A stretch of 64,000 nt of DNA from Devosia sp. 2618 (lineage in GTDB: Bacteria > Pseudomonadota > Alphaproteobacteria > Rhizobiales > Devosiaceae), in contig NZ_JBEPOO010000001.1 of NCBI RefSeq assembly GCF_040546815.1, positions 868,001-932,000 on the forward strand. The letters run 5' to 3'. The notes below the pieces were generated by a model. That model ran no database searches. It saw only the letters and a program-made list of their open reading frames with translations, and was not told the origin of the DNA. Every line of letters begins with the position of its first letter. The stretch's first letter is position 1. A program made the translations under genes and the position numbers. Of the stretch, positions 1 through 64,000 are shown piece by piece.

Positions 1-336
1 GGCGAAATGAAGATCCGCGGGCAGGGCAGCAACCACGCTGACGTGCTCAAGGACCTTGGTGGGCACACGATTGATCCGTCCATCATCGAAGAGGGTAATG
101 TCAGCATGGAGCTGCTGCCCTAAATGCTCGCGGACTTCGATGGCATTCTTTATGCCGAGCTGTTCGGCGAGGGTACTTATGAGGCAGTGCAGAAGCACCC
201 AAGCTGGAACCGCATTGCAGCGGTGGCGGCCGGCAAGGTTCACGTCGCGCGCGGCAGTACCAATTTCGGCGGCATCTATTCAGCCAAGTTCCTGGCGGGA
301 GAATGGGAAAAGCTGTTCGGGCTGATCGAAGGCTAA
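1..336 (+). pseudogene. C-terminal part of an iron/siderophore-type ABC binding protein, interrupted by an in-frame stop
   Basis: Frame 1 is open from the window edge and reads as the last ~110 residues of a FecB/FhuD-like periplasmic binding protein. The tail alternates Ala/Gly-rich and aromatic segments and ends in GIYSAKFLAGEWEKLFGLIEG. A TAA at 121-123 splits it between SMELLP and MLADFDGILYAELFG, and both sides stay in the same frame, so a single substitution would restore the protein. It is either a real nonsense mutation, in which case the product would lack its C-terminal lobe, or a base-call error. The 5' part lies outside the window. The family call rests on the overall pattern and not on a catalytic motif. 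Confidence 0.6.
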
Positions 337-384
337 ATCACGGACAAATCTGGCCGGCTCGCTATCGGACCGGCCAGAACAAAA

Positions 385-846
385 TCAGTTGCCGTCATAG
401 GCTTTCTGCAAATCGGCGATGATGAGCTTTTTCATGCCCATCATGGCCTGCACTGCGCGCTGGGCGCCAACAGGGTCCTTGCCGAGTACGGTGTCGTAAA
501 TCTGCTTGGGTGTGACCTGCCAGGAGAGGCCGAACCGGTCTTCGCACCAGCCGCAGACGCTTTCCTTGCCGCCATTGGTACTCAACGCGTCCCAGAAATA
601 GTCCACGTCCTTTTGGTCCTTGCACTCGATCATGAAGGACACGGTCTGGGTGAACTGCACATTGGGGTTGCCGCTGAGCAGCATGAAGCGGGATCCCTCA
701 AGCTCGATGATCGCCGAAAAAGCGGGCTGGTCGGGCGCCTGGCGCACGACCTGGTGCACTTTGGCTGATTTGAAGGTCTCGGTATAAAACTTGATGGCCT
801 CGTCGATGCGATCATCCAGCCAGAGGCATGGGGTGATTTGGGACAT
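385..846 (-). CDS. VOC family (PhnB/glyoxalase-like) protein
   Basis: The 153-residue protein opens with MSQITPCLWLDDRIDEAIKF, the typical beta-alpha start of PhnB-type vicinal-oxygen-chelate proteins, with a second half-module from about residue 75 (VSFMIECKDQKDVDYFWDAL) and the family's CGWCEDRFGLSWQVTP stretch. Members are often mislabelled as 3-demethylubiquinone methyltransferases; the true substrate is unknown. I start at the ATG at 846 because AGGAGA lies just upstream; an in-frame TTG at 861 would overlap that ribosome binding site. It is monocistronic, and its 5' side faces ftsZ. Confidence 0.85.
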   Translation of the reverse strand: MSQITPCLWLDDRIDEAIKFYTETFKSAKVHQVVRQAPDQPAFSAIIELEGSRFMLLSGNPNVQFTQTVSFMIECKDQKDVDYFWDALSTNGGKESVCGWCEDRFGLSWQVTPKQIYDTVLGKDPVGAQRAVQAMMGMKKLIIADLQKAYDGN

Positions 847-928
847 TCTCGATCTCCTCAAAACGCGACGAAATTTATTTTACAGCGAGTTTTTGACCCG
901 TTCCAGCGTCGTTGGGCCCGGAACGTGG

Positions 929-943
929 TTAATGCATGGTCAA
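929..943 (+). promoter_or_regulatory. CtrA-box-like site upstream of ftsZ
   Basis: TTAA-N7-TCAA differs by one base from the CtrA full site TTAA-N7-TTAA. It lies about 120 bp upstream of the ftsZ start in the 216-bp space between the VOC gene and ftsZ. CtrA control of ftsZ is known in Caulobacter; its role here is inference from one imperfect match. Nothing else in this space is clearly recognisable. Confidence 0.25.
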
Positions 944-1062
944 TTCGTAACGCCTGAGTGTCGCATTTTGCGTTCACGTTAACACCGGTGAGACAATTGT
1001 TAGGGGCCGGTTAACGTTTGAGGGGGTAAATCTTTACCAACCACGCCACTATGAGGCCATTC

Positions 1063-2748
1063 ATGACCATCAACCTCACCATCCCTGACATTCAGGAACT
1101 GAAGCCACGCATTACCGTCTTCGGTTGCGGGGGTGCTGGCGGTAACGCCGTTAACAATATGATCGAATCCGGCCTCGACGGCGTGGACTTCGTTGTCGCC
1201 AACACGGACGCTCAGGCTCTGGCCCTGTCCAAGGCGCCGCGGATCATCCAGCTCGGCGTTGGTGTCACCGAAGGCCTCGGTGCCGGCTCCCATCCAGAAG
1301 TTGGTCGTGCTGCAGCCGAAGAAAGCTGGGATGAGATCAATGATCATCTCAACGGCTCGCACATGGTCTTCATCACCGCCGGCATGGGCGGTGGCACTGG
1401 TACGGGTGCTGCACCCGTCGTTGCTCGTGCGGCCCGCGAGCAGGGTATCCTGACCGTTGGTGTGGTCACCAAGCCATTCAATTTCGAAGGCAATCGCCGT
1501 GCGCGCCTTGCAGAAGACGGCATCGATGAACTGCATCGCCATGTCGATACGCTGATCGTTATCCCGAACCAGAACCTGTTCCGGGTTGCCAACGAAAAGA
1601 CCACCTTTGCTGACGCCTTCTCGATGGCCGATCAGGTGCTGTTCTCCGGCGTCGCCTGCATCACCGATCTGATGGTCAAGGAAGGCCTGATCAACCTCGA
1701 CTTCGCCGACGTGCGCGCCGTGATGCGCGGCATGGGCAAGGCGATGATGGGTACCGGCGAAGCATCGGGCGAAGATCGTGCTCGTCACGCTGCCGAGGCT
1801 GCGATTGCCAACCCACTGCTCGACGATGTGTCGATGCATGGCGCACGAGGCCTGCTGATCTCGATCACCGGTGGTCCAGACCTGACGCTTTACGAAGTCG
1901 ACGAAGCGGCAAGCCGCATCCGTGAGGAAGTCGACGCCGACGCCAACATCATCCTTGGCGCGACCTATGATCCAAACCTGACCGGTACCATCCGCGTGTC
2001 CGTCGTTGCCACCGGCACCGATGCGACCATGGTGCAGGCTTTAGAGCCAGCCAAGCCGCATGCTTCGCGCACCCCGCTTGAAGTGCGTCGTCACGTGCCG
2101 GTCGAGCCGACCCGCACGCAGATCGAACGCGCTCCAGTCGCGACGCCAGCTGTTGCCACGCAGGCAATCGAGCATCAGGTTGAAGCCGCAGTTGCCGAAG
2201 CGTTCAGCTTCCAGGCATCTGCTCCGGCGCCAACGCAGCAGCATCACTATCATCAGGAAGATGATGGCGTGTTCGTCGAGCCCTACATTCCGGCCGCCGA
2301 GAGCATGCATGACGAAGACGAGCCAACCGCTGTCGATGATTCGCCAGTTCCAAGCGTCTATGTGCCGTCCAACGCTGCTCGCCCTGAAGGCCAGCGCCGT
2401 ATGCCGCGCACCGAGGAGCTGCCAATTGTTGCGAGGCGGTCACAGGAGCCGCAGGAACGTCATGAGGCAGAGCCGCGCAATGCACGGGCTCTGTTCAAGA
2501 AACTGGCTTCAAATGTTGGTCTCAACCTGGGTGCGCAGCAGCCAACGGGCCGCGACGAAACCGCTTACTCGTCTGCTGACGATGCCGCTGCCCGCAGCGC
2601 AATAGAAGCAGGCCCAGCAAGGGGTTCGCGGGCAACGCCGACTGTTGAAGGTGCCCGTGGCAACCTCGATAATCACGGTCGCCAGCCAGCCGCCGCACCG
2701 CAAAAGGATAGCCTCGAAATCCCGGCCTTCCTGCGCAAGCACGGTTAA
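1063..2748 (+). CDS. ftsZ: Cell division protein FtsZ
   Basis: This is the tubulin-like GTPase that forms the Z-ring at midcell. The N-terminal core (about residues 10-320) contains [15 protein letters not shown] and the tubulin signature [13 protein letters not shown] near residues 109-121. A long Pro/Ala/Glu-rich linker follows, typical of alphaproteobacteria. The C-terminal peptide [10 protein letters not shown] is the tail that docks on FtsA and other partners. With the start at 1063 the protein has 561 residues; an ATG at 1051 is in frame, but its own AUGAGG is better placed as the ribosome binding site of the 1063 start. ftsQ and ftsA, usual upstream neighbours, are absent here. A strong terminator follows, separating ftsZ from lpxC. 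Confidence 0.97.
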
Positions 2749-2776
2749 GCTCCGGCTTACGAAATCAAGATATGAC

Positions 2777-2808
2777 ACTCGGCGCGGCTTTCGCGCCGAG
2801 TTTTTTTT
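2777..2808 (+). terminator. Rho-independent terminator of ftsZ
   Basis: CTCGGCGCG (2778-2786) pairs perfectly with CGCGCCGAG (2792-2800) across a 5-nt loop and is followed by eight T residues, 29 nt after the ftsZ stop. Confidence 0.93.
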
Positions 2809-2859
2809 AGCTAGTACGGTGTCGGACGCCTGGGGCTTGGGGTCGGAGTTATTTCAAGT

Positions 2860-3816
2860 ATGCAGAAACTGCCCACCCGCCAGCGCACTCTTGCTGCTGC
2901 GATAAGCTTCGCCGGATACGGCGTACACAGTGGCCAACCCGTTACCCTCACGATCAGCCCCGGTGCTCCCGATAGTGGTTTGACCATTTCGCGCGCGCGC
3001 GGCGATGGCACCAATACCGTGCCAGTGCCGGTGCATTTTTCGCGCGTCACCCGCACGACGCTGTGCACCACGCTCGATCTGGGCGACAGCTTCAGCGTTG
3101 CGACCATCGAGCATGTGACCTCGGCCCTTTCGGGCATGGGCGTCGACAATGCGCTCATTACCCTTGATGGCAGCGAATGCCCGATCCTTGATGGCAGTGC
3201 GCGGCCGTTCGCCGACGCCATTCTGTCGGTTGGTCTCGAAATTCAGCCGGCGCAGCGCAAGTTCCTCAAGGTCATGCGCGCCGTGACCGTGCGCAACAAC
3301 GACGCCTTTGCGGCGCTTGAGCCCTACAATGGCCGCGCGCTCGATCTCGAGATCGATTTTGACAGCAAGGTCATCGGCCGCCAGCGCATGATTTTCGACT
3401 GGACGCCGCGCCGCTATTACGAAGACGTGTCGCGCGCCCGTACCTTTGGTTTCGTTCGCGATGCCAAGATTTTGCGCCAGGCCGGCTATGCGCTCGGCTC
3501 CAGCCTCGACAATTCCATCACCGTGCATGAGGACCGAATCCTTAATCCCGGTGGTTTGCGCTACGAAGACGAATTCGTCCGCCACAAGCTGCTCGATGCG
3601 ATCGGCGATCTGTCGCTGGGTGGCCTGCCGATCTGGGGCCGTTTCCGTTCGTACAAGGGCGGTCACGCTCTTAATGCGCAAGTGCTGAGCGGTCTCTTTT
3701 CCAGTGAAGCCAATTATGAGATAGTCGGCGCCGAGGACCTGCCGCTTGAGTTCGAGGCTTTCGACGATCAGCCCGATCAAATGGTGGTCAATCATTACCT
3801 GCGGTCCGTGCGCTGA
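2860..3816 (+). CDS. lpxC: UDP-3-O-acyl-N-acetylglucosamine deacetylase LpxC
   Basis: This is the zinc amidase that catalyses the committed step of lipid A synthesis in the cytosol. The 318-residue protein shows both halves of the family fold. IEHVTSALSG carries a zinc His at residue 85, HKLLDAIGDLSLGG carries His242 and Asp246, and GGHALN gives the catalytic His269; the spacing matches E. coli His79, His238, Asp242 and His265. It has its own upstream space after the ftsZ terminator and an 89-bp gap before bamD. The classic dcw-cluster 3' order ftsZ-lpxC is kept. Confidence 0.97.
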   Translation: MQKLPTRQRTLAAAISFAGYGVHSGQPVTLTISPGAPDSGLTISRARGDGTNTVPVPVHFSRVTRTTLCTTLDLGDSFSVATIEHVTSALSGMGVDNALITLDGSECPILDGSARPFADAILSVGLEIQPAQRKFLKVMRAVTVRNNDAFAALEPYNGRALDLEIDFDSKVIGRQRMIFDWTPRRYYEDVSRARTFGFVRDAKILRQAGYALGSSLDNSITVHEDRILNPGGLRYEDEFVRHKLLDAIGDLSLGGLPIWGRFRSYKGGHALNAQVLSGLFSSEANYEIVGAEDLPLEFEAFDDQPDQMVVNHYLRSVR

Positions 3817-3905
3817 TCCTGACGGAGCAGGGCACGGTCACAGTTTTGATCCATTTACTAACTAGGCCGCAGATCTACGGCTTATCGTGATAAGGACGGC
3901 AATTC

Positions 3906-4742
3906 GTGACATCTGAAGCTATTGGTGTTTCCACCAGCCGGGCTGCCCGGTTCCTGACGGTTGCCCTGTTCGCAGCGGTACTCGCTGGCTGCAGCATGTT
4001 CGGTCCGCCAAAGACCAAGGAAGTGCCGATCGTTCCGGCCGCCGCGCTTTATCAAAAAGCGCTCGACGACATGGATCGTCAGTATTACGCGACCGCGCTC
4101 AAGTCGCTTGAGCAGCTTGATCGTCAGCATCCGCGCGATGCGATGGTCGAAAAGTCCAAGCTGATGCAGGTCTATGCGAACTATCGCAGCGGCAAGCTGA
4201 ACGAAGCCGTTCTGGCTGCCGACCGCTATATGGCGCTCTATCCAAACGGCAAGGACGCCGCCTACGTGCTGTACCTCAAGGGCAATGCCTATTTTGCCCA
4301 GATCAAGGACATCACGCGCGATCAGCAGCTGTCGAAGGACGCCATCGACACCTACAATCTGGTGATATCGAACTATCCACGTTCGGAATATGCCAAGGAC
4401 GCCAAGGAAAAGCTGCTGGTTGCCTATGACCAGCTGGCTGGCAAGGAAATGTCGGTCGGCCGTTATTATCTCGGCCAGGGTCAGTACACCGCCGCCATCA
4501 ACCGCTTCCGCACGGTTGTCGAGCAGTGGCAGACGTCGACCCATATCGAGGAAGCGCTGTTCCGCCTGACTGAGTCGTATCTGTCGCTGGGCCTGACCAC
4601 CGAAGCATCGACCGCAGCAGCCGTGCTGGGCCACAACTATCCGTCCAGCTCCTGGTACAAGGAAGCATTTGCGCTGCTCGGCAAGCAGGGTCTGGCACCA
4701 ACCGTCAACAGCGGTAGCTGGATGGCGGGTCTCCGCCGCTAA
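3906..4742 (+). CDS. bamD: Outer membrane assembly lipoprotein BamD (ComL)
   Basis: BamD is the essential TPR lipoprotein of the BAM complex that inserts beta-barrel proteins into the outer membrane. The 278-residue product has a signal peptide ending in LAGC, with the lipidated Cys at residue 29, then TPR helices (LYQKALDDMDRQYYATALKSLEQLD and following). The start is GTG at 3906. Position between lpxC and recN is conserved in Hyphomicrobiales. A terminator follows 33 nt after the stop. Confidence 0.93.
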   Translation: MTSEAIGVSTSRAARFLTVALFAAVLAGCSMFGPPKTKEVPIVPAAALYQKALDDMDRQYYATALKSLEQLDRQHPRDAMVEKSKLMQVYANYRSGKLNEAVLAADRYMALYPNGKDAAYVLYLKGNAYFAQIKDITRDQQLSKDAIDTYNLVISNYPRSEYAKDAKEKLLVAYDQLAGKEMSVGRYYLGQGQYTAAINRFRTVVEQWQTSTHIEEALFRLTESYLSLGLTTEASTAAAVLGHNYPSSSWYKEAFALLGKQGLAPTVNSGSWMAGLRR

Positions 4743-4774
4743 GCGCTGCCAAAGTAATTTGTTGCTAGTTTGTT

Positions 4775-4811
4775 CCGGGGCGCTAATATGCGCCCCGGTT
4801 CGTTTGTTTGG
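4775..4811 (+). terminator. Terminator after bamD
   Basis: CCGGGGCGC (4775-4783) pairs perfectly with GCGCCCCGG (4790-4798) around a 6-nt loop, followed by a T-rich run broken by single G residues. Confidence 0.8.
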
Positions 4812-4854
4812 GCGGGTCTGCTGCGTCGCAGGTGTTATCCGACCAAAACTGTGG

Positions 4855-4925
4855 CGCCATTCTCGCGACAGCGGGGCGACTCCTTCCTGTGTTAAAGGGG
4901 AATCGCGCTTTCGCGGGAATGACGT
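4855..4925. repeat. Degenerate copy of the GTCATTCC/GGAATGAC intergenic palindrome
   Basis: The right arm (about 4899-4923) closely resembles the arm at 32766-32789, ending in CGGGAATGAC. The left arm (4856-4883) is more worn. It lies in the 245-bp bamD-recN space, which otherwise holds only the bamD terminator and presumably the recN promoter. Confidence 0.5.
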
Positions 4926-4987
4926 GGTGATGTTAGACTGCAGAGTTAGATAAACCGTCAGTCGACGAAGTTGGGGAAGTCCCGCGC

Positions 4988-6658
4988 ATGCTGAACGCGC
5001 TTTCGGTTCGCAATATCGTCCTCATCGACCAGCTCGATCTGGCTCTGGACGGCGGCATGACCGTGCTGACCGGTGAGACCGGCGCAGGCAAGTCTATCCT
5101 GCTCGATGCTCTCACACTTGCACTCGGCGGCCGAGGCGATGCCTCGCTGGTCCGCAGCGGGCAGGAGAGCGGGCAAGTGGTTGCCGTGCTGCAACTGGCC
5201 AAGGACCATCCAGCGCGCACCGCGCTGCGCGACAACGCCATTCCCGATGATGAAGACGTCATCCTGCGCCGCGTGCAGTTTGCCGACGGCCGCACCCGCG
5301 CTTTCATCAATGACCAGCCGGTCTCGGCGGCGCTGTTGCAAAGGGTTGGCGGGCAGATCGTTGAAATTCATGGCCAGCACGATGACCGTGCGCTGGTCGA
5401 TGTGACGACGCATCGTGCGGCGCTCGATGCTTTTGGTGAGCTGGAGCGCGGCGTCGACAAGGTGCGTGATGCCTGGCAGGAGCTGAGCGACGCGCAGGAG
5501 GCTGTTGCGGCCCAGAAGGCTTTGGTCGCCGAAGCGCTTGCCGCGGAAGACTATGCGCGCCACACGGTGGACGAATTATCCAAGCTCAAGCCGATTGTCG
5601 GCGAAGAAGAAGAACTGGCTGAGCGTCGGCAGCATCTGCAGCAGGTCGAGCGCTCGGCATCGGACGTTACCGAAATCGACGACATGCTCAATGGCCCGTC
5701 GGCACCGGCGCCGGCGCTGGCCAGCCTGATGCGGCGGTTGATGCGCAAGATCGACGGCGGTTCGACGCTGTTTCAGCCCATCGTTGATACGATCGATTCT
5801 TCGCTCGTCGCGCTCGATCGGACCAGCGACGCGCTTGAGGAGCTGAAGCGCGAAATGGCCTATGATCCGGCCGAGCTTGAAAGCGTCGAGGAGCGGCTTT
5901 TTGCGCTGCGCGCTGCTGCTCGCAAGCACCAGACGAGCTGTGATGGGCTGGTAGAGGTGCTGACAAAATATAGTGGCGATCTCGATACGCTGCAGGGCGG
6001 CGAAACCAGGCTGGTTGCGCTGCAGGCCGCCGAAGCGCAGGCAATGGAGACCTATCGCAAGCTGGCCGAAACCCTTAGCGCTGGTCGCGCCAAAGCCGCT
6101 GCGGCACTGGGCAAGGCAGTCGGGGCGGAACTGCCCGATCTCAAGCTTGGGTCGGCCAAGTTCATCGTCGACCACCAGATCGACAAAAAGCGCATCGCCG
6201 TGTCGGGGTTCGATCTTATCCAGTTTCACGTCCAGACCAATCCTGGCACCGCGGCTGGTCCGCTGCTCAAGGTGGCCTCGGGTGGCGAGCTCAGCCGCTT
6301 CCTTCTGGCGCTCAAGGTGGTGCTGGCCGATCGCGGCTCGGCACCCGTGCTGATCTTTGACGAAATCGATACCGGCGTCGGTGGCGCTGTGGCCGACGCC
6401 ATCGGTCGTCGCCTGGCGCGCTTGGCTGGCAAGGTGCAGGTGCTGGCCGTGACCCATGCTCCGCAGGTTGCAGCGCGAGCACAGCGCCATCTGTTGATCG
6501 AAAAGCAGGCGGTCAAGGAAGGTGCCTTCATGCGCACGCATGTCAAACCGCTCGATACTGCCGCGCGGCAGGAAGAAGTCGCGCGTATGCTGGCTGGTGC
6601 CAAGGTGACCGATGAGGCACGGGCTGCGGCGAGCAAGTTGCTGAGTGAAGTGGGGTAG
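4988..6658 (+). CDS. recN: DNA repair protein RecN
   Basis: RecN is an SMC-like ATPase acting in double-strand break repair. The 556-residue protein has a Walker A motif GETGAGKS at residues 29-36, a coiled-coil middle (about 150-370), the ABC signature region VASGGELSRFLLALK and Walker B VLIFDEIDTGVGG, followed by the His switch AVTHAPQVAARA. Length and order are normal for the family. It follows bamD as in related genomes and is separated from ligA by a repeat element. Confidence 0.96.
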   Translation: MLNALSVRNIVLIDQLDLALDGGMTVLTGETGAGKSILLDALTLALGGRGDASLVRSGQESGQVVAVLQLAKDHPARTALRDNAIPDDEDVILRRVQFADGRTRAFINDQPVSAALLQRVGGQIVEIHGQHDDRALVDVTTHRAALDAFGELERGVDKVRDAWQELSDAQEAVAAQKALVAEALAAEDYARHTVDELSKLKPIVGEEEELAERRQHLQQVERSASDVTEIDDMLNGPSAPAPALASLMRRLMRKIDGGSTLFQPIVDTIDSSLVALDRTSDALEELKREMAYDPAELESVEERLFALRAAARKHQTSCDGLVEVLTKYSGDLDTLQGGETRLVALQAAEAQAMETYRKLAETLSAGRAKAAAALGKAVGAELPDLKLGSAKFIVDHQIDKKRIAVSGFDLIQFHVQTNPGTAAGPLLKVASGGELSRFLLALKVVLADRGSAPVLIFDEIDTGVGGAVADAIGRRLARLAGKVQVLAVTHAPQVAARAQRHLLIEKQAVKEGAFMRTHVKPLDTAARQEEVARMLAGAKVTDEARAAASKLLSEVG

Positions 6659-6660
6659 GG

Positions 6661-9040
<2,380 letters not shown>

Positions 9041-9057
9041 CATTGGGAGAGAACGCC

Positions 9058-10344
9058 ATGAGGAAGCTTTTCGGATTGGCGTTCGCCATAGCCTTGCTGC
9101 CGGCCGTCGCGCAGGCAGGCGAGGCCAGCGATGCCGCTGTCGCCCACCTTTATGCCGGCACGGCGGCAGACGGCATCGCGGCGGCCACGACGGCTTGCGA
9201 AGCGGACGGCGAGGATGCCTGCTTCGGGCTGGGCCTGCTTACACTGGTGACGGCGTATGAAGGGCTGGCGCAGAACCTTTATCGCTATGGGGCCGTCCAA
9301 CCCGGCAATTCGCCTGCCGCACTGCTGTTTGGTTTGGATTTTGGCGATGGCACGACACCGGCAAACCCCAAGCCGGAGCAGCTGACCTATCCCGTGCTGC
9401 GGCAGGTGCTGGACGATTTCGTGACCGATATCGATGGTGCGAGGACCCATTTTGAGAAGGCCGCCATCTCGGGCGACTACGTCATCACCGTCGATCCATT
9501 GCGGGTGAGCATTGATTTCAATGGCGATGGCAAGGTTGATCCCGGCGAAACGCTTGGCGCCCTGCTGGCTTCGCTTGGCGAACTTGGCGAGGGGCCTTTC
9601 CCGCTCGAACCTGCGCCTGGGCATAAGACCAAGATCAAACCGGGGGCAGCGAAGCCCGACACGACAATCGGCTTTGATAGTGCGGATGGCTATTGGTTTG
9701 CGGGTTACACTCAGATTGTCGCGGCGCCAATTGACCTTATGCTGGCACACGATTTTACTGCCTTCTACGACGCTTATCTGCATCGGGTTTTTCCAAAGTC
9801 AGGCCTGCCGCTGGGCGACTACACGACGGGCGGGATATTGTTTCTTGATGGGGATAGCGACGCCGGCATTGCCGATATGATCGCTGCCGTGCACACGCTG
9901 AAATTTCCCGTGACCGATGCGGAGCGACTGGCCGGCGTGCTCGACCGTCTCAAGCGGATTTCGGCGTTGTCGCGGTCGAACTGGGAGGCGATCGGCGCGG
10001 AGACCGACGACAATCGCGAACTGGTGCCATCGCCGAAGCAAACCTCGATCATTCCGGACATGCATGTCACCGACGAAACCGTCGCTGCCTGGATGGCAAC
10101 GCTCGATACGCTGGATGAGGTGTTCGCCGGACAATTGCTGATCCCCCATTGGCGGTTCAACAAGGGATTTGATCTCAAGGCCTATTTCGAAACGGCGACC
10201 GAGACGGACCTGGTTCTGCTCATCACCGGTTCAGGTGCGCTGCCCTATCTCAAGGATGGCCCTGTTGCGAATGCCGAAAGCTTTGCCGAGGGCAATCGCG
10301 TATTTGGGGCCGACTGGCTCAACTACGCCTTCTGGTTCAACTGA
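9058..10344 (+). CDS. Secreted protein of unknown function with an EF-hand-like calcium loop
   Basis: The 428-residue product begins MRKLFGLAFAIALLPAVAQAGEA, a clear Sec signal peptide cleaved near residue 20. I do not recognise the family. Residues 153-164 read DFNGDGKVDPGE, which fits the 12-residue EF-hand loop (D1, N3, D5, G6, D9, E12), so calcium binding is likely. Two cysteines near the N-terminus could form a disulphide. The start is set by GGGAGAG before the ATG. It is 17 nt downstream of ligA and followed after 18 nt by another secreted protein, so the two probably share a transcript. Confidence 0.75.
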   Translation: MRKLFGLAFAIALLPAVAQAGEASDAAVAHLYAGTAADGIAAATTACEADGEDACFGLGLLTLVTAYEGLAQNLYRYGAVQPGNSPAALLFGLDFGDGTTPANPKPEQLTYPVLRQVLDDFVTDIDGARTHFEKAAISGDYVITVDPLRVSIDFNGDGKVDPGETLGALLASLGELGEGPFPLEPAPGHKTKIKPGAAKPDTTIGFDSADGYWFAGYTQIVAAPIDLMLAHDFTAFYDAYLHRVFPKSGLPLGDYTTGGILFLDGDSDAGIADMIAAVHTLKFPVTDAERLAGVLDRLKRISALSRSNWEAIGAETDDNRELVPSPKQTSIIPDMHVTDETVAAWMATLDTLDEVFAGQLLIPHWRFNKGFDLKAYFETATETDLVLLITGSGALPYLKDGPVANAESFAEGNRVFGADWLNYAFWFN

Positions 10345-10362
10345 TTCTCTGTGGAGTTTTTC

Positions 10363-10824
10363 ATGCGCGTCGTCACCATAGCCACCGGCCTGTTTCTGGC
10401 GTTCGCCAGCACCAGCTTTGCCCAGCCGTTTTCGGACCCCTATGACCTGCTGGAGGCGTTCTATCAGCCTTATTTCGATGGCGAGTTCCCGGCCGATGAG
10501 AGCGAGTTTCGCTCTTCCGACCTGCAGGCGCTCTATGATCGGGACGCCGAAATCACGCCAGAAGGCGAGATGGGCGCTCTGGGCTTCGACCCCTATGTCG
10601 ATGGGCAGGACTATGAGCTGACCGACTTCGAGATCGGCGCGCCCGGGATCGCCGGCGACTATGCGTCGTCAACCGTGACGTTCAAGAATTTTGGCGAGCC
10701 ACGCAGCCTGACGTTTGAAATGGTGCGTGAAGATGGTGGCTGGAAGATCGATGACGTCGTGTCCGAGAACCCGGACAATGAATACCGGTTGTCGGATATT
10801 TTCGGCGAAGCTGACGCAGAGTAA
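10363..10824 (+). CDS. Small secreted protein, DUF3828-like (NTF2-fold type)
   Basis: The 153-residue product has a signal peptide (MRVVTIATGLFLAFASTSFAQ) and a compact acidic domain with DPYDLLEAFYQPYF, LQALYDRDAEITPE and a C-terminal EMVREDGGWKIDDVV. That pattern is typical of DUF3828/NTF2-like periplasmic proteins. Function is unknown. The ATG at 10363 is chosen because GTGGAG sits upstream; the in-frame GTG at 10351 overlaps that site. It lies 18 nt after the EF-hand protein gene and is probably cotranscribed. Confidence 0.7.
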   Translation: MRVVTIATGLFLAFASTSFAQPFSDPYDLLEAFYQPYFDGEFPADESEFRSSDLQALYDRDAEITPEGEMGALGFDPYVDGQDYELTDFEIGAPGIAGDYASSTVTFKNFGEPRSLTFEMVREDGGWKIDDVVSENPDNEYRLSDIFGEADAE

Positions 10825-10864
10825 GGGGATACCCCCACCTGACCTCCCCCTGATAGGGGGAGGG
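10825..10864. repeat. Third copy of the CCCCCT/AGGGGG intergenic repeat
   Basis: GATACCCCCACCTGACCTCC followed by CCCTGATAGGGGGAGG matches the two copies in the recN-ligA gap. It begins immediately after the stop of the upstream gene and separates it from a convergent aminopeptidase gene. The self-complementary CCCCCT-gat-AGGGGG core may act as a transcript end. Confidence 0.75.
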
Positions 10865-10894
10865 ATGGATCGAGTTCTTGGCTCTACTCCTGCA

Positions 10895-12718
10895 CTAAAC
10901 CGCAGACGTCGCGCCCTTCAGCCAGTCCTTGACCGAACCCGCCACCTTCGGGCCGATTTCGTCCCAGACGCTTTGGTGATAGGCGTCGAGCCAGGCTTTT
11001 TCACTGACGGTCAGCAGCGCGGTGTCGATCAGACGCTTGTCGATGGGGGCCAGGGTCAGCGTTTCAAACTGTAGGTAGCCGGGGAATTTGGCGCTTTCGA
11101 CGACAGTGATCAGGTTTTCGATGCGGATGCCGTATTCGCCCGCCTTGTAGTAACCGGGCTCATTGGAGATGACGTTACCGACCTCGAAAGGGGCTGTGTA
11201 GCGCGAGGCGATGCCGACCGGGCCTTCGTGCACGCCCAGATAGGCGCCGACGCCGTGGCCGGTGCCATGGTTGTAGGTGACGCCGTCCTGCCAGAGGAAC
11301 TGGCGCGCCAGAATGTCGATCTGCCCCCCGGTGGTGCCTTTGGGGAAGATAGCCGTGGAAATGGCGATCATGCCTTTGAGCACGCGGGTGTAGCGGTCGC
11401 GCTGCTCTGGCGTTGAGGAGCCAGTCGAGATTGTGCGCGTGATGTCGGTGGTGCCAGACAGATATTGCGCGCCGCTATCGACCAGCATGATGTCGCCGGA
11501 GTGCAGGGTGCGGTCGGTCTTTTCGGTGACGCGGTAGTGGACGATGGCGCCGTTGGCGCCCGCGCCAGAAATAGTATCGAAGCTGGCGTCGACACAGGTT
11601 TCCTCTTCGCGACGGAAGGCTTCGAGCGCCGTGACGATGGCGATTTCGGTGAGTTCGCCCTTTGGCGCTTCGGCATCGAACCAGGCGAGGAATTTGGCCA
11701 GCGCCACGCCATCGAGATGATGCGCCTCTCGCATGCCGGCCAGTTCGGCGGCGTTCTTGCGCGACTTGGGCAAGAGGACCGGATCGCGCTTTTCGATCAG
11801 CGTTGCGCCTGCATCTTTCAGGGATACAGCGACGGCTTCCGGGGCGGTTGCGGGGTCGATCCAGACGACCTTGGCGGCTTTGCCCAAGGCGACGAGCGCA
11901 TCGGCGAGGTTGATGCTGGCATCGATCCTGGCGACGCCATCGAGTGCCTTGGTCAGCTCCTCGGTGATCTTGGCCGGCTCGAGATAGAGCGTCGGCGCGC
12001 CGGTGGCGGGCACAATGGCAAAGCCGAGGACGAAGGGCGTGTTGGGCACGTCGCGACCGCGCATATTGAGCAGCCAGCAGATGGATTCGGGCAGGGTGAG
12101 CACCGTCGCGTCGGCGTGGTCTGCGATGAGTGCGGCCTGAATTTCGGCGATCTTTTCGTTGGCCGTGCGCCCGGCGCGATTGTGGCCGAGGAATTCGATT
12201 GTCGAGACGGGTGCGCCCGGTCGGTCAGCCCAGACGCTGTCGACGAGATTGGGGCTGGCGACCAAGGAGGCGTGACCATCGAGCAGCTTTGCCGTGTCGC
12301 GGATTTCGCCGGGCGTGTGCAGCCATGGGTCGTAGGCCACGGTGCCGCCTTCGCGGATGAGCGACTTGGATTCGGCATTAAGGCCGCCGCGATCGGTTTC
12401 GATGACGGTGATCAGGTTGGTATCGGTCTGTGCGGGAGCCTGCAGCGTGTAGCGGCTATCGACGAACAGGCCGGCTTTGTCGGTGCCGATCAGCGCCAGC
12501 CCGGCCGAGCCGGTAAAGCCGGTGACATAGGCCAGCCGAGCTTCGCTTTCGGGCACCGATTCGCCGCGATGCGCGTCGGCGCGCGGAATGAGGAATCCAT
12601 CGACACCAGCCTTGGCCATGGCACCGCGCAAGGCGGCCAGACGCGGCGCGACGTTCTTTTTGTCGGCCTTGTCCTCAAAGCTCTGGAACACGGTGGCGGG
12701 GAAATTTTGGGCGGTCAT
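10895..12718 (-). CDS. M24B metallopeptidase, Xaa-Pro aminopeptidase-like
   Basis: This is a cytosolic dinuclear-metal aminopeptidase that removes residues preceding proline. The 607-residue size matches the long three-domain aminopeptidase P form: two creatinase-like N-terminal domains (FLIPRADAHRGESVPE onwards) and a C-terminal pita-bread domain. Metal ligands are visible in DSGAQYLSGTTDITRT (two Asp), GTGHGVGAYLGVHEGP (His) and NEPGYY (Glu), with a further Glu in RIENL. The ATG at 12718 preserves the family N-terminus; the longer in-frame start at 12796 adds unrelated residues. Confidence 0.9.
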   Translation of the reverse strand: MTAQNFPATVFQSFEDKADKKNVAPRLAALRGAMAKAGVDGFLIPRADAHRGESVPESEARLAYVTGFTGSAGLALIGTDKAGLFVDSRYTLQAPAQTDTNLITVIETDRGGLNAESKSLIREGGTVAYDPWLHTPGEIRDTAKLLDGHASLVASPNLVDSVWADRPGAPVSTIEFLGHNRAGRTANEKIAEIQAALIADHADATVLTLPESICWLLNMRGRDVPNTPFVLGFAIVPATGAPTLYLEPAKITEELTKALDGVARIDASINLADALVALGKAAKVVWIDPATAPEAVAVSLKDAGATLIEKRDPVLLPKSRKNAAELAGMREAHHLDGVALAKFLAWFDAEAPKGELTEIAIVTALEAFRREEETCVDASFDTISGAGANGAIVHYRVTEKTDRTLHSGDIMLVDSGAQYLSGTTDITRTISTGSSTPEQRDRYTRVLKGMIAISTAIFPKGTTGGQIDILARQFLWQDGVTYNHGTGHGVGAYLGVHEGPVGIASRYTAPFEVGNVISNEPGYYKAGEYGIRIENLITVVESAKFPGYLQFETLTLAPIDKRLIDTALLTVSEKAWLDAYHQSVWDEIGPKVAGSVKDWLKGATSAV

Positions 12719-12829
12719 CGAAGCAATCCTGACGCTGAGGTGCGCTGTGGTCATGGCTGGCGTGCTGTGCCGGGCATAGCAAATCGCCGCTAACACCCTA
12801 ACTTAGCTGCGTAATCAAGGAGAGCGAAA

Positions 12830-12964
12830 ATGGCACAGGACAAGAATTTCATCGTACGGGCTTTTGACGCTCTGGTTGCCGGCCGCGAACGTGAAGCCAA
12901 GCGCTATGTCGAACGCTTCGAGCGCAGCTATGGCAAGGCCGATAGCAAATTAACGAAGCGGTAA
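12830..12964 (+). CDS. 44-residue basic mini-protein, first of a tandem pair
   Basis: An ATG at 12830 with AAGGAGAG upstream opens a 44-codon frame. The product is helical and basic (MAQDKNFIVRAFDALVAGRE, then EAKRYVERFERSYGK). It has no signal peptide or membrane segment. An ungapped alignment with the 43-residue product at 13086 keeps M1, K5, N6, A11, R19, R21, E22, R25 and V27, with many conservative changes between, so the two look like paralogues. I do not recognise a family. It is divergent from the aminopeptidase gene. The good ribosome binding site and the paralogue support it as a real gene. Confidence 0.6.
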   Translation: MAQDKNFIVRAFDALVAGREREAKRYVERFERSYGKADSKLTKR

Positions 12965-13085
12965 CGGGGCTTGCGAGTCTTGCAGGGCTGGGTTGACCAA
13001 TCAGGCCTAACCAAACTTGTCAGGCAAGACTACATAGAGCGTGACGGGGGCAATAGACCGTCGTCAAACGTGCATGGAGAATGAA

Positions 13086-13217
13086 ATGACTGAGAGCAAA
13101 AACGATTTCCGCAAGGCCCTGGGTTCCGTCATCGACGCCCGTGGTCGTGAATCGAGCCGCCAGGTCAGCTATCGCATGCAGCACCAGCTGATCGGCGCGT
13201 TTACAAAGCGCCCGTAA
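13086..13217 (+). CDS. 43-residue basic mini-protein, second of a tandem pair
   Basis: The frame begins at the ATG at 13086, preceded by GGAG at the right distance; an in-frame ATG at 13074 is possible but carries that site inside it. The product is MTESKNDFRKALGSVIDARG plus a further basic helix ending in TKRP. It is helical, basic and without cysteines. Its similarity to the product at 12830 and a strong terminator 33 nt after the stop support expression. Function is unknown; nucleic-acid binding is conceivable from charge only. Confidence 0.6.
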   Translation: MTESKNDFRKALGSVIDARGRESSRQVSYRMQHQLIGAFTKRP

Positions 13218-13250
13218 GGCCGCTGCAGTTTACTGCTGACGATCTGACGA

Positions 13251-13283
13251 TCCCCGGAGCATGCTTCGGGGATTTTGCTTTTC
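13251..13283 (+). terminator. Terminator after the mini-protein pair
   Basis: ATCCCCG (13251-13257) pairs with CGGGGAT (13268-13274). The loop contains the self-complementary GCATGC, and TTTGCTTTT follows. Confidence 0.8.
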
Positions 13284-13315
13284 TGGGGTGTTTAGAAGAA
13301 CGCTCGGTGCGGCTA

Positions 13316-13524
13316 TCACCTCGCCCCTCAGGGGAAGAGGTCGGCGCGCAGCGCCGGGTGAGGGGTGAAGTGGTTCTGCATCCACTCCCTTTGCAGCATG
13401 GCAGTGCCAAGCTGCCTTATATTTTTCACTGCGAGATCGCACCCCTCACCCTAGCTTCGCCAGGTCGCTACGCTCCCGGCTTCGCTGCCCTCTCCCCTGA
13501 GGGGCGAGGGGACGATGGGGTGAG
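13316..13524. repeat. Inverted pair of the GAGAGGTCGGCGCG...GGGTGAGGGG intergenic repeat
   Basis: The left copy (about 13316-13370) contains CCCCTCAGGGG, GGTCGGCGCGCAGCGCCGGG and TGAGGGG. The right copy (about 13439-13524) is inverted and longer, with TCGCTACGCTCCCGGCTTCG. A related copy lies at 32633-32684. Together with the terminator this accounts for the 320-bp space between the mini-proteins and prmA; no gene is visible in it. Confidence 0.75.
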
Positions 13525-13538
13525 ACTCAGGTGATGGC

Positions 13539-14411
13539 TTAGCGCTTTTCGAGAACCAGGGTGGTCCAGTCTTTACGCTTGAGGTGATCGACCAGCGTCA
13601 GGCCCGCAGCCTGATAGGCACCGATGACGCCGTCGGCCTGGGTGTTGAGAATGCCTGACAGGATGATCGTGGCGCCGGGCTGGGCGATGTTGGCCATGCC
13701 GGGCGCGAGTTCGGTCAGTGGGCCGGCCAGAATATTGGCAACGAGCAGATCATAGGGGCCACGCGCGACGATATCGGGGTGGTCGAGGCCTGTGGCTTCT
13801 AGGGCGCCGATCTGGTCGGCAACGCCGTTCTGTTCGGCATTTTCAATCGTCGTGACGACAGCGATAGGGTCGATATCGGTGGCCAGCACCTTGCCGGGGA
13901 TGCGCTTGGCGATGGCGATGGCCAGAACGCCGGTGCCGGTGCCGACGTCGATCATCGCCGTTGGCTGCTTGACCTTGAGCAATGCGTCTATCGCTTCGAG
14001 GCAACCTGTAGTGGTTTCGTGGTGGCCGGTGCCAAAGGCCTGCGCGGCGTCGATGCGCATCGGTGTCAGGCCTTCGGGGATAGGCGAATTTTCGTCGTGG
14101 CTGCCATAGACGTAGAAACCGCCGGCGATGACCGGTGCAAGGCCTTCCAGCGACTTGGCGACCCAGTTGATTTCGGGATCAATTGGCGCGACGGAGAAGT
14201 CGACGACGCCGCCAAGAGTTTGGCGCGCCAGTTCGGCAAATGCCTCAACGTCCGGCGGGCTTTCGCAGGTCGCTTCAAAGAACCATTCGCCGGTTTCTTC
14301 GTTCTCATGCGCCGAGGCGGTCAGCGCCAGATCGTCACGCTCCATGACGGCATCGACCAGGGCATAGGCCTGTTCCTTGGTGAGCGGGGCAGACAGCTGA
14401 TCGACGGACAT
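13539..14411 (-). CDS. prmA: Ribosomal protein L11 methyltransferase PrmA
   Basis: PrmA uses S-adenosylmethionine to trimethylate ribosomal protein L11. The 290-residue protein shows the substrate-recognition N-terminal domain, the linker motif AFGTGHHETT, the SAM-binding motif DVGTGTGVLAIAIA and the post-motif NILAGPLTELAP. The ATG at 14411 has GAGG at a proper distance; an ATG two codons upstream is too close to it. It is the last gene of a minus-strand run with the ClbS-like gene and uvrD. Confidence 0.93.
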   Translation of the reverse strand: MSVDQLSAPLTKEQAYALVDAVMERDDLALTASAHENEETGEWFFEATCESPPDVEAFAELARQTLGGVVDFSVAPIDPEINWVAKSLEGLAPVIAGGFYVYGSHDENSPIPEGLTPMRIDAAQAFGTGHHETTTGCLEAIDALLKVKQPTAMIDVGTGTGVLAIAIAKRIPGKVLATDIDPIAVVTTIENAEQNGVADQIGALEATGLDHPDIVARGPYDLLVANILAGPLTELAPGMANIAQPGATIILSGILNTQADGVIGAYQAAGLTLVDHLKRKDWTTLVLEKR

Positions 14412-14514
14412 GGGCATACCTCAGGTTTGCCGCCTAGTTGCGCCAAGAGCTCCGCGCCGTCAATCTGACTTATCCTCGCAGCAGGGAGGCATTGGGGAAA
14501 TCAGTGGTCGGCAA

Positions 14515-15027
14515 TCAGCGCAGCCCCTGCGCCTTTTTCCATTTGCGTAGGCGCGCCAATGCATTGGAATAGGGCGATGAGGTGTTGAACTGGATCATGC
14601 GGCCCATGGTGTACTTTTCGTACCAGGGCGCGCCGTAGAGTTCGACGTCATCATGGCTTTCGATGAGGGCCACGATGCCGGCCTTGGCGTCGGCGAAACG
14701 TTGCAGCAGTTCTGGCAGGGTCAGGTCGGCGTAATCGGCGTAGAACTTTTGCGCCAGTTGGCCGAGCTGGTTCCATTTGAAGCCCGTTTCGGGGAAATCG
14801 ACAACCAGCCCATCACGCTGGCGGGCGTGCCACTTCAGCACCAACTCGTTCCAGCCGATGAGATAGGCGACAAGGTCGCGCACGCTCATTTGCGTGTTTT
14901 GCATATGCCCATCGAGGGTCTGTTCGCTCGCGCGATCCTCGGGAATACTGGCCAGCTCCTTGGCCAGCTTGGCATAGGTGGTGTCGATGGCCGTGAGTAG
15001 TTCGGCCTTGTTCTGCGGCACAGCCAT
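14515..15027 (-). CDS. ClbS/DfsB family four-helix-bundle protein
   Basis: The 170-residue product begins MAVPQNKAELLTAIDTTYAK and contains the family motifs MSVRDLVAYLIGWNELVLKW and a C-terminal YSNALARLRKWKKAQGL. ClbS, the characterised member, is a cyclopropane hydrolase protecting against colibactin; most chromosomal homologues have unknown substrates. The gene begins 7 nt after the uvrD stop, so they are probably cotranscribed; a genome-protection role is inference from that link. Confidence 0.8.
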   Translation of the reverse strand: MAVPQNKAELLTAIDTTYAKLAKELASIPEDRASEQTLDGHMQNTQMSVRDLVAYLIGWNELVLKWHARQRDGLVVDFPETGFKWNQLGQLAQKFYADYADLTLPELLQRFADAKAGIVALIESHDDVELYGAPWYEKYTMGRMIQFNTSSPYSNALARLRKWKKAQGLR

Positions 15028-15034
15028 GGAGCGA

Positions 15035-17374
15035 TCAGGCCTTCTTGATGAAGCTTTCGAGAACCTTTTTGCGGCCGGCTTTTTCGAAGTCTATGGTCAG
15101 TTTGTTGCCTTCGATATCGGTAATGGCGCCGTAGCCGAATTTGAGGTGGAAGACGCGTTCGCCCATGCCGAAGGCGGATTTGTCGTTGCCGAGGTCCACC
15201 GAGCGCGCCACCAGGTCGCCGTCGATGGTCAGCGGGCCGCCACCCTTGCGGCTGGCCTGCTGGGCGCGGGCGCGCTGCCAGCCGGGCGTTTCGTAAACGC
15301 TCTCGAATGGGTCGGCTTTGTTGAAGCGACTGGTGGCGCCGCCGCCATAGCCGTAACCGCCATAGGATGAGCCAGTGTCCTTGACCTCGACGGCATCGGC
15401 GGGGAGTTCATCGAGAAACCGCGATGGAATGGCTGACTGCCAGAGGCCGTGGATGCGGCGGTTCTGCGCGGCGGAAATGCGAACGCGCTTGCGGCCACGG
15501 GTGATGCCGACATAGGCGAGGCGGCGCTCTTCTTCGAGGCCGGCGCGGCCGCTTTCATCCATCGAACGCTGGCTGGGGAAAGTGCCTTCTTCCCAACCGG
15601 GCAGGAAGACGGTGTTGAACTCCAGTCCCTTGGCGCCGTGCAGGGTCATGATGGTGACAGCATCAGCTGCATCGGCGCTATCGCGGTCCATGACGAGCGA
15701 GATGTGTTCGAGGAAGCCGCCGAGGGTGTCGAAATCCCCCATGGCGCGGCTGAGTTCCTTGAGGTTTTCCTTGCGACCTTCCGATTCCACCGATTTGTCG
15801 GCGCTGAGCATGTCGGTATAGCCGCTCTCTTCGAGGATCTGCTCGACGAGTTCGAATGGCTTCATTGAGGCGGAGCGGAACGCCCAGTCTTCGAACTGGC
15901 CGACAAGGCTGCCCAAAGTCGTGCGCTGCTTGGGCTTGAGTTCTTCGGTTTCAAGCAGCAGGCGTGTCGCGGCCAGCAGGGGCATGTTCTGGTCCCGCGC
16001 CGTTTCCATCAGCATTTTGACCGTGGCGTCGCCAATGCCGCGCTTGGGCACATTGATAATGCGCTCGAAAGCCAGGTCGTCAGCAGGCTGGGCCACGAGG
16101 CGGAGATAGGCCAGAGCGTCGCGGATTTCCTTGCGCTCGTAAAAGCGCGGGCCACCGATGACGCGGTAGTTAAGGCCGAGGGTGATGAACCGCTCTTCGA
16201 ATTCGCGCATTTGGAACGAGGCGCGGACCAGGATTGCCATTGAGTTGAGGCTGTCGCCGTCGCGCTGATATTGCTCGATCTCGTCGCCGACGGTGCGCGC
16301 TTCTTCTTCGCTGTCCCATAGCTGGGTGACAGAGACCAGTTCGCCCGTTTCGCCGACATCGGTCTGCAGCGTCTTGCCGAGGCGGCTTTCGTTGAAGGCG
16401 ATGATGTTGGAGGCGGCCTTGAGGATGTTGGAAGTCGAGCGGTAATTGCGCTCGAGCTTGATCACCTTTGCGCCCGGAAAGTCCTTTTCGAAGCGCAGGA
16501 TGTTGTCGACCTCGGCGCCGCGCCAGCCATAGATCGACTGATCGTCGTCACCCACGACGCAGATATTGGCTTCGCTGGCGGGCTTGCCCTGCGCTAGCAG
16601 GCGCAGCCACAGATATTGAGCGACGTTGCTGTCCTGATACTCGTCCACCAGCATGTATTTGAACTTGCGGTGGAATTCGGCCAGCACGTCCGGGTTTTCC
16701 TTGAACAGCCGGATGCATTCGAGCAGCAGGTCGCCGAAATCGGCGGCGTTCAGCGATTTGAGGCGAGCCTGATAGTCTGCGTAAAGCTTGGAGCCGCGAC
16801 CATTGGCATAGCTGCCGCTATCGGCGGGCGACACGTCCTTGGGCAGCAGGCCCTTGTTCTTCCAGCCGTCCATCATGTTGGCGAAGAGCTTGGCGGGCCA
16901 ACGCTTCTCGTCGATATTGTCGGCCGCGAGCAATTGCTTGATCAGGCGGATCTGATCGTCGGTATCGAGGATGGTGAAAGAGCTGGTCAGCCCCACCAGC
17001 TCGGCGTGTTGACGCAGGATGCGAGCGCCGATCGAGTGGAAAGTGCCCATCCACGGCATTGCCTCAAGGCGCGGCACCAGCTTTTCGATACGCTCCTTCA
17101 TTTCCCGCGCGGCCTTGTTGGTAAAGGTCACCGACAGGATCTGGGAGGGCCAGGCGCGGTTGGTATTGATAATGTGGGCAATGCGGGTGGTCAGCACACG
17201 CGTCTTGCCTGTGCCGGCGCCCGCGAGCACCAGCAGCGGGCCATCGATGCTGACGACCGCATCGCGCTGTTCTTCATTGAGGCCGCTCAGATAGTCAGGC
17301 GTCTGGTTGCGCTTGAACTGGCCGGTAATGGCGCCCGCAGTCGGGCGGTCGAGTGGGTGGGGTTCACCGGACAT
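15035..17374 (-). CDS. uvrD: ATP-dependent DNA helicase UvrD/PcrA
   Basis: This superfamily 1A 3'-5' helicase acts in nucleotide-excision and mismatch repair. Visible motifs are Walker A LAGAGTGKTRVLTTR, motif II LVDEYQDSN, motif III VGDDDQSIYGWRGA, motif V TIMTLHGAKGLEFNTVFLPG and motif VI RRLAYVGITRGRKRVRIS. The C-terminal ~100 residues carry the PcrA/UvrD RNA-polymerase-type tudor domain (VFHLKFGYGAITDIEGN). I choose the ATG at 17374 (779 residues) because GGAAAGG precedes it; starts at 17389 and 17425 are also in frame. Confidence 0.93.
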   Translation of the reverse strand: MSGEPHPLDRPTAGAITGQFKRNQTPDYLSGLNEEQRDAVVSIDGPLLVLAGAGTGKTRVLTTRIAHIINTNRAWPSQILSVTFTNKAAREMKERIEKLVPRLEAMPWMGTFHSIGARILRQHAELVGLTSSFTILDTDDQIRLIKQLLAADNIDEKRWPAKLFANMMDGWKNKGLLPKDVSPADSGSYANGRGSKLYADYQARLKSLNAADFGDLLLECIRLFKENPDVLAEFHRKFKYMLVDEYQDSNVAQYLWLRLLAQGKPASEANICVVGDDDQSIYGWRGAEVDNILRFEKDFPGAKVIKLERNYRSTSNILKAASNIIAFNESRLGKTLQTDVGETGELVSVTQLWDSEEEARTVGDEIEQYQRDGDSLNSMAILVRASFQMREFEERFITLGLNYRVIGGPRFYERKEIRDALAYLRLVAQPADDLAFERIINVPKRGIGDATVKMLMETARDQNMPLLAATRLLLETEELKPKQRTTLGSLVGQFEDWAFRSASMKPFELVEQILEESGYTDMLSADKSVESEGRKENLKELSRAMGDFDTLGGFLEHISLVMDRDSADAADAVTIMTLHGAKGLEFNTVFLPGWEEGTFPSQRSMDESGRAGLEEERRLAYVGITRGRKRVRISAAQNRRIHGLWQSAIPSRFLDELPADAVEVKDTGSSYGGYGYGGGATSRFNKADPFESVYETPGWQRARAQQASRKGGGPLTIDGDLVARSVDLGNDKSAFGMGERVFHLKFGYGAITDIEGNKLTIDFEKAGRKKVLESFIKKA

Positions 17375-17492
17375 AAAAGGCCTTTCCATCGCGGCATCCG
17401 GGGCAGGGACGCTCTGCGCGGGCATTGACGAATCTTATTTTGTTCTCATCGGCAATATAGGCATTGGGCCGCGCGGTGTATAGAACGCCGCG

Positions 17493-17521
17493 CTGTCACC
17501 GATCCGTCATATCTGCGTCAT
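17493..17521 (+). promoter_or_regulatory. PHO box: three 7-bp direct repeats at 11-bp spacing
   Basis: CTGTCAC (17493-17499), CCGTCAT (17504-17510) and GCGTCAT (17515-17521) are separated by exactly 4 nt each. The PhoB consensus is CTGTCAT repeated every 11 bp. The site lies 57 bp upstream of the phytase/esterase-like gene and on its strand, and predicts induction at low phosphate. Confidence 0.8.
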
Positions 17522-17577
17522 GGGACTGTTGTGCGGCAGCCCTACGGAAATGCACGATTTCCCACGGGGCTTCCTTC

Positions 17578-19737
17578 ATGAACACGACAAAACTTCTGAC
17601 CGCGCTGACCGCCGCGCTGCTGGCCACAACTGTTTCGGCCAATGCCGCAGAACACTTCAACCGCATTGCCAGCTTTCCTGTCGCGCTGAACAGCCCCGAG
17701 GCTGAGGCCACCTCTTCGGAAATCATCACCGCGACCGAAGACGGAATGACCCTGATTTATTCGGACAGCCCGGCTGGCGGCATCGGCTTTGTCGACATCA
17801 CCGACGCCAAGGCACCGGCGCCCAAGGGTTTCCTGTCGCTCGATGGCGAGCCGACCTCGGTCACCGTGATCGGCGACAAGGCCTATGTCGGCGTCAACAC
17901 CTCCGAGAACTTTACCAATCCTTCGGGCAAGCTGTCTGTGGTCGATATTGCGACGCAGAAGGTCGAAGACGAATACGATCTGGGCGGCCAGCCTGACTCG
18001 GTGGCGCACAATGCTGCTGGGACGCTGGTGGCTATCGCGATCGAAAACGAGCGCGACGAAGAACTCGGCGACGGCGGCATTCCACAGCTGCCCGCCGGTT
18101 TTGTTGTGATCTTTGACGTTGCCGCCAAGTCGCTCAAGACGGTTGAACTGACCGGTCTCGCATCGGTTGGTGCCGAGGACCCGGAACCGGAATTCGTCGA
18201 TTTCAACGAGAATGACGAGATCGCCGTCACGCTGCAGGAAAACAACTACATCGCCATCATCGATGGCAAGAGCGGTACGGTCACGGGTGGTTTTGATGCC
18301 GGCACGGTGTCGCTGGCCGATGTCGACACCAAGAAGGACGGCGCGCTGCGTTTCACCGGCAAGCAGGCCGACGTGCCGCGCGAGCCAGACGCCATCAAGT
18401 GGCTCGATGCCAACCGCCTCGTCATCGCCAATGAAGGCGACTGGAAGGGTGGCACGCGCGGCTTCACGATCTTCAATCGTGACGGCACCGTGTTGTTCGA
18501 CTCGGGCAATGCGCTTGACTACAACGCGGCGCAGCTCGGTCACTATCCCGACCACCGTAACAAGAAGGGCGTCGAGCCAGAAGGTCTGGAAGTCGCGAGC
18601 TTTGGCGGCCAGCAGTACATTTTCGTGGCCGAAGAGCGTTCGTCGTTGATCGCGGTCTACAAGGATACCGGCGCTGAGCCAGAATTCGTGCAGTCGCTGC
18701 CTTCGGGCATTTCGCCTGAAGGTCTGGTTGCCATTCCAGCACGCAATCTGTTGGCAACGGCCAATGAAGTCGACCTGCGCGCCGATGGCGGCGTGGGCAG
18801 CCACGTGATGCTCTATGAACTGGCTGAAGGCCCAGCCAACTATCCGCAGCTGATTTCCGACCTTGATGCCGATGGCCGTCCGATTGGCTGGGCCGCGATT
18901 TCGGGTGCCGTGGCCGATGCTGAAAAGCCGGGTATTCTCTATGCGGTCAGCGACAGCGTGCTGTCGGCGGAGCCTGCCATTTACACGATCGATGCGACCA
19001 GCCAGCCGGCCCGTATCACAGCCAAGACCATCATCACCCGCGGTGGAGATGCGGCCCAGAAACTGGACCTCGAAGGCATTACATTGGACGGCAAGGGCGG
19101 CTTCTGGCTCGCCTCGGAAGGCGATAGCGCCAAGCTGACGCCACATGCGCTCTACAATGTCGATGCTGACGGCAAGATCATTGCCGAAGTCGCGCTTCCT
19201 GACGAGTTGACCGCAAACGCCGTGCGCTTCGGTGCTGAAGGCGTGACCCGCATCGGCGAGGGCGACGACACGACGTTGTGGGTCGCCATCCAGCGCGAAT
19301 GGAAGGACGATCCCAAGGGCCAGGTGAAGCTTTTGAGCTACAAGCCTGCCACCAAGGAATGGGGCGCCGTTGCCTATCCGCTCGAAACCCCGGCTGAAGG
19401 CGCCTGGGTTGGGCTGTCGGAAATCACCGCGCATGGCGACTACATCTATATCGTCGAGCGTGACAACCAGATCGGCGACAAGGCCAAGCTCAAGGCGCTC
19501 TATCGCGTGCCTGTGGCCGACCTCGTGGCCGCCAAGTTGGGCACGGAATTGCCGGTTGTCTCCAAGGAACTGGTGCGTGACTTCATCCCCGACCTCAAGG
19601 CCAGCAACGGCTATATCGTCGACAAGGTCGAGAGCTTTGCCATTGATGCGGCCGGCAATGGCTTCGTGATCACCGACAATGACGGCACCTCGGACAGCTC
19701 TGGCGAGACGCTGTTTTGGACCATCGGCGCGCTTTAG
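17578..19737 (+). CDS. Secreted two-domain esterase-like activity of phytase family protein
   Basis: The 719-residue product has a signal peptide (MNTTKLLTALTAALLATT, cleavage after SANA). An N-terminal beta-propeller (about 25-420; blades around GGIGFVDITD, GKLSVVDIAT and NNYIAIIDGKSG) is followed by a C-terminal phytase-like domain (about 430-719; GWAAISGAVAD, LEGITLDGKGGFWLASEGD, VESFAIDAAGNGFVITDNDG). Such proteins are periplasmic or extracellular phosphoester hydrolases by annotation; substrate is unproven. The PHO box just upstream supports a phosphate-scavenging role. The ATG at 17578 begins the signal peptide; longer frames would run through the PHO box. Confidence 0.85.
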   Translation: MNTTKLLTALTAALLATTVSANAAEHFNRIASFPVALNSPEAEATSSEIITATEDGMTLIYSDSPAGGIGFVDITDAKAPAPKGFLSLDGEPTSVTVIGDKAYVGVNTSENFTNPSGKLSVVDIATQKVEDEYDLGGQPDSVAHNAAGTLVAIAIENERDEELGDGGIPQLPAGFVVIFDVAAKSLKTVELTGLASVGAEDPEPEFVDFNENDEIAVTLQENNYIAIIDGKSGTVTGGFDAGTVSLADVDTKKDGALRFTGKQADVPREPDAIKWLDANRLVIANEGDWKGGTRGFTIFNRDGTVLFDSGNALDYNAAQLGHYPDHRNKKGVEPEGLEVASFGGQQYIFVAEERSSLIAVYKDTGAEPEFVQSLPSGISPEGLVAIPARNLLATANEVDLRADGGVGSHVMLYELAEGPANYPQLISDLDADGRPIGWAAISGAVADAEKPGILYAVSDSVLSAEPAIYTIDATSQPARITAKTIITRGGDAAQKLDLEGITLDGKGGFWLASEGDSAKLTPHALYNVDADGKIIAEVALPDELTANAVRFGAEGVTRIGEGDDTTLWVAIQREWKDDPKGQVKLLSYKPATKEWGAVAYPLETPAEGAWVGLSEITAHGDYIYIVERDNQIGDKAKLKALYRVPVADLVAAKLGTELPVVSKELVRDFIPDLKASNGYIVDKVESFAIDAAGNGFVITDNDGTSDSSGETLFWTIGAL

Positions 19738-19760
19738 GCGCTGCCAACACCAACAATGCG

Positions 19761-19794
19761 CGGCCGGTCCTTCGGGGCCGGCCGTATGCTTTTG
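19761..19794 (+). terminator. Terminator after the phytase-like gene
   Basis: CGGCCGGTCC (19761-19770) pairs with GGGCCGGCCG (19775-19784) around a TTCG tetraloop, with one T-G pair, followed by TATGCTTTT. Confidence 0.75.
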
Positions 19795-19895
19795 ATGTCA
19801 CTGCTGGAACTGTCGTGTATTCAAGGCAATAGCGGACTTGCGCGACACACGTGCATGCCTACACTCTGCCGCGCAAAATTGGATAGACCAGTGCA

Positions 19896-22800
19896 GTGCT
19901 GAACCGCATTTACATCGTCGTTGGACTGCTCGCCATCGTGGTGCTCGCGGGCGCGTTTATCGTGCCCTATTTCATCCAGTGGAGCGATTATCGCGGCCGG
20001 ATGGAAGAGCTGGCAACGAGCGTTTTGGGTACGCCGGTGACGGTGCGCGGCGATATCGAGTTTACCCTGCTGCCCCAGCCGCGCCTGCATTTCAACGATG
20101 TGTTGGTGGGTTCGCCTGAGGAGCCCGCGGCGACGGTCGATAGCGTCGAAGCTGAATTTTCGCTGATGGACTTCCTGCGCGACAATTACACTGTGACCAG
20201 GCTGATCCTGCAGGGGCCGGTCATCGACTTCACCATCGACGATAGCGGCTTTTTCGGCAGCGGCGTCAGCGTTGACGGTGCAAATGGCGCGGTCGGGCTC
20301 GGGCAGGCGACCATCGTTGATGCCACCGTGCGCTTGATGGATCATCGATCAGGCGAGAACTTCGTGGCCGAAAAAGTCAGCGGCGAATTGCGGTTGTCGA
20401 GCTTTAGCGGCCCGTTTTCATTCCAGGGCACAGGCTCCTATCGCGACACGCCCTATAGCCTGCGCTTTAATTCCGGTGTGGCGGGCAGCAACGGCGCTTC
20501 GCGGACGTCGGTTTTCCTGCAGCCGCAATCGGGCGCGTTCTCATTCTCGCTCGATGGCGCGCTGACGCCGGGCATGGCGCCCAAATTCGAAGGCGATATG
20601 GTCTATCGGCAAAAGCCGGTCGTGACCGATGTGGCCACCGACATTCGCGGCGATATGGTGGTCGAGAGCAAGGTCACCGGTTCGACCGACCGGATCGTTC
20701 TGACCGGCTATACCCTGCGCCCGGACGAGAACCGCGCCAGCACGCGCCTGACGGGAGCGGCCAGTATCCAGCTTGGCCATGATCGCAGTTTTGATGCGGT
20801 GGTGTCCGGCGGCGTGTTTTCCCTGCCGCCGCGCGACGTCAATGAAGATACGTCCACCCAGCCCTATGAAATCATACGCCTGCTGACCGAATTGCCCCCC
20901 CCGATCATTCCGCCGATGGCGGGCCGGGTTGGCGTCGATCTGGCTGAAATCGGCCTGCGCGGCGTGGCGCTGCGCAATGTGCGGATGGACGCCAATTTTG
21001 ACGGCAAAGACTGGCAGGTGCAGCAGTTCATCGGGCAATTGCCGGGCGACACGGAAGTGCGCGCCAGCGGCGAAGTCAGCCGCCAGGACAATCGCCCGGC
21101 GTTTCATGGTCAGGTTTCGATCTCCAGCAACCGGCTGGATGGTTTGGCCCAGATATGGCGCAAACCGGGCGAGGATTCGCCGCTGTTTAATGTGCCCGGT
21201 TCGCTGAGTGGTCGCGTCATGCTGGCGGGCGATGCGTTCGGGCTGGTCAATGGCGTGCTGACGCTGAACCAGAAGCCGCATGGGCTCGAAATTCGTCTGG
21301 GCTTTGGTGATGAGAAACGGCTTGACGTGGTCGGGCATTTTGATGCGCTGAGCACCGGTGATAGCGCGGTCCTCGCGGCGCTGATCCCCGATGTTGCGGG
21401 CGAGAACGCCTTTGCCCTGAGCTTTCCCGAGGGCAGTTTTTCCTTCACTGCCAATAGCGCGACTGTCTACGGGCTGGATGGAACGGGTCTGGTCGCCGAA
21501 GGGCAATGGATGGCTAGCGGCGTGCGTCTGTCGCGTCTCGGCGCGACGGAATGGGGCGGCGTTGGCGTCAATGCGTCGGGCAAGGTTTCGGGCTCGCTGA
21601 GCGATCCAACTCTTTCGGGCATGGGCACGGTCAGCATCGCATTGGGCACCGCACCGGCCTTGCAGCGGTTCTACAATCTCTATGGCACGCCGACCGCCTG
21701 GCGCGATTATCTGGCGCGGTCGGCTCCGGCTAGCATCCACTTCGATATCGGCGATCGCAATAGCGAGGGCGGCCAGCTTGTGACGCTGGATGGCGATCTG
21801 GGCACGGCGGCGCTCAACCTGCGGGCGGAACTGAGCTCGGGCCTGTTTGGTATCACCACCGCGCCACTGCGGATTACCGGGGCGCTGGAATCGAGTGATG
21901 TCGATGCGCTGAGCGAGCAGATCGGTTTTGGTGAGACGCCGATATTTGATGGCGATGGCTCGATGCTGGTGAGCTTTGGCCTTGAGGGCACGGCGACCAA
22001 CAGTCTGGCGTCCAATCTGACCGCCAGCCTTGGCGAGGAAAGCATCAGCTTTTCCGGCAATCTGCTGACCGGGCCGAACAGCGAAATCCAGGGCGATGGC
22101 ACGCTCGATGTTGCGCTGGGCGATGCGGGTGGTTTGGGGACGATCATTGGCGCCCGAGGGCTCAGCCTGCCCATGGCCAAGGGCACCGGCAAGCTGCATT
22201 TTGAGGGTGAGCGTCTGGCACGCCTGACCGAGATCGTCGGCAAATCGGGCGACACTGCTTTTACCGGCGAAGTATCGCTGTCGCGCACCGGCACGACGGC
22301 CGCTGTGGCGGGCACGATCGCCGTGGATTCAGTATCGGTTGAGGGGCTTGCTGCGACGTTGTTTGGTCCCGCCGCGCTGGTCGGCCAGACCTCTGCCTGG
22401 CCGCAAGGCCCGATCTCGCTCGGCGACACCACGCGGCGTACGCGCGGCACGGTTTCGGTGACGGCCGGCAGCGTCACAGCCGCTGGTGTCGAACGTTTGG
22501 GCAAGACAAGTTTTGAGCTCAACTGGGATGAGACCAGAATCCGGCTGGCGCGGTTTGAAGCCGCTGTCGGTCAGGGCAAGCTGGGGCTTGATGTGGCCGT
22601 GTGCTGCAGTGGTCCGCTCTCTGACAAGACGATCAGCGGGCGCATGACGCTGGACGCTGTGCCCGTCGCGACAATCGCGCCGCCTTCGGTGGCTGGGGGC
22701 CTTGATGGCGTTCTGGGTGGCGGTGCGCGGTTTGAAGGCAGCGGCGCGAGCCTTGCCGAGGTTTTTGCCGCGATGACGGGCGAGGGCAATTTCACCCTGG

Positions 22801-23570
22801 CTAATCTGACGGCGCAGCGCCTGTCGCCGACGGTGTTCCCGACGGTGGCGGGGCTCGACGATGTATTGAACACGGCCGCCCAAGACCTGAGCAGCATCAT
22901 GAGCGTTGCGCTCGGGCAGGGGGCGTTCACCGCGCCGACGACAGCGGGGGCGTTCACCATTGCCGGTGGCGTGTTGCGGCTGGCCAATGTGATGATCGAC
23001 GGAAATGGTGCGGCGCTGTCGGGTGGCCTCAACATTGCGCTTTCGACGCTGGGCCTTAATGGCAGCTTCGTCATGGCGCCAAAGAATGTCGACGATGCCA
23101 GCGGTCTGATTGGTGGCGACAATTCGCGGATTATCGCCGGCGTCACCGGCACCGTGACGAGCCCGGTTGTGACAGTCGATCTCGATGAGATGGTTGCGGC
23201 AGTGTTGTTGCGGGCCAATGAACTCGAACTCGACCGGCTTGAAGCCTTGCGTGCTGAGGACGCCGAGCGGCAGCGGGCAGCGGCGGAAGAGCGGAACCGG
23301 TTGATCGATGAGCAGCGCCGTCGCGCGGCTGAGGAAGCCGCTCGTGTGGCCGCGCAAGAGGCGGCTCGTCTTGCAGCGGAGCAGGAGGCGCAGCGGGTCG
23401 AGCAGGAGAGGCAGTTGCAGCTTCAGCTCCAACAGCAGCAACAGGCGCCAGTAGCACCGCCGACGGCCCCAGCACCCGTTCAGCCGCTGCCATCAGGAGC
23501 GCTCGATCTGGGACTGCCGCCGGCGCCACCGCCGGGCAATACGATGATTTTTACTCAACCGCAGTTTTAG
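19896..23570 (+). CDS. AsmA family protein, large
   Basis: The 1224-residue protein starts with a membrane anchor (IYIVVGLLAIVVLAGAFIVPY) and the AsmA signature DYRGRMEELATSVLGTPVTV, then long beta-rich repeats expected in the periplasm. AsmA-like proteins are thought to bridge membranes and move phospholipid (established for E. coli paralogues; inferred here). Residues ~1090-1175 form a charged coiled coil (ERQRAAAEERNRLIDEQRRR) followed by a Gln/Pro-rich tail ending in MIFTQPQF. The start is GTG at 19896. Its last 20 bp overlap the end of the convergent ribbon-helix-helix gene. Confidence 0.9.
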   Translation: MLNRIYIVVGLLAIVVLAGAFIVPYFIQWSDYRGRMEELATSVLGTPVTVRGDIEFTLLPQPRLHFNDVLVGSPEEPAATVDSVEAEFSLMDFLRDNYTVTRLILQGPVIDFTIDDSGFFGSGVSVDGANGAVGLGQATIVDATVRLMDHRSGENFVAEKVSGELRLSSFSGPFSFQGTGSYRDTPYSLRFNSGVAGSNGASRTSVFLQPQSGAFSFSLDGALTPGMAPKFEGDMVYRQKPVVTDVATDIRGDMVVESKVTGSTDRIVLTGYTLRPDENRASTRLTGAASIQLGHDRSFDAVVSGGVFSLPPRDVNEDTSTQPYEIIRLLTELPPPIIPPMAGRVGVDLAEIGLRGVALRNVRMDANFDGKDWQVQQFIGQLPGDTEVRASGEVSRQDNRPAFHGQVSISSNRLDGLAQIWRKPGEDSPLFNVPGSLSGRVMLAGDAFGLVNGVLTLNQKPHGLEIRLGFGDEKRLDVVGHFDALSTGDSAVLAALIPDVAGENAFALSFPEGSFSFTANSATVYGLDGTGLVAEGQWMASGVRLSRLGATEWGGVGVNASGKVSGSLSDPTLSGMGTVSIALGTAPALQRFYNLYGTPTAWRDYLARSAPASIHFDIGDRNSEGGQLVTLDGDLGTAALNLRAELSSGLFGITTAPLRITGALESSDVDALSEQIGFGETPIFDGDGSMLVSFGLEGTATNSLASNLTASLGEESISFSGNLLTGPNSEIQGDGTLDVALGDAGGLGTIIGARGLSLPMAKGTGKLHFEGERLARLTEIVGKSGDTAFTGEVSLSRTGTTAAVAGTIAVDSVSVEGLAATLFGPAALVGQTSAWPQGPISLGDTTRRTRGTVSVTAGSVTAAGVERLGKTSFELNWDETRIRLARFEAAVGQGKLGLDVAVCCSGPLSDKTISGRMTLDAVPVATIAPPSVAGGLDGVLGGGARFEGSGASLAEVFAAMTGEGNFTLANLTAQRLSPTVFPTVAGLDDVLNTAAQDLSSIMSVALGQGAFTAPTTAGAFTIAGGVLRLANVMIDGNGAALSGGLNIALSTLGLNGSFVMAPKNVDDASGLIGGDNSRIIAGVTGTVTSPVVTVDLDEMVAAVLLRANELELDRLEALRAEDAERQRAAAEERNRLIDEQRRRAAEEAARVAAQEAARLAAEQEAQRVEQERQLQLQLQQQQQAPVAPPTAPAPVQPLPSGALDLGLPPAPPPGNTMIFTQPQF

Positions 23571-23784
23571 TCGGCGCATCCAACCGGGTCTGATACCAGC
23601 GCAGCACGGCAAGCCGTGCGGCCGACGACAGATTTGTCGTGGCGCGGTTCTGGTCAATGTCGCGGATAAGGCCGGCCATGGTCAGGCCGTTGGCGGTCGC
23701 CATGGCTTCAAGCGCCTGCCAGAATTCCGGCTCAAGCGCGATGGATGTGCGGTGGCCTGCGATGGACAGGGAGCGCTTGTCCAT
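23551..23784 (-). CDS. Ribbon-helix-helix domain protein (RHH_4 type)
   Basis: The 77-residue product matches the small RHH_4 family: MDKRSLSIAGHRTSIALEPE is the strand that contacts DNA, followed by WQALEAMATANGLTMAGLIR and the ARLAVLRWYQTR helix. Members are presumed DNA-binding but targets are unknown. It lies 10 nt after sspB, a conserved pairing in Hyphomicrobiales, and its 3' end overlaps asmA by 20 bp. Confidence 0.85.
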   Translation of the reverse strand: MDKRSLSIAGHRTSIALEPEFWQALEAMATANGLTMAGLIRDIDQNRATTNLSSAARLAVLRWYQTRLDAPTKTAVE

Positions 23785-23794
23785 CAGCGTTATG

Positions 23795-24283
23795 TCAGGG
23801 CTTCTTGCGGAAGGCGTCGAGGCTGACGACCTTTTCGCCTGGCTTCTCGTCTTCGGTTTCGGTGCTGGCCGCGACGGTTTCAACCGTCTCGTCCGCTTCG
23901 GCCTCAACAGCTGCTGCGCCGGGGGCGGTGGCTGGATCGAACTGCAAGCCAAACTGCACCGATGGATCAAAGAACCCTTTGACCGCCGAGAAGGGGATCA
24001 CAAGTGTTTCGGGGATGCCATCGAAGGACAGGCCGACTTCAAAGCCGGTTTCGTTGACCTTGAGGTCCCAATACTGGTTTTGAATGACGATCGTCATTTC
24101 CTTGTCGTACTGGCCAAGCAGTTTCTCGCTCAGGCGCACGCCAGGGGCGCGGGTCACGAAGGAAATAAAGAAGTGGTGTTCGCCCGGCAGCCCGGTCTTG
24201 GCAACTTCGCCGAGCACCTTGCGGACGACGCCGCGCAGGGCTTCCTGGGCGAGAATGTCGTATCGCATGTGATCTTCGGCCAT
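23795..24283 (-). CDS. sspB: SspB-like ClpXP adaptor
   Basis: The 162-residue protein begins MAEDHMRYDILAQEALRGVV and contains the SspB core (GEHHFFISFVTRAPGVRLSE, LKVNETGFEVGLSFDGIPE, FSAVKGFFDPSVQFGLQF), then an acidic disordered linker and a C-terminal tail KVVSLDAFRKKP. The family binds the ssrA tag and hands tagged proteins to ClpXP; the tail is expected to contact ClpX. GGAAGG precedes the ATG at 24283. The tmRNA gene lies immediately upstream on the same strand. Confidence 0.88.
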   Translation of the reverse strand: MAEDHMRYDILAQEALRGVVRKVLGEVAKTGLPGEHHFFISFVTRAPGVRLSEKLLGQYDKEMTIVIQNQYWDLKVNETGFEVGLSFDGIPETLVIPFSAVKGFFDPSVQFGLQFDPATAPGAAAVEAEADETVETVAASTETEDEKPGEKVVSLDAFRKKP

Positions 24284-24360
24284 CGGTAACCTTCCAGTCT
24301 GGGGCATCGAATCCCTAACGGCCCATATCAGCCTCACGTTCCGTGAGATTTCAAGGCCAA

Positions 24361-24707
24361 AGGCACGTGAAGACGATGTTTCGAGTTAGGTACAGGCTTC
24401 TGTTGCCAGGTGCCTGCGAACCCCGCCTGTCACCCGGCTAGGGGTGGAGGACTTAATTTCCCAATGCTAGCGCTGCTTACGCGGCGAGAGCGACTGGAGC
24501 CTTATTGTTGTCATTTGCAACTATAAGTTTCGGACCGATAACGGTGGTACCTCACCGAGCAAAAGCACACCCTTTACGCCCTCGTCGATCCTGTTTCGCC
24601 CCCATTGGCTGCCCGTAAAAGCGGGAAGATGGTGGAGGCGCCGGGTACTGCCCCCGGGTCCGAAAGGTTTATTACGATGACAATTTATCGCCATAGCTCT
24701 TGCGAGC
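24361..24707 (-). ncRNA. ssrA: Permuted two-piece transfer-messenger RNA (SsrA)
   Basis: Read on the minus strand, the gene begins with the acceptor piece. This ends in a T-arm-like CCCGGGGGCAGTACCCGG and CGCCTCCACCA, with the CCA end at 24630. An intervening segment of 26 nt (24604-24629) follows, then the coding piece starting GGGGGCGAAACAGGATCGAC at 24603. GGGGGCG pairs with CGCCTCC including a G-U third pair, the alanine identity mark. The tag frame (24518-24477) encodes ANDNNKAPVALAA then TAA; with the charged Ala this gives a 14-residue degradation tag. The order acceptor-spacer-coding is the alphaproteobacterial permutation. Outer ends are approximate. Confidence 0.93.
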
Positions 24708-24713
24708 ACGTCA

Positions 24714-24741
24714 TATATAGAACGGTCGGCCCGAAATGCAA
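24714..24741 (-). promoter_or_regulatory. Promoter of ssrA
   Basis: On the minus strand TTGCAT (24741-24736) and TATATA (24719-24714) are separated by 16 nt, placing the transcript start near 24707, just before the acceptor piece. It overlaps the upstream region of the divergent hydrolase gene. Confidence 0.6.
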
Positions 24742-24757
24742 ATGGGGTGGGGGTAAA

Positions 24758-25678
24758 ATGAGGGTGGATAGACCAGCGTCGCCTCAAGCTTTTTTCCGTC
24801 TTGGTTCCCTCATTGGAGTGTTGCTCGCGGTTGCGCCAAGCGCTTTTGCAGACGAGACAATGCTTAGGCCAGACGGCAGCGAGCTCAGCTATCGCCTTGA
24901 TATTCCAGAAGGGACCGGGAAGGTTCCGCTTGCGGTGATCGCGCAGGGATCAGGTTGTGTTGGAGCACGCAGTAGTGTTGCTGTCCGGACGGTGACGTCC
25001 GCTTTTGCACCCATGGCAACGCTGACGGTGGAGCAGTATGGGGTTCTGCCCGGCGACGATGGCTCTGTGGCATGCTCGGCCGATTTTGCGTCCCACGCTC
25101 TGATGAGCCAGCGTGTTGCTGACTATGAGCAGGTTATCAACGGTCTGGGTGAAGCGGCCTGGTGGAGCGGCGAACTCGTGCTGTTCGGCGGTTCCGAAGG
25201 TGGACTGGTCATGGCACGACTGGCGCCTAGAGTGGAGGCGGATGCAGCCATCCTGCTTTCTACCGCGCCCGGCGTGTCGTTTGATCAGATCGTTCTTTCA
25301 AATGTTCCGCCCGAAGGACACGAGACCGTGCGTGGCCTTTTCGAGCGCGCACGCAACGCGCCCGATAGCGACGAAAAGTTCAGTGGCTACACGTTCCGGT
25401 TCTGGGCCGACGCTATAGCGGTTACGGCGGTGGACGAGATGCTGTCCTCCTCCACCCAGTTTTTGGCCATTCACGGCGGCAAGGACCCGGTTCCTGTCGA
25501 CTATTCCCGCGTCGCTGCAGACCGTTATTCGGATGCTGGCCGGTGCGAGCTCACCTATTGGGAGTTCCCCAATTACGGGCACGGGATGGAGGATGCGGCG
25601 GGCACGTCGCATATGGCAGCTGTTGCAGCGGCTGCGGTCGGCTGGGCATCGGCGCGACTAGCGGCACCGGGTTGCTGA
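24758..25678 (+). CDS. Exported alpha/beta hydrolase
   Basis: The 306-residue product has an N-terminal hydrophobic export signal (LGSLIGVLLAVAPSAFADE) and an alpha/beta-hydrolase core. The nucleophile elbow GGSEGG, a later GGKDPVPVDY (acid) and GHGMED (His) form a plausible catalytic triad. Substrate is unknown; it resembles dienelactone hydrolase/prolyl oligopeptidase-type esterases. The ATG at 24758 has a G-rich ribosome binding site and begins the signal. Longer frames would run through ssrA. Confidence 0.75.
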   Translation: MRVDRPASPQAFFRLGSLIGVLLAVAPSAFADETMLRPDGSELSYRLDIPEGTGKVPLAVIAQGSGCVGARSSVAVRTVTSAFAPMATLTVEQYGVLPGDDGSVACSADFASHALMSQRVADYEQVINGLGEAAWWSGELVLFGGSEGGLVMARLAPRVEADAAILLSTAPGVSFDQIVLSNVPPEGHETVRGLFERARNAPDSDEKFSGYTFRFWADAIAVTAVDEMLSSSTQFLAIHGGKDPVPVDYSRVAADRYSDAGRCELTYWEFPNYGHGMEDAAGTSHMAAVAAAAVGWASARLAAPGC

Positions 25679-25685
25679 AACCAGC

Positions 25686-25925
25686 TCAGCCGTTCCAGCG
25701 CATCTTCATATAGGCGTCGCCTGCCTCCAGTTCGGACAGCATCTGCTCGAGGTGCTTGCGTTTGGTTTCGTCGCGTTTGGCCTTGTTGATCCACAGCAGG
25801 TAGTCGTTGCGCTGATAGGGTGGGCGTGCGTCGTATCTGTCGCGCAGGCCACGGGCCTCCAGCGCCTCGCGCACGAAGTCGGGCATGTCTTCGCGCTTGC
25901 GGAGGGGACGGAGGACGGGGCTCAT
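25686..25925 (-). CDS. YdeI/OmpD-associated family protein, short form
   Basis: The 79-residue product corresponds to the C-terminal half of the YdeI/OmdA family: MPDFVREALEARGLRDRYDA, PPYQRNDYLLWINKAKRDET, then KHLEQMLSELEAGDAYMKM. In E. coli YdeI is linked to antimicrobial peptide tolerance; that is not shown for short forms. Its start overlaps the stop of the RidA gene by 4 nt (ATGA), so the two are translationally coupled. Confidence 0.75.
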   Translation of the reverse strand: MSPVLRPLRKREDMPDFVREALEARGLRDRYDARPPYQRNDYLLWINKAKRDETKRKHLEQMLSELEAGDAYMKMRWNG

Positions 25926-26320
25926 TTGAAGACGGCCATGGCCTCGATTTCGATCAGCACATCGGGATTGGCAAAGGCGGCGACGCTGAGAACCTTGACC
26001 GTCGGTGGATTGGTCCGGTCGCCCCAGAGCCGCGCCCAGGCGCCGAATGCCGGGCGCAGGTCTTGCCCGGCGGCGATGTAGACCGAGGTGCTCACCAGAT
26101 CGCCGATATCTGCACCGGCTGCTTCCAGCACTTTGACGAGATTTTCCAGCGCCTTTTCGGCCTGCTTGGCAATGTCGGTCTTGTCCGCCACCTGACCATC
26201 GGGGCCGACGCCATTCTGGCCGCCGATCAACAGGGTGCGGCAGCCGGCGGGCAGGATGATGCCCTGCGAAAAGACCGGGCTTTTGTGCATTCCTTCGGGA
26301 TTGATATACTCAATCGACAT
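25922..26320 (-). CDS. RidA family protein
   Basis: The 132-residue protein has the YjgF/YER057c/UK114 fold: MSIEYINPEGMHKSPVFSQG, the active-site-lining IGGQNGVGPDGQV, and the C-terminal LSVAAFANPDVLIEIEAMAV. RidA proteins deaminate reactive enamine/imine intermediates. The Arg that binds the substrate carboxylate in classical RidA (about residue 105) is not evident, suggesting a Rid1-7 subfamily rather than RidA itself. It is coupled to the YdeI-like gene downstream. Confidence 0.85.
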   Translation of the reverse strand: MSIEYINPEGMHKSPVFSQGIILPAGCRTLLIGGQNGVGPDGQVADKTDIAKQAEKALENLVKVLEAAGADIGDLVSTSVYIAAGQDLRPAFGAWARLWGDRTNPPTVKVLSVAAFANPDVLIEIEAMAVFK

Positions 26321-26464
26321 GATAGCTCCTCCTGTGTCGAGACATCGGTAGTCGATACTGGTGCCAGTGGTTGTCAGCAGCGCTTACGGTATTCACCTAC
26401 CGGCGTCCCGTCACATTCTACATCGGCAGCGCAGGTTTGCAGAGTGTAAGGTGGATCACCAGCG

Positions 26465-27061
26465 ATGAGTGACACCATGACCGACACAAGCTCTGCAAAA
26501 ATGATCGACGCCGCCGAACGCTTTCTGGGCAAGGGGGAGGCGGCACTGACCGAACTGGAACGCGATGTGCTCGACCGCGCCATCAACAAGCGCTCGCTGT
26601 CGGCGGACCCCAGCGAACTGTTCGACGAGAAATCGACCTTCGGGCAGCGACTGGCCGATGGCGTGGCCACGTTTGGTGGCTCGTGGACATTCCTTATCTG
26701 TTTCGGCGTCGTACTGTTGGCCTGGGTCGGCACCAATCTGTTGATGATGCGCGAGGCGCCGGACCCTTATCCGTTCATCTTCCTCAACTTGCTGCTGTCG
26801 ATGCTGGCGGCGGTGCAGGCGCCAGTCATCATGATGAGCCAGAACCGGCAGGCGGCCAAGGATCGGCTGGTGACCAGCCATGACTATGAGTGCAATCTCA
26901 AGGCCGAGATCGAAATCATGGCGTTGCACGACAAGGTCGACCAGATGCGCAATGACGATCTGAAGTTCCTTGTCGCCAAGCAACAGGAGCAGATCGATCT
27001 GCTGACACGTCTGGTGAAAAGTCAGGTCGCGGTTGCGGCGGTCGCGCCCGAATCGAATTAG
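26465..27061 (+). CDS. DUF1003 family membrane protein
   Basis: The 198-residue protein has two transmembrane segments (about 78-98, WTFLICFGVVLLAWVGTNLL; and 108-125, FIFLNLLLSMLAAVQAPVIM) followed by the DUF1003 signature MSQNRQAAKDRLVTSHDYEC and a coiled-coil tail. Function is unknown. It is 9 nt upstream of thyA and may share its transcript. Confidence 0.88.
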   Translation: MSDTMTDTSSAKMIDAAERFLGKGEAALTELERDVLDRAINKRSLSADPSELFDEKSTFGQRLADGVATFGGSWTFLICFGVVLLAWVGTNLLMMREAPDPYPFIFLNLLLSMLAAVQAPVIMMSQNRQAAKDRLVTSHDYECNLKAEIEIMALHDKVDQMRNDDLKFLVAKQQEQIDLLTRLVKSQVAVAAVAPESN

Positions 27062-27070
27062 GGTGGCGCC

Positions 27071-27865
27071 ATGCAGCCCTACCTAAAACTCCTCTCCGAC
27101 ATTCTCGAAAACGGCGCCGACAAGGCCGACCGCACCGGCACCGGCACGCGCTCGCTGTTTGGCTACCAGATGCGGTTCAATCTGGCAGAGGGTTTCCCGC
27201 TGCTGACGACCAAGAAGCTGCACCTCAAATCCATCGTTTATGAACTGCTGTGGTTCATTCGCGGCGAGACCAATGTGCGCTGGTTGCAGGAGCATGGCGT
27301 CAAGATCTGGGACGAGTGGGCTGACGAAAATGGCGACCTCGGCCCGGTTTACGGCTCGCAGTGGCGCAGTTGGCCGGCGCCGGATGGGCGCAAGATCGAC
27401 CAGATCGCCAATGTGATTGAATCCATCCGCACCAAGCCGGATTCGCGTCGCCATATCGTTTCAGCCTGGAACCCGGCTGAAGTCGATGAAATGGCGCTGC
27501 CGCCGTGCCACTGCCTGTTCCAGTTCTATGTGGCGAACCGCAAGCTGAGCTGCCAGCTCTATCAGCGCTCTGCCGACACCTTCCTCGGCGTGCCGTTCAA
27601 TATCGCGTCCTACGCGCTGCTGACCCATATGGTCGCGCAGGTGACCGGGCTCGAAGTGGGTGATTTCGTCCATACGTTCGGCGATGTGCACCTCTATTCG
27701 AACCATTTCGAGCAAGCGAAGCTGCAGCTGACGCGCGAGCCACGGCCGCTGCCGACTCTCAAGATCAATCCCAACGTCACGGCGCTGGAAGACTTCGTGT
27801 TCGAGGACTTCGAATTCGTCGGCTACGACCCGCATCCCCATATCAAGGCCGCTGTTTCGGTATGA
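27071..27865 (+). CDS. thyA: Thymidylate synthase ThyA
   Basis: ThyA methylates dUMP to dTMP with methylene-tetrahydrofolate. The protein is 264 residues, the same as E. coli ThyA, and the nucleophile Cys146 in [12 protein letters not shown] falls at the identical position. The folate-site [15 protein letters not shown] is intact. It overlaps the MazG-like gene by 4 nt and is followed downstream by dfrA, which recycles the dihydrofolate ThyA makes. Confidence 0.97.
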
Positions 27866-28182
27866 GCCGAACGCTGTCCGCACTCGCGCCGCTGGTTGCC
27901 GAGGTATCGGACACCTACGCGTTGCGCAACGATATTGCGCGGGACGATGACTGGTATCTGCTCAAGCTCCAGGAGGAGTTGGGCGAACTCAGCGCTGAAT
28001 ATCTCAAGCTCACCGGACGAGGGCGCCTCAAAGGCGCTGCGCCGGGCGAAATCCGTCAGGCTCTGGAAGACGAGGCGGCGGACGTGCTGGCCATGCTGCT
28101 ACTGTTTGCGCGCAACAACGACATCGATCTCGATGCGGCGCTGGAGCGCAAATGGTTCCAGTATCTGGGCCGAACGGGCTGA
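27862..28182 (+). CDS. MazG-like nucleotide pyrophosphohydrolase
   Basis: The 106-residue all-alpha protein shows the metal-binding pattern of the MazG/dUTPase-2 superfamily: EE--E at residues 38-42 ([16 protein letters not shown]) and E--D at 71-74 ([16 protein letters not shown]). These enzymes hydrolyse (d)NTPs to monophosphates. The start codon overlaps the thyA stop (ATGA), so a role in nucleotide pool control such as supplying or limiting ThyA substrate is plausible but inferred. Confidence 0.75.
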
Positions 28183-28236
28183 TATTCGCCAGCGAGCGCA
28201 TGTGCTAGAAGACGCACAACCAATTTGGAGGACGGA

Positions 28237-29244
28237 ATGAGGTTTGCACTGGTAGCCGGAATGCTGCTGGCCAGCGGGTCGGCCTTTGCCAATGACACGT
28301 CGGCCGTGCTGACGACGGGCGGGCTGGAATTCATCACCAATCAGGACATCGTCATGGCCAGCGAAGAGCTGTTCATTTCGACCGAAGAAATCCGCGTGGT
28401 CTATGAATTCCGCAATGACGGCAAAGAGGACCAGAACATTCTGGTGGCCTTCCCGATGCCAGACATCGTGCCGGACTTCTATTCCCCGGTGTCGTTCCCG
28501 ACCGGTCCGGACGACAATCTGTTTGAGTTCAAGACCACCTTCAATGGCGTCCCGGTCGACGCGACGCTGCATGAATATGCCTTTTCGCATGGCGTAGATC
28601 GGTCCGACGTCATCAGGGAACTGGGCCTGCCCATCGTGCCGATCAACGAGGCTGCGACGAATGTTGCCGATAGCCTCGACGACGCAACCATTGCGCGCCT
28701 GCTGCATCTGGGTCTGCTGTCGCCAGACGAGTATGACGTCGGCAATGGCATGGAAAAGCACTACTACCCATCCTGGACTTACAAGGCGACATACACTTGG
28801 GAAGGCAATTTCCCGGCTGGCGAAACGGTCAAGGTCGAGCATCGCTATAAGCCAAGCGTTGGTGGCACTGTCGGCGTGAGCTTTTTGGGCGAACCCTTCG
28901 AGGGTTACGATCCGGCCGCCGAGTACCGGACCAAATATTGCACCGACGAAGCCTTCATCAAGACGGTTCGCGGCACGCTGACCAATCCCGAAGAGCCTTG
29001 GTCGGCGCCGTTTTACGAGAGCTGGATTTCCTACATTCTCACCACCGGCGGCAACTGGGGCGGCAATGGCATCGAGAAGTTCCGCCTCGTTGTCGACAAG
29101 GGCAGCACCGACAATCTGGTGTCGTTCTGCGGCGATGACGTCAAGAAAATCGGGCCGACCACGTTCGAAATGGTCAAGACCGATTTCTGGCCGGAGGACG
29201 AGCTCAACATCCTGATCCTCGACCGCCAGCCGGCCTACCAGTAG
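28237..29244 (+). CDS. DUF4424 family secreted protein
   Basis: The 335-residue product has a signal peptide (MRFALVAGMLLASGSAFAND) and the DUF4424 pattern: LTTGGLEFITNQDIVMASEE, VVYEFRNDGKEDQNILVAFP and a C-terminal DFWPEDELNILIL. Function is unknown. The ATG at 28237 follows TTTGGAGGA; an in-frame TTG at 28225 overlaps this site. It sits between the thyA pair and the GNAT-dfrA pair on the same strand. Confidence 0.8.
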   Translation: MRFALVAGMLLASGSAFANDTSAVLTTGGLEFITNQDIVMASEELFISTEEIRVVYEFRNDGKEDQNILVAFPMPDIVPDFYSPVSFPTGPDDNLFEFKTTFNGVPVDATLHEYAFSHGVDRSDVIRELGLPIVPINEAATNVADSLDDATIARLLHLGLLSPDEYDVGNGMEKHYYPSWTYKATYTWEGNFPAGETVKVEHRYKPSVGGTVGVSFLGEPFEGYDPAAEYRTKYCTDEAFIKTVRGTLTNPEEPWSAPFYESWISYILTTGGNWGGNGIEKFRLVVDKGSTDNLVSFCGDDVKKIGPTTFEMVKTDFWPEDELNILILDRQPAYQ

Positions 29245-29272
29245 CGAGCCCCGACACAGTGGATTTGAGAAT

Positions 29273-29758
29273 ATGAAGGATGGCCTGACCATCCGCCCTG
29301 CAACTGCGGCCGATGCAGGCCTGATCATCGGCTTCATCGTGGCGCTGGCGGAGTATGAAAAGCTCAGCCACGAGGCCAAGGCGACCGAGGCGGATATTGT
29401 GCGCGACCTGTTTTCGGCCAATCCCAAGGTGTTTTGCGAGATTGCCGAATGGCAGGGCAAGCCGGTCGGCTTTGCGCTCTGGTTTTACACCTATTCGACC
29501 TTCCAGGGGCGGCACGGCATCTGGCTGGAAGACCTTTATGTCGATCCGTCCCTGCGCGGGCAGGGGATCGGCAAGCAGTTGCTGGTCGATCTGGCGCGGC
29601 GTTGCGTTGCCGAGGACCTCGGCCGGTTCGAGTGGTGGGTGCTCGACTGGAACGAGCCGTCGATCAACTTCTACAAATCGCAGGGCGGCGTCATGCAAGA
29701 CGAATGGACCAAAGTTCGCGTCGATGGCGATGCGCTGGCGAAGCTGGGGGCAGTATGA
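29273..29758 (+). CDS. GNAT family N-acetyltransferase
   Basis: The 161-residue protein has the GNAT fold with the acetyl-CoA P-loop RGQGIGKQLL (about residues 95-104), preceded by WLEDLYVDPSLRG and followed by WWVLDWNEPSINFYKSQGG. This resembles diamine/thialysine acetyltransferases. Substrate is unproven. Its stop overlaps the dfrA start by 4 nt, as an ATGA junction. Confidence 0.88.
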   Translation: MKDGLTIRPATAADAGLIIGFIVALAEYEKLSHEAKATEADIVRDLFSANPKVFCEIAEWQGKPVGFALWFYTYSTFQGRHGIWLEDLYVDPSLRGQGIGKQLLVDLARRCVAEDLGRFEWWVLDWNEPSINFYKSQGGVMQDEWTKVRVDGDALAKLGAV

Positions 29759-30279
29759 CCATCAAGATCGCCATGATTGCCGCCGTCGCCGACAATGGGG
29801 TGATCGGCGACGCGCAAACCATTCCGTGGCGTATTCCATCGGACTTCGCCTGGTTCAAGCGCACGACGCTCGGCAAGCCGATCGTGATGGGCCGAAAGCA
29901 GTTTGAAACGGTCGGAAAACCGCTGCCCGGACGCACCAATATCGTCATCACACGCCAGCCCGATTACCAGCCCGAGGGCGTTTTGGTGGTCCATAGCGTC
30001 GAAGACGCGCTCGGTCAGGCGCTAAAAATCGCAGAAAATGATGGCGTTGACGAAATCATGATCATCGGCGGCGGCGAGCTTTACGCGCAACTGATGGACC
30101 GCGCCGACAGGCTCTATGTTAGCCATGTAGATCTGAGCCCTAAGGGAAATGTCCGCTTTCCGGCGATCGATGAACAGCAATGGACTGTGGTCGATCTGCC
30201 CGAGGTGACACCCTCGCCCAAGGATGAAGCGGGCTACCGCGTCAAAGTGTACGCACGTCGTAAAGACTCCGCGCATTGA
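29755..30279 (+). CDS. dfrA: Dihydrofolate reductase
   Basis: This reduces dihydrofolate with NADPH, regenerating the cofactor used by ThyA. The 174-residue protein carries NGVIGDAQTIPWRIPSDFAW with the catalytic acidic residue in the PSDFAWFK helix, the NADPH-binding VMGRKQFETVGKPLPGR and IIGGGELYAQLM. All are typical of type I (FolA) enzymes. It is translationally coupled to the GNAT gene and followed 62 nt later by hflK. Confidence 0.95.
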   Translation: MTIKIAMIAAVADNGVIGDAQTIPWRIPSDFAWFKRTTLGKPIVMGRKQFETVGKPLPGRTNIVITRQPDYQPEGVLVVHSVEDALGQALKIAENDGVDEIMIIGGGELYAQLMDRADRLYVSHVDLSPKGNVRFPAIDEQQWTVVDLPEVTPSPKDEAGYRVKVYARRKDSAH

Positions 30280-30341
30280 TCGCAGCGGCCGCTTGCCTAT
30301 ATATGTCGACAACGAAAACGTAATTATTCGAAAGGGACGCA

Positions 30342-31451
30342 ATGCCGTGGGAGAATAACGGAGGCGGGGGTGGCCGCAGCAATAATGGCGGCCCCTGGGG
30401 TCAAGCCCCAGGCGGTGGTGGCGGCGGCGGTGGTCCGCGTCGTCCAGGTGGCGGTAACACGCCCAACCTCGAAGATATTCTCAATCGTGGCCGCGACCAG
30501 TTCAAGGGCGGTGTTCCCGGCGGACGCTGGGCGATTATCGGTGGCGTTCTCGCCCTGATCGCATTCTGGGGCGTCAATTCGGTTTACACGATCAATCCTC
30601 AGGAAGTCGGCGTCGAACTGCGCTTCGGTGCACCAAAGCCAGAACTCTCAGGCCCAGGCCTGCACTTCCTGCTGTGGCCAATCGATACCGTCGAGCGTGC
30701 AACTACAACCGTGAACCAGACCCAGATCGGCGCAGCCAATGCGACCGGCGGGCGTAACACTGCCGGTACAGGCGATGGCCTGATGCTTTCGGGCGATCAG
30801 AACATCGTCAATGTGCAGTTCTCGGTGTTCTGGGCAATCAACGATCCAGTCGCCTATTTGTTCAATGTGCGCGATCAGGAATCCATGGTTCGCTACGCTG
30901 CCGAAAGCGCCATGCGCGAAGTGGTCGGCCGTCGTCCCGCACAGGACATCTACAGTGATGATCGTAGCGGCATTTCCCGCGAAGTGCTCGCCATCACCCA
31001 GGCAACGCTCGAAAGCTACGGCCTTGGCGTTCAGGTCAGCCAAGTGCTGATCGAAAACGCTGGTCCGCCAGCTGAAGTTATCGATGCCTTCAACGAAGTG
31101 CAGCGTGCCCGTCAGGACGAAACCCGTCTGCAGGAAGAAGCACGTTCCTATGCCAATACCCTTCTGGGTGATGCGCGTGGTCGCGCCGCGGCTCTGCGTG
31201 AAGATGCTGCTGCTTACACCAACCGCGTGGTGCAGGAAGCAACCGGTGAGGCCCAGCGCTTCAACGCCGTTTATGCCGAATACGTCAACTCGCCTGAAGT
31301 GACCCGCAAGCGCATGTTCCTCGAGACCATGGAACAAGTGCTGGCAAGCTCCGAAAAGGTGCTGATCGAAAACGGTGCAGGACAGGGTGTCGTTCCCTAT
31401 CTGCCGCTGCCCGAACTGCGCCCCGGCGCACCCACCACGACGGGGAACTAA
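30342..31451 (+). CDS. hflK: FtsH protease activity modulator HflK
   Basis: HflK is a membrane-anchored SPFH/prohibitin-domain protein that with HflC cages FtsH. The 369-residue product begins with a Gly/Asn-rich cytoplasmic tail, then one transmembrane segment (WAIIGGVLALIAFWGVNSVY), the SPFH domain (INPQEVGVELRFGAP) and a coiled coil (VQRARQDETRLQEEARSY). It lies 3 nt upstream of hflC. Confidence 0.95.
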   Translation: MPWENNGGGGGRSNNGGPWGQAPGGGGGGGGPRRPGGGNTPNLEDILNRGRDQFKGGVPGGRWAIIGGVLALIAFWGVNSVYTINPQEVGVELRFGAPKPELSGPGLHFLLWPIDTVERATTTVNQTQIGAANATGGRNTAGTGDGLMLSGDQNIVNVQFSVFWAINDPVAYLFNVRDQESMVRYAAESAMREVVGRRPAQDIYSDDRSGISREVLAITQATLESYGLGVQVSQVLIENAGPPAEVIDAFNEVQRARQDETRLQEEARSYANTLLGDARGRAAALREDAAAYTNRVVQEATGEAQRFNAVYAEYVNSPEVTRKRMFLETMEQVLASSEKVLIENGAGQGVVPYLPLPELRPGAPTTTGN

Positions 31452-31454
31452 GCC

Positions 31455-32570
31455 ATGAACAATCGCCTCATTATCATCGGCGTCGTTATCCTCGCCGCTC
31501 TCTATGTGTTCTTCTCGTCGATCTATATCGTCAACGAGCGCGAACAGGCCATTGTCATGCGCTTTGGCCAGATCACCGACGTTCGCACCGAACCCGGTGT
31601 GTATTTCAAGATCCCGACCGACATCGTCGACAGCGTCCAGATCATCGAAGATCGTCTGCTCCGCTACGACATCGCCAATATGCGCGTTCAGGTTTCGGGC
31701 AACGCCTTCTACCAGGTGGATGCTTTCCTGACCTACCGCATCTCCGATGCCCGTCGCTTCCGCGAACGTGCAACGGGTCAGCTGTCAGTCGCTGAAGCCC
31801 GTATCGGCGCCAGCCTCGATGCTGCCCTGCGTCAGGTCTATGGTCTGCGTGAATTCAACGCCGCCCTGTCTGATCAGCGCCAGCAGATGATGCAGGAAAC
31901 CCGCGACCTCATCCGTCCGGACCTTGCAGAACTGGGCATCGACGTCGTCGACGTTCGTATCCTGCGCACCGACCTTGACGCAGACGTTTCGGCCACGACC
32001 TTCGAGCGTATGCGCGCCGAACGTCTTGCTGAAGCTGCACTGCTGCGCGCTCGTGGTCAGGAGCAGGCTCAGTCCCTCCGCGCTATCGCCGACCGTCAGG
32101 CCGTCGAAATCGTGGCTGCTGCAACGCGTGACGCGGAAATTATCCGTGGTACGGGTGATGCCGAGCGTAACCGTCTGTTCGCCGCGGCCTATGGCCAGGA
32201 CGAAGAGTTCTTCGAGTTCTATCGCTCGATGGAATCCTACCGTGCGGCTCTCGTGAACACCGGCACCACCATGATGCTGTCGCCGGATAGCGAGTTCTTC
32301 AAGTACTTTGGCTCCAACGGCTCGATCCCTGCCGCCAATCCCAATCTGGCGACACCGATCCAGCCAACCGCAACGCCAATCACGGCACCTGTCTCCAACG
32401 GGCCTGCGCTCGATGGCCTCGGGATCGAGGAAAGCACCGTCCCAAGCATTACGCTGGAAGACGGTTCGGAACTCGCGCCAACTGTTGGGACGGACGTGCC
32501 GGAGCCAGCCGCAGTTGACGGTGCTCCAGCAGCGCCCGCTGCAGAACCAGCCGCTGCGCCAGCGCAGTAA
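31455..32570 (+). CDS. hflC: HflC protease modulator
   Basis: HflC is the partner of HflK. The 371-residue product has an N-terminal membrane segment (LIIIGVVILAALYVFFSSIY), an SPFH domain (VNEREQAIVMRFGQITDVRT) and the conserved EFFEFYRSMESYRAAL helix. About 85 residues after it are a low-complexity Pro/Ala-rich tail, longer than in E. coli HflC. In many relatives a degP-like protease gene follows; here a terminator and repeats follow instead. Confidence 0.95.
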   Translation: MNNRLIIIGVVILAALYVFFSSIYIVNEREQAIVMRFGQITDVRTEPGVYFKIPTDIVDSVQIIEDRLLRYDIANMRVQVSGNAFYQVDAFLTYRISDARRFRERATGQLSVAEARIGASLDAALRQVYGLREFNAALSDQRQQMMQETRDLIRPDLAELGIDVVDVRILRTDLDADVSATTFERMRAERLAEAALLRARGQEQAQSLRAIADRQAVEIVAAATRDAEIIRGTGDAERNRLFAAAYGQDEEFFEFYRSMESYRAALVNTGTTMMLSPDSEFFKYFGSNGSIPAANPNLATPIQPTATPITAPVSNGPALDGLGIEESTVPSITLEDGSELAPTVGTDVPEPAAVDGAPAAPAAEPAAAPAQ

Positions 32571-32590
32571 GCGGACTGCCAGAAACACGA

Positions 32591-32618
32591 AAGCCGGCGC
32601 CCAGCGCCGGCTTTTTTC
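32591..32618 (+). terminator. Terminator after hflC
   Basis: GCCGGCGC (32593-32600) pairs perfectly with GCGCCGGC (32604-32611) and is followed by six T residues. It ends the thyA-hflC run. Confidence 0.93.
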
Positions 32619-32632
32619 GTTTGGCAGCCCTT

Positions 32633-32684
32633 CTTCACCTCTCCCTTCGGGGGAGAGGTCGGCGCGTAGCGACGGGTGAGGGGG
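32633..32684. repeat. Single copy of the GGTCGGCGCG...GGGTGAGGGG intergenic repeat
   Basis: CTCTCCCTTCGGGGGAGAGG followed by TCGGCGCGTAGCGACGGG and TGAGGGG matches the elements near 13316-13524. It sits between the hflC terminator and the next palindrome. Confidence 0.7.
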
Positions 32685-32715
32685 CTTTCCTGCAAATGGC
32701 AACGACCACCATGAT

Positions 32716-32789
32716 GTCATTCCTGCGAAAGCGGGAATCTCACGTCATTGATGCGCGAATAGGGGGATTCCCGCTTTCGCAGGAATGAC
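32716..32789. repeat. Perfect 24-bp inverted repeat with 26-bp spacer
   Basis: Bases 32716-32739, beginning GTCATTCCTGCGAAAG, and 32766-32789 are exact reverse complements. A worn copy lies at 4855-4925. The hairpin lies downstream of both convergent genes hflC and serB and could stabilise or end both transcripts. Confidence 0.85.
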
Positions 32790-32812
32790 GCGGTGGCTGG
32801 GGGCAGGCGAGC

Positions 32813-33685
32813 TTACCGAACGATATCTTCGTCCGTGAACCCCTGCAGATAGAGCAACGCCGTTAGATCACCGTGATCGATCCGGATACCTGCCTCAGCC
32901 GCAACGGCTGGCTTGGCATGGAGCGCGACGCCGAAGCCGGCGATGCGGATCATATCGAGGTCGTTGGCGCCATCACCGACGGCAATGGTCTGACTAAGCG
33001 GCACATTGCGCTCGGCAGCCAGAGCAGTCAGGCGCTCGCGCTTGGTGTTCTTGTCGACGATGGGCTTGGTCACGGTGCCGGTGAGCTGGTCGCCGTCAAA
33101 TTCGAGCACATTGGCGATGGCTTCGTGGAAGCCGATACGCTTGCCGAAATAGTCCGCGAAGAAGGTGAAGCCGCCCGAGACCAGCGAAGTGTAGGCGCCA
33201 TATTCCTTCATGGTCTGGATCAGGGCGCGGCCGCCGGGGGCCAGCGTGATGTTTTCGCGGCGCACTTCTTCGATGACCTTGCGTTCCAGCCCCTTGAGCA
33301 GGGCGACGCGCGTGTCGAGGGCTTCGCCAAAATCGAGTTCACCGCGCATGGCGCGTTCGGTGATTTCGGCCACCTTGTCCTTGATGCCGAGAGCATCGGC
33401 CAGCTCGTCGATGCATTCCTCGTTGATCATGGTGGAATCCATGTCAGCGACGAGGATCTGCTTGCGGCGGTTTGCCGTTGGCACCAATGCCGCGTCGACG
33501 CGGCGCGATCCGATGATCTCCCGCGCTGTTTGCAGCGCCTCGGTTGACTTCGGTTCGATGATCTCGCAGGCAATGGAGTGATTGAGCCAGTTGAGTTCGC
33601 CACCGGTTTGCCGCACTACGGCTTCCGCCAGCGTGGGGTCCAGTTCGGATTCGGTGGGATTGGCGATAAGGCAGAGAACGGGCAT
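32813..33685 (-). CDS. serB: Phosphoserine phosphatase SerB
   Basis: SerB catalyses the last step of serine synthesis. The 290-residue HAD-family enzyme has the nucleophile motif VADMDSTMINEECIDELAD, motif II YTSLVSGGF and motif IV VGDGANDLDMI. An N-terminal ACT-like region (about 1-75) is as in long SerB forms. It diverges from miaA with only 24 nt between starts, so each promoter must lie inside the other gene or be very compact. Confidence 0.95.
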   Translation of the reverse strand: MPVLCLIANPTESELDPTLAEAVVRQTGGELNWLNHSIACEIIEPKSTEALQTAREIIGSRRVDAALVPTANRRKQILVADMDSTMINEECIDELADALGIKDKVAEITERAMRGELDFGEALDTRVALLKGLERKVIEEVRRENITLAPGGRALIQTMKEYGAYTSLVSGGFTFFADYFGKRIGFHEAIANVLEFDGDQLTGTVTKPIVDKNTKRERLTALAAERNVPLSQTIAVGDGANDLDMIRIAGFGVALHAKPAVAAEAGIRIDHGDLTALLYLQGFTDEDIVR

Positions 33686-33709
33686 GGGGTCTTCTCAAAG
33701 GAGGAATGC

Positions 33710-34597
33710 GTGACAAGCCGCAGGCGCGTCGTCCTGATAGCGGGTCCAACTGCCAGCGGCAAGTCGGCGCTGGCGCTTGTTCTTGCCCAGCAGCAGGACG
33801 GCACTATCATCAATGCCGATGCCATGCAGATTTATGACACGCTGCGCGTCGTCACGGCGCGCCCGAGCGAGGATGAGACTTCGCTGGCGGATCACCGGCT
33901 CTATGGCACGGTTCCGGCATCGGTGCGCTTTTCGACCGGGCAGTGGCTGTCGGCCGTGCGCGCTGAGATGGAGAGCATCGATCCATCCCGGCCGCTGATT
34001 TTCGTTGGCGGAACAGGGCTCTACTTCGACTCCCTGCTCAATGGATTCGCCGACATTCCCGAAGTGCCCGCTGAAGTGACGCTTCAAGTTCAACAAGAGA
34101 TTCAAGACCTCGATGGCGCGCAGCGGCTGGCCTTGTTGCGTCAGGAAGATGCTGTGACGGCAGAGCGCCTCAAGGTTGCTGACCCACAGCGGTTGACGCG
34201 GGCGCTGGCCGTCAAGCGCGCCACGGGGCGGACGCTATCGAGTTTTCAGGACAGTCCGCAGGCGGGGTTGCTCGATGGGTTCGACATTGACCGCATGGTG
34301 CTGGACCCCGATCGCGCTGTGCTGCGCACGCGGATCGCGCTGCGATTCGAGCAGATGTTTTCCGGTGGGGCAGTCGATGAAGTGCGGGCCTTGCGCGCGC
34401 TGGACATTGACCCGGCACTGCCGGTGATGAAGGCCATCGGCGTGCGCGAGATCGGCGATTGGCTCGATGGGGTGCAAGGCCGCGACGAGGCGATTACGCT
34501 CGCGACCATCGCGACCCATCAATATGCCAAGCGTCAACGGACATGGTTTCGTAACCGGTTCGCCGACTGGCCGCGGCGGGGAATCGCCGGGGCCTAA
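33710..34597 (+). CDS. miaA: tRNA dimethylallyltransferase MiaA
   Basis: MiaA adds a dimethylallyl group to A37 of tRNAs reading UNN codons. The 295-residue protein has the P-loop AGPTASGKSALAL, the DMAPP-site region INADAMQIYDTLRVVTARPS, and FVGGTGLYFDSLLNG. The start is GTG at 33710, set by AAAGGAGG; no ATG fits the frame nearby. Its 3' end overlaps the MATE gene by 4 nt in convergent orientation. Confidence 0.95.
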   Translation: MTSRRRVVLIAGPTASGKSALALVLAQQQDGTIINADAMQIYDTLRVVTARPSEDETSLADHRLYGTVPASVRFSTGQWLSAVRAEMESIDPSRPLIFVGGTGLYFDSLLNGFADIPEVPAEVTLQVQQEIQDLDGAQRLALLRQEDAVTAERLKVADPQRLTRALAVKRATGRTLSSFQDSPQAGLLDGFDIDRMVLDPDRAVLRTRIALRFEQMFSGGAVDEVRALRALDIDPALPVMKAIGVREIGDWLDGVQGRDEAITLATIATHQYAKRQRTWFRNRFADWPRRGIAGA

Positions 34598-36009
34598 CTG
34601 CGTGGCTGCAACAGCCCGAGGCGTTCGCGCATGGCGAAGCGGATGACCAGCACGACGGCAACGAAGGCGAGACCCGCTGCCAGCCCTATCCAGATGCCCA
34701 CGCCGCGCCAGCCGACGACCAGACCCAGCACATAGGCGATGGGCAGGCCGACGGCCCAATAGCCAAAGATCGCCAGAAACATCGGGATCTTGGTGTCACT
34801 CAGTCCACGCAGGGAGTGGGCGGCCACGACCTGCGCACCGTCAACCAGTTGGAACACACCTGCAACGATCAGGAAGCTTGCGGCCAGTGCCAGCGAGTTG
34901 GCGTTTTCCGGGACACGCGGATCAAGGAAGAAGGTGACGATAACCGGACCGAGCGTCAGGAACAGCAGGCAGGACAGCGTCATGAACGCCGCGCCCAGCG
35001 CGAACGCCGTCCAGCCCGCCTTGCGGACGGCTTCCATATCGCCACGACCATAGGCCATGCCGACGCGCACCGTGGCCGCTATGCCCAGCCCCAGGGGCAC
35101 CATGAAGGCCATGGAGGCGCATTGCAGTGCAATGGCGTGTGCGGCGACCTCGTCGGTGCCCAGCCTGCCCATGAGCAGCGCTGCCGCGGTGAACAGCCCA
35201 ACCTCGGCTACCACGGTCAGCCCGATTGGGGTGCCGATGCGGAAGATTTCGCGGAAGCGCGGCCAGTCGGGCTTCCAGAAGCGCATCAACACGTTAAAGC
35301 GCTTGAAGCGCCGTTGCCGCGTCACATAGGCGACCATCATCACCAGCATGGCAATGTTAGTCACAAGTGTTGCGATAGCAGCGCCGCGCAGTTCGAGGCG
35401 CGGAAAGCCGAAATGACCAAAGATCAGCACATAGGCGAGGGCGGCATTGAGCACCACGCCAGCCACGGTGATGACAAGGATGACCCGCGTGGCGTCGAAA
35501 GCAGACAGCAGCGAGCGGAACGCAATGATGCCAAGCGCCGGGAACAGCGACCATGCCGCGATCTGGATGAACTGTTCGGCCATATCGGTGGCCTGCGGGT
35601 CCTGGCCCAGTGCAATGTAGATCGGCTTGATCTGCAGAACGATGGGCACCAGCACGATGGCGAGTGCAATCGCGGCCCAGCAACCCTGCCGCACGATGCG
35701 CCGCACCGCCTTGATATTGCGCGAGCCACGCGCCTGCGCCACGAGCGGCGCGACCGCGCCGACAATGCCAATGCCGCCGACGAGGAATGGCATGAGGAAT
35801 GTCGTCGCCAGCGTGCCGGCAGCGAGATAGCTCGAGCCAAGCCAGCCGAGCAAGATGACGTCGGTGGTGTGCAGGGCGTTCTGCGCCAACTGCGCGATGA
35901 CAAGGGGCCAGGCCAGCGCAAAGGTGGCGCGCAATTCGGCGCCCCAGCCGCTCGACGTCGAAATGCCGCTATCGGCTGCGTTGGCCGCAACCGTGACTTG
36001 CTCGCTCAT
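34594..36009 (-). CDS. MATE family efflux transporter
   Basis: This is a 471-residue, 12-segment inner-membrane cation/drug antiporter of the NorM branch. Repeat 1 begins LAWPLVIAQLAQNALHTTDV with LLGWLGSSYLAAGTLA; repeat 2 begins IGTPIGLTVVAEVGLFTAAA with LMGRLGTDEVAAHAIALQ. Substrate cannot be read from sequence. The ATG at 36009 is preceded by AGGA; the longer frame adds an unrelated N-terminus. Confidence 0.92.
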   Translation of the reverse strand: MSEQVTVAANAADSGISTSSGWGAELRATFALAWPLVIAQLAQNALHTTDVILLGWLGSSYLAAGTLATTFLMPFLVGGIGIVGAVAPLVAQARGSRNIKAVRRIVRQGCWAAIALAIVLVPIVLQIKPIYIALGQDPQATDMAEQFIQIAAWSLFPALGIIAFRSLLSAFDATRVILVITVAGVVLNAALAYVLIFGHFGFPRLELRGAAIATLVTNIAMLVMMVAYVTRQRRFKRFNVLMRFWKPDWPRFREIFRIGTPIGLTVVAEVGLFTAAALLMGRLGTDEVAAHAIALQCASMAFMVPLGLGIAATVRVGMAYGRGDMEAVRKAGWTAFALGAAFMTLSCLLFLTLGPVIVTFFLDPRVPENANSLALAASFLIVAGVFQLVDGAQVVAAHSLRGLSDTKIPMFLAIFGYWAVGLPIAYVLGLVVGWRGVGIWIGLAAGLAFVAVVLVIRFAMRERLGLLQPRS

Positions 36010-36091
36010 ATCAAAATGTCCTACTCGCGAGACCTGCTCTAGATGAAACTGGCAATCAGCGGAAGAGGGCGGCACGGCGGGGCGTCATGCA

Positions 36092-36460
36092 ATGGCAATT
36101 GAGAATGGTTTGATGCGGCGGGTGACTTTGGCGGCGGCAGGCCTGGCCGGTGCGGTCGGCGTGATGGCGGCTGCGGCGGGTTCGCATAGCGGTGAATCGC
36201 GCAACCTGTCGGCCATCGCGATGATCTGCCTGGCTCATGGCCCAGTGCTGCTGGCGCTGGCCTTGGCAGGACGCGGGCGCGTGCTGCAGGTTGCGGCCGG
36301 GCTCATTGCCCTCGGTACGTTGGTCTTTGCTGGCGACCTTGGCATCAGGGAGTGGCTTGGCCATGGCGCGTTCCCCGGCGCGGCCCCGATCGGTGGTGTC
36401 GGGATGATCGGCGGGTGGCTCACCATCATCGTTGCGGCCTTCGTCACACGCGACGGTTGA
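36092..36460 (+). CDS. DUF423 family membrane protein
   Basis: The 122-residue hydrophobic protein has four predicted membrane segments and the family pattern: LAAAGLAGAVGVMAAAAGSH, LAHGPVLLALALAGRG and a C-terminal APIGGVGMIGGWLTIIVAA. Function is unknown. The start could be 36092 or the ATG at 36113; neither has a strong ribosome binding site. Confidence 0.8.
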   Translation: MAIENGLMRRVTLAAAGLAGAVGVMAAAAGSHSGESRNLSAIAMICLAHGPVLLALALAGRGRVLQVAAGLIALGTLVFAGDLGIREWLGHGAFPGAAPIGGVGMIGGWLTIIVAAFVTRDG

Positions 36461-36543
36461 AAGTTTCAAGTTTGTTAAAATTTCGCTGGAACCAAACTGT
36501 CGCCGCGCGCATTTTAGGCACGATAGTTCCTGGAGGGTATCCA

Positions 36544-36816
36544 ATGCATAAGTTTCTGATCATCGCCGCCACTGCTCTTTCGCTCGCAGCTTGCACCACC
36601 ACCCAGCAGGGTGCTGTGGTTGGCGCCGGTACCGGCGCAGTTATCGGTGGCCTCGCCAGCGGTAACATCGTTGGCGCAGCAGTTGGCGCGGGTGTGGGCG
36701 GCGTCGTTGGCGCAGCAGCTGGTAACGTGCTCGGTCGCGTTCCAAACAGCAACAACATCTGCATCTACCAGCGTCCAAACGGCAGCCAGTATCGCGATAC
36801 CTGCCCACGCGGCTAA
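36544..36816 (+). CDS. Glycine-zipper lipoprotein
   Basis: The 90-residue product has a lipobox LAAC with lipidated Cys17, then a run of GxxxG repeats (VVGAGTGAVIGGLASGNIVG and VGAGVGGVVGAAAGNVLG), typical of Gly-zipper outer-membrane lipoproteins such as the OsmB type, and a short polar C-terminus with two Cys. GGAGG precedes the ATG at 36544. Confidence 0.85.
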   Translation: MHKFLIIAATALSLAACTTTQQGAVVGAGTGAVIGGLASGNIVGAAVGAGVGGVVGAAAGNVLGRVPNSNNICIYQRPNGSQYRDTCPRG

Positions 36817-36924
36817 TGAATACCTAGTTGCAGCATCGCCCCATGCTGCACGCGCCATTCGGCGCTTGGCACTCGGTCCGGAGTCCCTCCTGGATCGGGT
36901 GCTATTTCTTGCGCAGGATTCGCC

Positions 36925-36969
36925 TTGAGTTTCCAAAAAAGTGTCGCCATATTTTTGTATGACGACACT
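36925..36969 (+). promoter_or_regulatory. Promoter and inverted repeat in the cold-shock gene leader
   Basis: TTGAGT (36925-36930) and CATATT (36948-36953) are 17 nt apart. AGTGTCG (36940-36946) and CGACACT (36963-36969) form a perfect inverted repeat extended by CATA/TATG inside, overlapping the -10. It may be an operator or a hairpin at the start of the leader. The predicted transcript has a leader of roughly 145 nt before the cold-shock start, as is common for cspA-type genes. Confidence 0.5.
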
Positions 36970-37105
36970 ATCTCGCGCTACCTGATCTGCCGGCCACACG
37001 CCGGAAATTTGGCTACTCCTGATCGGTGAATCGTTTAGGCCGGGTCCCTATCCCGTTTTTAACTCGTAGCCGTTCATGCGGCGACCACTTGTGAGGATCA
37101 AGTTC

Positions 37106-37321
37106 ATGGCTACCATCACCGGTACTGTAAAATTCTTCAACACGACCAAGGGCTTCGGCTTCATCTCGCCAGAAAATGGTGAGAAGGATGCATTTGTGCA
37201 CATCTCTGCAGTGCAGCGCTCTGGCCTGCAGTCGCTCTATGAGGGCGACAAGGTGACTTATGAGCTCGAAACCGGCCGTGACGGGAAGGTTTCGGCGACC
37301 AATTTGACACTGCTGGGCTGA
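37106..37321 (+). CDS. Cold-shock domain protein (CspA family)
   Basis: The 71-residue single-domain OB-fold protein has RNP1 (KGFGFISPENG) and RNP2 (DAFVHISAVQ) intact. It is predicted to bind single-stranded RNA and DNA and melt mRNA structure. The ATG at 37106 follows GAGGATCAA. A long leader with a hairpin and a strong terminator indicate a monocistronic, post-transcriptionally controlled gene. Confidence 0.95.
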   Translation: MATITGTVKFFNTTKGFGFISPENGEKDAFVHISAVQRSGLQSLYEGDKVTYELETGRDGKVSATNLTLLG

Positions 37322-37340
37322 TTGCAGTTCGAGAATTTGT

Positions 37341-37364
37341 GAGGGCCCTACGGGCCCTTTTTTG
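37341..37364 (+). terminator. Terminator of the cold-shock gene
   Basis: AGGGCCC (37342-37348) pairs with GGGCCCT (37352-37358) around TAC, followed by six T residues. Confidence 0.93.
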
Positions 37365-37454
37365 TTGGCATCTGAGCCCTAGCGCCGATGTCGCGTCGAC
37401 TCTGGCGCGATGCCTGTGCGAAGGTGCGCCGACAAAGACATCGGAGGCCGGCCC

Positions 37455-37919
37455 ATGCTGCGCGAATTTTTGAGCAATTGGAGCCCACGCGTCGAAACCA
37501 CGCCGGGGCTGCGCCAGTCTGGCGCGCTACCCTATTCGATTGTCGATGGCCGGGTCGTTTTCCTGCTGATCACTTCACGGCGCACCGGGCGCTGGATTTT
37601 CCCCAAGGGCGACATCGAGATCGGCATGACCGCCTGGGAAAGCGCGGCGCAGGAAGCTCTTGAGGAAGCTGGCGTGACCGGTGAGATCAGTAGCGAGCCA
37701 GTCGGCAGCTACCGCTCCGGCGCCAGCGCTGACGGCTCAAGCCTGATTGATGTCGATCTTTATCCGCTGCGGGTCGAAACCCAGCTCGACGTCTGGCAGG
37801 AAATGGACCAGCGCCTGCGCCATTGGGCGGTTTTGCCCGAAGCGCGCCGTCTGCTCAATGACGGCGCGCTGTCGCGGATTGCGGTAAAACTCGGAACGCA
37901 GCTGTGCTCTACCCGCTGA
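37455..37919 (+). CDS. NUDIX hydrolase, DIPP-like
   Basis: The 154-residue protein has IFPKGDIEIGMTAWESAAQE followed by ALEEAGV. The NUDIX box is kept at G, EE and G, but the first box Glu is Met and the Arg before Glu is Gln. Such changes are seen in the diphosphoinositol-polyphosphate/diadenosine-like subgroup common in this order. The substrate is likely a nucleoside or inositol pyrophosphate (inference). The ATG at 37455 follows GGAGG; an upstream frame start at 37410 lacks one. The stop is 2 nt from the convergent pit gene end. Confidence 0.85.
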   Translation: MLREFLSNWSPRVETTPGLRQSGALPYSIVDGRVVFLLITSRRTGRWIFPKGDIEIGMTAWESAAQEALEEAGVTGEISSEPVGSYRSGASADGSSLIDVDLYPLRVETQLDVWQEMDQRLRHWAVLPEARRLLNDGALSRIAVKLGTQLCSTR

Positions 37920-37921
37920 TC

Positions 37922-39424
37922 CTAGAAGCTGATCAGCAGGTTCAGGACCCAGAACAGCGCTGCTGCCAGCAGAGCTGAGGCTGGCACGGTGATCACCCAT
38001 GCCGCAGCAATGCTGGTGACGTGCTGACGGCGAACCAGCTTGCGGCGATCGGTCTTGCGTTCCTTGGACAGGGCAGCTTCGGGCGTCGCGTTTAGCGTCG
38101 CGGGGTCGAGGTGCTTGGCGTGAATGGGCACGGCGGAAAATTCGAGATCGCGGCGCGAGTAGAATTCACGCAGGAAGCCAACGCCAAAGATGGCGCCTAC
38201 GGCAATATGGGTCGATGACACTGGCAGGCCCAGTGCCGAAGCAACCAGCACCGTCACTGCCGCAGACAGCGCCACGCAATAGGCCCGCACTTCGTTGAGC
38301 TTGGTAATCTGTTCGCCGACCGTACGGATCAGGCGGGGGCCGAACAGCGCCAGGCCTAGCGAAATGCCGACGCCACCGATGGCCAGAACCCAGAATGGCA
38401 GGGTGAGACCCGATGCTTCCATATGGCCGGACTGCAGCGTGCTGACGATCGCTGCAAACGGGCCGATGGCATTCGCAACGTCATTGGCGCCATGCGCAAA
38501 AGAGAGCAACGCTGCAGCGACGACGAGCGGCAGGCGGAACAGCGTCGAGACATGCTTGTTGCGATTTTCCATGCCGATGGACTGGAAGCGAACCAGTGGC
38601 ATGGCGCCGATCCATCCCAGAGCGGCGAAGACGACGCCGAGGATGATCACGGTCAAAAGGCTCGGCGACCACATGCGGCTCAGGCCTTTGGTCGCGATGT
38701 ACATGGCGAAGATGCCTGTCATGGCCGAAACCAAAATGGGTACCCAGATGCGCGCCGCCGAAACCTTGTCGATGCGATCGGTAATGGTGTGCTTGGTGAA
38801 AGAGAGCAGGGCAGCGGCGGCAGCGGCGCCGAGCACTGGTGAGATGACCCAGCTGGCGGCAATCGAACCGATCATCGGCCAGGCAACGCTGGCAAAACCT
38901 GCCGCGGCGATACCGGCGCCAACAACACCACCCACAACGGCGTGGGTGGTTGAAACAGGGGCGCCGATATAGGTGGCTAGATTGACCCAAAGGGCGGACG
39001 CCAAGAGGGCCGCCATCATCAACAAAACGAAGGCATTGCTGTCAATCGCGTCGCCGACGAGCAAATCGCGCGCAACGGTATTGACCACGTCGCCACCCGC
39101 CAGAATGGCGCCAGCAGCTTCAAAAATAGCGGCGATGATCAGCGCACCACCCATGGTGAGTGCCTTGGAACCCACAGCCGGGCCCATATTGTTGGCAACG
39201 TCGTTGGCGCCGACATTGAGTGCCATGTAACCGGCGATAACCGCCGCGATGACGACGATGTAGGTCATCGGCCCGTCGGCGACGGCGAAACTCGCCCAGA
39301 CCGCAGCCACCAACAGGAACACCAGCGCAATGCCGGGCGCTGCCAGCGAGCGCGCTAGATCATGGGTGGCGTGCTCGAGGCCGGATACGCGCTTGAGGTC
39401 TTTGTCGAGGGCACTCTGGGACAT
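37922..39424 (-). CDS. PiT family inorganic phosphate transporter
   Basis: The 500-residue inner-membrane symporter carries both PiT signatures: GANDVANNMGPAVGSKALT at about residues 72-90 and FAHGANDVANAIGPFAA in the second half, plus GLPVSSTHIAVGAIFGVGF. It is a low-affinity phosphate (metal-phosphate) importer by family. It has an extra ~40-residue cytoplasmic N-terminus before the first membrane segment. No PHO box is visible upstream. Confidence 0.93.
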   Translation of the reverse strand: MSQSALDKDLKRVSGLEHATHDLARSLAAPGIALVFLLVAAVWASFAVADGPMTYIVVIAAVIAGYMALNVGANDVANNMGPAVGSKALTMGGALIIAAIFEAAGAILAGGDVVNTVARDLLVGDAIDSNAFVLLMMAALLASALWVNLATYIGAPVSTTHAVVGGVVGAGIAAAGFASVAWPMIGSIAASWVISPVLGAAAAAALLSFTKHTITDRIDKVSAARIWVPILVSAMTGIFAMYIATKGLSRMWSPSLLTVIILGVVFAALGWIGAMPLVRFQSIGMENRNKHVSTLFRLPLVVAAALLSFAHGANDVANAIGPFAAIVSTLQSGHMEASGLTLPFWVLAIGGVGISLGLALFGPRLIRTVGEQITKLNEVRAYCVALSAAVTVLVASALGLPVSSTHIAVGAIFGVGFLREFYSRRDLEFSAVPIHAKHLDPATLNATPEAALSKERKTDRRKLVRRQHVTSIAAAWVITVPASALLAAALFWVLNLLISF

Positions 39425-39632
39425 GCGTCATCAAACCGTCAAAAATCTCTTTGGCGGGGCAATAGCATTGTCTGCCGCCACGGCGAGAAGTTTTGCGGTC
39501 GCATGCGCCCAATTAGCGGGTTTTCCGCTGATTAGTTGCCTCTCGGTTCGTTTCCCGGCGGGCTGGGCCCTGTTTTTGTGTGTGACGATCACCCACAAAT
39601 CCTGCTGCGCTTCGCTTCGTAGCCTGCAGGTC

Positions 39633-39661
39633 TTGACTCGTTCGGGCGAATGAACCTATCA
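39633..39661 (+). promoter_or_regulatory. Promoter of the ilvBN leader transcript
   Basis: TTGACT (39633-39638) and CTATCA (39656-39661) are separated by 17 nt, placing the transcript start near 39668, about 10 nt before the ribosome binding site of the leader peptide. The rest of the 266-bp space between the pit gene and the leader shows no gene. Confidence 0.6.
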
Positions 39662-39690
39662 ATGCCACCACAATTTTAAGGAGAGGTCCC

Positions 39691-39741
39691 GTGCGGGCAC
39701 TCATTCTCGTAGTACGCAGGCGCATCGGCAACGTGGGATAA
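39691..39741 (+). CDS. ilvBN leader peptide
   Basis: AAGGAGAGG precedes a GTG that opens a 16-codon frame: MRALILVVRRRIGNVG. Seven of 16 codons are Leu, Ile or Val (L4, I5, L6, V7, V8, I12, V15), as expected for a ribosome-mediated attenuation leader sensing branched-chain aminoacyl-tRNAs. A terminator hairpin begins 32 nt after its stop and the acetolactate synthase gene follows. Confidence 0.8.
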   Translation: MRALILVVRRRIGNVG

Positions 39742-39772
39742 AATCCCGCGCGATAGCTGGTGCGCCGAAAAC

Positions 39773-39797
39773 AAGGTCCCGAACGGGGCCTTTTTTA
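39773..39797 (+). terminator. Attenuator terminator of ilvBN
   Basis: AAGGTCCCG (39773-39781) pairs with CGGGGCCTT (39784-39792), with one T-G pair, followed by a T run to 39796. It lies between the leader peptide and ilvB. GGTCCCG also occurs before the leader start (39685-39691), so the downstream strand could pair with either copy. Confidence 0.8.
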
Positions 39798-39861
39798 TTG
39801 CCCGGTTTTCGACGCTACGAGATTGGGCTCCCAGATTTGGACTTTAGGGAAGGACTACACG

Positions 39862-41631
39862 ATGGCCGAAAAGATGACCGGCGCGGAAATGGTGATACAG
39901 GCGCTGACCGATCAGGGCGTCGAGCATATTTTCGGGTATCCCGGTGGCGCAGCGCTGCCGATCTATGACGCGATGTTCCAGCAGGACAAGGTGCAGCACA
40001 TTCTGGTGCGGCATGAGCAGGGCGCAACCCACATGGCCGAAGGCTATGCGCGCTCGACCGGCAAGCCCGGCGTGGTTCTCGTGACCTCCGGCCCCGGCGC
40101 AACCAATGCGGTGACCGGCCTCACCGATGCGCTGATGGATTCCATTCCCATGGTCTGCATCACCGCGCAGGTGCCGACGACGCTGATTGGCTCGGACGCG
40201 TTCCAGGAATGCGACACTGTCGGCATCACGCGTAGCTGCACCAAGTACAATTATCTGGTGAAGCGCGTGGAAGACCTGCCGCGCATCATGCATGAGGCCT
40301 TCCTCATCGCGACGACCGGCCGTCCCGGCCCTGTGGTGATCGATATTCCAAAGGATGTGCAGTTCGCGCTCGGCGAATATTACATGCCTGACCTCGATAC
40401 CCTGCGTCACCAGAGCTACCGCCCACAGATGGACGGCGATGCCGCTGCCATCGAAGCCGCTGTCGATCTGATGCTCAAGGCTGAACGTCCGATCTTTTAC
40501 ACCGGCGGCGGCGTGATCAATGCCGGGCCGGAAGCGTCTGAGCACCTGCGTGAATTGGCTGCGCTGACCGGCTTCCCCGTGACCTCGACCCTGATGGGCC
40601 TGGGTGCTTTCCCCGCATCCAATCCACAGTGGATGGGCATGCTGGGCATGCACGGCACCTACGAGGCCAACCTGGCGATGCATGACTGCGACGTCATGAT
40701 CAACATTGGCGCGCGTTTCGATGACCGTATCACCGGCCGCATCGATGCCTTCTCGCCCAATAGCCGCAAGATCCATGTCGATATCGACCCGTCCTCGATC
40801 AACAAGGTCGTGCGCGTTGACGTGCCGATCATCGGCGATTGCTCGCGCGTGCTGGCCGAAATGGTCCGCATCTGGCGCAGCAAGACCAATCAGCCTCGCA
40901 CCGAGGCCATCGCGCCATGGTGGGGCCAGATCGAGAAGTGGCGTGCGGTCAATTCGCTCGGCTACAAAAACTCGGAAACCACTATCAAGCCGCAATACGC
41001 GATCGAGCGTCTCTATGAGATGAGCAAGAAGCAGGGCAAGGAGGTGTTCATCACCACCGAAGTGGGCCAGCACCAGATGTGGGCTGCCCAGCACTTCCAT
41101 TTCGACAAGCCAAACCACTGGATGACCTCCGGCGGTCTGGGCACGATGGGTTATGGTCTGCCGGCTGCCGTTGGCGTGCAGGTGGCGCATCCCGATGCGC
41201 TGGTGATCGACATTGCCGGCGAAGCCTCGGTGCAGATGACGATGCAGGAAATCTCGACGGCGGTGCAGTATCGCCTGCCGATCAAGATCTTCATTCTCAA
41301 CAATGAACGCATGGGCATGGTGCGCCAGTGGCAGGACCTGCTGCATGGCAGCCGCTACGCGCATTCCTATTCGGAATCGCTGCCCGATTTCGTCAAGCTG
41401 GCCGAGGCCTATGGCGGCAAGGGCATCCGTTGCGAGAATCCGGCTGAGCTGGACGCGGCGATTGCCGAGATGTTCGATTATGACGGCCCGGTCCTGTTCG
41501 ACGTCATCGTCGAGAAGGACGAGAACTGCCTGCCGATGATCCCATCAGGCAAGCCGCACAACGAGATCATCCTGCCCGACACCGCCAATATCGGGGACAT
41601 CATTGACGAGAAGGGACGGCAGCTGGTTTAG
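39862..41631 (+). CDS. ilvB: Acetolactate synthase large subunit
   Basis: This thiamine-diphosphate enzyme condenses pyruvate in the first common step of valine, leucine and isoleucine synthesis. The 589-residue protein has the catalytic-Glu region LVRHEQGATHMAEGYARSTG, the FAD/central domain and the ThDP/metal motif from DIAGEASVQMTMQE to LNNERMGMVRQWQ. It begins at the ATG at 39862 after GGGAAGGA, downstream of the attenuator. ilvN follows after 22 nt. Confidence 0.96.
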   Translation: MAEKMTGAEMVIQALTDQGVEHIFGYPGGAALPIYDAMFQQDKVQHILVRHEQGATHMAEGYARSTGKPGVVLVTSGPGATNAVTGLTDALMDSIPMVCITAQVPTTLIGSDAFQECDTVGITRSCTKYNYLVKRVEDLPRIMHEAFLIATTGRPGPVVIDIPKDVQFALGEYYMPDLDTLRHQSYRPQMDGDAAAIEAAVDLMLKAERPIFYTGGGVINAGPEASEHLRELAALTGFPVTSTLMGLGAFPASNPQWMGMLGMHGTYEANLAMHDCDVMINIGARFDDRITGRIDAFSPNSRKIHVDIDPSSINKVVRVDVPIIGDCSRVLAEMVRIWRSKTNQPRTEAIAPWWGQIEKWRAVNSLGYKNSETTIKPQYAIERLYEMSKKQGKEVFITTEVGQHQMWAAQHFHFDKPNHWMTSGGLGTMGYGLPAAVGVQVAHPDALVIDIAGEASVQMTMQEISTAVQYRLPIKIFILNNERMGMVRQWQDLLHGSRYAHSYSESLPDFVKLAEAYGGKGIRCENPAELDAAIAEMFDYDGPVLFDVIVEKDENCLPMIPSGKPHNEIILPDTANIGDIIDEKGRQLV

Positions 41632-41653
41632 GCCGCTGTTGAGGACAACAGAT

Positions 41654-42208
41654 ATGAACGCACATTTGCAGCCGACTGGCTCGGCCTATTTCCTGACCAA
41701 GGAAACCCAGGAAATCGAACGTCACACCCTGTCGGTTCTGGTCGACAACGAGCCTGGAATCCTGGCTCGAGTGGTTGGCCTGTTTTCGGCGCGCGGCTAC
41801 AACATTGAAAGCCTGACCGTCAGTGAGACCGAACACGGCCGTCGACTTAGTCGCATCACCGTTGTCGTTATCGCCACGCCCAAGACCCTGACGCAGATCA
41901 AGCTGCAGCTTGAGCGCCTGGTGCCGGTGCACAAGGTGCATGACCTGACCGCTGAGGGCGCGTCCATTGAGCGTGAGCTGGCCCTGATCAAGGTTGCCGG
42001 TTCCGGCGATCATCGCGCCGAGACGCTCCGTCTCGCCGATGCGTTCCGCGCGCATATCGTGGACGCGACTGTCGAGAGTTTCGTGTTTGAAGTGACCGGC
42101 AAGCCCGACAAGATCGACAGCTTCATCGCCCTGATGCAGCCGCTGGGTCTGGTTGAAGTGGTCCGCACCGGCCTCGCGGCCATCTCGCGCGGCAATAAGG
42201 GTATGTAA
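41654..42208 (+). CDS. ilvN: Acetolactate synthase small (regulatory) subunit
   Basis: The 184-residue protein has an N-terminal ACT domain (LSVLVDNEPGILARVVGLFS and GYNIESLTVSETE) that binds valine for feedback control, and the IlvH-type C-terminal domain (FVFEVTGKPDKIDSFIALM). It activates IlvB. The gene is in one operon with ilvB. Confidence 0.95.
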   Translation: MNAHLQPTGSAYFLTKETQEIERHTLSVLVDNEPGILARVVGLFSARGYNIESLTVSETEHGRRLSRITVVVIATPKTLTQIKLQLERLVPVHKVHDLTAEGASIERELALIKVAGSGDHRAETLRLADAFRAHIVDATVESFVFEVTGKPDKIDSFIALMQPLGLVEVVRTGLAAISRGNKGM

Positions 42209-42211
42209 TCC

Positions 42212-42495
42212 ATGCGCATCGGCTGCCTCCACACCGCGCAGAGCAATGTCGCGGTGCTGGAGCGCGCCGCGGCGAGCCTTGAAATAGGCTCGCTTGCGTC
42301 ACGATATCTGGCTCGCCCGGAGCTGCTTGCAGCCGTCGGGCGGGCCGAGGAATGACCATAGGCACTGCCGTTGCAACGGTCGCGGCGATGGATGAACTGG
42401 CGCACGATTGCGACGCAGTTCGGCCTCACGGAAGCCGTTGCGCAAATCCGTTGATCGCTGCCATCACAAGGTTGGATTGGGCGGCGGCGAATTGA
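42212..42495 (+). pseudogene. Remnant of an Asp/Glu racemase-like gene
   Basis: An ATG 3 nt after ilvN opens 47 codons (MRIGCLHTAQSNVAVLERAA...) ending at 42355. This start resembles the N-terminus of aspartate/glutamate-racemase-like proteins that have MRI-CLHTA-SN-AVF. A second frame overlaps by ATGA (42352-42495, 47 codons) and carries a possible C-terminal-like end. The normal size is over 200 residues, so this would be an internally deleted remnant. Evidence is weak; it may be noncoding. It fills the 325-bp ilvN-pdxJ gap. Confidence 0.35.
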
Positions 42496-42533
42496 TGGTG
42501 TATGGGTCGGCATCTGTTCGTTCTGGTGCCGCC

Positions 42534-43277
42534 ATGACCCTGCTTTCCGTGAACCTCAATGCCGTCGCTCAGTTGCGCAATCGCCGTGATTTGCCCTGGC
42601 CTAGTGTCGTGGGCATGGCGCGGGTTGTGCTCGACGCCGGCGCGAGCGGCATCACCATCCATCCGCGTCCGGATGAGCGCCATATCCGCCGCAGCGATGT
42701 GTTCGATCTGGCAACGCTTCTGCGCGAGGAATACCCAGAAGCCGAGTTCAATATCGAAGGCTATCCGAGCGATGACTTTTTCGACCTGATCGAAGCGGTC
42801 AATCCTGCCCAGGTGACGTTGGTGCCCGATGATCCGGCGCAGGCGACTTCCGACCACGGCTGGGACTTTGCCGGCAATGGCAATTTCCTGACCTCGGTGG
42901 TGCAACGCCTCAAGGCGCCCAATCGTCGGATTTCGCTATTCAGCGATCCAGACGCGGGCGCTGCGGGCGCTTCCGCTGCGAAGGCCACGGGCGCTGACCG
43001 TATCGAGCTTTACACCGGCCCTTATGGTGGTTGCTATGATGACGCGGAGCGCGCTGCAGTCGAGTTGGCCGCACTCGCCGATACCGCCAAGGCGGCCCAT
43101 GCCGTCGGTCTTGGTGTTAATGCCGGCCACGATCTGACGCTGGCCAATCTGCCAGCCTTCCAGGCGGCGGTTCCGGGCGTCGAAGAGGCCTCAATCGGTC
43201 ATGGCCTGACGGCTGATGCGTTGCTGATGGGCTTTGCCGAGGCTGTTCGTCAGTACCGGGCCGTCCTCGACAACTAA
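42534..43277 (+). CDS. pdxJ: Pyridoxine 5'-phosphate synthase PdxJ
   Basis: PdxJ condenses 1-deoxyxylulose 5-phosphate with 3-amino-2-oxopropyl phosphate in vitamin B6 synthesis. The 247-residue TIM barrel has [28 protein letters not shown], the catalytic-Glu strand [12 protein letters not shown], and [12 protein letters not shown] near the C-terminus. The ATG at 42534 matches the family length; an ATG at 42495 is in frame but adds 13 residues. The 3' end overlaps the tetR gene by 4 nt, convergent. Confidence 0.93.
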
Positions 43278-43927
43278 CGCTGCCGGGCACCAAAGGCGCG
43301 GAGGAAGGTCTTTACCCCAGCGGTCGACGCTTCGCGCAGTGAATGATCGCTCGGCGGCTGGCATGGCCCGGCGTCCAGACGCACGTCGGCATTGATCAGC
43401 GCCACGAACTGCCGTGTGGCAAGGCTGGCGTCGTCGATGTCGAGATAGCCATTGCGCGCCAGTTTGTCGAAACATGCAGCGATCACCGGCCAGTCCTGGC
43501 CGGGGCCATAGGCCTTCCAGGTCGCATAGAATTCGGGATAGCGCTTGGCCTCGCGCTCCATCAGCATGGCCAAGGCCCGGCCGTCGATATCGCACATGCA
43601 GCGGCCGACCAGCCGCACGCCAAAATCGATCAGCGCTGCCTCGATGTCATCGGGCTTGTCGGGGAAGGTGGCGATCACCGCCATCAACAGCGCGCTTGAG
43701 CGGGCGCTGACATCCTCGACCACAGCCACGAGCAACTGATCCTTGTCGCCGAGTTGATTGTAGACCGTCTGGCGCGACACACCGGCCTCGATGGCGATGG
43801 CGTCGATGCTGATCCCGGCAAATCCATCGCGCACAAAGGCGCGCTTGGCCGCATCAATGATGGCGGCGCGCTTGGTCAGCGCTTTGGGAAGGGCAGGGGC
43901 GGACGGCGCAAAATCGGTGTCACTCAT
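43274..43927 (-). CDS. TetR family transcriptional regulator
   Basis: The 217-residue protein has an N-terminal helix-turn-helix ([31 protein letters not shown]) and a C-terminal ligand domain. It is divergent from a Bcr/CflA efflux gene with two similar sites between them, so it most likely represses that pump and itself. AGGA precedes the ATG at 43927. Confidence 0.88.
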
Positions 43928-43955
43928 TGTCCATCCTATATACACGTTCCCATCA

Positions 43956-44018
43956 ATTTTACAACATTGTCCAAATTATTGGGCGATCACGCTTGACTGA
44001 TTTTACACAGATGTCCAA
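43956..44018. promoter_or_regulatory. Duplicated operator-like sites and divergent promoters between tetR and the efflux gene
   Basis: Two 19-bp sites, 43956-43974 and 44000-44018, share ATTTTACA-N4-TGTCCAA (15 of 19 identical) and are spaced 44 bp start to start. The second lies between TTGACT (43993-43998) and CAATAT (44016-44021) of a plus-strand promoter. The first overlaps TTGTAA, 16 nt from TATATA on the minus strand. Position over both promoters suggests TetR binding. Confidence 0.55.
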
Positions 44019-44119
44019 TATGCTGACATTGGCTGCCCGCTCCTCCGGCTCGCGCCGATTTCAGACTTCAGCATATTGCGATCCAGCGCCGTGGCGCGGG
44101 TCGATGAGGTATTCGCAAA

Positions 44120-45322
44120 ATGAACACTCCCCTCCTGCGCGCCGCGCTGGTGCTCGGCCTGCTATCGGCGGTCGGTCCCTTCGCTATCGACATGTATCTT
44201 CCGGCGCTGCCCGCCATCGGCCTTGATCTGCAGGCCGACACGGCAGGCGTCCAGGCCAGCCTGATGGCCTTCATGGCCGCCATCGCGGTCTGCCAACTGT
44301 TCTACGGCCCGATCAGCGACATGGTCGGCCGCAAGCCGCCGCTCTATTTCGGCATGGCCATCTTCATCATCGGCGGTATTGGCTCGGCCATGGCGCCCAG
44401 CATCGAATGGCTGATTTTTGCCCGCTTCGTACAGGGCGTCGGTGCTTGCGCCGCCATGGCGCTGCCCCGCGCTATCGTTCGCGACGGCTATTCCGGCCCC
44501 GACGCGGCGCAATTGCAGAGCCTTCTGATGCTCGTTTTCTCCGTCTCGCCAATTCTGGCACCGCTGGCCGGTAGCCTGATCGTGCAATTTGGCGGCTGGC
44601 GCGACATTTTCTGGGTCATCGTCGGCATTGGCGTGCTCGGCGTTGTGCTCGTCACCTTCGCGCTCAAGGAGACCCGTCCAAAGCATGCCCGCCTCGACAG
44701 CAATCTCGGCTCAGCGCTGCGTGGCTATGGCGTTCTGCTGCGCGACCGCAACTTCCTTGGCCTCTCGATGATCGGCGCCTTCGGCATGTCGAGCTTTATG
44801 GCCTATCTGGCCAACTCGTCGTTCATTCTGATCGATCACTACGGCCTCAACCCGACGTTTTACAGCATCATGTTCTCGATCAACGCCGTGTCTTTCATCG
44901 GGGTGTCGCAGCTGACCGGCGTTCTGACCCGCCGCTATGGCCTCAATGCGGTGGTGCGTGCTGCCGTCAATGGCTTTGTCGTCACCATGCTGGCACTGTT
45001 TGCGGTGTTCATGCTGGGCATTGACCGGCTGGACGTGTTGGCCGTGCTGCTGTTCATCGGCTACGGCTTTCTGGGTCTCGTGATCCCGACCACGGCTGTG
45101 CTGGCGCTGGAGGAACATGGCGCGATTGCCGGCACCGCATCGGCCCTGATGGGCACGCTGCAGCTGGTGACGGCGGCCATCGTCATGGGTGTGGTTGGCA
45201 GCTTCTTTGATGGCACCGCGCGGCCGATGGTGATCGGCATTGCGGTCTGTGCGGTGGTGGCGTTCGCGCTGACGCGCCTCACCATCAAACGGGCGTCGCT
45301 GGCTACAGCAGCAGCCGAATAG
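44120..45322 (+). CDS. Bcr/CflA family multidrug efflux MFS transporter
   Basis: The 400-residue, 12-segment drug:H+ antiporter has the family-specific opening AIDMYLPALPAI, motif A YGPISDMVGRKPPLYFG and the motif B region ARFVQGVGACAAMALPRAIV. Substrates cannot be read from sequence. It is controlled, by inference, by the divergent TetR protein. Confidence 0.92.
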   Translation: MNTPLLRAALVLGLLSAVGPFAIDMYLPALPAIGLDLQADTAGVQASLMAFMAAIAVCQLFYGPISDMVGRKPPLYFGMAIFIIGGIGSAMAPSIEWLIFARFVQGVGACAAMALPRAIVRDGYSGPDAAQLQSLLMLVFSVSPILAPLAGSLIVQFGGWRDIFWVIVGIGVLGVVLVTFALKETRPKHARLDSNLGSALRGYGVLLRDRNFLGLSMIGAFGMSSFMAYLANSSFILIDHYGLNPTFYSIMFSINAVSFIGVSQLTGVLTRRYGLNAVVRAAVNGFVVTMLALFAVFMLGIDRLDVLAVLLFIGYGFLGLVIPTTAVLALEEHGAIAGTASALMGTLQLVTAAIVMGVVGSFFDGTARPMVIGIAVCAVVAFALTRLTIKRASLATAAAE

Positions 45323-45326
45323 AGTT

Positions 45327-45356
45327 GAGGCGCCGGTCACCCGGCGCCTCTTTTTT
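45327..45356. terminator. Terminator between the convergent efflux and small secreted protein genes
   Basis: GAGGCGCCGG (45327-45336) pairs perfectly with CCGGCGCCTC (45341-45350), followed by six T. On the minus strand the flank is less T-rich, so it serves mainly the efflux gene. Confidence 0.92.
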
Positions 45357-45359
45357 CAA

Positions 45360-45686
45360 TCAGTCAGTGTAGTTGAACACCGCAAGCTCGCAGACATTGT
45401 TGTCGTATTTGATCAGCTCATCGCCATCCTCGAACACCGCGAGGAAGTCGTATTTGCAATAGCCGGTGCCGTCGTCGATATTGATGACGACGCTATTGCC
45501 GGCTGGCAGTACGTTCTTGCCCAGGATATCTTCTTCCCAGGATTTGCTGCCCTTGTTGGACGCATAGAACTCGACGATTTTATAGGATGTGTTGTTGTTG
45601 ATCGTCACGCGACGGTCCAACGCTGCGGCGTTTGTAACGCCCATAGCCAGCGCGGCCAGCGCGAACGCTGCCGATAACTTCTTCAT
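45360..45686 (-). CDS. Small secreted protein of unknown function
   Basis: The 108-residue product has a signal peptide (MKKLSAAFALAALAMGVTNA, cleavage near AAA). The mature part is acidic and beta-rich: RRVTINNNTSYKIVEFYASN, SWEEDILGKNVLPAG, INIDDGTGYCKYDFLAVF. Two Cys may form a disulphide. I do not recognise a named domain. The ATG at 45686 has GAGGGACG upstream. Confidence 0.75.
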   Translation of the reverse strand: MKKLSAAFALAALAMGVTNAAALDRRVTINNNTSYKIVEFYASNKGSKSWEEDILGKNVLPAGNSVVINIDDGTGYCKYDFLAVFEDGDELIKYDNNVCELAVFNYTD

Positions 45687-45946
45687 AACGTCCCTCAATG
45701 TAGCGGTACCCTCACCGCATGAAGCCCCCCAGCTCCCCACTTCGACGGCCGATACTTGTGGCGCGAAGAAGTGCGTACATTTTTATTGTAGCGCAGCAGC
45801 GAACAGTCCGTCATCAGGGAGAATGCTGTTGCCCAGAAATTTCATTTCCAGCGCCTCGGCGCACCTGAAATTCCCAGGTCTGACCGATGCTTACATTTTT
45901 GTACCCTAGGTATCAGCTTGTGCCTGCGACACATAAAGTTGCCCTC

Positions 45947-45976
45947 TTGTGACTCGGTCCAATAGGCACATATATC
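45947..45976 (+). promoter_or_regulatory. Putative promoter of the FMN reductase gene
   Basis: TTGTGA (45947-45952) and TATATC (45971-45976) are 18 nt apart, 35 bp before the start. The rest of the 324-bp space 45687-46010 is AT-richer than the neighbourhood, with repeated TTACATTTTT/GTACATTTTT words, but no gene or clear structure is visible. Confidence 0.4.
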
Positions 45977-46010
45977 GCCTCAGTTACGATTTGTTACCTA
46001 GGAGGGCGTC

Positions 46011-46625
46011 ATGTCCAAACTCAAGATTGCCGTTATCATTTCCTCGACCCGCCCAACCCGTTTTGGCGAAATCCCAGCCAAGTGGATCCTGGAAAAGGCC
46101 AATGCCCGTCCTGAAATTCAGGCCGAAATCGTCGACATTCGCGACTATGACCTGCCATTCTTTGACGAAGCCGCGTCCAACGCGTGGATGCCTTCGGCCA
46201 ACCAGAATGCCGTAAAGTGGCAGAACAAGATCAGCGAATTCGATGGCTATATCTTTGTGACCGCTGAATATAACCGCTCGATCACCGGCGCTCTCAAGAA
46301 CGCGCTCGATCAGGCCTATACCAACTGGAACAAGAAGCCCTTCAGCGCTGTCGGTTACGGCACTGTCGGCGGTGCCCGTGCCGTTGAGCACCTGCGCACT
46401 ATCGGCGTTGAGCTGCAGATGGTCCCGACTCGTTCGGCTGTTCACATCGGCGGCGCAGACTTTGCAGCCGTTCACCCCGGTTTTGGCGGCACCAAGTCGC
46501 TCAATGACCTGGAAGCTTCGATCGGCAACTCCGCCAAGGACATGCTGGACCAGCTGATCTGGTGGGGTAATGCAACCAAGGCTGCGCGCGCTGAAGACGC
46601 TGCAGAAGCCAAGGCCGCCGAATAA
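46011..46625 (+). CDS. NADPH-dependent FMN reductase family protein
   Basis: The 204-residue flavodoxin-like protein has the phosphate-binding loop ISSTRPTRFGEIPAKW and the flavin-contacting VTAEYNRSITGALKNALDQA, then VGYGTVGGARAVEHL. It resembles the azoreductase/ArsH/chromate-reductase group; the physiological substrate is unknown. TAGGAGGGC precedes the start. A terminator follows, so it is monocistronic. Confidence 0.9.
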   Translation: MSKLKIAVIISSTRPTRFGEIPAKWILEKANARPEIQAEIVDIRDYDLPFFDEAASNAWMPSANQNAVKWQNKISEFDGYIFVTAEYNRSITGALKNALDQAYTNWNKKPFSAVGYGTVGGARAVEHLRTIGVELQMVPTRSAVHIGGADFAAVHPGFGGTKSLNDLEASIGNSAKDMLDQLIWWGNATKAARAEDAAEAKAAE

Positions 46626-46661
46626 GTCTTACGAAGACCTCCATACCTTCGTTTACCAGCA

Positions 46662-46697
46662 GGGGCTGTTCCGCAAGGAACAGCCCCTGTTGCTTTG
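46662..46697 (+). terminator. Terminator after the FMN reductase gene
   Basis: GGGGCTGTTCC (46662-46672) and GGAACAGCCCC (46677-46687) form an 11-bp perfect stem with GCAA loop, followed by TGTTGCTTTG. Confidence 0.85.
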
Positions 46698-46779
46698 AAC
46701 CATTGTTATTGCAGTGAGTTGTATGTCACCCTAGGCGGGTGTATAGCGGCGCCGCCTTTGACCAGAGAGCACAAGGTTT

Positions 46780-48714
46780 ATGACGCAGACGAGCGCAGCC
46801 GGCAGCCCTAATGCCGGTGTCGATGCGAGCGACCTCACCAGCCACTCCCATTCCAAGAAACAATTCCCTCTTTTGATGATGGGCGCCCTCGGCGTCGTCT
46901 ATGGCGATATCGGAACAAGCCCGATCTACGCCTTCCGCGAGGCCATGCATATTCGGCCGGACGCCTCATCGACCCACAACGAGATCCTCGGCCTGCTATC
47001 GCTGATCATTTGGGCGCTGACGCTGACGGTCACGATCAAGTACGTGTTCTTCGTTACGCGCGCCGACAATAATGGCGAAGGCGGCACGCTGTCGCTGATG
47101 GCGCTGGCCCGCAAGACTTTCACCAATCCGCCGGCCTGGATCACCGTCATGGGTGTGATGGGTGCCGCCATGTTTTTTGGCGACGCGATCATCACGCCTG
47201 CCATGTCGGTGCTATCGGCTGTCGAGGGCGTCAAGCTTGTGGCGCCCGATCTGGCGCGCTGGGTGGTGCCGATCACCCTGGTGATCATCGTCGGCATCTT
47301 CTTCGTGCAACGCTTTGGCACGGCCAAGGTGTCGATTGTTTTCGGCCCGATTACCGGGCTCTGGTTCCTGGTACTGGGCTTTTCGGGGCTGGTGCACATC
47401 ATCCAGTATCCGGCCGTGCTCTGGGCCATCAATCCGTTTCTTGGTCTCGAATTCGTCGCCACGCATATGAGCCTCGCCTTCGTCGTGGTCGGCGCCATCT
47501 TTTTGGCCGTCACTGGTGCCGAAGCGCTTTACGTCGATCTGGGCCATTTCGGCCGCAAGCCGATCGTCATCGTGTGGTTCGCGCTGGTTTTCCCATGCCT
47601 GTTGCTGAATTATTTCGGGCAGGGCGCCTTCGTGCTCCAGATGGGGCCGGAGAATGTTGAGAGCCCGTTCTTTGAGATGCAACCGGATTGGGCCATCGGT
47701 CCATTCGTGGCGCTCGCGACGGCGGCCACCATCATTGCCAGCCAGGCCGTGATCTCGGGCACCTATAGCCTTGCCCAGCAGGCCATCGCGCTCAACATGC
47801 TGCCCCGCATGATGGTCCTGCACACCTCGGCAACCCAGAGCGGCCAGATCTACATGCCGCAGATCAATTCCATGCTGATGGTTGGCGTGCTGCTGCTGGT
47901 GCTGATGTTCGGTAGTTCCAGCGCACTGTCCCACGCCTACGGTATCGCGGTGTCTGGCGTCATGATCATGACGCTGGCGCTTTTGGTGGTGGTCATGTGG
48001 CGCAACTGGAAGTGGCATCCGGTGGCGGTCATCGCCTTTGGCATGATCTTTGCGATCATCGACGGCGGCTTCTTTATCGCCAATGCGGCCAAGCTGCTGC
48101 AGGGTGGCTGGGTGCCGGCCGTGGTGGCTTTCGTGGTCGCCATGACGATGTGGGCCTGGATGGCTGGCCGTCAGCGCCTGTCTGACAAGACCCGCCGCGA
48201 CGAGGTGCCATTGCAGTTCCTGGTCGATAACCTGTCCAAGAAGAAACCGACGCTGGTGCCGGGCACAGCCGTGTTCCTTACCAGCGATATCGAGGGCGCA
48301 CCGACGGCGCTGCTGCACAGCCTCAAGCACTATAAAGTGCTGCACGAGCAGAACGTGATCCTCACCGTCCGCACCTCGCCATCGCCGCGCGTGCCGGACG
48401 ATGAGAAGGTGACCATCGACGCCTACAACGAGCTGTTCAGCCGCGTGGTCGTCACCTTCGGCTATATGGAAAGTCCCAATATTCCGAAGGCTTTGATGCT
48501 GGCGCGCAAGCTGGGTTGGAAGTTCGACATCATGTCGACCTCGTTCTTCCTGTCGCGGCGCTCGCTCAAGCTTGGCCCCAAGGTGGGTAGCCCATTCCGC
48601 TATTGGCAGGACCGCTTGTTTACGCGCCTGGCGCGCAACGCCAGCGACGCGACGGAATATTTCCATATTCCGACCGGCCGCGTGGTGGAGATCGGCACGC
48701 AGGTGGTTCTCTAG
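46780..48714 (+). CDS. kup: Kup potassium uptake protein
   Basis: This is a 644-residue K+/H+ symporter with 12 membrane segments and a cytoplasmic C-terminal domain (about 480-644). Signatures are GALGVVYGDIGTSPIYAFRE in segment 1 and FGDAIITPAMSVLSAVEGV. It is a constitutive low-affinity K+ importer by family. The FAD monooxygenase gene starts 1 nt after its stop. Confidence 0.95.
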   Translation: MTQTSAAGSPNAGVDASDLTSHSHSKKQFPLLMMGALGVVYGDIGTSPIYAFREAMHIRPDASSTHNEILGLLSLIIWALTLTVTIKYVFFVTRADNNGEGGTLSLMALARKTFTNPPAWITVMGVMGAAMFFGDAIITPAMSVLSAVEGVKLVAPDLARWVVPITLVIIVGIFFVQRFGTAKVSIVFGPITGLWFLVLGFSGLVHIIQYPAVLWAINPFLGLEFVATHMSLAFVVVGAIFLAVTGAEALYVDLGHFGRKPIVIVWFALVFPCLLLNYFGQGAFVLQMGPENVESPFFEMQPDWAIGPFVALATAATIIASQAVISGTYSLAQQAIALNMLPRMMVLHTSATQSGQIYMPQINSMLMVGVLLLVLMFGSSSALSHAYGIAVSGVMIMTLALLVVVMWRNWKWHPVAVIAFGMIFAIIDGGFFIANAAKLLQGGWVPAVVAFVVAMTMWAWMAGRQRLSDKTRRDEVPLQFLVDNLSKKKPTLVPGTAVFLTSDIEGAPTALLHSLKHYKVLHEQNVILTVRTSPSPRVPDDEKVTIDAYNELFSRVVVTFGYMESPNIPKALMLARKLGWKFDIMSTSFFLSRRSLKLGPKVGSPFRYWQDRLFTRLARNASDATEYFHIPTGRVVEIGTQVVL

Positions 48715-48715
48715 C

Positions 48716-49948
48716 TTGGCGGCAGGCAAATCCATCGCCGTCTGCGGCGCCGGCCCAGCTGGGCTGGCGACCGCGCTCTATATGCGGCGGCTTGGCCTTG
48801 ACGTCACCATCCTCGAACGGTTCGACGAACCTCGCCCCGTCGGCTCAGGACTGATCCTGCAGCCAACCGGGCAGGCGGTGTTGCACGATCTGGGCCTGTT
48901 CGACGCCATCCGGGCGTTGGGCGCGCCGATCGACCGGCTGCACGGCTCTGATTCCCGCAGTGGGCGCGTGGTTCTGGATGTTCGTTATGACAGCCTGCCC
49001 AAGGGTGGACGCGGTCTCGGCATTCATCGCGCGGCGCTGTTTGGCGTGCTGCATGATGAAGTGCTGCGCGCCGGGATTCCGATCAGGACCAGCCAGGATA
49101 TTCGACAGGTGCGCCAGGCAGCCGACGGCAAGCGTTACCTCGTGCGCGCCGATGGTACTGAATGCGAGCAGTTCGATCTGGTGGTCGACTGCCTCGGCGC
49201 CAGTTCCCCGCTCAAGCCGCTGTCGCATGGGCCAGGCAAAGGCAAAAGCCTGCCGTTCGGCGCGATCTGGGGCACTTTGCCCTGGCACGGTGACGGATTT
49301 GACGAAGCGGCCCTGACGCAGCGCTATCGCCGTGCCAGCGTGATGATCGGCGTGCTGCCGATTGGTCGGGCAGCGCCGGACGGTCCCAAGCGCGCGGCGT
49401 TTTTCTGGAGCCTCAAGCCCGACGACTACGTCGCCGTGCAGCGCGATGGTCTGGAAAGCTGGAAACAGACCGTGCTCGGCCATTGGCCCGAGGCGCAACC
49501 CTATCTTGATGCCGTGGATGATTTTTCGGTGCTGACGCTGGCGCGTTATGCGCATCACACGATGAGCAAGCCAGTCGGCGATGGCATTGCCTATGTCGGC
49601 GATAGCGCCCATTCGGCCAGCCCGCAATTGGGGCAGGGCGCCAATATGGCGCTGCTCGATGCGCGGGCGCTCTATCTCGCGCTGCGCGATCACCCTGAAG
49701 ACAGCACCAAGGCGCTGAACCATTATGCCAGGCTGCGGCGCGGCCATGTCCGGCTTTATCAGGCGCTGAGCGCCGCGTTCACGCCGTTCTATCAGTCCGA
49801 TAGCCGGGCGCTGCCGCTGATCCGTGACGTGTTCGTGTCGGTATTGGCCCGCATTCCACCAGCGCCGCAGATTTTGGCCGCGCTGGTCTCGGGTTCGCTC
49901 CTGTCGCCGGTGCGGCGGCTGGAACTGGAAAAGCCCCCGCGCGTCTGA
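48716..49948 (+). CDS. FAD-dependent monooxygenase (PHBH fold)
   Basis: The 410-residue protein has the Rossmann motif IAVCGAGPAGLATALYMRR at the N-terminus and the second FAD motif VGDSAHSASPQLGQGANMA. This is the p-hydroxybenzoate hydroxylase-like class of aromatic or ubiquinone hydroxylases; substrate is unknown. No ATG or GTG is near the homologous start; TTG at 48716, right after the kup stop, gives a normal N-terminus, so translation may be reinitiated from kup. Its stop abuts the convergent gene end without a gap. Confidence 0.85.
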   Translation: MAAGKSIAVCGAGPAGLATALYMRRLGLDVTILERFDEPRPVGSGLILQPTGQAVLHDLGLFDAIRALGAPIDRLHGSDSRSGRVVLDVRYDSLPKGGRGLGIHRAALFGVLHDEVLRAGIPIRTSQDIRQVRQAADGKRYLVRADGTECEQFDLVVDCLGASSPLKPLSHGPGKGKSLPFGAIWGTLPWHGDGFDEAALTQRYRRASVMIGVLPIGRAAPDGPKRAAFFWSLKPDDYVAVQRDGLESWKQTVLGHWPEAQPYLDAVDDFSVLTLARYAHHTMSKPVGDGIAYVGDSAHSASPQLGQGANMALLDARALYLALRDHPEDSTKALNHYARLRRGHVRLYQALSAAFTPFYQSDSRALPLIRDVFVSVLARIPPAPQILAALVSGSLLSPVRRLELEKPPRV

Positions 49949-50377
49949 CTATTTGATCATGTCGGGGCAGACATAGGGCACTTCGGCGACGGCAAACCGC
50001 TGTTCCTGCACGTCCTTGCCGAGTTTGAGATTGAGCACCAGTTCGGTGTCGCTGATGCTGGCAATATCGGCATTGATGGTCATGCCATCTTCATCCCAGC
50101 TGATCGCGCTATCGGAAACCTGCTGCCACTTGGAGAGGCGATAGGTTTCCCAGCAGGAGTCGGTCACCAGCGTGCCATCGCCGAGAAAAATCTGCATCGG
50201 GCCGGGTAGGGATGGATCAGCGTCCGAGCGAACCCAGACCTTGTTGAGCAGCGGGTTGTCGCTCTCGACAGCGTCATCGCTGGCTTCGGAACTCTCTTGT
50301 GCATTGGCTGGCAAGGTGGCGCATACGCCGACGCCCCAAACACTCATAAGGGCAAGGATTGCGGCCTTGGTATCCAT
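49949..50377 (-). CDS. Small secreted protein of unknown function
   Basis: The 142-residue product has a signal peptide (MDTKAAILALMSVWGVGVCA, cleavage near ANA) and a mature lipocalin-like or META-like small domain: NPLLNKVWVRSDADPSLPGP, FLGDGTLVTDSCWETYRLSK, a beta-rich end and CPDM. The family is not recognised with certainty. GGAGATA precedes the start at 50377. Confidence 0.75.
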   Translation of the reverse strand: MDTKAAILALMSVWGVGVCATLPANAQESSEASDDAVESDNPLLNKVWVRSDADPSLPGPMQIFLGDGTLVTDSCWETYRLSKWQQVSDSAISWDEDGMTINADIASISDTELVLNLKLGKDVQEQRFAVAEVPYVCPDMIK

Positions 50378-50442
50378 CGAATATCTCCATGTTCGAAGCG
50401 CCAGTCTGCATTGCATGCCTGTAGCACCGATTTGGCCCATCA

Positions 50443-50469
50443 ATCGCGGCAAATTTGCGTTGCCGCGAT
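50443..50469. repeat. Perfect 10-bp inverted repeat with 7-nt loop
   Basis: ATCGCGGCAA (50443-50452) and TTGCCGCGAT (50460-50469) are exact reverse complements. The hairpin lies 27 bp past the end of the Old Yellow Enzyme gene and about 65 bp before the start of the next minus-strand gene. It has no T run, so it may be a transcript-stabilising hairpin or an operator. Confidence 0.6.
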
Positions 50470-50495
50470 GATGGTTTGGCGAAACGTGATGGTCG

Positions 50496-51626
50496 TCAGG
50501 CGGTTTTGAAGTGGCGATGGCCGAGCGCGCGGTCGCGTTCGCGGACCCGAGCGGTCTGCTTGGGCCAGAGACTATAGTCCTCGGCGCCCAGCGCGTGACG
50601 GGCATGAACCGGCCAGTTTGGCTCGTCGAGCGCACCACGGGCGAGGGCGATAAAGTCGGCATGACCGTCTGCCACAATCGCCTCGGCGCGCAGCACATCG
50701 CCGAGCAGGCCAACCGCCATGCTGGGCAGGCCGCCCTCCTTGCGCACGGCCGTGGCGAGCGCCACCTGATATTCGGGACCGACCGGCACGACAGCGCCTT
50801 CAAAGCCGCCGCTCGACGCATCGATGGCGTCGACGCCGCGTGTCTTGAGTTCGCGGGTCAGGGCAACGCTGTCCTCGACCGACCAGCCTTCTGGGTGCCA
50901 ATCGGTGATCGACAGGCGCACTACCAATGGCTTGTCCTCAGGCCAAACGGCGCGGACCGCATCGACCACTTCGAGCAGGAGCCGCATCCGGTTTTCGCGA
51001 CTGCCGCCATATTGGTCGGTGCGCTTGTTGGCGAGCGGCGACAGGAACTGGTTCAACAGATAGCCATGTGCCGCGTGGATTTCGACGGTATCGAAGCCCG
51101 CCTTGTCGGCACGAATGGCGGATGCGACGAACGCGTCGATGACATTGCGGATGCCGGCTTCATCGAGCGCCTCTGGCGCGGTGAAGTTCTTGCCCTCGGC
51201 ATGGATGACGGCGCTCGGCGCCACAGGCGTCCAGCTTTCAAAATGCAGCGCGGCTTTTTCGGCGTCGGTTTCGTCAAAGCCATTGCGCCATGGAACCGGC
51301 GTCGCGGCCTTGCGCCCGGCATGGGCCAGCTGAATACCGGCTGCCGCGCCCTGGCTGTGCAGGAAATCGACGATGCGGGCGAAGGGGGCGATCTGCTCGT
51401 CCTTCCACAGGCCGAGATCGGCATAGCTGATGCGCCCTTCGGCAACCACAGCGGTCGCTTCAAGGATCACCAGACCAAAACCGCCAATGGCGAAGCGTCC
51501 GAGATGGGCAAAGTGCCAGTCATTGGCAAAGCCGTCCTGCGCCGAATACTGGCACATCGGCGCAACTACCGTTCGGTTGCGCAGCGTCAGGCCGCGCAGG
51601 GTGATGGGGGAAAACAGCTGGGACAT
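50496..51626 (-). CDS. NADH:flavin oxidoreductase, Old Yellow Enzyme family (YqjM/NamA type)
   Basis: The 376-residue FMN ene-reductase has the thermophilic-like OYE pattern: NRTVVAPMCQYSAQDGFAND (with the Cys that tunes FMN), GIQLAHAGRKA, the substrate-binding HAAHGYLLNQFLSPLANKRT and a C-terminal FIALARGALDEPNWP. It reduces activated C=C bonds; often involved in detoxification. The ATG at 51626 begins the family N-terminus. An inverted repeat 63 bp upstream may be its operator. Confidence 0.93.
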   Translation of the reverse strand: MSQLFSPITLRGLTLRNRTVVAPMCQYSAQDGFANDWHFAHLGRFAIGGFGLVILEATAVVAEGRISYADLGLWKDEQIAPFARIVDFLHSQGAAAGIQLAHAGRKAATPVPWRNGFDETDAEKAALHFESWTPVAPSAVIHAEGKNFTAPEALDEAGIRNVIDAFVASAIRADKAGFDTVEIHAAHGYLLNQFLSPLANKRTDQYGGSRENRMRLLLEVVDAVRAVWPEDKPLVVRLSITDWHPEGWSVEDSVALTRELKTRGVDAIDASSGGFEGAVVPVGPEYQVALATAVRKEGGLPSMAVGLLGDVLRAEAIVADGHADFIALARGALDEPNWPVHARHALGAEDYSLWPKQTARVRERDRALGHRHFKTA

Positions 51627-51688
51627 GGGAAGGCTCTTTGTGTGTCTGTGCCGGAGGAGGCGCATGCATACATGCATTCTCCGCACTC

Positions 51689-51706
51689 CATCGGCAAGTG
51701 CCGATG
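51689..51706. promoter_or_regulatory. Inverted repeat upstream of the Old Yellow Enzyme gene
   Basis: CATCGGCA (51689-51696) and TGCCGATG (51699-51706) form a perfect 8-2-8 palindrome in the 189-bp space between the divergent OYE gene and the next gene. A second, imperfect inverted repeat (GTTGC...GCAAC with TTCACC/GGTGAG inside) lies at 51719-51748. Confidence 0.4.
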
Positions 51707-51815
51707 AATGAAAGCTCTGTTGCGTTCACCGCATGGTGAGTGAGCAACGACGGCGCAGGATTGGTTTCGTAAACCTTCACGCGGTAGTTTCCCGCCCGTA
51801 AACGAGGACGACCGC

Positions 51816-52721
51816 ATGAAGATCACGCTCGATCTGGACGCATTGGTAGCCAATGGCAAGCTGACGACAGCCGATGCCGAACGGCTCAAGGGCTATGCCG
51901 CCGAAGACACCGGCGCATTGGGCACCAATGTTTTCCTGGCGCTCGGCGCTGCCGTCGTGGCGGCCGGCGTGGGCGTGCTCGTCCCAACCATGGAGACGGC
52001 TATTGCCATCGGCGTCTTGCTGACCGGGATCGGCCTATGGCTGCGCATCGCGCGCGTCGAGCGCTGGGCCCTGTTCGGCCAGATCGTGCTGATCATTGGC
52101 GTTCTGGCCTTTGTCGGTGGCGTTGGTGCCTTGTTCGGCGAGCTGATCTGGGTGCGCGCCTTGCTGACCATCGGATTGGCGGTGGCCGCGGTCGGCGCGC
52201 GATCCGGCATGCTGGCGGCGCTGGCCGTGCTGGCCTTTGCGGCCTCGATCATCATCAATCCCGATCTGGATTCGGCGCAGTATCTGACGATCTCCATCGT
52301 CATCCTCGCAGCGCTGGTGCTGGGCCTCTACATTCTCTCGCTGCGCCTGCCGCATGCTTATGAGCGGTTGGCAATCATCGCCATGCGGACGGCTATCCTG
52401 CTTGTGAACGTGGCGTTCTTTCTCGGTTCGCTCTTGGGCGATAGTTCGCTCGGCCTCTCCAGCGTGTTCTTCAGCATTGCCTGGGCCCTTGCCATGGCCG
52501 CCTTTGCCATCTGGGCGGTGTTTGCCAACCGGCGCTGGGTCGTCAACACCATGGCCGTTTTCGGCGCGATCCACTTCTTCACGCAGTGGTTTTCGGCGCT
52601 TGGTGCACAGCCGTTGTCGATCCTTGGCGGTGGTTTGCTGCTGATCGCATTCGGGCTTGGGCTCGCCTGGTTCAATCGCTGGGTGGGTATTCGCAAGGAA
52701 GCGCAGCGCGCGGCGACATAA
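51816..52721 (+). CDS. DUF2157-like multi-spanning membrane protein
   Basis: The 301-residue protein starts with a short cytoplasmic helix pair (LDALVANGKLTTADAERLKG, as in DUF2157) followed by eight to ten hydrophobic segments. No catalytic motif is visible and function is unknown. It is the first of four plus-strand genes leading into the copper group, though 71 bp separate it from the next. Confidence 0.75.
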   Translation: MKITLDLDALVANGKLTTADAERLKGYAAEDTGALGTNVFLALGAAVVAAGVGVLVPTMETAIAIGVLLTGIGLWLRIARVERWALFGQIVLIIGVLAFVGGVGALFGELIWVRALLTIGLAVAAVGARSGMLAALAVLAFAASIIINPDLDSAQYLTISIVILAALVLGLYILSLRLPHAYERLAIIAMRTAILLVNVAFFLGSLLGDSSLGLSSVFFSIAWALAMAAFAIWAVFANRRWVVNTMAVFGAIHFFTQWFSALGAQPLSILGGGLLLIAFGLGLAWFNRWVGIRKEAQRAAT

Positions 52722-52792
52722 AGCTGCGACATTTGTGGACTTGAAGCGGCTGCGCGCGACCTTTAGAGCCTAGAGCCAAGGGGAAGTGCTTT

Positions 52793-53179
52793 ATGCCGTT
52801 TCGGTCACGAGGGATCGCCAAGGAGATGGGCACCGCGTTTGCGGTTCTGGCCATCTATGTCTTTACGCTCCTCGCGCCCCTGCATCACGCTGCTGCCCAG
52901 CAGCGCGACTTTGCTACCCTTGGCTACGAAACCCTCACCTCATGGTCGATTTGCGCCAACCTGACGCAAAATGACTTTGGCGATCAGACGGTCACCGCAT
53001 CCAAATGCGCGGCCGCCGGCATTGCCAAGAACGACTTCGTGGCGACTGCGCCAGCGTCCATTGACCTGCCGATCATCCGGATCGTCGAGCGCGTCGCCTA
53101 TTTTACCCCAAGTGTGCGGCCGCCGCAGACGGTCGAAGCCCATATCGGGCAGGCGCGAGCGCCACCAGTGATGGTTTGA
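52793..53179 (+). CDS. Small secreted protein in the copper gene group
   Basis: The 128-residue product has a hydrophobic N-terminal segment (GTAFAVLAIYVFTLLAPLHH) likely acting as signal, then a polar domain with two Cys (SICANLTQ, ASKCAAAG) and a basic, Pro-rich end. I do not recognise the family; position resembles small DUF2946-type genes near copC/copD, but the sequence does not prove that. It precedes ycnI by 47 bp. Confidence 0.6.
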   Translation: MPFRSRGIAKEMGTAFAVLAIYVFTLLAPLHHAAAQQRDFATLGYETLTSWSICANLTQNDFGDQTVTASKCAAAGIAKNDFVATAPASIDLPIIRIVERVAYFTPSVRPPQTVEAHIGQARAPPVMV

Positions 53180-53226
53180 TCGCAGCTTTCGCTGCCTCTC
53201 AAACCCATTCAATCACTGGAATAATC

Positions 53227-53751
53227 ATGATCCGTTTTCTCTCCTGCGCCGCCATGGCCGTCGCAACTGTCGCTGCCCTTTCCGTCCCTGCCTTCGCCCA
53301 TGTCACGCTCGAAGTGCAGCAGGCCAATATCGGCTCGACCTACAAGGCCGTGGTCCGCGTTCCGCATGGTTGCGGCACCGAGGCGACCAATGTCGTCCGT
53401 ATCCAGATCCCCGAAGGCTTTTTTGCCGTCAAGCCGATGCCCAAGGCCGGCTGGGACCTCGAAGTCGTTACCGGGCCCTACAAGAACGCCTATGACAATC
53501 ACGGCGCGGCCGTGACTGAAGGTGTCACCGAAATCGTCTGGTCCGGCGGTGATCTGCCCGACGCGTTCTACGACGAGTTCGTGTTCCGCGGCACCTTTGC
53601 CGCGTCGCTTGCGCCGGGCAAGTTCTACTTCCCGACCATTCAGGAATGCGCCAGCGCCGAAGAAGCTTGGATCGACGTGACCGGGTCGGACGCTGCTGAC
53701 ATGCCAGCGCCGAGCCTTGAGCTGGTGCCAGCCAAGGGCGCCGGTCACTAA
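53227..53751 (+). CDS. YcnI family (DUF1775) copper-binding protein
   Basis: The 174-residue product has a signal peptide ending in VPAFA, so the mature protein begins HVTLEVQQANIGSTYKAVVR. In characterised YcnI the N-terminal His with a nearby Glu binds Cu(II); here His1 and Glu5 are kept. The domain continues with VPHGCGTEATNVVRIQIPEG, FAVKPMPKAGWDLE and FYFPTIQECASAEEAWIDV. It is predicted periplasmic, delivering copper to the CopC-CopD fusion encoded next. Confidence 0.9.
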   Translation: MIRFLSCAAMAVATVAALSVPAFAHVTLEVQQANIGSTYKAVVRVPHGCGTEATNVVRIQIPEGFFAVKPMPKAGWDLEVVTGPYKNAYDNHGAAVTEGVTEIVWSGGDLPDAFYDEFVFRGTFAASLAPGKFYFPTIQECASAEEAWIDVTGSDAADMPAPSLELVPAKGAGH

Positions 53752-53808
53752 GTCTGCCGGGGCGCGGGAGACCGCGCCTCATTTTCCTTCTCAGATGACG
53801 AGGGCGAA

Positions 53809-55395
53809 ATGCGCAGAGCTTTCACGCGCTATTGTCTGGTTGCCATGCTGGGCCTGCTCCTCGCAACGCTCCCGGCCGCAACCGCATGGGCCCACGCCCA
53901 ACTGCTATCGACCGACCCGACCGAAAACGCGGTGCTCGACGCTGCGCCCGAAGCATTGCGACTGCATTTCAACGAGCCCGTCACCGCCTTGGCGATCCGC
54001 CTGATCGACAAGGACGGCGTGGCCACGGATCTCCTGGAGCAAACCACCAGCGGCGAGACGGTCGCGGTTTCCGTTCCCGACGCTTTGGCCGACGGCACGC
54101 AGGTGCTGAGCTGGCGCGTCGTCTCCACCGACGGTCACCCCATCGCGGGGTCGCTGATCTTTTCGGTCGGCATGGTCACCGGCGCCAGCGTCGTCGCGAC
54201 AGGGACCGACCAAGCCGTCGCCGTGGCGCTCTGGACCGGCAAACTCGTCCTGTTCATCGCGCTATTTGTCGGCGTCGGCGGCGCGGTGTTTTCGGCAGCG
54301 GCGACACTTCCACCGGCAGCGCATCGAACTGCCCTTGTCTTATCAGTCATTGGCATCGTGGTCGCACCCGTGACACTTGGCTTGCAGGGTCTCGATGCCT
54401 TGGGCCTGCCGCTCACATCGCTGTTTGATCTCGCCACATGGAGGGCTGGGCTATCGACCAGCTATGGCAACACCGCCATCGCCGCGACCTTGGCCTTTGC
54501 ATTGGCTGTGCTTGCCCTCGCCGTGCGGCCATCTCGCACGCTCGCCATTCTGGCCGGTCTTGTCGCAGCCCTCTCCATCGCTCTTAGCGGCCACGCCAGC
54601 GCCGCCAACCCGCAATGGCTGACACGCCCTGCCGTGTTCCTCCACATCGCCGGACTGCTATTCTGGATCGGCGCGCTGTTGCCTTTGTGGCTCCTGCTCC
54701 GCACCCAGTCCGCCGATGCCAGCCGCGCGCTGGCTAACTTCTCCCGCGCCGTGCCCTTCGCCGTTGCCGCCATCGTGGTGTCAGGCATCGCCCTCGGCAT
54801 CATCCAGATGGGCGCTCCGGGCCCGCAATGGCTGTCCGCCTATGGCATCATTCTCGCCATCAAGCTTGGCCTCCTGGTCATCCTCTTCGCGCTTGCCTTG
54901 TGGAACCGGCTCTCGCTGACCACCCCCGCCTTGGCCGGAGAGGTCAAAGCGCAAACCCGCCTCCGCCAGTCCATCGGTGTCGAACTCGCACTCGTCCTGA
55001 TCATCCTTGCTCTGGTCGCCGGTTGGCGCTTCACCCCGCCACCGCGCGCGCTGGCGGTAGTCGTTGAAGCCGCCGAGCCGATCTATGGCCACGTCATGGA
55101 CGACGAGCACATGGCGATGCTCACCATCACGCCGGGTCAGGCCGGCCCGACCATCATCGAGATCATCCTCACCGACTTCGAGGGCGAACTGCTGACGCCA
55201 CTCAGCGTGGACGTCACCTTCTCCCAACCCGATCTCGGCATCGAACCCTTCACGCGCCCCGCAGTCGAAAGCGAGGGCCTATGGCTGATCCAAGACCTGA
55301 CCATACCCGTCCCCGGCACCTGGCTCGTCGACCTCAACATCCGCGCCAGCCGGTTCGAGTTGTTCAAGATGGAGGGCGAGGTGGATGTGCCTTAG
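53809..55395 (+). CDS. CopC-CopD fusion protein
   Basis: The 528-residue product has a signal peptide ending in WAHA, a CopC beta-barrel domain (mature His start HAQLLSTDPTENAVL; SWRVVSTDGHPIAGSLIFSV with the C-terminal His ligand), then a CopD membrane domain of about eight segments with conserved His (LSGHASAANPQW, PAVFLHIAGLLFWIGALLPL). The C-terminal ~120 residues form an extra periplasmic beta domain like the YcnJ type. It is predicted to import or sense copper across the inner membrane together with YcnI. Confidence 0.92.
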   Translation: MRRAFTRYCLVAMLGLLLATLPAATAWAHAQLLSTDPTENAVLDAAPEALRLHFNEPVTALAIRLIDKDGVATDLLEQTTSGETVAVSVPDALADGTQVLSWRVVSTDGHPIAGSLIFSVGMVTGASVVATGTDQAVAVALWTGKLVLFIALFVGVGGAVFSAAATLPPAAHRTALVLSVIGIVVAPVTLGLQGLDALGLPLTSLFDLATWRAGLSTSYGNTAIAATLAFALAVLALAVRPSRTLAILAGLVAALSIALSGHASAANPQWLTRPAVFLHIAGLLFWIGALLPLWLLLRTQSADASRALANFSRAVPFAVAAIVVSGIALGIIQMGAPGPQWLSAYGIILAIKLGLLVILFALALWNRLSLTTPALAGEVKAQTRLRQSIGVELALVLIILALVAGWRFTPPPRALAVVVEAAEPIYGHVMDDEHMAMLTITPGQAGPTIIEIILTDFEGELLTPLSVDVTFSQPDLGIEPFTRPAVESEGLWLIQDLTIPVPGTWLVDLNIRASRFELFKMEGEVDVP

Positions 55396-55399
55396 TCGC

Positions 55400-55950
55400 C
55401 TATCGCAATGAGAAGCGGATTGTTGCGGTGATCGAACGGTTGGCGTAGCCGGCGGGTGGTGTTGGGAGCGGAGAGGCGCGGCGGGCGGTGTCCAGCGCGG
55501 CTTGGTCGAGCACGGGCGATCCCGATGAGCGGGCGATGCTGACGGCGGTGATCTGGCCGCTGGCGCTGACCGAAAAACTGATACCGACCGAGCCTTGTAC
55601 GCCGTCGGCCTGGGCGGCGCGCGGATAGACTTTGCGTCGGTCGAGTTGGGCCAGAACCTGGGACTGCCACTGTTGTGGCGAGACGGTGTTTGCGGCAGGC
55701 GGCGGGGATGCGGGTGCTGTTGTCTGCTGACGCGGCGCACGTTTGGGCAAAGCCGCCATGCTTTCGCGCTGCTCCTGCAGTCGTGGCGAAATCATCACCG
55801 GCATCGCAACGTCTGACATCGTTTCGACAACAGGCTCCTCCTCGACAGGTGGCTCCACGATCTTCGGTAGTGGTTACTCGACCGGCTCGGGCGGTATTAC
55901 TTCGGGTTCGGGTCGACTTCGCCCAATGTACCCGCCCTCGCCGAAGGCTA
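55400..55950 (-). pseudogene. tonB-like gene with a nonsense codon and no clear N-terminal anchor
   Basis: Residues read from 55858 to 55400 form a TonB C-terminal domain: WQSQVLAQLDRRKVYPRAAQ, GSVGISFSVSASGQITAVSI, VLDQAALDTARRASPLPTPP, ending ATIRFSLR. The Pro/Glu-rich linker continues upstream in frame (PEPEVIPPEPVE, then PLPKIVEPPVEEE) but is cut by TAA at 55876-55874. Beyond the linker only AFGEGGYIGRS is credible and no membrane segment is found. A GTG at 55858 could restart a 152-residue anchorless domain. TonB normally energises outer-membrane uptake from the inner membrane, so this copy is probably inactive. Confidence 0.65.
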
Positions 55951-55978
55951 CAGTTAACCACCCAGCAGACCGCGCCAC

Positions 55979-56617
55979 GGACCTATTCCGACGACGGCAG
56001 CACTTTGCCACCGTTCAGGAACGACATTGTGGACGTACTCACGCACCAAGGCCGAGGCCGAACGTTTGGCGTTCAGCCAGAATGGACCGGACTTCGCGGT
56101 CATCGCCGTGCGTCCACGGATGGTCTGGGGCAGGGACGATACGACGGCCTTGCCGCAACTGCTTGGCGCCGCCAAGTCAGGGCAACTGGCCTGGATTGAT
56201 GGCGGTGGCTACAAAACGTCCAGCACCCACATCGCCAATCTCTGCGCCGGGATCGACCTCGCTTTGGACAAGGGACGCGGTGGAGAAATCTACTTTCTCA
56301 CCGATGGCGAGCCTTGGGCTTTCCGCAAGTTAGTCAGCGGCATGCTTGCCGCCAATGGCGTCGCCATCCCCAACAAGACCGTACCACGCTGGCTGCTGCG
56401 CGCCATGGCACAGGTTGGTGATGCGCTCGCCGACCTGACCGGCGGACGCATGACTCTGCCGATCACCATGCAGTCCTACGCCACCTCGGCCGTCGAAGTG
56501 ACGCTCGATATCACCAAGGCCCGAACCGAGCTTGGCTACCGTCCGGTCATCACCATCGAGGATGGGCTGGCCGAAATGGCAGAGCAGAACGCTCAGTCGA
56601 TCTCGACGACGTCATAA
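55979..56617 (+). pseudogene. NAD-dependent epimerase/dehydratase, 5'-truncated and frameshifted
   Basis: From 56027 the frame reads WTYSRTKAEAERLAFSQNGP, AVIAVRPRMVWGRDDT and on to ARTELGYRPVITIEDGLAEM, the C-terminal ~190 residues of an extended short-chain dehydrogenase (3-beta-HSD-like). YSRTK is the catalytic YxxxK. The N-terminal NAD-binding half (about 130-150 residues with GxxGxxG) is missing. The stretch SDDGSTLPPFRNDIVD just upstream is in another frame and may belong to the same gene, implying a frameshift near 56031-56037. No ATG start exists. The last 25 bp overlap the convergent gene end. Confidence 0.65.
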
Positions 56618-57105
56618 GCCTCTACGGCCGGCAGCACCAAAAGCCGGTCGGCCATTTCTTGCTTGAGCCCGACCAGATGCTTGTTCTCAGCAGCGGTCTT
56701 GTCCGGCTTGCGGCTGAGCAGGATAAACTCCTCGCGCACAATGCCTTCACGGATGGTCAGCTTGAGCGTTTTGCCGCGATAGCCCAGCACGAACACATAG
56801 CCCTTGAGGAACTCGCCGCGCTCCAGGGCCAGGAGACTATCGTCGATGATGTAGCGGCCTTCGGTCGTAGCGCGGGTGACCATTTCAAAACCGTCACGGG
56901 CGCCGGGGCCCTTGAACGGGGTGCGGATGGTGATCTCGCGGCGTTCCGGCGGCGTCTCTCCGCCGAGCAGGGGCAAGGCGCGCTGCATGACCTTGAACGA
57001 ATGGGCCACGCCGCCGGGAAAGCCGAAGCCGTGATAGCGGGCGAGATCGGCAAAGCCATAGGTAAGTTCCTGCCCGGCTTCGAGGACGGTGATGGTATTG
57101 GTCAT
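56593..57105 (-). CDS. FmdE-like protein lacking the metal cysteines
   Basis: The 170-residue protein has features of the FmdE fold: YHGFGFPGGVAHSFKVMQRA near residue 24, GPGARDGFEMVTRATTEGRY near 70-90 and YVFVLGYRGKTLKLTI. In archaeal FmdE these places carry H-G-H-x-C-P and Cys clusters that bind metal. Here every such Cys is replaced and the protein contains no Cys at all. I infer a degenerate or repurposed FmdE domain. It is the last gene of the ABC importer operon, overlapping the previous gene by 4 nt. Confidence 0.6.
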   Translation of the reverse strand: MTNTITVLEAGQELTYGFADLARYHGFGFPGGVAHSFKVMQRALPLLGGETPPERREITIRTPFKGPGARDGFEMVTRATTEGRYIIDDSLLALERGEFLKGYVFVLGYRGKTLKLTIREGIVREEFILLSRKPDKTAAENKHLVGLKQEMADRLLVLPAVEAYDVVEID

Positions 57106-57722
57106 TGGTCTGCTTTCTGGTCGAGTTCGGCGCGCATCCAGGGCAGGAAGCCCTCGAGGAAGCGCGTGGTGGCAGGCATAAAATGGCTGCCGTGATGGAA
57201 GAATGGGTCGAGGCTGGTGATGACCATGCGGCCCTTAGTGGTCACCTCGTCGACATAAAGAATGGGCTTGCCCTCGCCGTTGATGGCCAGCACTTCGGCG
57301 CCCTCGGGCGGATCGAACCAGCCATGCAAATGCCAGGTGATGTCGCGCTGGGTCAGGTTGTCGAACAGGGCATGAGTTGGTGCCGCAATCCGCACGCCGA
57401 GATCTGCCCCCGGTGTCAGCCACCACCAGAAGTTGGTCGGCTGCGGCGTGAACGTGATTCCTGGCAGGAAGAGCTGGCTCTCGCTTTCGCCGGTAGCGAC
57501 CACGGTGCCGCCCGCGTCGAGATAGGCCTGCAACTGCGCCACATGCGGCTGCATCCGATCGGCCGGGGTGCGGCAGGGGATCAGCACGACATTGTAGGCC
57601 GTCAGATCGGTCTGCGGCAGGTCTTCGGGGCGAACCAGGGCGTCGAAATAGCCGGCAAAGCGCGGGCTTTCGAAACTCTCGATATGATAGTACGCGCCGG
57701 GATGGATGCACAGGATGCTCAT
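57102..57722 (-). CDS. Glutamine-amidotransferase-fold protein B, no catalytic Cys
   Basis: The 206-residue protein begins MSILCIHPGAYYHIESFESP and has the class I amidotransferase/ThuA-like alternation: VVLIPCRTPADRM, LQAYLDAGGTVVATGESESQ (nucleophile-elbow position, Glu-Ser instead of Cys), HGWFDPPEGAEVLAINGEGK and MVITSLDPFFHHGSHFMP with a His pair. It resembles the product of the preceding gene in layout, so the two are probably divergent paralogues. Overlaps of 4 nt on both sides (ATGA) tie it to the importer operon. Function is unknown. Confidence 0.65.
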   Translation of the reverse strand: MSILCIHPGAYYHIESFESPRFAGYFDALVRPEDLPQTDLTAYNVVLIPCRTPADRMQPHVAQLQAYLDAGGTVVATGESESQLFLPGITFTPQPTNFWWWLTPGADLGVRIAAPTHALFDNLTQRDITWHLHGWFDPPEGAEVLAINGEGKPILYVDEVTTKGRMVITSLDPFFHHGSHFMPATTRFLEGFLPWMRAELDQKADQ

Positions 57723-58324
57723 GGGGCGAGTTCCCCGGCGCACCAGGCGATGATGCGCTGAGTCAGGAGAGGCCCGTTGCCGGTCTGCCCGCCCATGCCG
57801 CCAACGTCATTGCCCGCATGCGAGAATATGTGGCCACCTTCCGGGCGGCTCCAGGCCCAGTCGATGGGGCGCAGTTCGGCCCCGATGCCGTTCACCGGAA
57901 TGGCCCCCGGCGGAAGTGGGTTGTGGCCCCGGCCATAGAAGCCCGCCACACCGTTGTTTTCCTCCAGCGAGCTCTGGTCTATGTCGGCAAAGATCGGATG
58001 CTCATAGAGCCGCGTCAGTACATAGTCGGCGCGCTTGGGCGCCGTCAGCGGCACATAGCGCGAGAGCCCACAAAGAAAATTGCGCAGCATGTGGCCGTTG
58101 AAAAACCAGCGCCCGCCGCGATCCAGCAAAGTCGTCAGCGCATCGGCATGCGCCAGAAAACCGACCTGATCGAGATGGGTGGTGGTGATCAGTCCGGACG
58201 CCGCACCGAAGTCGCTCGCCACCAGATCGCGTTCACGCACGATGGCGACGCGACCGGTGCTGGCGGCTGCGGCATAACCGGCAGGTGGGGCCCCGAAGTG
58301 TGAGTGGATCAAGATTACGGTCAT
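57719..58324 (-). CDS. Glutamine-amidotransferase-fold protein A, no catalytic Cys
   Basis: The 201-residue protein starts MTVILIHSHFGAPPAGYAAA. LTTLLDRGGRWFFNGHMLRN aligns with the nucleophile elbow of its neighbour (LQAYLDAGGTVVATGESESQ) but has His-Met in place of Cys. YEHPIFADID matches THALFDNLT there, and GGHIFSHAGNDVGGMGG matches the His-rich loop. No enzyme motif is complete, so it may be a binding or scaffold protein. Coupled by ATGA overlaps to the ATPase gene upstream and protein B downstream. Confidence 0.65.
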   Translation of the reverse strand: MTVILIHSHFGAPPAGYAAAASTGRVAIVRERDLVASDFGAASGLITTTHLDQVGFLAHADALTTLLDRGGRWFFNGHMLRNFLCGLSRYVPLTAPKRADYVLTRLYEHPIFADIDQSSLEENNGVAGFYGRGHNPLPPGAIPVNGIGAELRPIDWAWSRPEGGHIFSHAGNDVGGMGGQTGNGPLLTQRIIAWCAGELAP

Positions 58325-59079
58325 GATGCGCGCATCCCGGCAAAGGCAGGCAAGACGGCCTGATGCAGCGCGCCATCGGCCCCGGTCAGGCTAACCAGCC
58401 GCATGGGCACGCCGTAAAGGCGTTCGAGGTTTTCGGGCACGATGGTTTCGGCCACCGGCCCAAACAGAGCCGGGCCATCGGGCAGCATCAGCAAGGCATC
58501 GTCCGCCGCTGCCAGCGCATGATTGGGGTCGTGGGTGGTGAAGACGATGGTGCGGTCGCGCGGCTCCCGCAGCGACGACAACAGGGTCAGCAGCCGCTCC
58601 TGATTGTGCAGATCCAGCGCCGAGCCTGGCTCGTCCAGAACCAAGACGCTCGATCCAGTTGCCAGTGCTCGCGCCAGCAGAACCAGTTGCCGTTCGCCGC
58701 CGGACAGGCGATCAAACCGCTCGTCGACAAAGGCGATGGCCCCGACCTGTTCCAATGCATCGCGGGCAGCGGCAAAGTCGGCGGGCGTTGGCTGGCCGAA
58801 CAGACCGAGCCCCGCCGCACGCCCCATGACCACTGCGTCCAGCACCTTGTAGCTCTGATTGCTCGACGCATATTGCGGCACATAACCGACCAGCGCCGGC
58901 GCAGTGCGGCTGCCGCCATGCAGCGGCTGAAAGCCCAACATGGCGCGCAAGGCGGTGGTCTTGCCGCGACCATTGGGTCCCAGAATGGCGAGACTCCGAC
59001 CCGCCGGGGCGGTAAAGCTTAGCTGATCCAGTACAGTGCGGTGGCCAAAGCGCACGACGGCGTCGGTGAGCCCGATCAT
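58321..59079 (-). CDS. FecE/BtuD-type ABC transporter ATP-binding protein
   Basis: The 252-residue cytoplasmic ATPase has Walker A LGPNGRGKTTALRAML, a Q-loop near GYVPQYASSNQSYK, the signature LSGGERQLVLLARAL, Walker B VLVLDEPGSALDL and the H-switch FTTHDPNH. The Walker A Arg in place of the usual Ser/Cys (GPNGRGKTT) is a small variation. Start ATG at 59079 overlaps the permease stop. It powers the importer encoded upstream. Confidence 0.92.
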   Translation of the reverse strand: MIGLTDAVVRFGHRTVLDQLSFTAPAGRSLAILGPNGRGKTTALRAMLGFQPLHGGSRTAPALVGYVPQYASSNQSYKVLDAVVMGRAAGLGLFGQPTPADFAAARDALEQVGAIAFVDERFDRLSGGERQLVLLARALATGSSVLVLDEPGSALDLHNQERLLTLLSSLREPRDRTIVFTTHDPNHALAAADDALLMLPDGPALFGPVAETIVPENLERLYGVPMRLVSLTGADGALHQAVLPAFAGMRAS

Positions 59080-60140
59080 CTGGCTTCCTTGTCGCGAAAG
59101 TGCCGGCGCAGCAGCACGGCAAAGACCGGTGCTCCGACGATGGCTGTCAGAACGCCCAGCGGAATTTCGGCAGCCGTAACGGTTCGTGCCAGCGTGTCGA
59201 TGGTGACCATGAACGCCGCGCCCAGCAGGGCGGTGGCGGGCAACAGGCGGCGGTGATCGTAGCCGACGATCAACCGGGCCGCATGCGGGATGACGAGGCC
59301 AACCCAGCCAACGATGCCCGAAACAGCGACCTGGCACCCGACAATCAGCGCCACCAGTGCAAAGACTAGCCAGCGTTCGCGGTCAGGATTTGCGCCTAGG
59401 CTACGGGCTTCGGCATCATCAAGCGACAGCACGTTGAGCCGGAAGCGCAGCGCCCATAGCAGCCCGATGCCGATGGCCAGCCCGGGCACTGAAATCAGCA
59501 CGCGATCCCAGGTGGCGGTCGCGAACGAGCCCATCAGCCAATAGACGATGGCCGGCAGTGAGCTATTTGGATCGGCGATGAATTGCAGCAGCGACACCAT
59601 CGCCGAGAACAGCGAGCCCACCACCATGCCGGACAGGATGACGGTGATGATCTCGGTGCGGCCGTCGATGCGGGCCAGCAGGCCGACGAAAACCAGAGCC
59701 GAAAATCCGCTGATAAAGACGATGGCCAGCAGCGGTACGCCCCAGATACCCAACGTGATCGCCAATGCGCCACCGAACGCGCCGCCCTGGGAAATGCCCA
59801 GCACTTCGGGAGAAACCAGCGGGTTGCGGAATACGCCTTGTAGCGCCACACCCGCCGTCGCCAAAGCCGCACCCGCCATGGCCGAGATGATGACGCGCGG
59901 GGTGCGGACCAACAGGACGATGCGCTCGTCCATGGTCTCGACGCTCATGCCGGGATTGGTGATGGCCCGGAAAAGAATCTCGAGTGCCCTCGGCGCGCTG
60001 ACCGAGAAGCGGCCAACACAGAGGCTGACAAGGATCGAAATGAACAGCGCAGCGCCGAAGGCCGTGAAGGCGATGGCCGTGCGGGTCCAGCCGCCCCAAC
60101 GGGGGGCGGGCGCCCCCGTTGCCTCGATTGTGGTGGTCAC
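59076..60140 (-). CDS. FecCD/BtuC-type ABC transporter permease
   Basis: The 354-residue protein has about ten membrane segments with the FecCD signatures RTPRVIISAMAGAALATAGV, LQGVFRNPLVSPEVLGISQG and GWVGLVIPHAARLIVGYDHR. The last includes the cytoplasmic loop that docks on the ATPase. This type II importer class carries Fe-siderophores, haem, cobalamin and, in MolBCA, molybdate. It lies 3 nt after the binding-protein stop. Confidence 0.93.
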   Translation of the reverse strand: MTTTIEATGAPAPRWGGWTRTAIAFTAFGAALFISILVSLCVGRFSVSAPRALEILFRAITNPGMSVETMDERIVLLVRTPRVIISAMAGAALATAGVALQGVFRNPLVSPEVLGISQGGAFGGALAITLGIWGVPLLAIVFISGFSALVFVGLLARIDGRTEIITVILSGMVVGSLFSAMVSLLQFIADPNSSLPAIVYWLMGSFATATWDRVLISVPGLAIGIGLLWALRFRLNVLSLDDAEARSLGANPDRERWLVFALVALIVGCQVAVSGIVGWVGLVIPHAARLIVGYDHRRLLPATALLGAAFMVTIDTLARTVTAAEIPLGVLTAIVGAPVFAVLLRRHFRDKEAR

Positions 60141-60143
60141 GAT

Positions 60144-61235
60144 CTATTTCGCCGCGAACTGGTCGTAGCCGAAGCTGTCGCCCTGCTGGGCGGTCCAGAT
60201 GATGTCGTCGATATCTTCGCCGGTCAGCTCATAGTTGTAGAGCGTCTTGTAGGCCTTGGTCATTTCGGCGCGCAGATCATAGTTGAAGACGTCAGGGTGC
60301 AGCAGGTCGGCCAGCCACATCCAGGTCAGTGGCGATTCCTGGTTCGGTGGGTCCCAGCGGTAGCCGCCCAGTGGCATCTTGTAGACGCGGTGGTTCTGCG
60401 CGGCCTTGGTCAGCGACAGGATCGGATCGTCATAAACCCAGGACACATCGAGGTTTGGCTCGAAGCTGTTGAGCAGGATGACTTCGGGGTCCCACTGGGC
60501 GATCTGCTCGCGGTTGATCGAGAGGCTGCCATCGAGTTCGGCGGCGGCGTTCCGGCCACCGGCCAGCTCGATATACCAGGCGTTGTAATTGCCCTTATTG
60601 CCCGACGCGGTGATGTCGGACAGCGAGCGGCCAAGATAGAGCACGCTCGGACGGTCTTCCTCGGCAATGCCGGCCGTCTTGGCCTCGATGTCCTTTTGGA
60701 CCTGATCGCGCCACTCGACCAGTTCGGTGATGCGCTCGGGCTTCCCGATGGCAGTGGCGACCATGGTCATATATTCGCGGGTCAGGTCTTCGGTGCCGTA
60801 TTTGATCAGCAGCGTGTTAAGTCCGGCATTGAGGATTGGATCGACGATCTCAGGACCACGGCCGCCCCACTGGATCACGAGGTCCGGATTTACCTCGGCG
60901 AGGGCTTCCACATTGGGCACGAAATCGGTGCCGGTCACAGCGTCCGAGATATTGGCCGCGTCGGGGAAAATCTTGCCGAGAATGCCTTCGCGGATGGCTG
61001 TCAGCGACAGGGGATTGAGGCCCACCAGCGTTTCATCGGTGCCGCTCAGGGCAATTACGCCAGAAGCCATCGGCATTGGAATGGTGACAATGCGCTGCGC
61101 CGGCGCCGAGAGAGTGACCTCACGGCCTTCATGGTCGGTCACCACGATGTCCTGCGCCATCGCCGTTCCGGTCATGCCGAGCAGGACAATGCCAGCCCCC
61201 AGCCAATTGCATCCGCCCGCGACTACCTTGCTCAT
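60144..61235 (-). CDS. FecB/BtuF-type periplasmic binding protein
   Basis: The 363-residue product has a signal peptide (LGAGIVLLGMTGTAMAQD) and the class III binding-protein fold: VVTDHEGREVTLSAPAQRIV, EALAEVNPDLVIQWGGRGPE, and a C-lobe with YRWDPPNQESPLTWMWLADL then LHPDVFNYDL. The C-lobe's WDPPNQESPL loop is seen in several iron, molybdate and cobalamin binders, so the ligand is open. First gene of a six-gene minus-strand operon. Confidence 0.9.
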   Translation of the reverse strand: MSKVVAGGCNWLGAGIVLLGMTGTAMAQDIVVTDHEGREVTLSAPAQRIVTIPMPMASGVIALSGTDETLVGLNPLSLTAIREGILGKIFPDAANISDAVTGTDFVPNVEALAEVNPDLVIQWGGRGPEIVDPILNAGLNTLLIKYGTEDLTREYMTMVATAIGKPERITELVEWRDQVQKDIEAKTAGIAEEDRPSVLYLGRSLSDITASGNKGNYNAWYIELAGGRNAAAELDGSLSINREQIAQWDPEVILLNSFEPNLDVSWVYDDPILSLTKAAQNHRVYKMPLGGYRWDPPNQESPLTWMWLADLLHPDVFNYDLRAEMTKAYKTLYNYELTGEDIDDIIWTAQQGDSFGYDQFAAK

Positions 61236-61314
61236 TGTCTACCTTTCCAGCCTACGTGATCCGCTCATAAATATGACAGCGAATGCCCGGTTTGCTAATA
61301 TTGGTGACTATGAT

Positions 61315-61363
61315 TGTCAAGTTAACTTCAGCCAGGATTTGTGGCGTTGGCGCCTGGCGCCAA
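61315..61363 (-). promoter_or_regulatory. Upstream region of the importer operon: palindrome and -35-like element
   Basis: TTGGCGCC-T-GGCGCCAA (61347-61363) is a perfect 8-1-8 palindrome. On the minus strand TTGACA (61320-61315) lies 27 bp further downstream, toward the operon start at 61235; the matching -10 is unclear (TAGCAA at 17 nt). The palindrome may bind a repressor or activator of the operon. Confidence 0.4.
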
Positions 61364-61407
61364 GATCCGGTCCAAATGCCGCACGGCTGGCGCGTTTGAA
61401 CTGGCTT

Positions 61408-61437
61408 CAAATGAAAATGGCGGCCCGAAGGCCGCCA
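61408..61437 (-). terminator. Terminator of acnB
   Basis: On the minus strand GGCGGCC (61436-61430) pairs with GGCCGCC (61425-61419) around TTCG, followed by ATTTTCATTT. It starts 56 nt past the acnB stop. Confidence 0.8.
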
Positions 61438-61492
61438 CTTGATGCTCTACTTGTCTCGCCCCGCTTCGCTCTCGCGATAACCAGTGCGCGGC

Positions 61493-64000
61493 TTAGAAAT
61501 GCACCGACTTGGAGTCGATTGGCGTCGTTTGCGGTGGGGCAAACTTGGTCAGGTTGATGCCCACGACAGCCGCCTTGTATTCTTCGGCGCTTGGGGTGCG
61601 GCCGAGGATGGCGGAGAGCACGACGACCGGGGTCGAGGCGAGCAGCGATTCACCCTTCTTTTCGGCCGTGTCTTCCACGACGCGGCCCTGGAACAGGCGG
61701 GTCGAAGTGGCCAGAACGGTGTCGCCCTTTTCGGCCTTTTCCTGGTTGCCCATGCAGAGGTTACAGCCGGGACGTTCGAGATAGAGGATGTTCTCGTACT
61801 CGGTGCGGTTGGATGTCTTGGGCTTGAGGTCGTCGAATTCAAAGCCGGAATACTTCTGGAGGATTTCCCAGTCGCCTTCGGCCTTGAGCTCGTCGATGAT
61901 GTTGTAGGTCGGCGCAGCGACCACCAGAGGCGCCTTGAACTCGACCTTGCCTTCGGTCTTTTCGATGTTCTTGAGCATCTGGGCGACGATCTTCATGTCG
62001 CCCTTATGCACCATGCACGAACCCACAAACCCAAGGTCCACCTTCTTGGTGCCGCCATAGTAGGAAACCGGGCGGATGGTGTCGTGGGTATAGCGGCGCG
62101 AGACGTCGGAATTGTTGACGTCTGGGTCAGCGATCATCGGCTCGTCGATCAGGTCGAGATCGACGACCACTTCGGCGAAGTATTTCGCATTGGCATCGGG
62201 CGTCAGCGCCGGCTTTTCACCCGAGCGGATCTCGAAAATGCGGGCATCGGCCTTGGCGATCAGGCCCTTGAGCGTCTGGGCCGGGTTGTCCATGCCCTTG
62301 TCGATCATGATCTGGATGCGCGACTTAGCGATTTCCAGCGACTCGATCAGCGTCGCGTCCTGCGAAATGCAGATCGAGGCCTTGGCCTTCATCTCTGCCG
62401 TCCAGTCGGTGAACGTGAAGGCCTGATCGGCCAGCAGCGTGCCGATATGGACTTCGATGATGCGGCCCTGGAAGACGTTGTCGCCGTGTTGCTTGAGCAT
62501 CTGCGCCTGCGTGGCATGCACCACGTCGCGGAAGTCCATATGCGGCTGCATCGTGCCCTTGAAGGTCACCTTGACCGACTGCGGGATCGGCATGGTGGCC
62601 TCGCCCGTGGCCAGAGCCAGCGCCACGGTGCCCGAGTCCGCGCCAAAAGCGACGCCCTTGGACATGCGGGTGTGGCTGTCACCGCCGATGATGATGGCCC
62701 AATCGTCCACGGTGATGTCGTTGAGCACCTTGTGGATCACGTCGGTCATGGCGTGATAGCTGCCCTTCGGATCACGCGCCGTGATAACACCGAAATTGTT
62801 CATGAAGGCCATGAGCTTGGGGATATTGGCCTGAGCCTTTTTGTCCCAGACCGATGCCGTGTGGCAGCCCGACTGATAGGCGCCATCGACCAGTGGCGAA
62901 ATGACAGTGGCCGCCATCGCCTCAAGTTCCTGCGCGGTCATCAGGCCAGTCGTGTCCTGCGAGCCGACGATATTGACCGTGACGCGGACGTCCGAACCGG
63001 CATGCAGCACCTTGCCCGGTGCCACGCCAACGGCATTGCGGTTGAAGATCTTTTCGACCGCGGTCAGACCCTGGCCTTCGACGGTGATTTCCTTGTTCGG
63101 AGCAAAGACCGCAGGCGCTTCGACGCCGAGCGTCTGGGCGGCAAAGGTCTGCAGCTTCTTGCCGAAGACGATGGCGTAGGAGCTGCCGGCCTTCATGAAC
63201 TCGGTCTTTTGCGGCGTGAAGGCTGCGGCGACATCGACCAGCTCATTGCCGGCTTCGTCGCGCAGCTTTTTGGCCTTCGTGTCGATCGTCAAAACGGTAC
63301 CGGTCTCGACAGAATATTTCTGCTCAAGGATCGGATTGCCTTCGTTGTTGAGGATCGGCTTGCCGTCTTCGCCGAGCTTTTTCACCCAGTTCTTGAGATT
63401 GAGGCCAATGCCGCCGGTCACGTCGACCGTGGTTGCGAAAATCGGCGAAATGCCGTTGGTGCCCGCAACGATCGGGGCGAAGTTGACGAATGGCACGTAG
63501 GGGCTGGCTGGCTTGCCGGTCCACAGCGCCACGTTGTTGACGCCCGACATACGCGACGAGCCCACGCCCATCGTGCCCTTTTCGGCGATCATCATCACCC
63601 GCTTGTCGGGGTGCTGGCGCTGCAGCGCCTGAATTTCCTTCTGCGCGGCAGGCGTGATCATGCACTGGCCGTGCAGCTCGCGGTCCGAGCGGGAGTGCGC
63701 CTGATTACCGGGCGACAGCAGATCGGTCGAAATATCGCCTTCGGCGGCGATATAGGTCACGACCTTGATTTCGTCTTCGACAGCAGGGAGCTTGGTGAAG
63801 AACTCGGCCTTGGCATAGCTCTCGAGCACGTCCTTGGCGACGGCGTTGCCGGCCTTATAGGCATCGCGCAGCCGGAACATGTCGACGTCATAGAGGAAGA
63901 CCTGGGTCTTGAGCACGTCGCCAGCTTTGCCGGCAATCGCCGCGTCATCGCCGAGCGCGATATCGAGCAGAACATCGATCGAAGGGCCACCCTTCATGTG
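61493..64000 (-). CDS. acnB: Aconitate hydratase B, 5' end outside the window
   Basis: AcnB interconverts citrate and isocitrate in the TCA cycle and often also acts on 2-methylisocitrate. About 835 codons are visible; the missing N-terminus is roughly 100 residues compared with the E. coli enzyme, whose GGYNIHPLIDAL corresponds to GGPSIDVLLDIAL at the edge. The 4Fe-4S ligands are in SGCHTASVWD and ERPGCNLCMGN. GGDSHTRMSKGVAFGADSG and VGSCMVHKGDM are intact. It ends with ...DSKSVHF and a terminator. Confidence 0.95.
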   Translation of the reverse strand, partial: HMKGGPSIDVLLDIALGDDAAIAGKAGDVLKTQVFLYDVDMFRLRDAYKAGNAVAKDVLESYAKAEFFTKLPAVEDEIKVVTYIAAEGDISTDLLSPGNQAHSRSDRELHGQCMITPAAQKEIQALQRQHPDKRVMMIAEKGTMGVGSSRMSGVNNVALWTGKPASPYVPFVNFAPIVAGTNGISPIFATTVDVTGGIGLNLKNWVKKLGEDGKPILNNEGNPILEQKYSVETGTVLTIDTKAKKLRDEAGNELVDVAAAFTPQKTEFMKAGSSYAIVFGKKLQTFAAQTLGVEAPAVFAPNKEITVEGQGLTAVEKIFNRNAVGVAPGKVLHAGSDVRVTVNIVGSQDTTGLMTAQELEAMAATVISPLVDGAYQSGCHTASVWDKKAQANIPKLMAFMNNFGVITARDPKGSYHAMTDVIHKVLNDITVDDWAIIIGGDSHTRMSKGVAFGADSGTVALALATGEATMPIPQSVKVTFKGTMQPHMDFRDVVHATQAQMLKQHGDNVFQGRIIEVHIGTLLADQAFTFTDWTAEMKAKASICISQDATLIESLEIAKSRIQIMIDKGMDNPAQTLKGLIAKADARIFEIRSGEKPALTPDANAKYFAEVVVDLDLIDEPMIADPDVNNSDVSRRYTHDTIRPVSYYGGTKKVDLGFVGSCMVHKGDMKIVAQMLKNIEKTEGKVEFKAPLVVAAPTYNIIDELKAEGDWEILQKYSGFEFDDLKPKTSNRTEYENILYLERPGCNLCMGNQEKAEKGDTVLATSTRLFQGRVVEDTAEKKGESLLASTPVVVLSAILGRTPSAEEYKAAVVGINLTKFAPPQTTPIDSKSVHF

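Follow-up and report, generated by a model that had tools for sequence, protein, structure and literature searches.

Type II ABC importers of the FecBCDE, FhuBCD and BtuFCD kind carry siderophores, heme and cobalamin. A few reductases and esterases are known to free iron in the cytosol after a chelate has been imported, and FhuF, SIP and Fes are cytosolic iron-release enzymes of siderophore systems. RirA is described as a repressor of iron uptake that recognizes TGA-N9-TCA boxes (PMC8822346, PMC6386902); PMC5863699 also deals with RirA and IRO boxes. In a 64,000-nt stretch of the genome of the soil bacterium Devosia sp. 2618 (the window), we analyzed a six-gene operon that encodes a FecB-FecCD-FecE-type importer together with three accessory proteins, GAT1, GAT2 and Fmd. 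We think it rather likely that the operon specifies an iron-chelate importer induced by iron starvation, and that, once in the cytosol, the chelate is handled or taken apart by the GAT1-GAT2-Fmd trio.

The six-gene operon and its accessory proteins

The six open frames lie on the minus strand from 61235 to 56593 with almost no spare bases. ATGA overlaps join the genes at four of the five junctions and a 3-nt gap separates them at the other, which bears out the tightly coupled importer operon of the preliminary description. The first gene (60144..61235, minus strand like the other five) encodes SBP (P0006), a FecB-type periplasmic binding protein that scores 67.7 bits against Peripla_BP_2 of Pfam (cut-off 27.5); its nearest solved chain is 4ovk (E 8.7e-55). 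The FecCD-type permease (P0005, 59076..60140) has a GTG start and scores 280 bits against FecCD (cut-off 26.5), and the ABC ATPase (P0004, 58321..59079; its translation carries two additional residues ahead of the start) scores 75.9 bits against ABC_tran (cut-off 25). With binding protein, permease and ATPase in a single operon, the importer is of type II (FecBCD/BtuFCD). NCBIfam assigned no substrate class, as no importer subunit scored above any specific cut-off; the best scores were 234.9 for the permease (BtuC, cut-off 461), 143.9 for the ATPase (cut-off 537) and 62.9 for the binding protein (cut-off 325). The importer itself is ordinary.

GAT1 (P0003, 57719..58324) and GAT2 (P0002, 57102..57722; one additional residue precedes the start in its translation) are encoded after the ATPase. 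GAT1 is predicted from a structural model to have a GATase1/ThuA-like fold (3soz, 2gk3, 3rht, 1t0b); the many weak rows of the fold-match lists were left out of use. GAT2 is placed in this fold by profile kinship (E 2.4e-5 to GAT1) and matches ThuA (PF06283) weakly (0.0075), with 17 bits against a gathering score of 33.4, and GAT1 has no ThuA match. As judged from alignments rather than by residue-level superposition, the catalytic Cys of class I glutamine amidotransferases is missing: no Cys is invariant among 32 GAT1 or 25 GAT2 sequences, and ordinary glutamine hydrolysis by these proteins is therefore unlikely. Many His, Asp and Trp residues are invariant in both and form a signature of their own. 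GAT1-GAT2 fusions are found in L052, L054, L057 and L071. The two proteins are probably paralogues and, because they are fused in some relatives, probably act as one unit.

The last gene (56593..57105) encodes Fmd (P0001), which has the FmdE fold and shows fold kinship to 2glz, 3d00 and 2gvi. P0001 has no match to the FmdE family (PF02663) up to E 1 and does not reach the Pfam gathering score, and a PF02663 search of the genome gave no match. Twelve of 35 close Fmd relatives do match the family, weakly or better (best 9.5e-6). FmdE proteins carry a conserved Cys/His metal motif, with Cys at the position held by Phe or Tyr in Fmd. The Fmd motif reads YHG-x-G-[FY]-PGG, with Phe/Tyr (Phe in P0001) at the usual Cys position and no Cys in any of the 35 sequences, and the FmdE metal motif is absent from Fmd. 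The earlier statement that the cytosolic partners lack the expected Cys thus holds for GAT1, GAT2 and Fmd alike. Fmd homologues number 1,137 at E 1e-3, each representing a 90% cluster; named homologues, of both Fmd and GAT1, come mostly from Devosia and other Hyphomicrobiales.

Conserved linkage and change of importer

Thirty-three related loci were collected by a scan of genome contigs with an Fmd profile followed by a panel of reference proteins; the contig scan favors near relatives because it was seeded with the motif YHGFGFPGG and one other. A FecBCD importer is present in 25 of the 33 loci, and all six genes occur in the window's order in 24; in L040 the FecBCD importer is accompanied by a TonB receptor between Fmd and the remaining genes. 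Five loci have a Nik/Dpp-type importer (L014, L029, L037, L042 and L043), and three have no importer of either class (L028, trio only; L038, Fmd only; L045, weak partial match). An importer of one of the two classes thus stands at the accessory genes in 30 of the 33 loci, in a census where the L029 importer is partly visible at a contig edge, L037 has no GAT1 at threshold and the L031 permease is matched in two frames. The accessory genes are not found mostly apart from an importer, and the joint function proposed from the tight gene coupling gains support. The linkage to an importer stands, but not to a fixed one: relatives use Nik/Dpp-type importers and, for some Fmd relatives, SsuABC-type importers.

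Among Devosia relatives, GAT1-GAT2-Fmd is kept beside FecBCD in L013, L021, L044 and the window and beside Nik/Dpp in L014, L029 and L065. The same accessory genes with a switched importer class argue that the accessory proteins recognize the ligand and not one particular importer, and they probably handle an imported iron chelate rather than serving the importer. Among 13 loci from the host's family (L128-L140), nine carry the window-type FecBCD importer or a looser variant beside GAT1-GAT2 or a GAT2 relative (L129, L130, L131, L133, L134, L135, L137, L138 and, with a fused-type GAT, L140). L139 has a FecBCD importer and additional GAT genes, a Nik-type importer is present in L128 and L136, and no importer is shown in L132. 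A haloarchaeal plasmid combines a GAT2 homologue and a second protein of similar size with a third importer type. Related sets have a TonB receptor next to them in L039, L040, L041, L049, L055, L063 and L142; the nearest solved receptors for L039 (FhuA, PhuR, CntO, FoxA, OprC and others) single out no ligand. The accessory set is rare. GAT2 was found in at least 15 of 136 genomes of the host's family and at least 4 of 398 of the phylum, host counted, and Fmd in at least 11 of 297 of the order, all lower bounds in that first-look candidates were scored in part (e.g., 7 of 30 for G000).

Fmd matches also occur in 36 plasmid records, and gene context was examined in 11 of these, one of them unannotated, with genes assigned by the reference-protein panel. 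Degenerate Fmd copies accompany an SsuABC-type importer on the E. coli plasmids L048 and L069 and in Azospirillum L056; in these copies not even the N-terminal His motif is left. They may serve another role and were not counted toward iron. L070 is a fragment in which the importer is absent.

The lost His motif of the SsuABC-linked Fmd copies, together with the missing class Cys of GAT1, GAT2 and Fmd, is what would be expected if the accessory proteins were binding or regulatory partners and not processing enzymes: a cytosolic buffer for chelate or metal, or a sensor for gating the importer. The importer class varies around constant accessory genes, however, so that a fixed contact with one importer is unlikely, and the many invariant His, Asp and Trp residues of GAT1 and GAT2 also speak against such a role. 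We regard it as unlikely.

Candidate iron-type operators

A RirA-type (IRO) operator-like site with the core TGA-N9-TCA, AACTTGACAATCATAGTCACCAA, is located 65 nt upstream of the SBP start (61301..61323, minus strand), and the genome carries a rirA gene (NCBIfam RirA, 218.6 bits; cut-off 193). We consider 61301-61323 a candidate RirA operator. The TTGACA within it could be a -35 hexamer; a promoter scan reported no minus-strand promoter at 61301-61323. No RNA family reached its Rfam gathering score between 50000 and 64000. A whole-genome search for the palindrome AACWTGA-N9-TCAWGTT with up to two mismatches gave 46 places, compared with 16 for the reversed control. Thirteen sites were examined first (all seven with 0 to 1 mismatch and six picked by eye from the other 39): nine are just upstream of ten Peripla_BP_2 genes (one of which, in L100, is under the Pfam cut-off), two flank rirA and two do neither. 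A further site among the 39 lies some 50 nt ahead of the single TonB receptor found, and the genes after this receptor resemble exbB and tonB by eye.

An operator matrix was made from 11 genomic sites, of which nine adjoin genes for siderophore-type binding proteins and two adjoin rirA; the operon's own site was excluded, as were the examined sites 1432872 and 4190371, which are not beside such genes. By this matrix 61301-61323 ranks first of 63,978 window positions (16.3, with 13.2 for the next), and scores below all 11 training sites (22.8-32.9). An operator-like site is present at some of the 25 Peripla_BP_2 genes of the genome and not at all of them, and thus does not mark this gene class as a whole. 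A score of 15 or higher was found at at least 9 of the 25, six of them training sites and one the operon's own, compared with 0 of about 3,000 background windows; the 25-gene count includes genes taken in the wrong frame or strand at least at L153, L158 and L163 and probably at L148, L156, L159 and L160.

The core recurs in the relatives. TGA-N9-TCA is present in 17 of 37 upstream regions (nine of 46 were left out as near-copies or too short), compared with a shuffled mean of 2.56 and 0 of 200 shuffles as high; three of the 17 (L037, L041 and L051) look like chance, being distant from or within coding sequence. Other spacers occur in 0 to 6 regions, N8 and N14 in 6 of 37 each. The best matrix site of the locus is upstream of the importer's binding protein in 10 of 13 tested starts, Nik-type L128 included, where four starts lie on contigs already counted (L128/L014, L129/L013, L135/L021 and L138/L044). 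In L130, L141 and L142 the best matrix site is not at the importer, the latter two having been scored upstream of a gene other than the first of the cluster. Among the newly added FecBCD family loci (L130, L131, L133, L134, L137, L139 and L140) the site ranks first in six of seven. Most Rhizobium/Neorhizobium loci do not have the exact core and score about 10-16, with 22.9 for L015 and L033.

In Paenibacillus L051, a Fur box matching at 18 of 19 positions (0 of 300 shuffles as high) precedes Fmd-GAT1-GAT2 and a Nik-type importer. No Fur box better than shuffles was found at the SsuABC clusters L048, L069 and L062, at L041, L049, L053, L055 and L058 or at the Fmd gene of L040. Intermediate matches, with the number of 300 shuffles as high, are 14/19 at the L040 SBP (4), 12/19 at L042 (8), 14/19 at L052 (10), 13/19 at L047 (21) and 11/19 at L056 (53). 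Taken together, the RirA-type sites and the L051 Fur box give evidence, good though indirect, that iron is the metal of this system. The preliminary description had proposed an importer for a metal, metallophore or metallo-cofactor; the metal or metallophore part is retained and narrowed to iron, and the Mo/W part is not. The operon site scoring below the training sites, the missing exact core in most Rhizobium and Neorhizobium loci, the exceptions L130, L141 and L142 and the Fur nulls are observations that run against an iron role.

Plasmid partners, other substrates and known systems

If the operon is an iron-chelate importer, RirA would occupy the operator and keep the operon off when iron is plentiful. 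Under iron limitation, SBP would capture a chelate in the periplasm and the FecCD permease and ATPase would import it, as expected from their families. The cytosolic steps are the weakest of the scheme: GAT1 and GAT2 would bind the chelate, or just the organic portion of it, and, at a guess, most likely alter it by Cys-independent chemistry, and Fmd may help to free the metal or accept it.

Import of chelates of nickel, cobalt or some other metal, with iron acting only as the regulator, would account for the Nik/Dpp-type importers at five of the 33 loci and for a HupE/UreJ protein (a Ni/Co permease family) in L058, with homologues in L042 and L060. The operators are of the iron type, however, and the L058 NikA-like protein falls short of both the nickel cut-off (138.5 against 393) and the CntA cut-off (93.2 against 800). 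This reading has a small chance of being right.

On plasmids L046, L047 and L057 a LysR gene, the binding protein, FecCD, the ATPase and Fmd are followed by PhnG onward. PhnGHIJKL follows Fmd in L046 and L047; the L057 and L071 runs are partial, L057 ending inside its last gene and L071, which has a GAT1-GAT2 fusion at its front, ending after PhnI. The L047 proteins PhnJ (1.9e-79) and PhnI (3.3e-76) both match E. coli C-P lyase chains, and the C-terminal Cys residues of this PhnJ are kept. Neither a PhnCDE importer nor PhnM is annotated in the L046 and L047 runs. The phn genes would fit a nutritional role in which an organic phosphonate or a similar compound is taken up and broken down, iron control being incidental. 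Such a role is improbable for the operon, as no phn gene adjoins it, the binding proteins do not belong to the phosphonate-importer type, and the TGA-N9-TCA core is also present at the phn-linked L046, L057 and L071. The C-P lyase and HupE/UreJ partners have no obvious fit to iron. The plasmid partners suggest chemistry on an organic ligand, without naming it.

Uptake of molybdate, tungstate or a Mo/W cofactor, suggested earlier from the FmdE name, would fit the fold kinship of Fmd to FmdE-like proteins and a distant sequence kinship of SBP to HI_1472 (E 1.6e-9), a molybdate/tungstate binding protein, but SBP is far nearer to 4ovk, the operator is of the iron type, nothing in the sequences appears to favor the hint, and we consider it highly improbable.

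A bolder extension of the iron-chelate reading is a tentative possibility, well short of likely. GAT1-GAT2-Fmd would be a portable cytosolic machine of a new kind, taking apart one chemical class of imported iron chelate behind at least two evolutionarily unrelated importers in Proteobacteria, Actinobacteria and Bacillota; on mobile plasmids, Fmd (once a GAT1-GAT2 fusion) would be joined to C-P lyase, which would break the C-P bond of a phosphonate-bearing chelator. If true, this would be the first link of C-P lyase to iron acquisition, and an iron-type operator ahead of C-P lyase genes would point to a use of the enzyme beyond phosphorus supply. A three-protein set kept through importer replacement would be a new candidate class for cytosolic iron release, and a function for the trio would assign a role to the large Fmd family. 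The arrangement was thought to be undescribed, and we found no description of the accessory set or of its link to iron-type operators in the literature covered, which takes in few subscription papers; the available parts of PMC10763504, PMC11356716 and PMC12815270 contain nothing on the set.

Among known systems, FhuF, SIP and Fes resemble the trio in the proposed role only, the freeing of iron from an imported chelate; family scans of GAT1, GAT2 and Fmd gave no similarity to them. C-P lyase (PhnGHIJKL) adjoins Fmd and a FecBCD importer on plasmids and is missing from the window operon. The Nik/Cnt/Dpp-type importers (nickel, opine metallophores, peptides) represent the class that stands beside the same accessory genes in relatives; they are unrelated to the window's FecBCD, and their NikA-like member is under the nickel and CntA cut-offs. 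GATase1/ThuA-like proteins appear to share their fold with GAT1, as modeled, and have weak profile kinship to GAT2, whereas both proteins stay under the Pfam cut-offs, have no conserved Cys and bear their own His/Asp/Trp signature. FmdE-like proteins have the fold of Fmd, and 12 of its 35 close relatives match PF02663; Fmd differs in its lack of such a match, in Phe/Tyr for Cys and in its importer neighbor. In its importer genes the operon resembles the FecBCDE/FhuBCD/BtuFCD systems, whose Pfam families all three window subunits reach; the operon differs from them in that no specific NCBIfam member is reached and in its three additional cytosolic proteins.

Plasmid-borne importers with Fmd and C-P lyase genes

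On plasmids L046, L047, L057 and L071, the FecBCD importer, the gene for the FmdE-fold protein (Fmd) and C-P lyase genes form a single run. The host bacteria belong to Rhizobium, Klebsiella, Agrobacterium and Labrenzia, and the Labrenzia plasmid is 22.6 kb in size. The TGA-N9-TCA core of the RirA-type (iron repressor) operator is present in three of these four plasmids.

Relatives of the accessory genes at other loci

Fmd relatives are also found with SsuABC-type importers. Two E. coli plasmids (L048 and L069) carry an SsuABC-type importer flanked by two degenerate FmdE-like proteins, and in locus L062 such an importer is followed by two tandem Fmd-type domains in one open frame of 508 aa (8795-10321). 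In three further loci (L042, L058 and L060) a HupE/UreJ-type protein adjoins the Nik-type importer or Fmd; this assignment was tested with PF13795 in L058, and the L042 and L060 proteins are homologues. On a haloarchaeal plasmid (L053, 7282-8555), a homologue of the GATase1/ThuA-related protein GAT2 and a second protein of similar size are flanked on one side by an extracellular binding protein and on the other by a large iron-type permease. In Rhizobium johnstonii 3841 (L031, 4820-6003), the permease was matched in two overlapping frames, perhaps due to a frameshift in that record.

The host genome and the DNA beyond the operon

The whole Devosia sp. 2618 genome contains 25 Peripla_BP_2 genes versus one TonB receptor found, i.e., a single outer-membrane gate was found for many siderophore-type binding proteins. 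Two apparently truncated coding regions are found just past the operon end in the window: on the minus strand, a frame for a TonB C-terminal domain (55400-55858), and on the plus strand, a 3Beta_HSD-type gene represented by its C-terminal half (56027-56617). Neighbouring genes at 53176-55395 encode DUF1775 and CopC-CopD proteins, a usual pair for copper handling.
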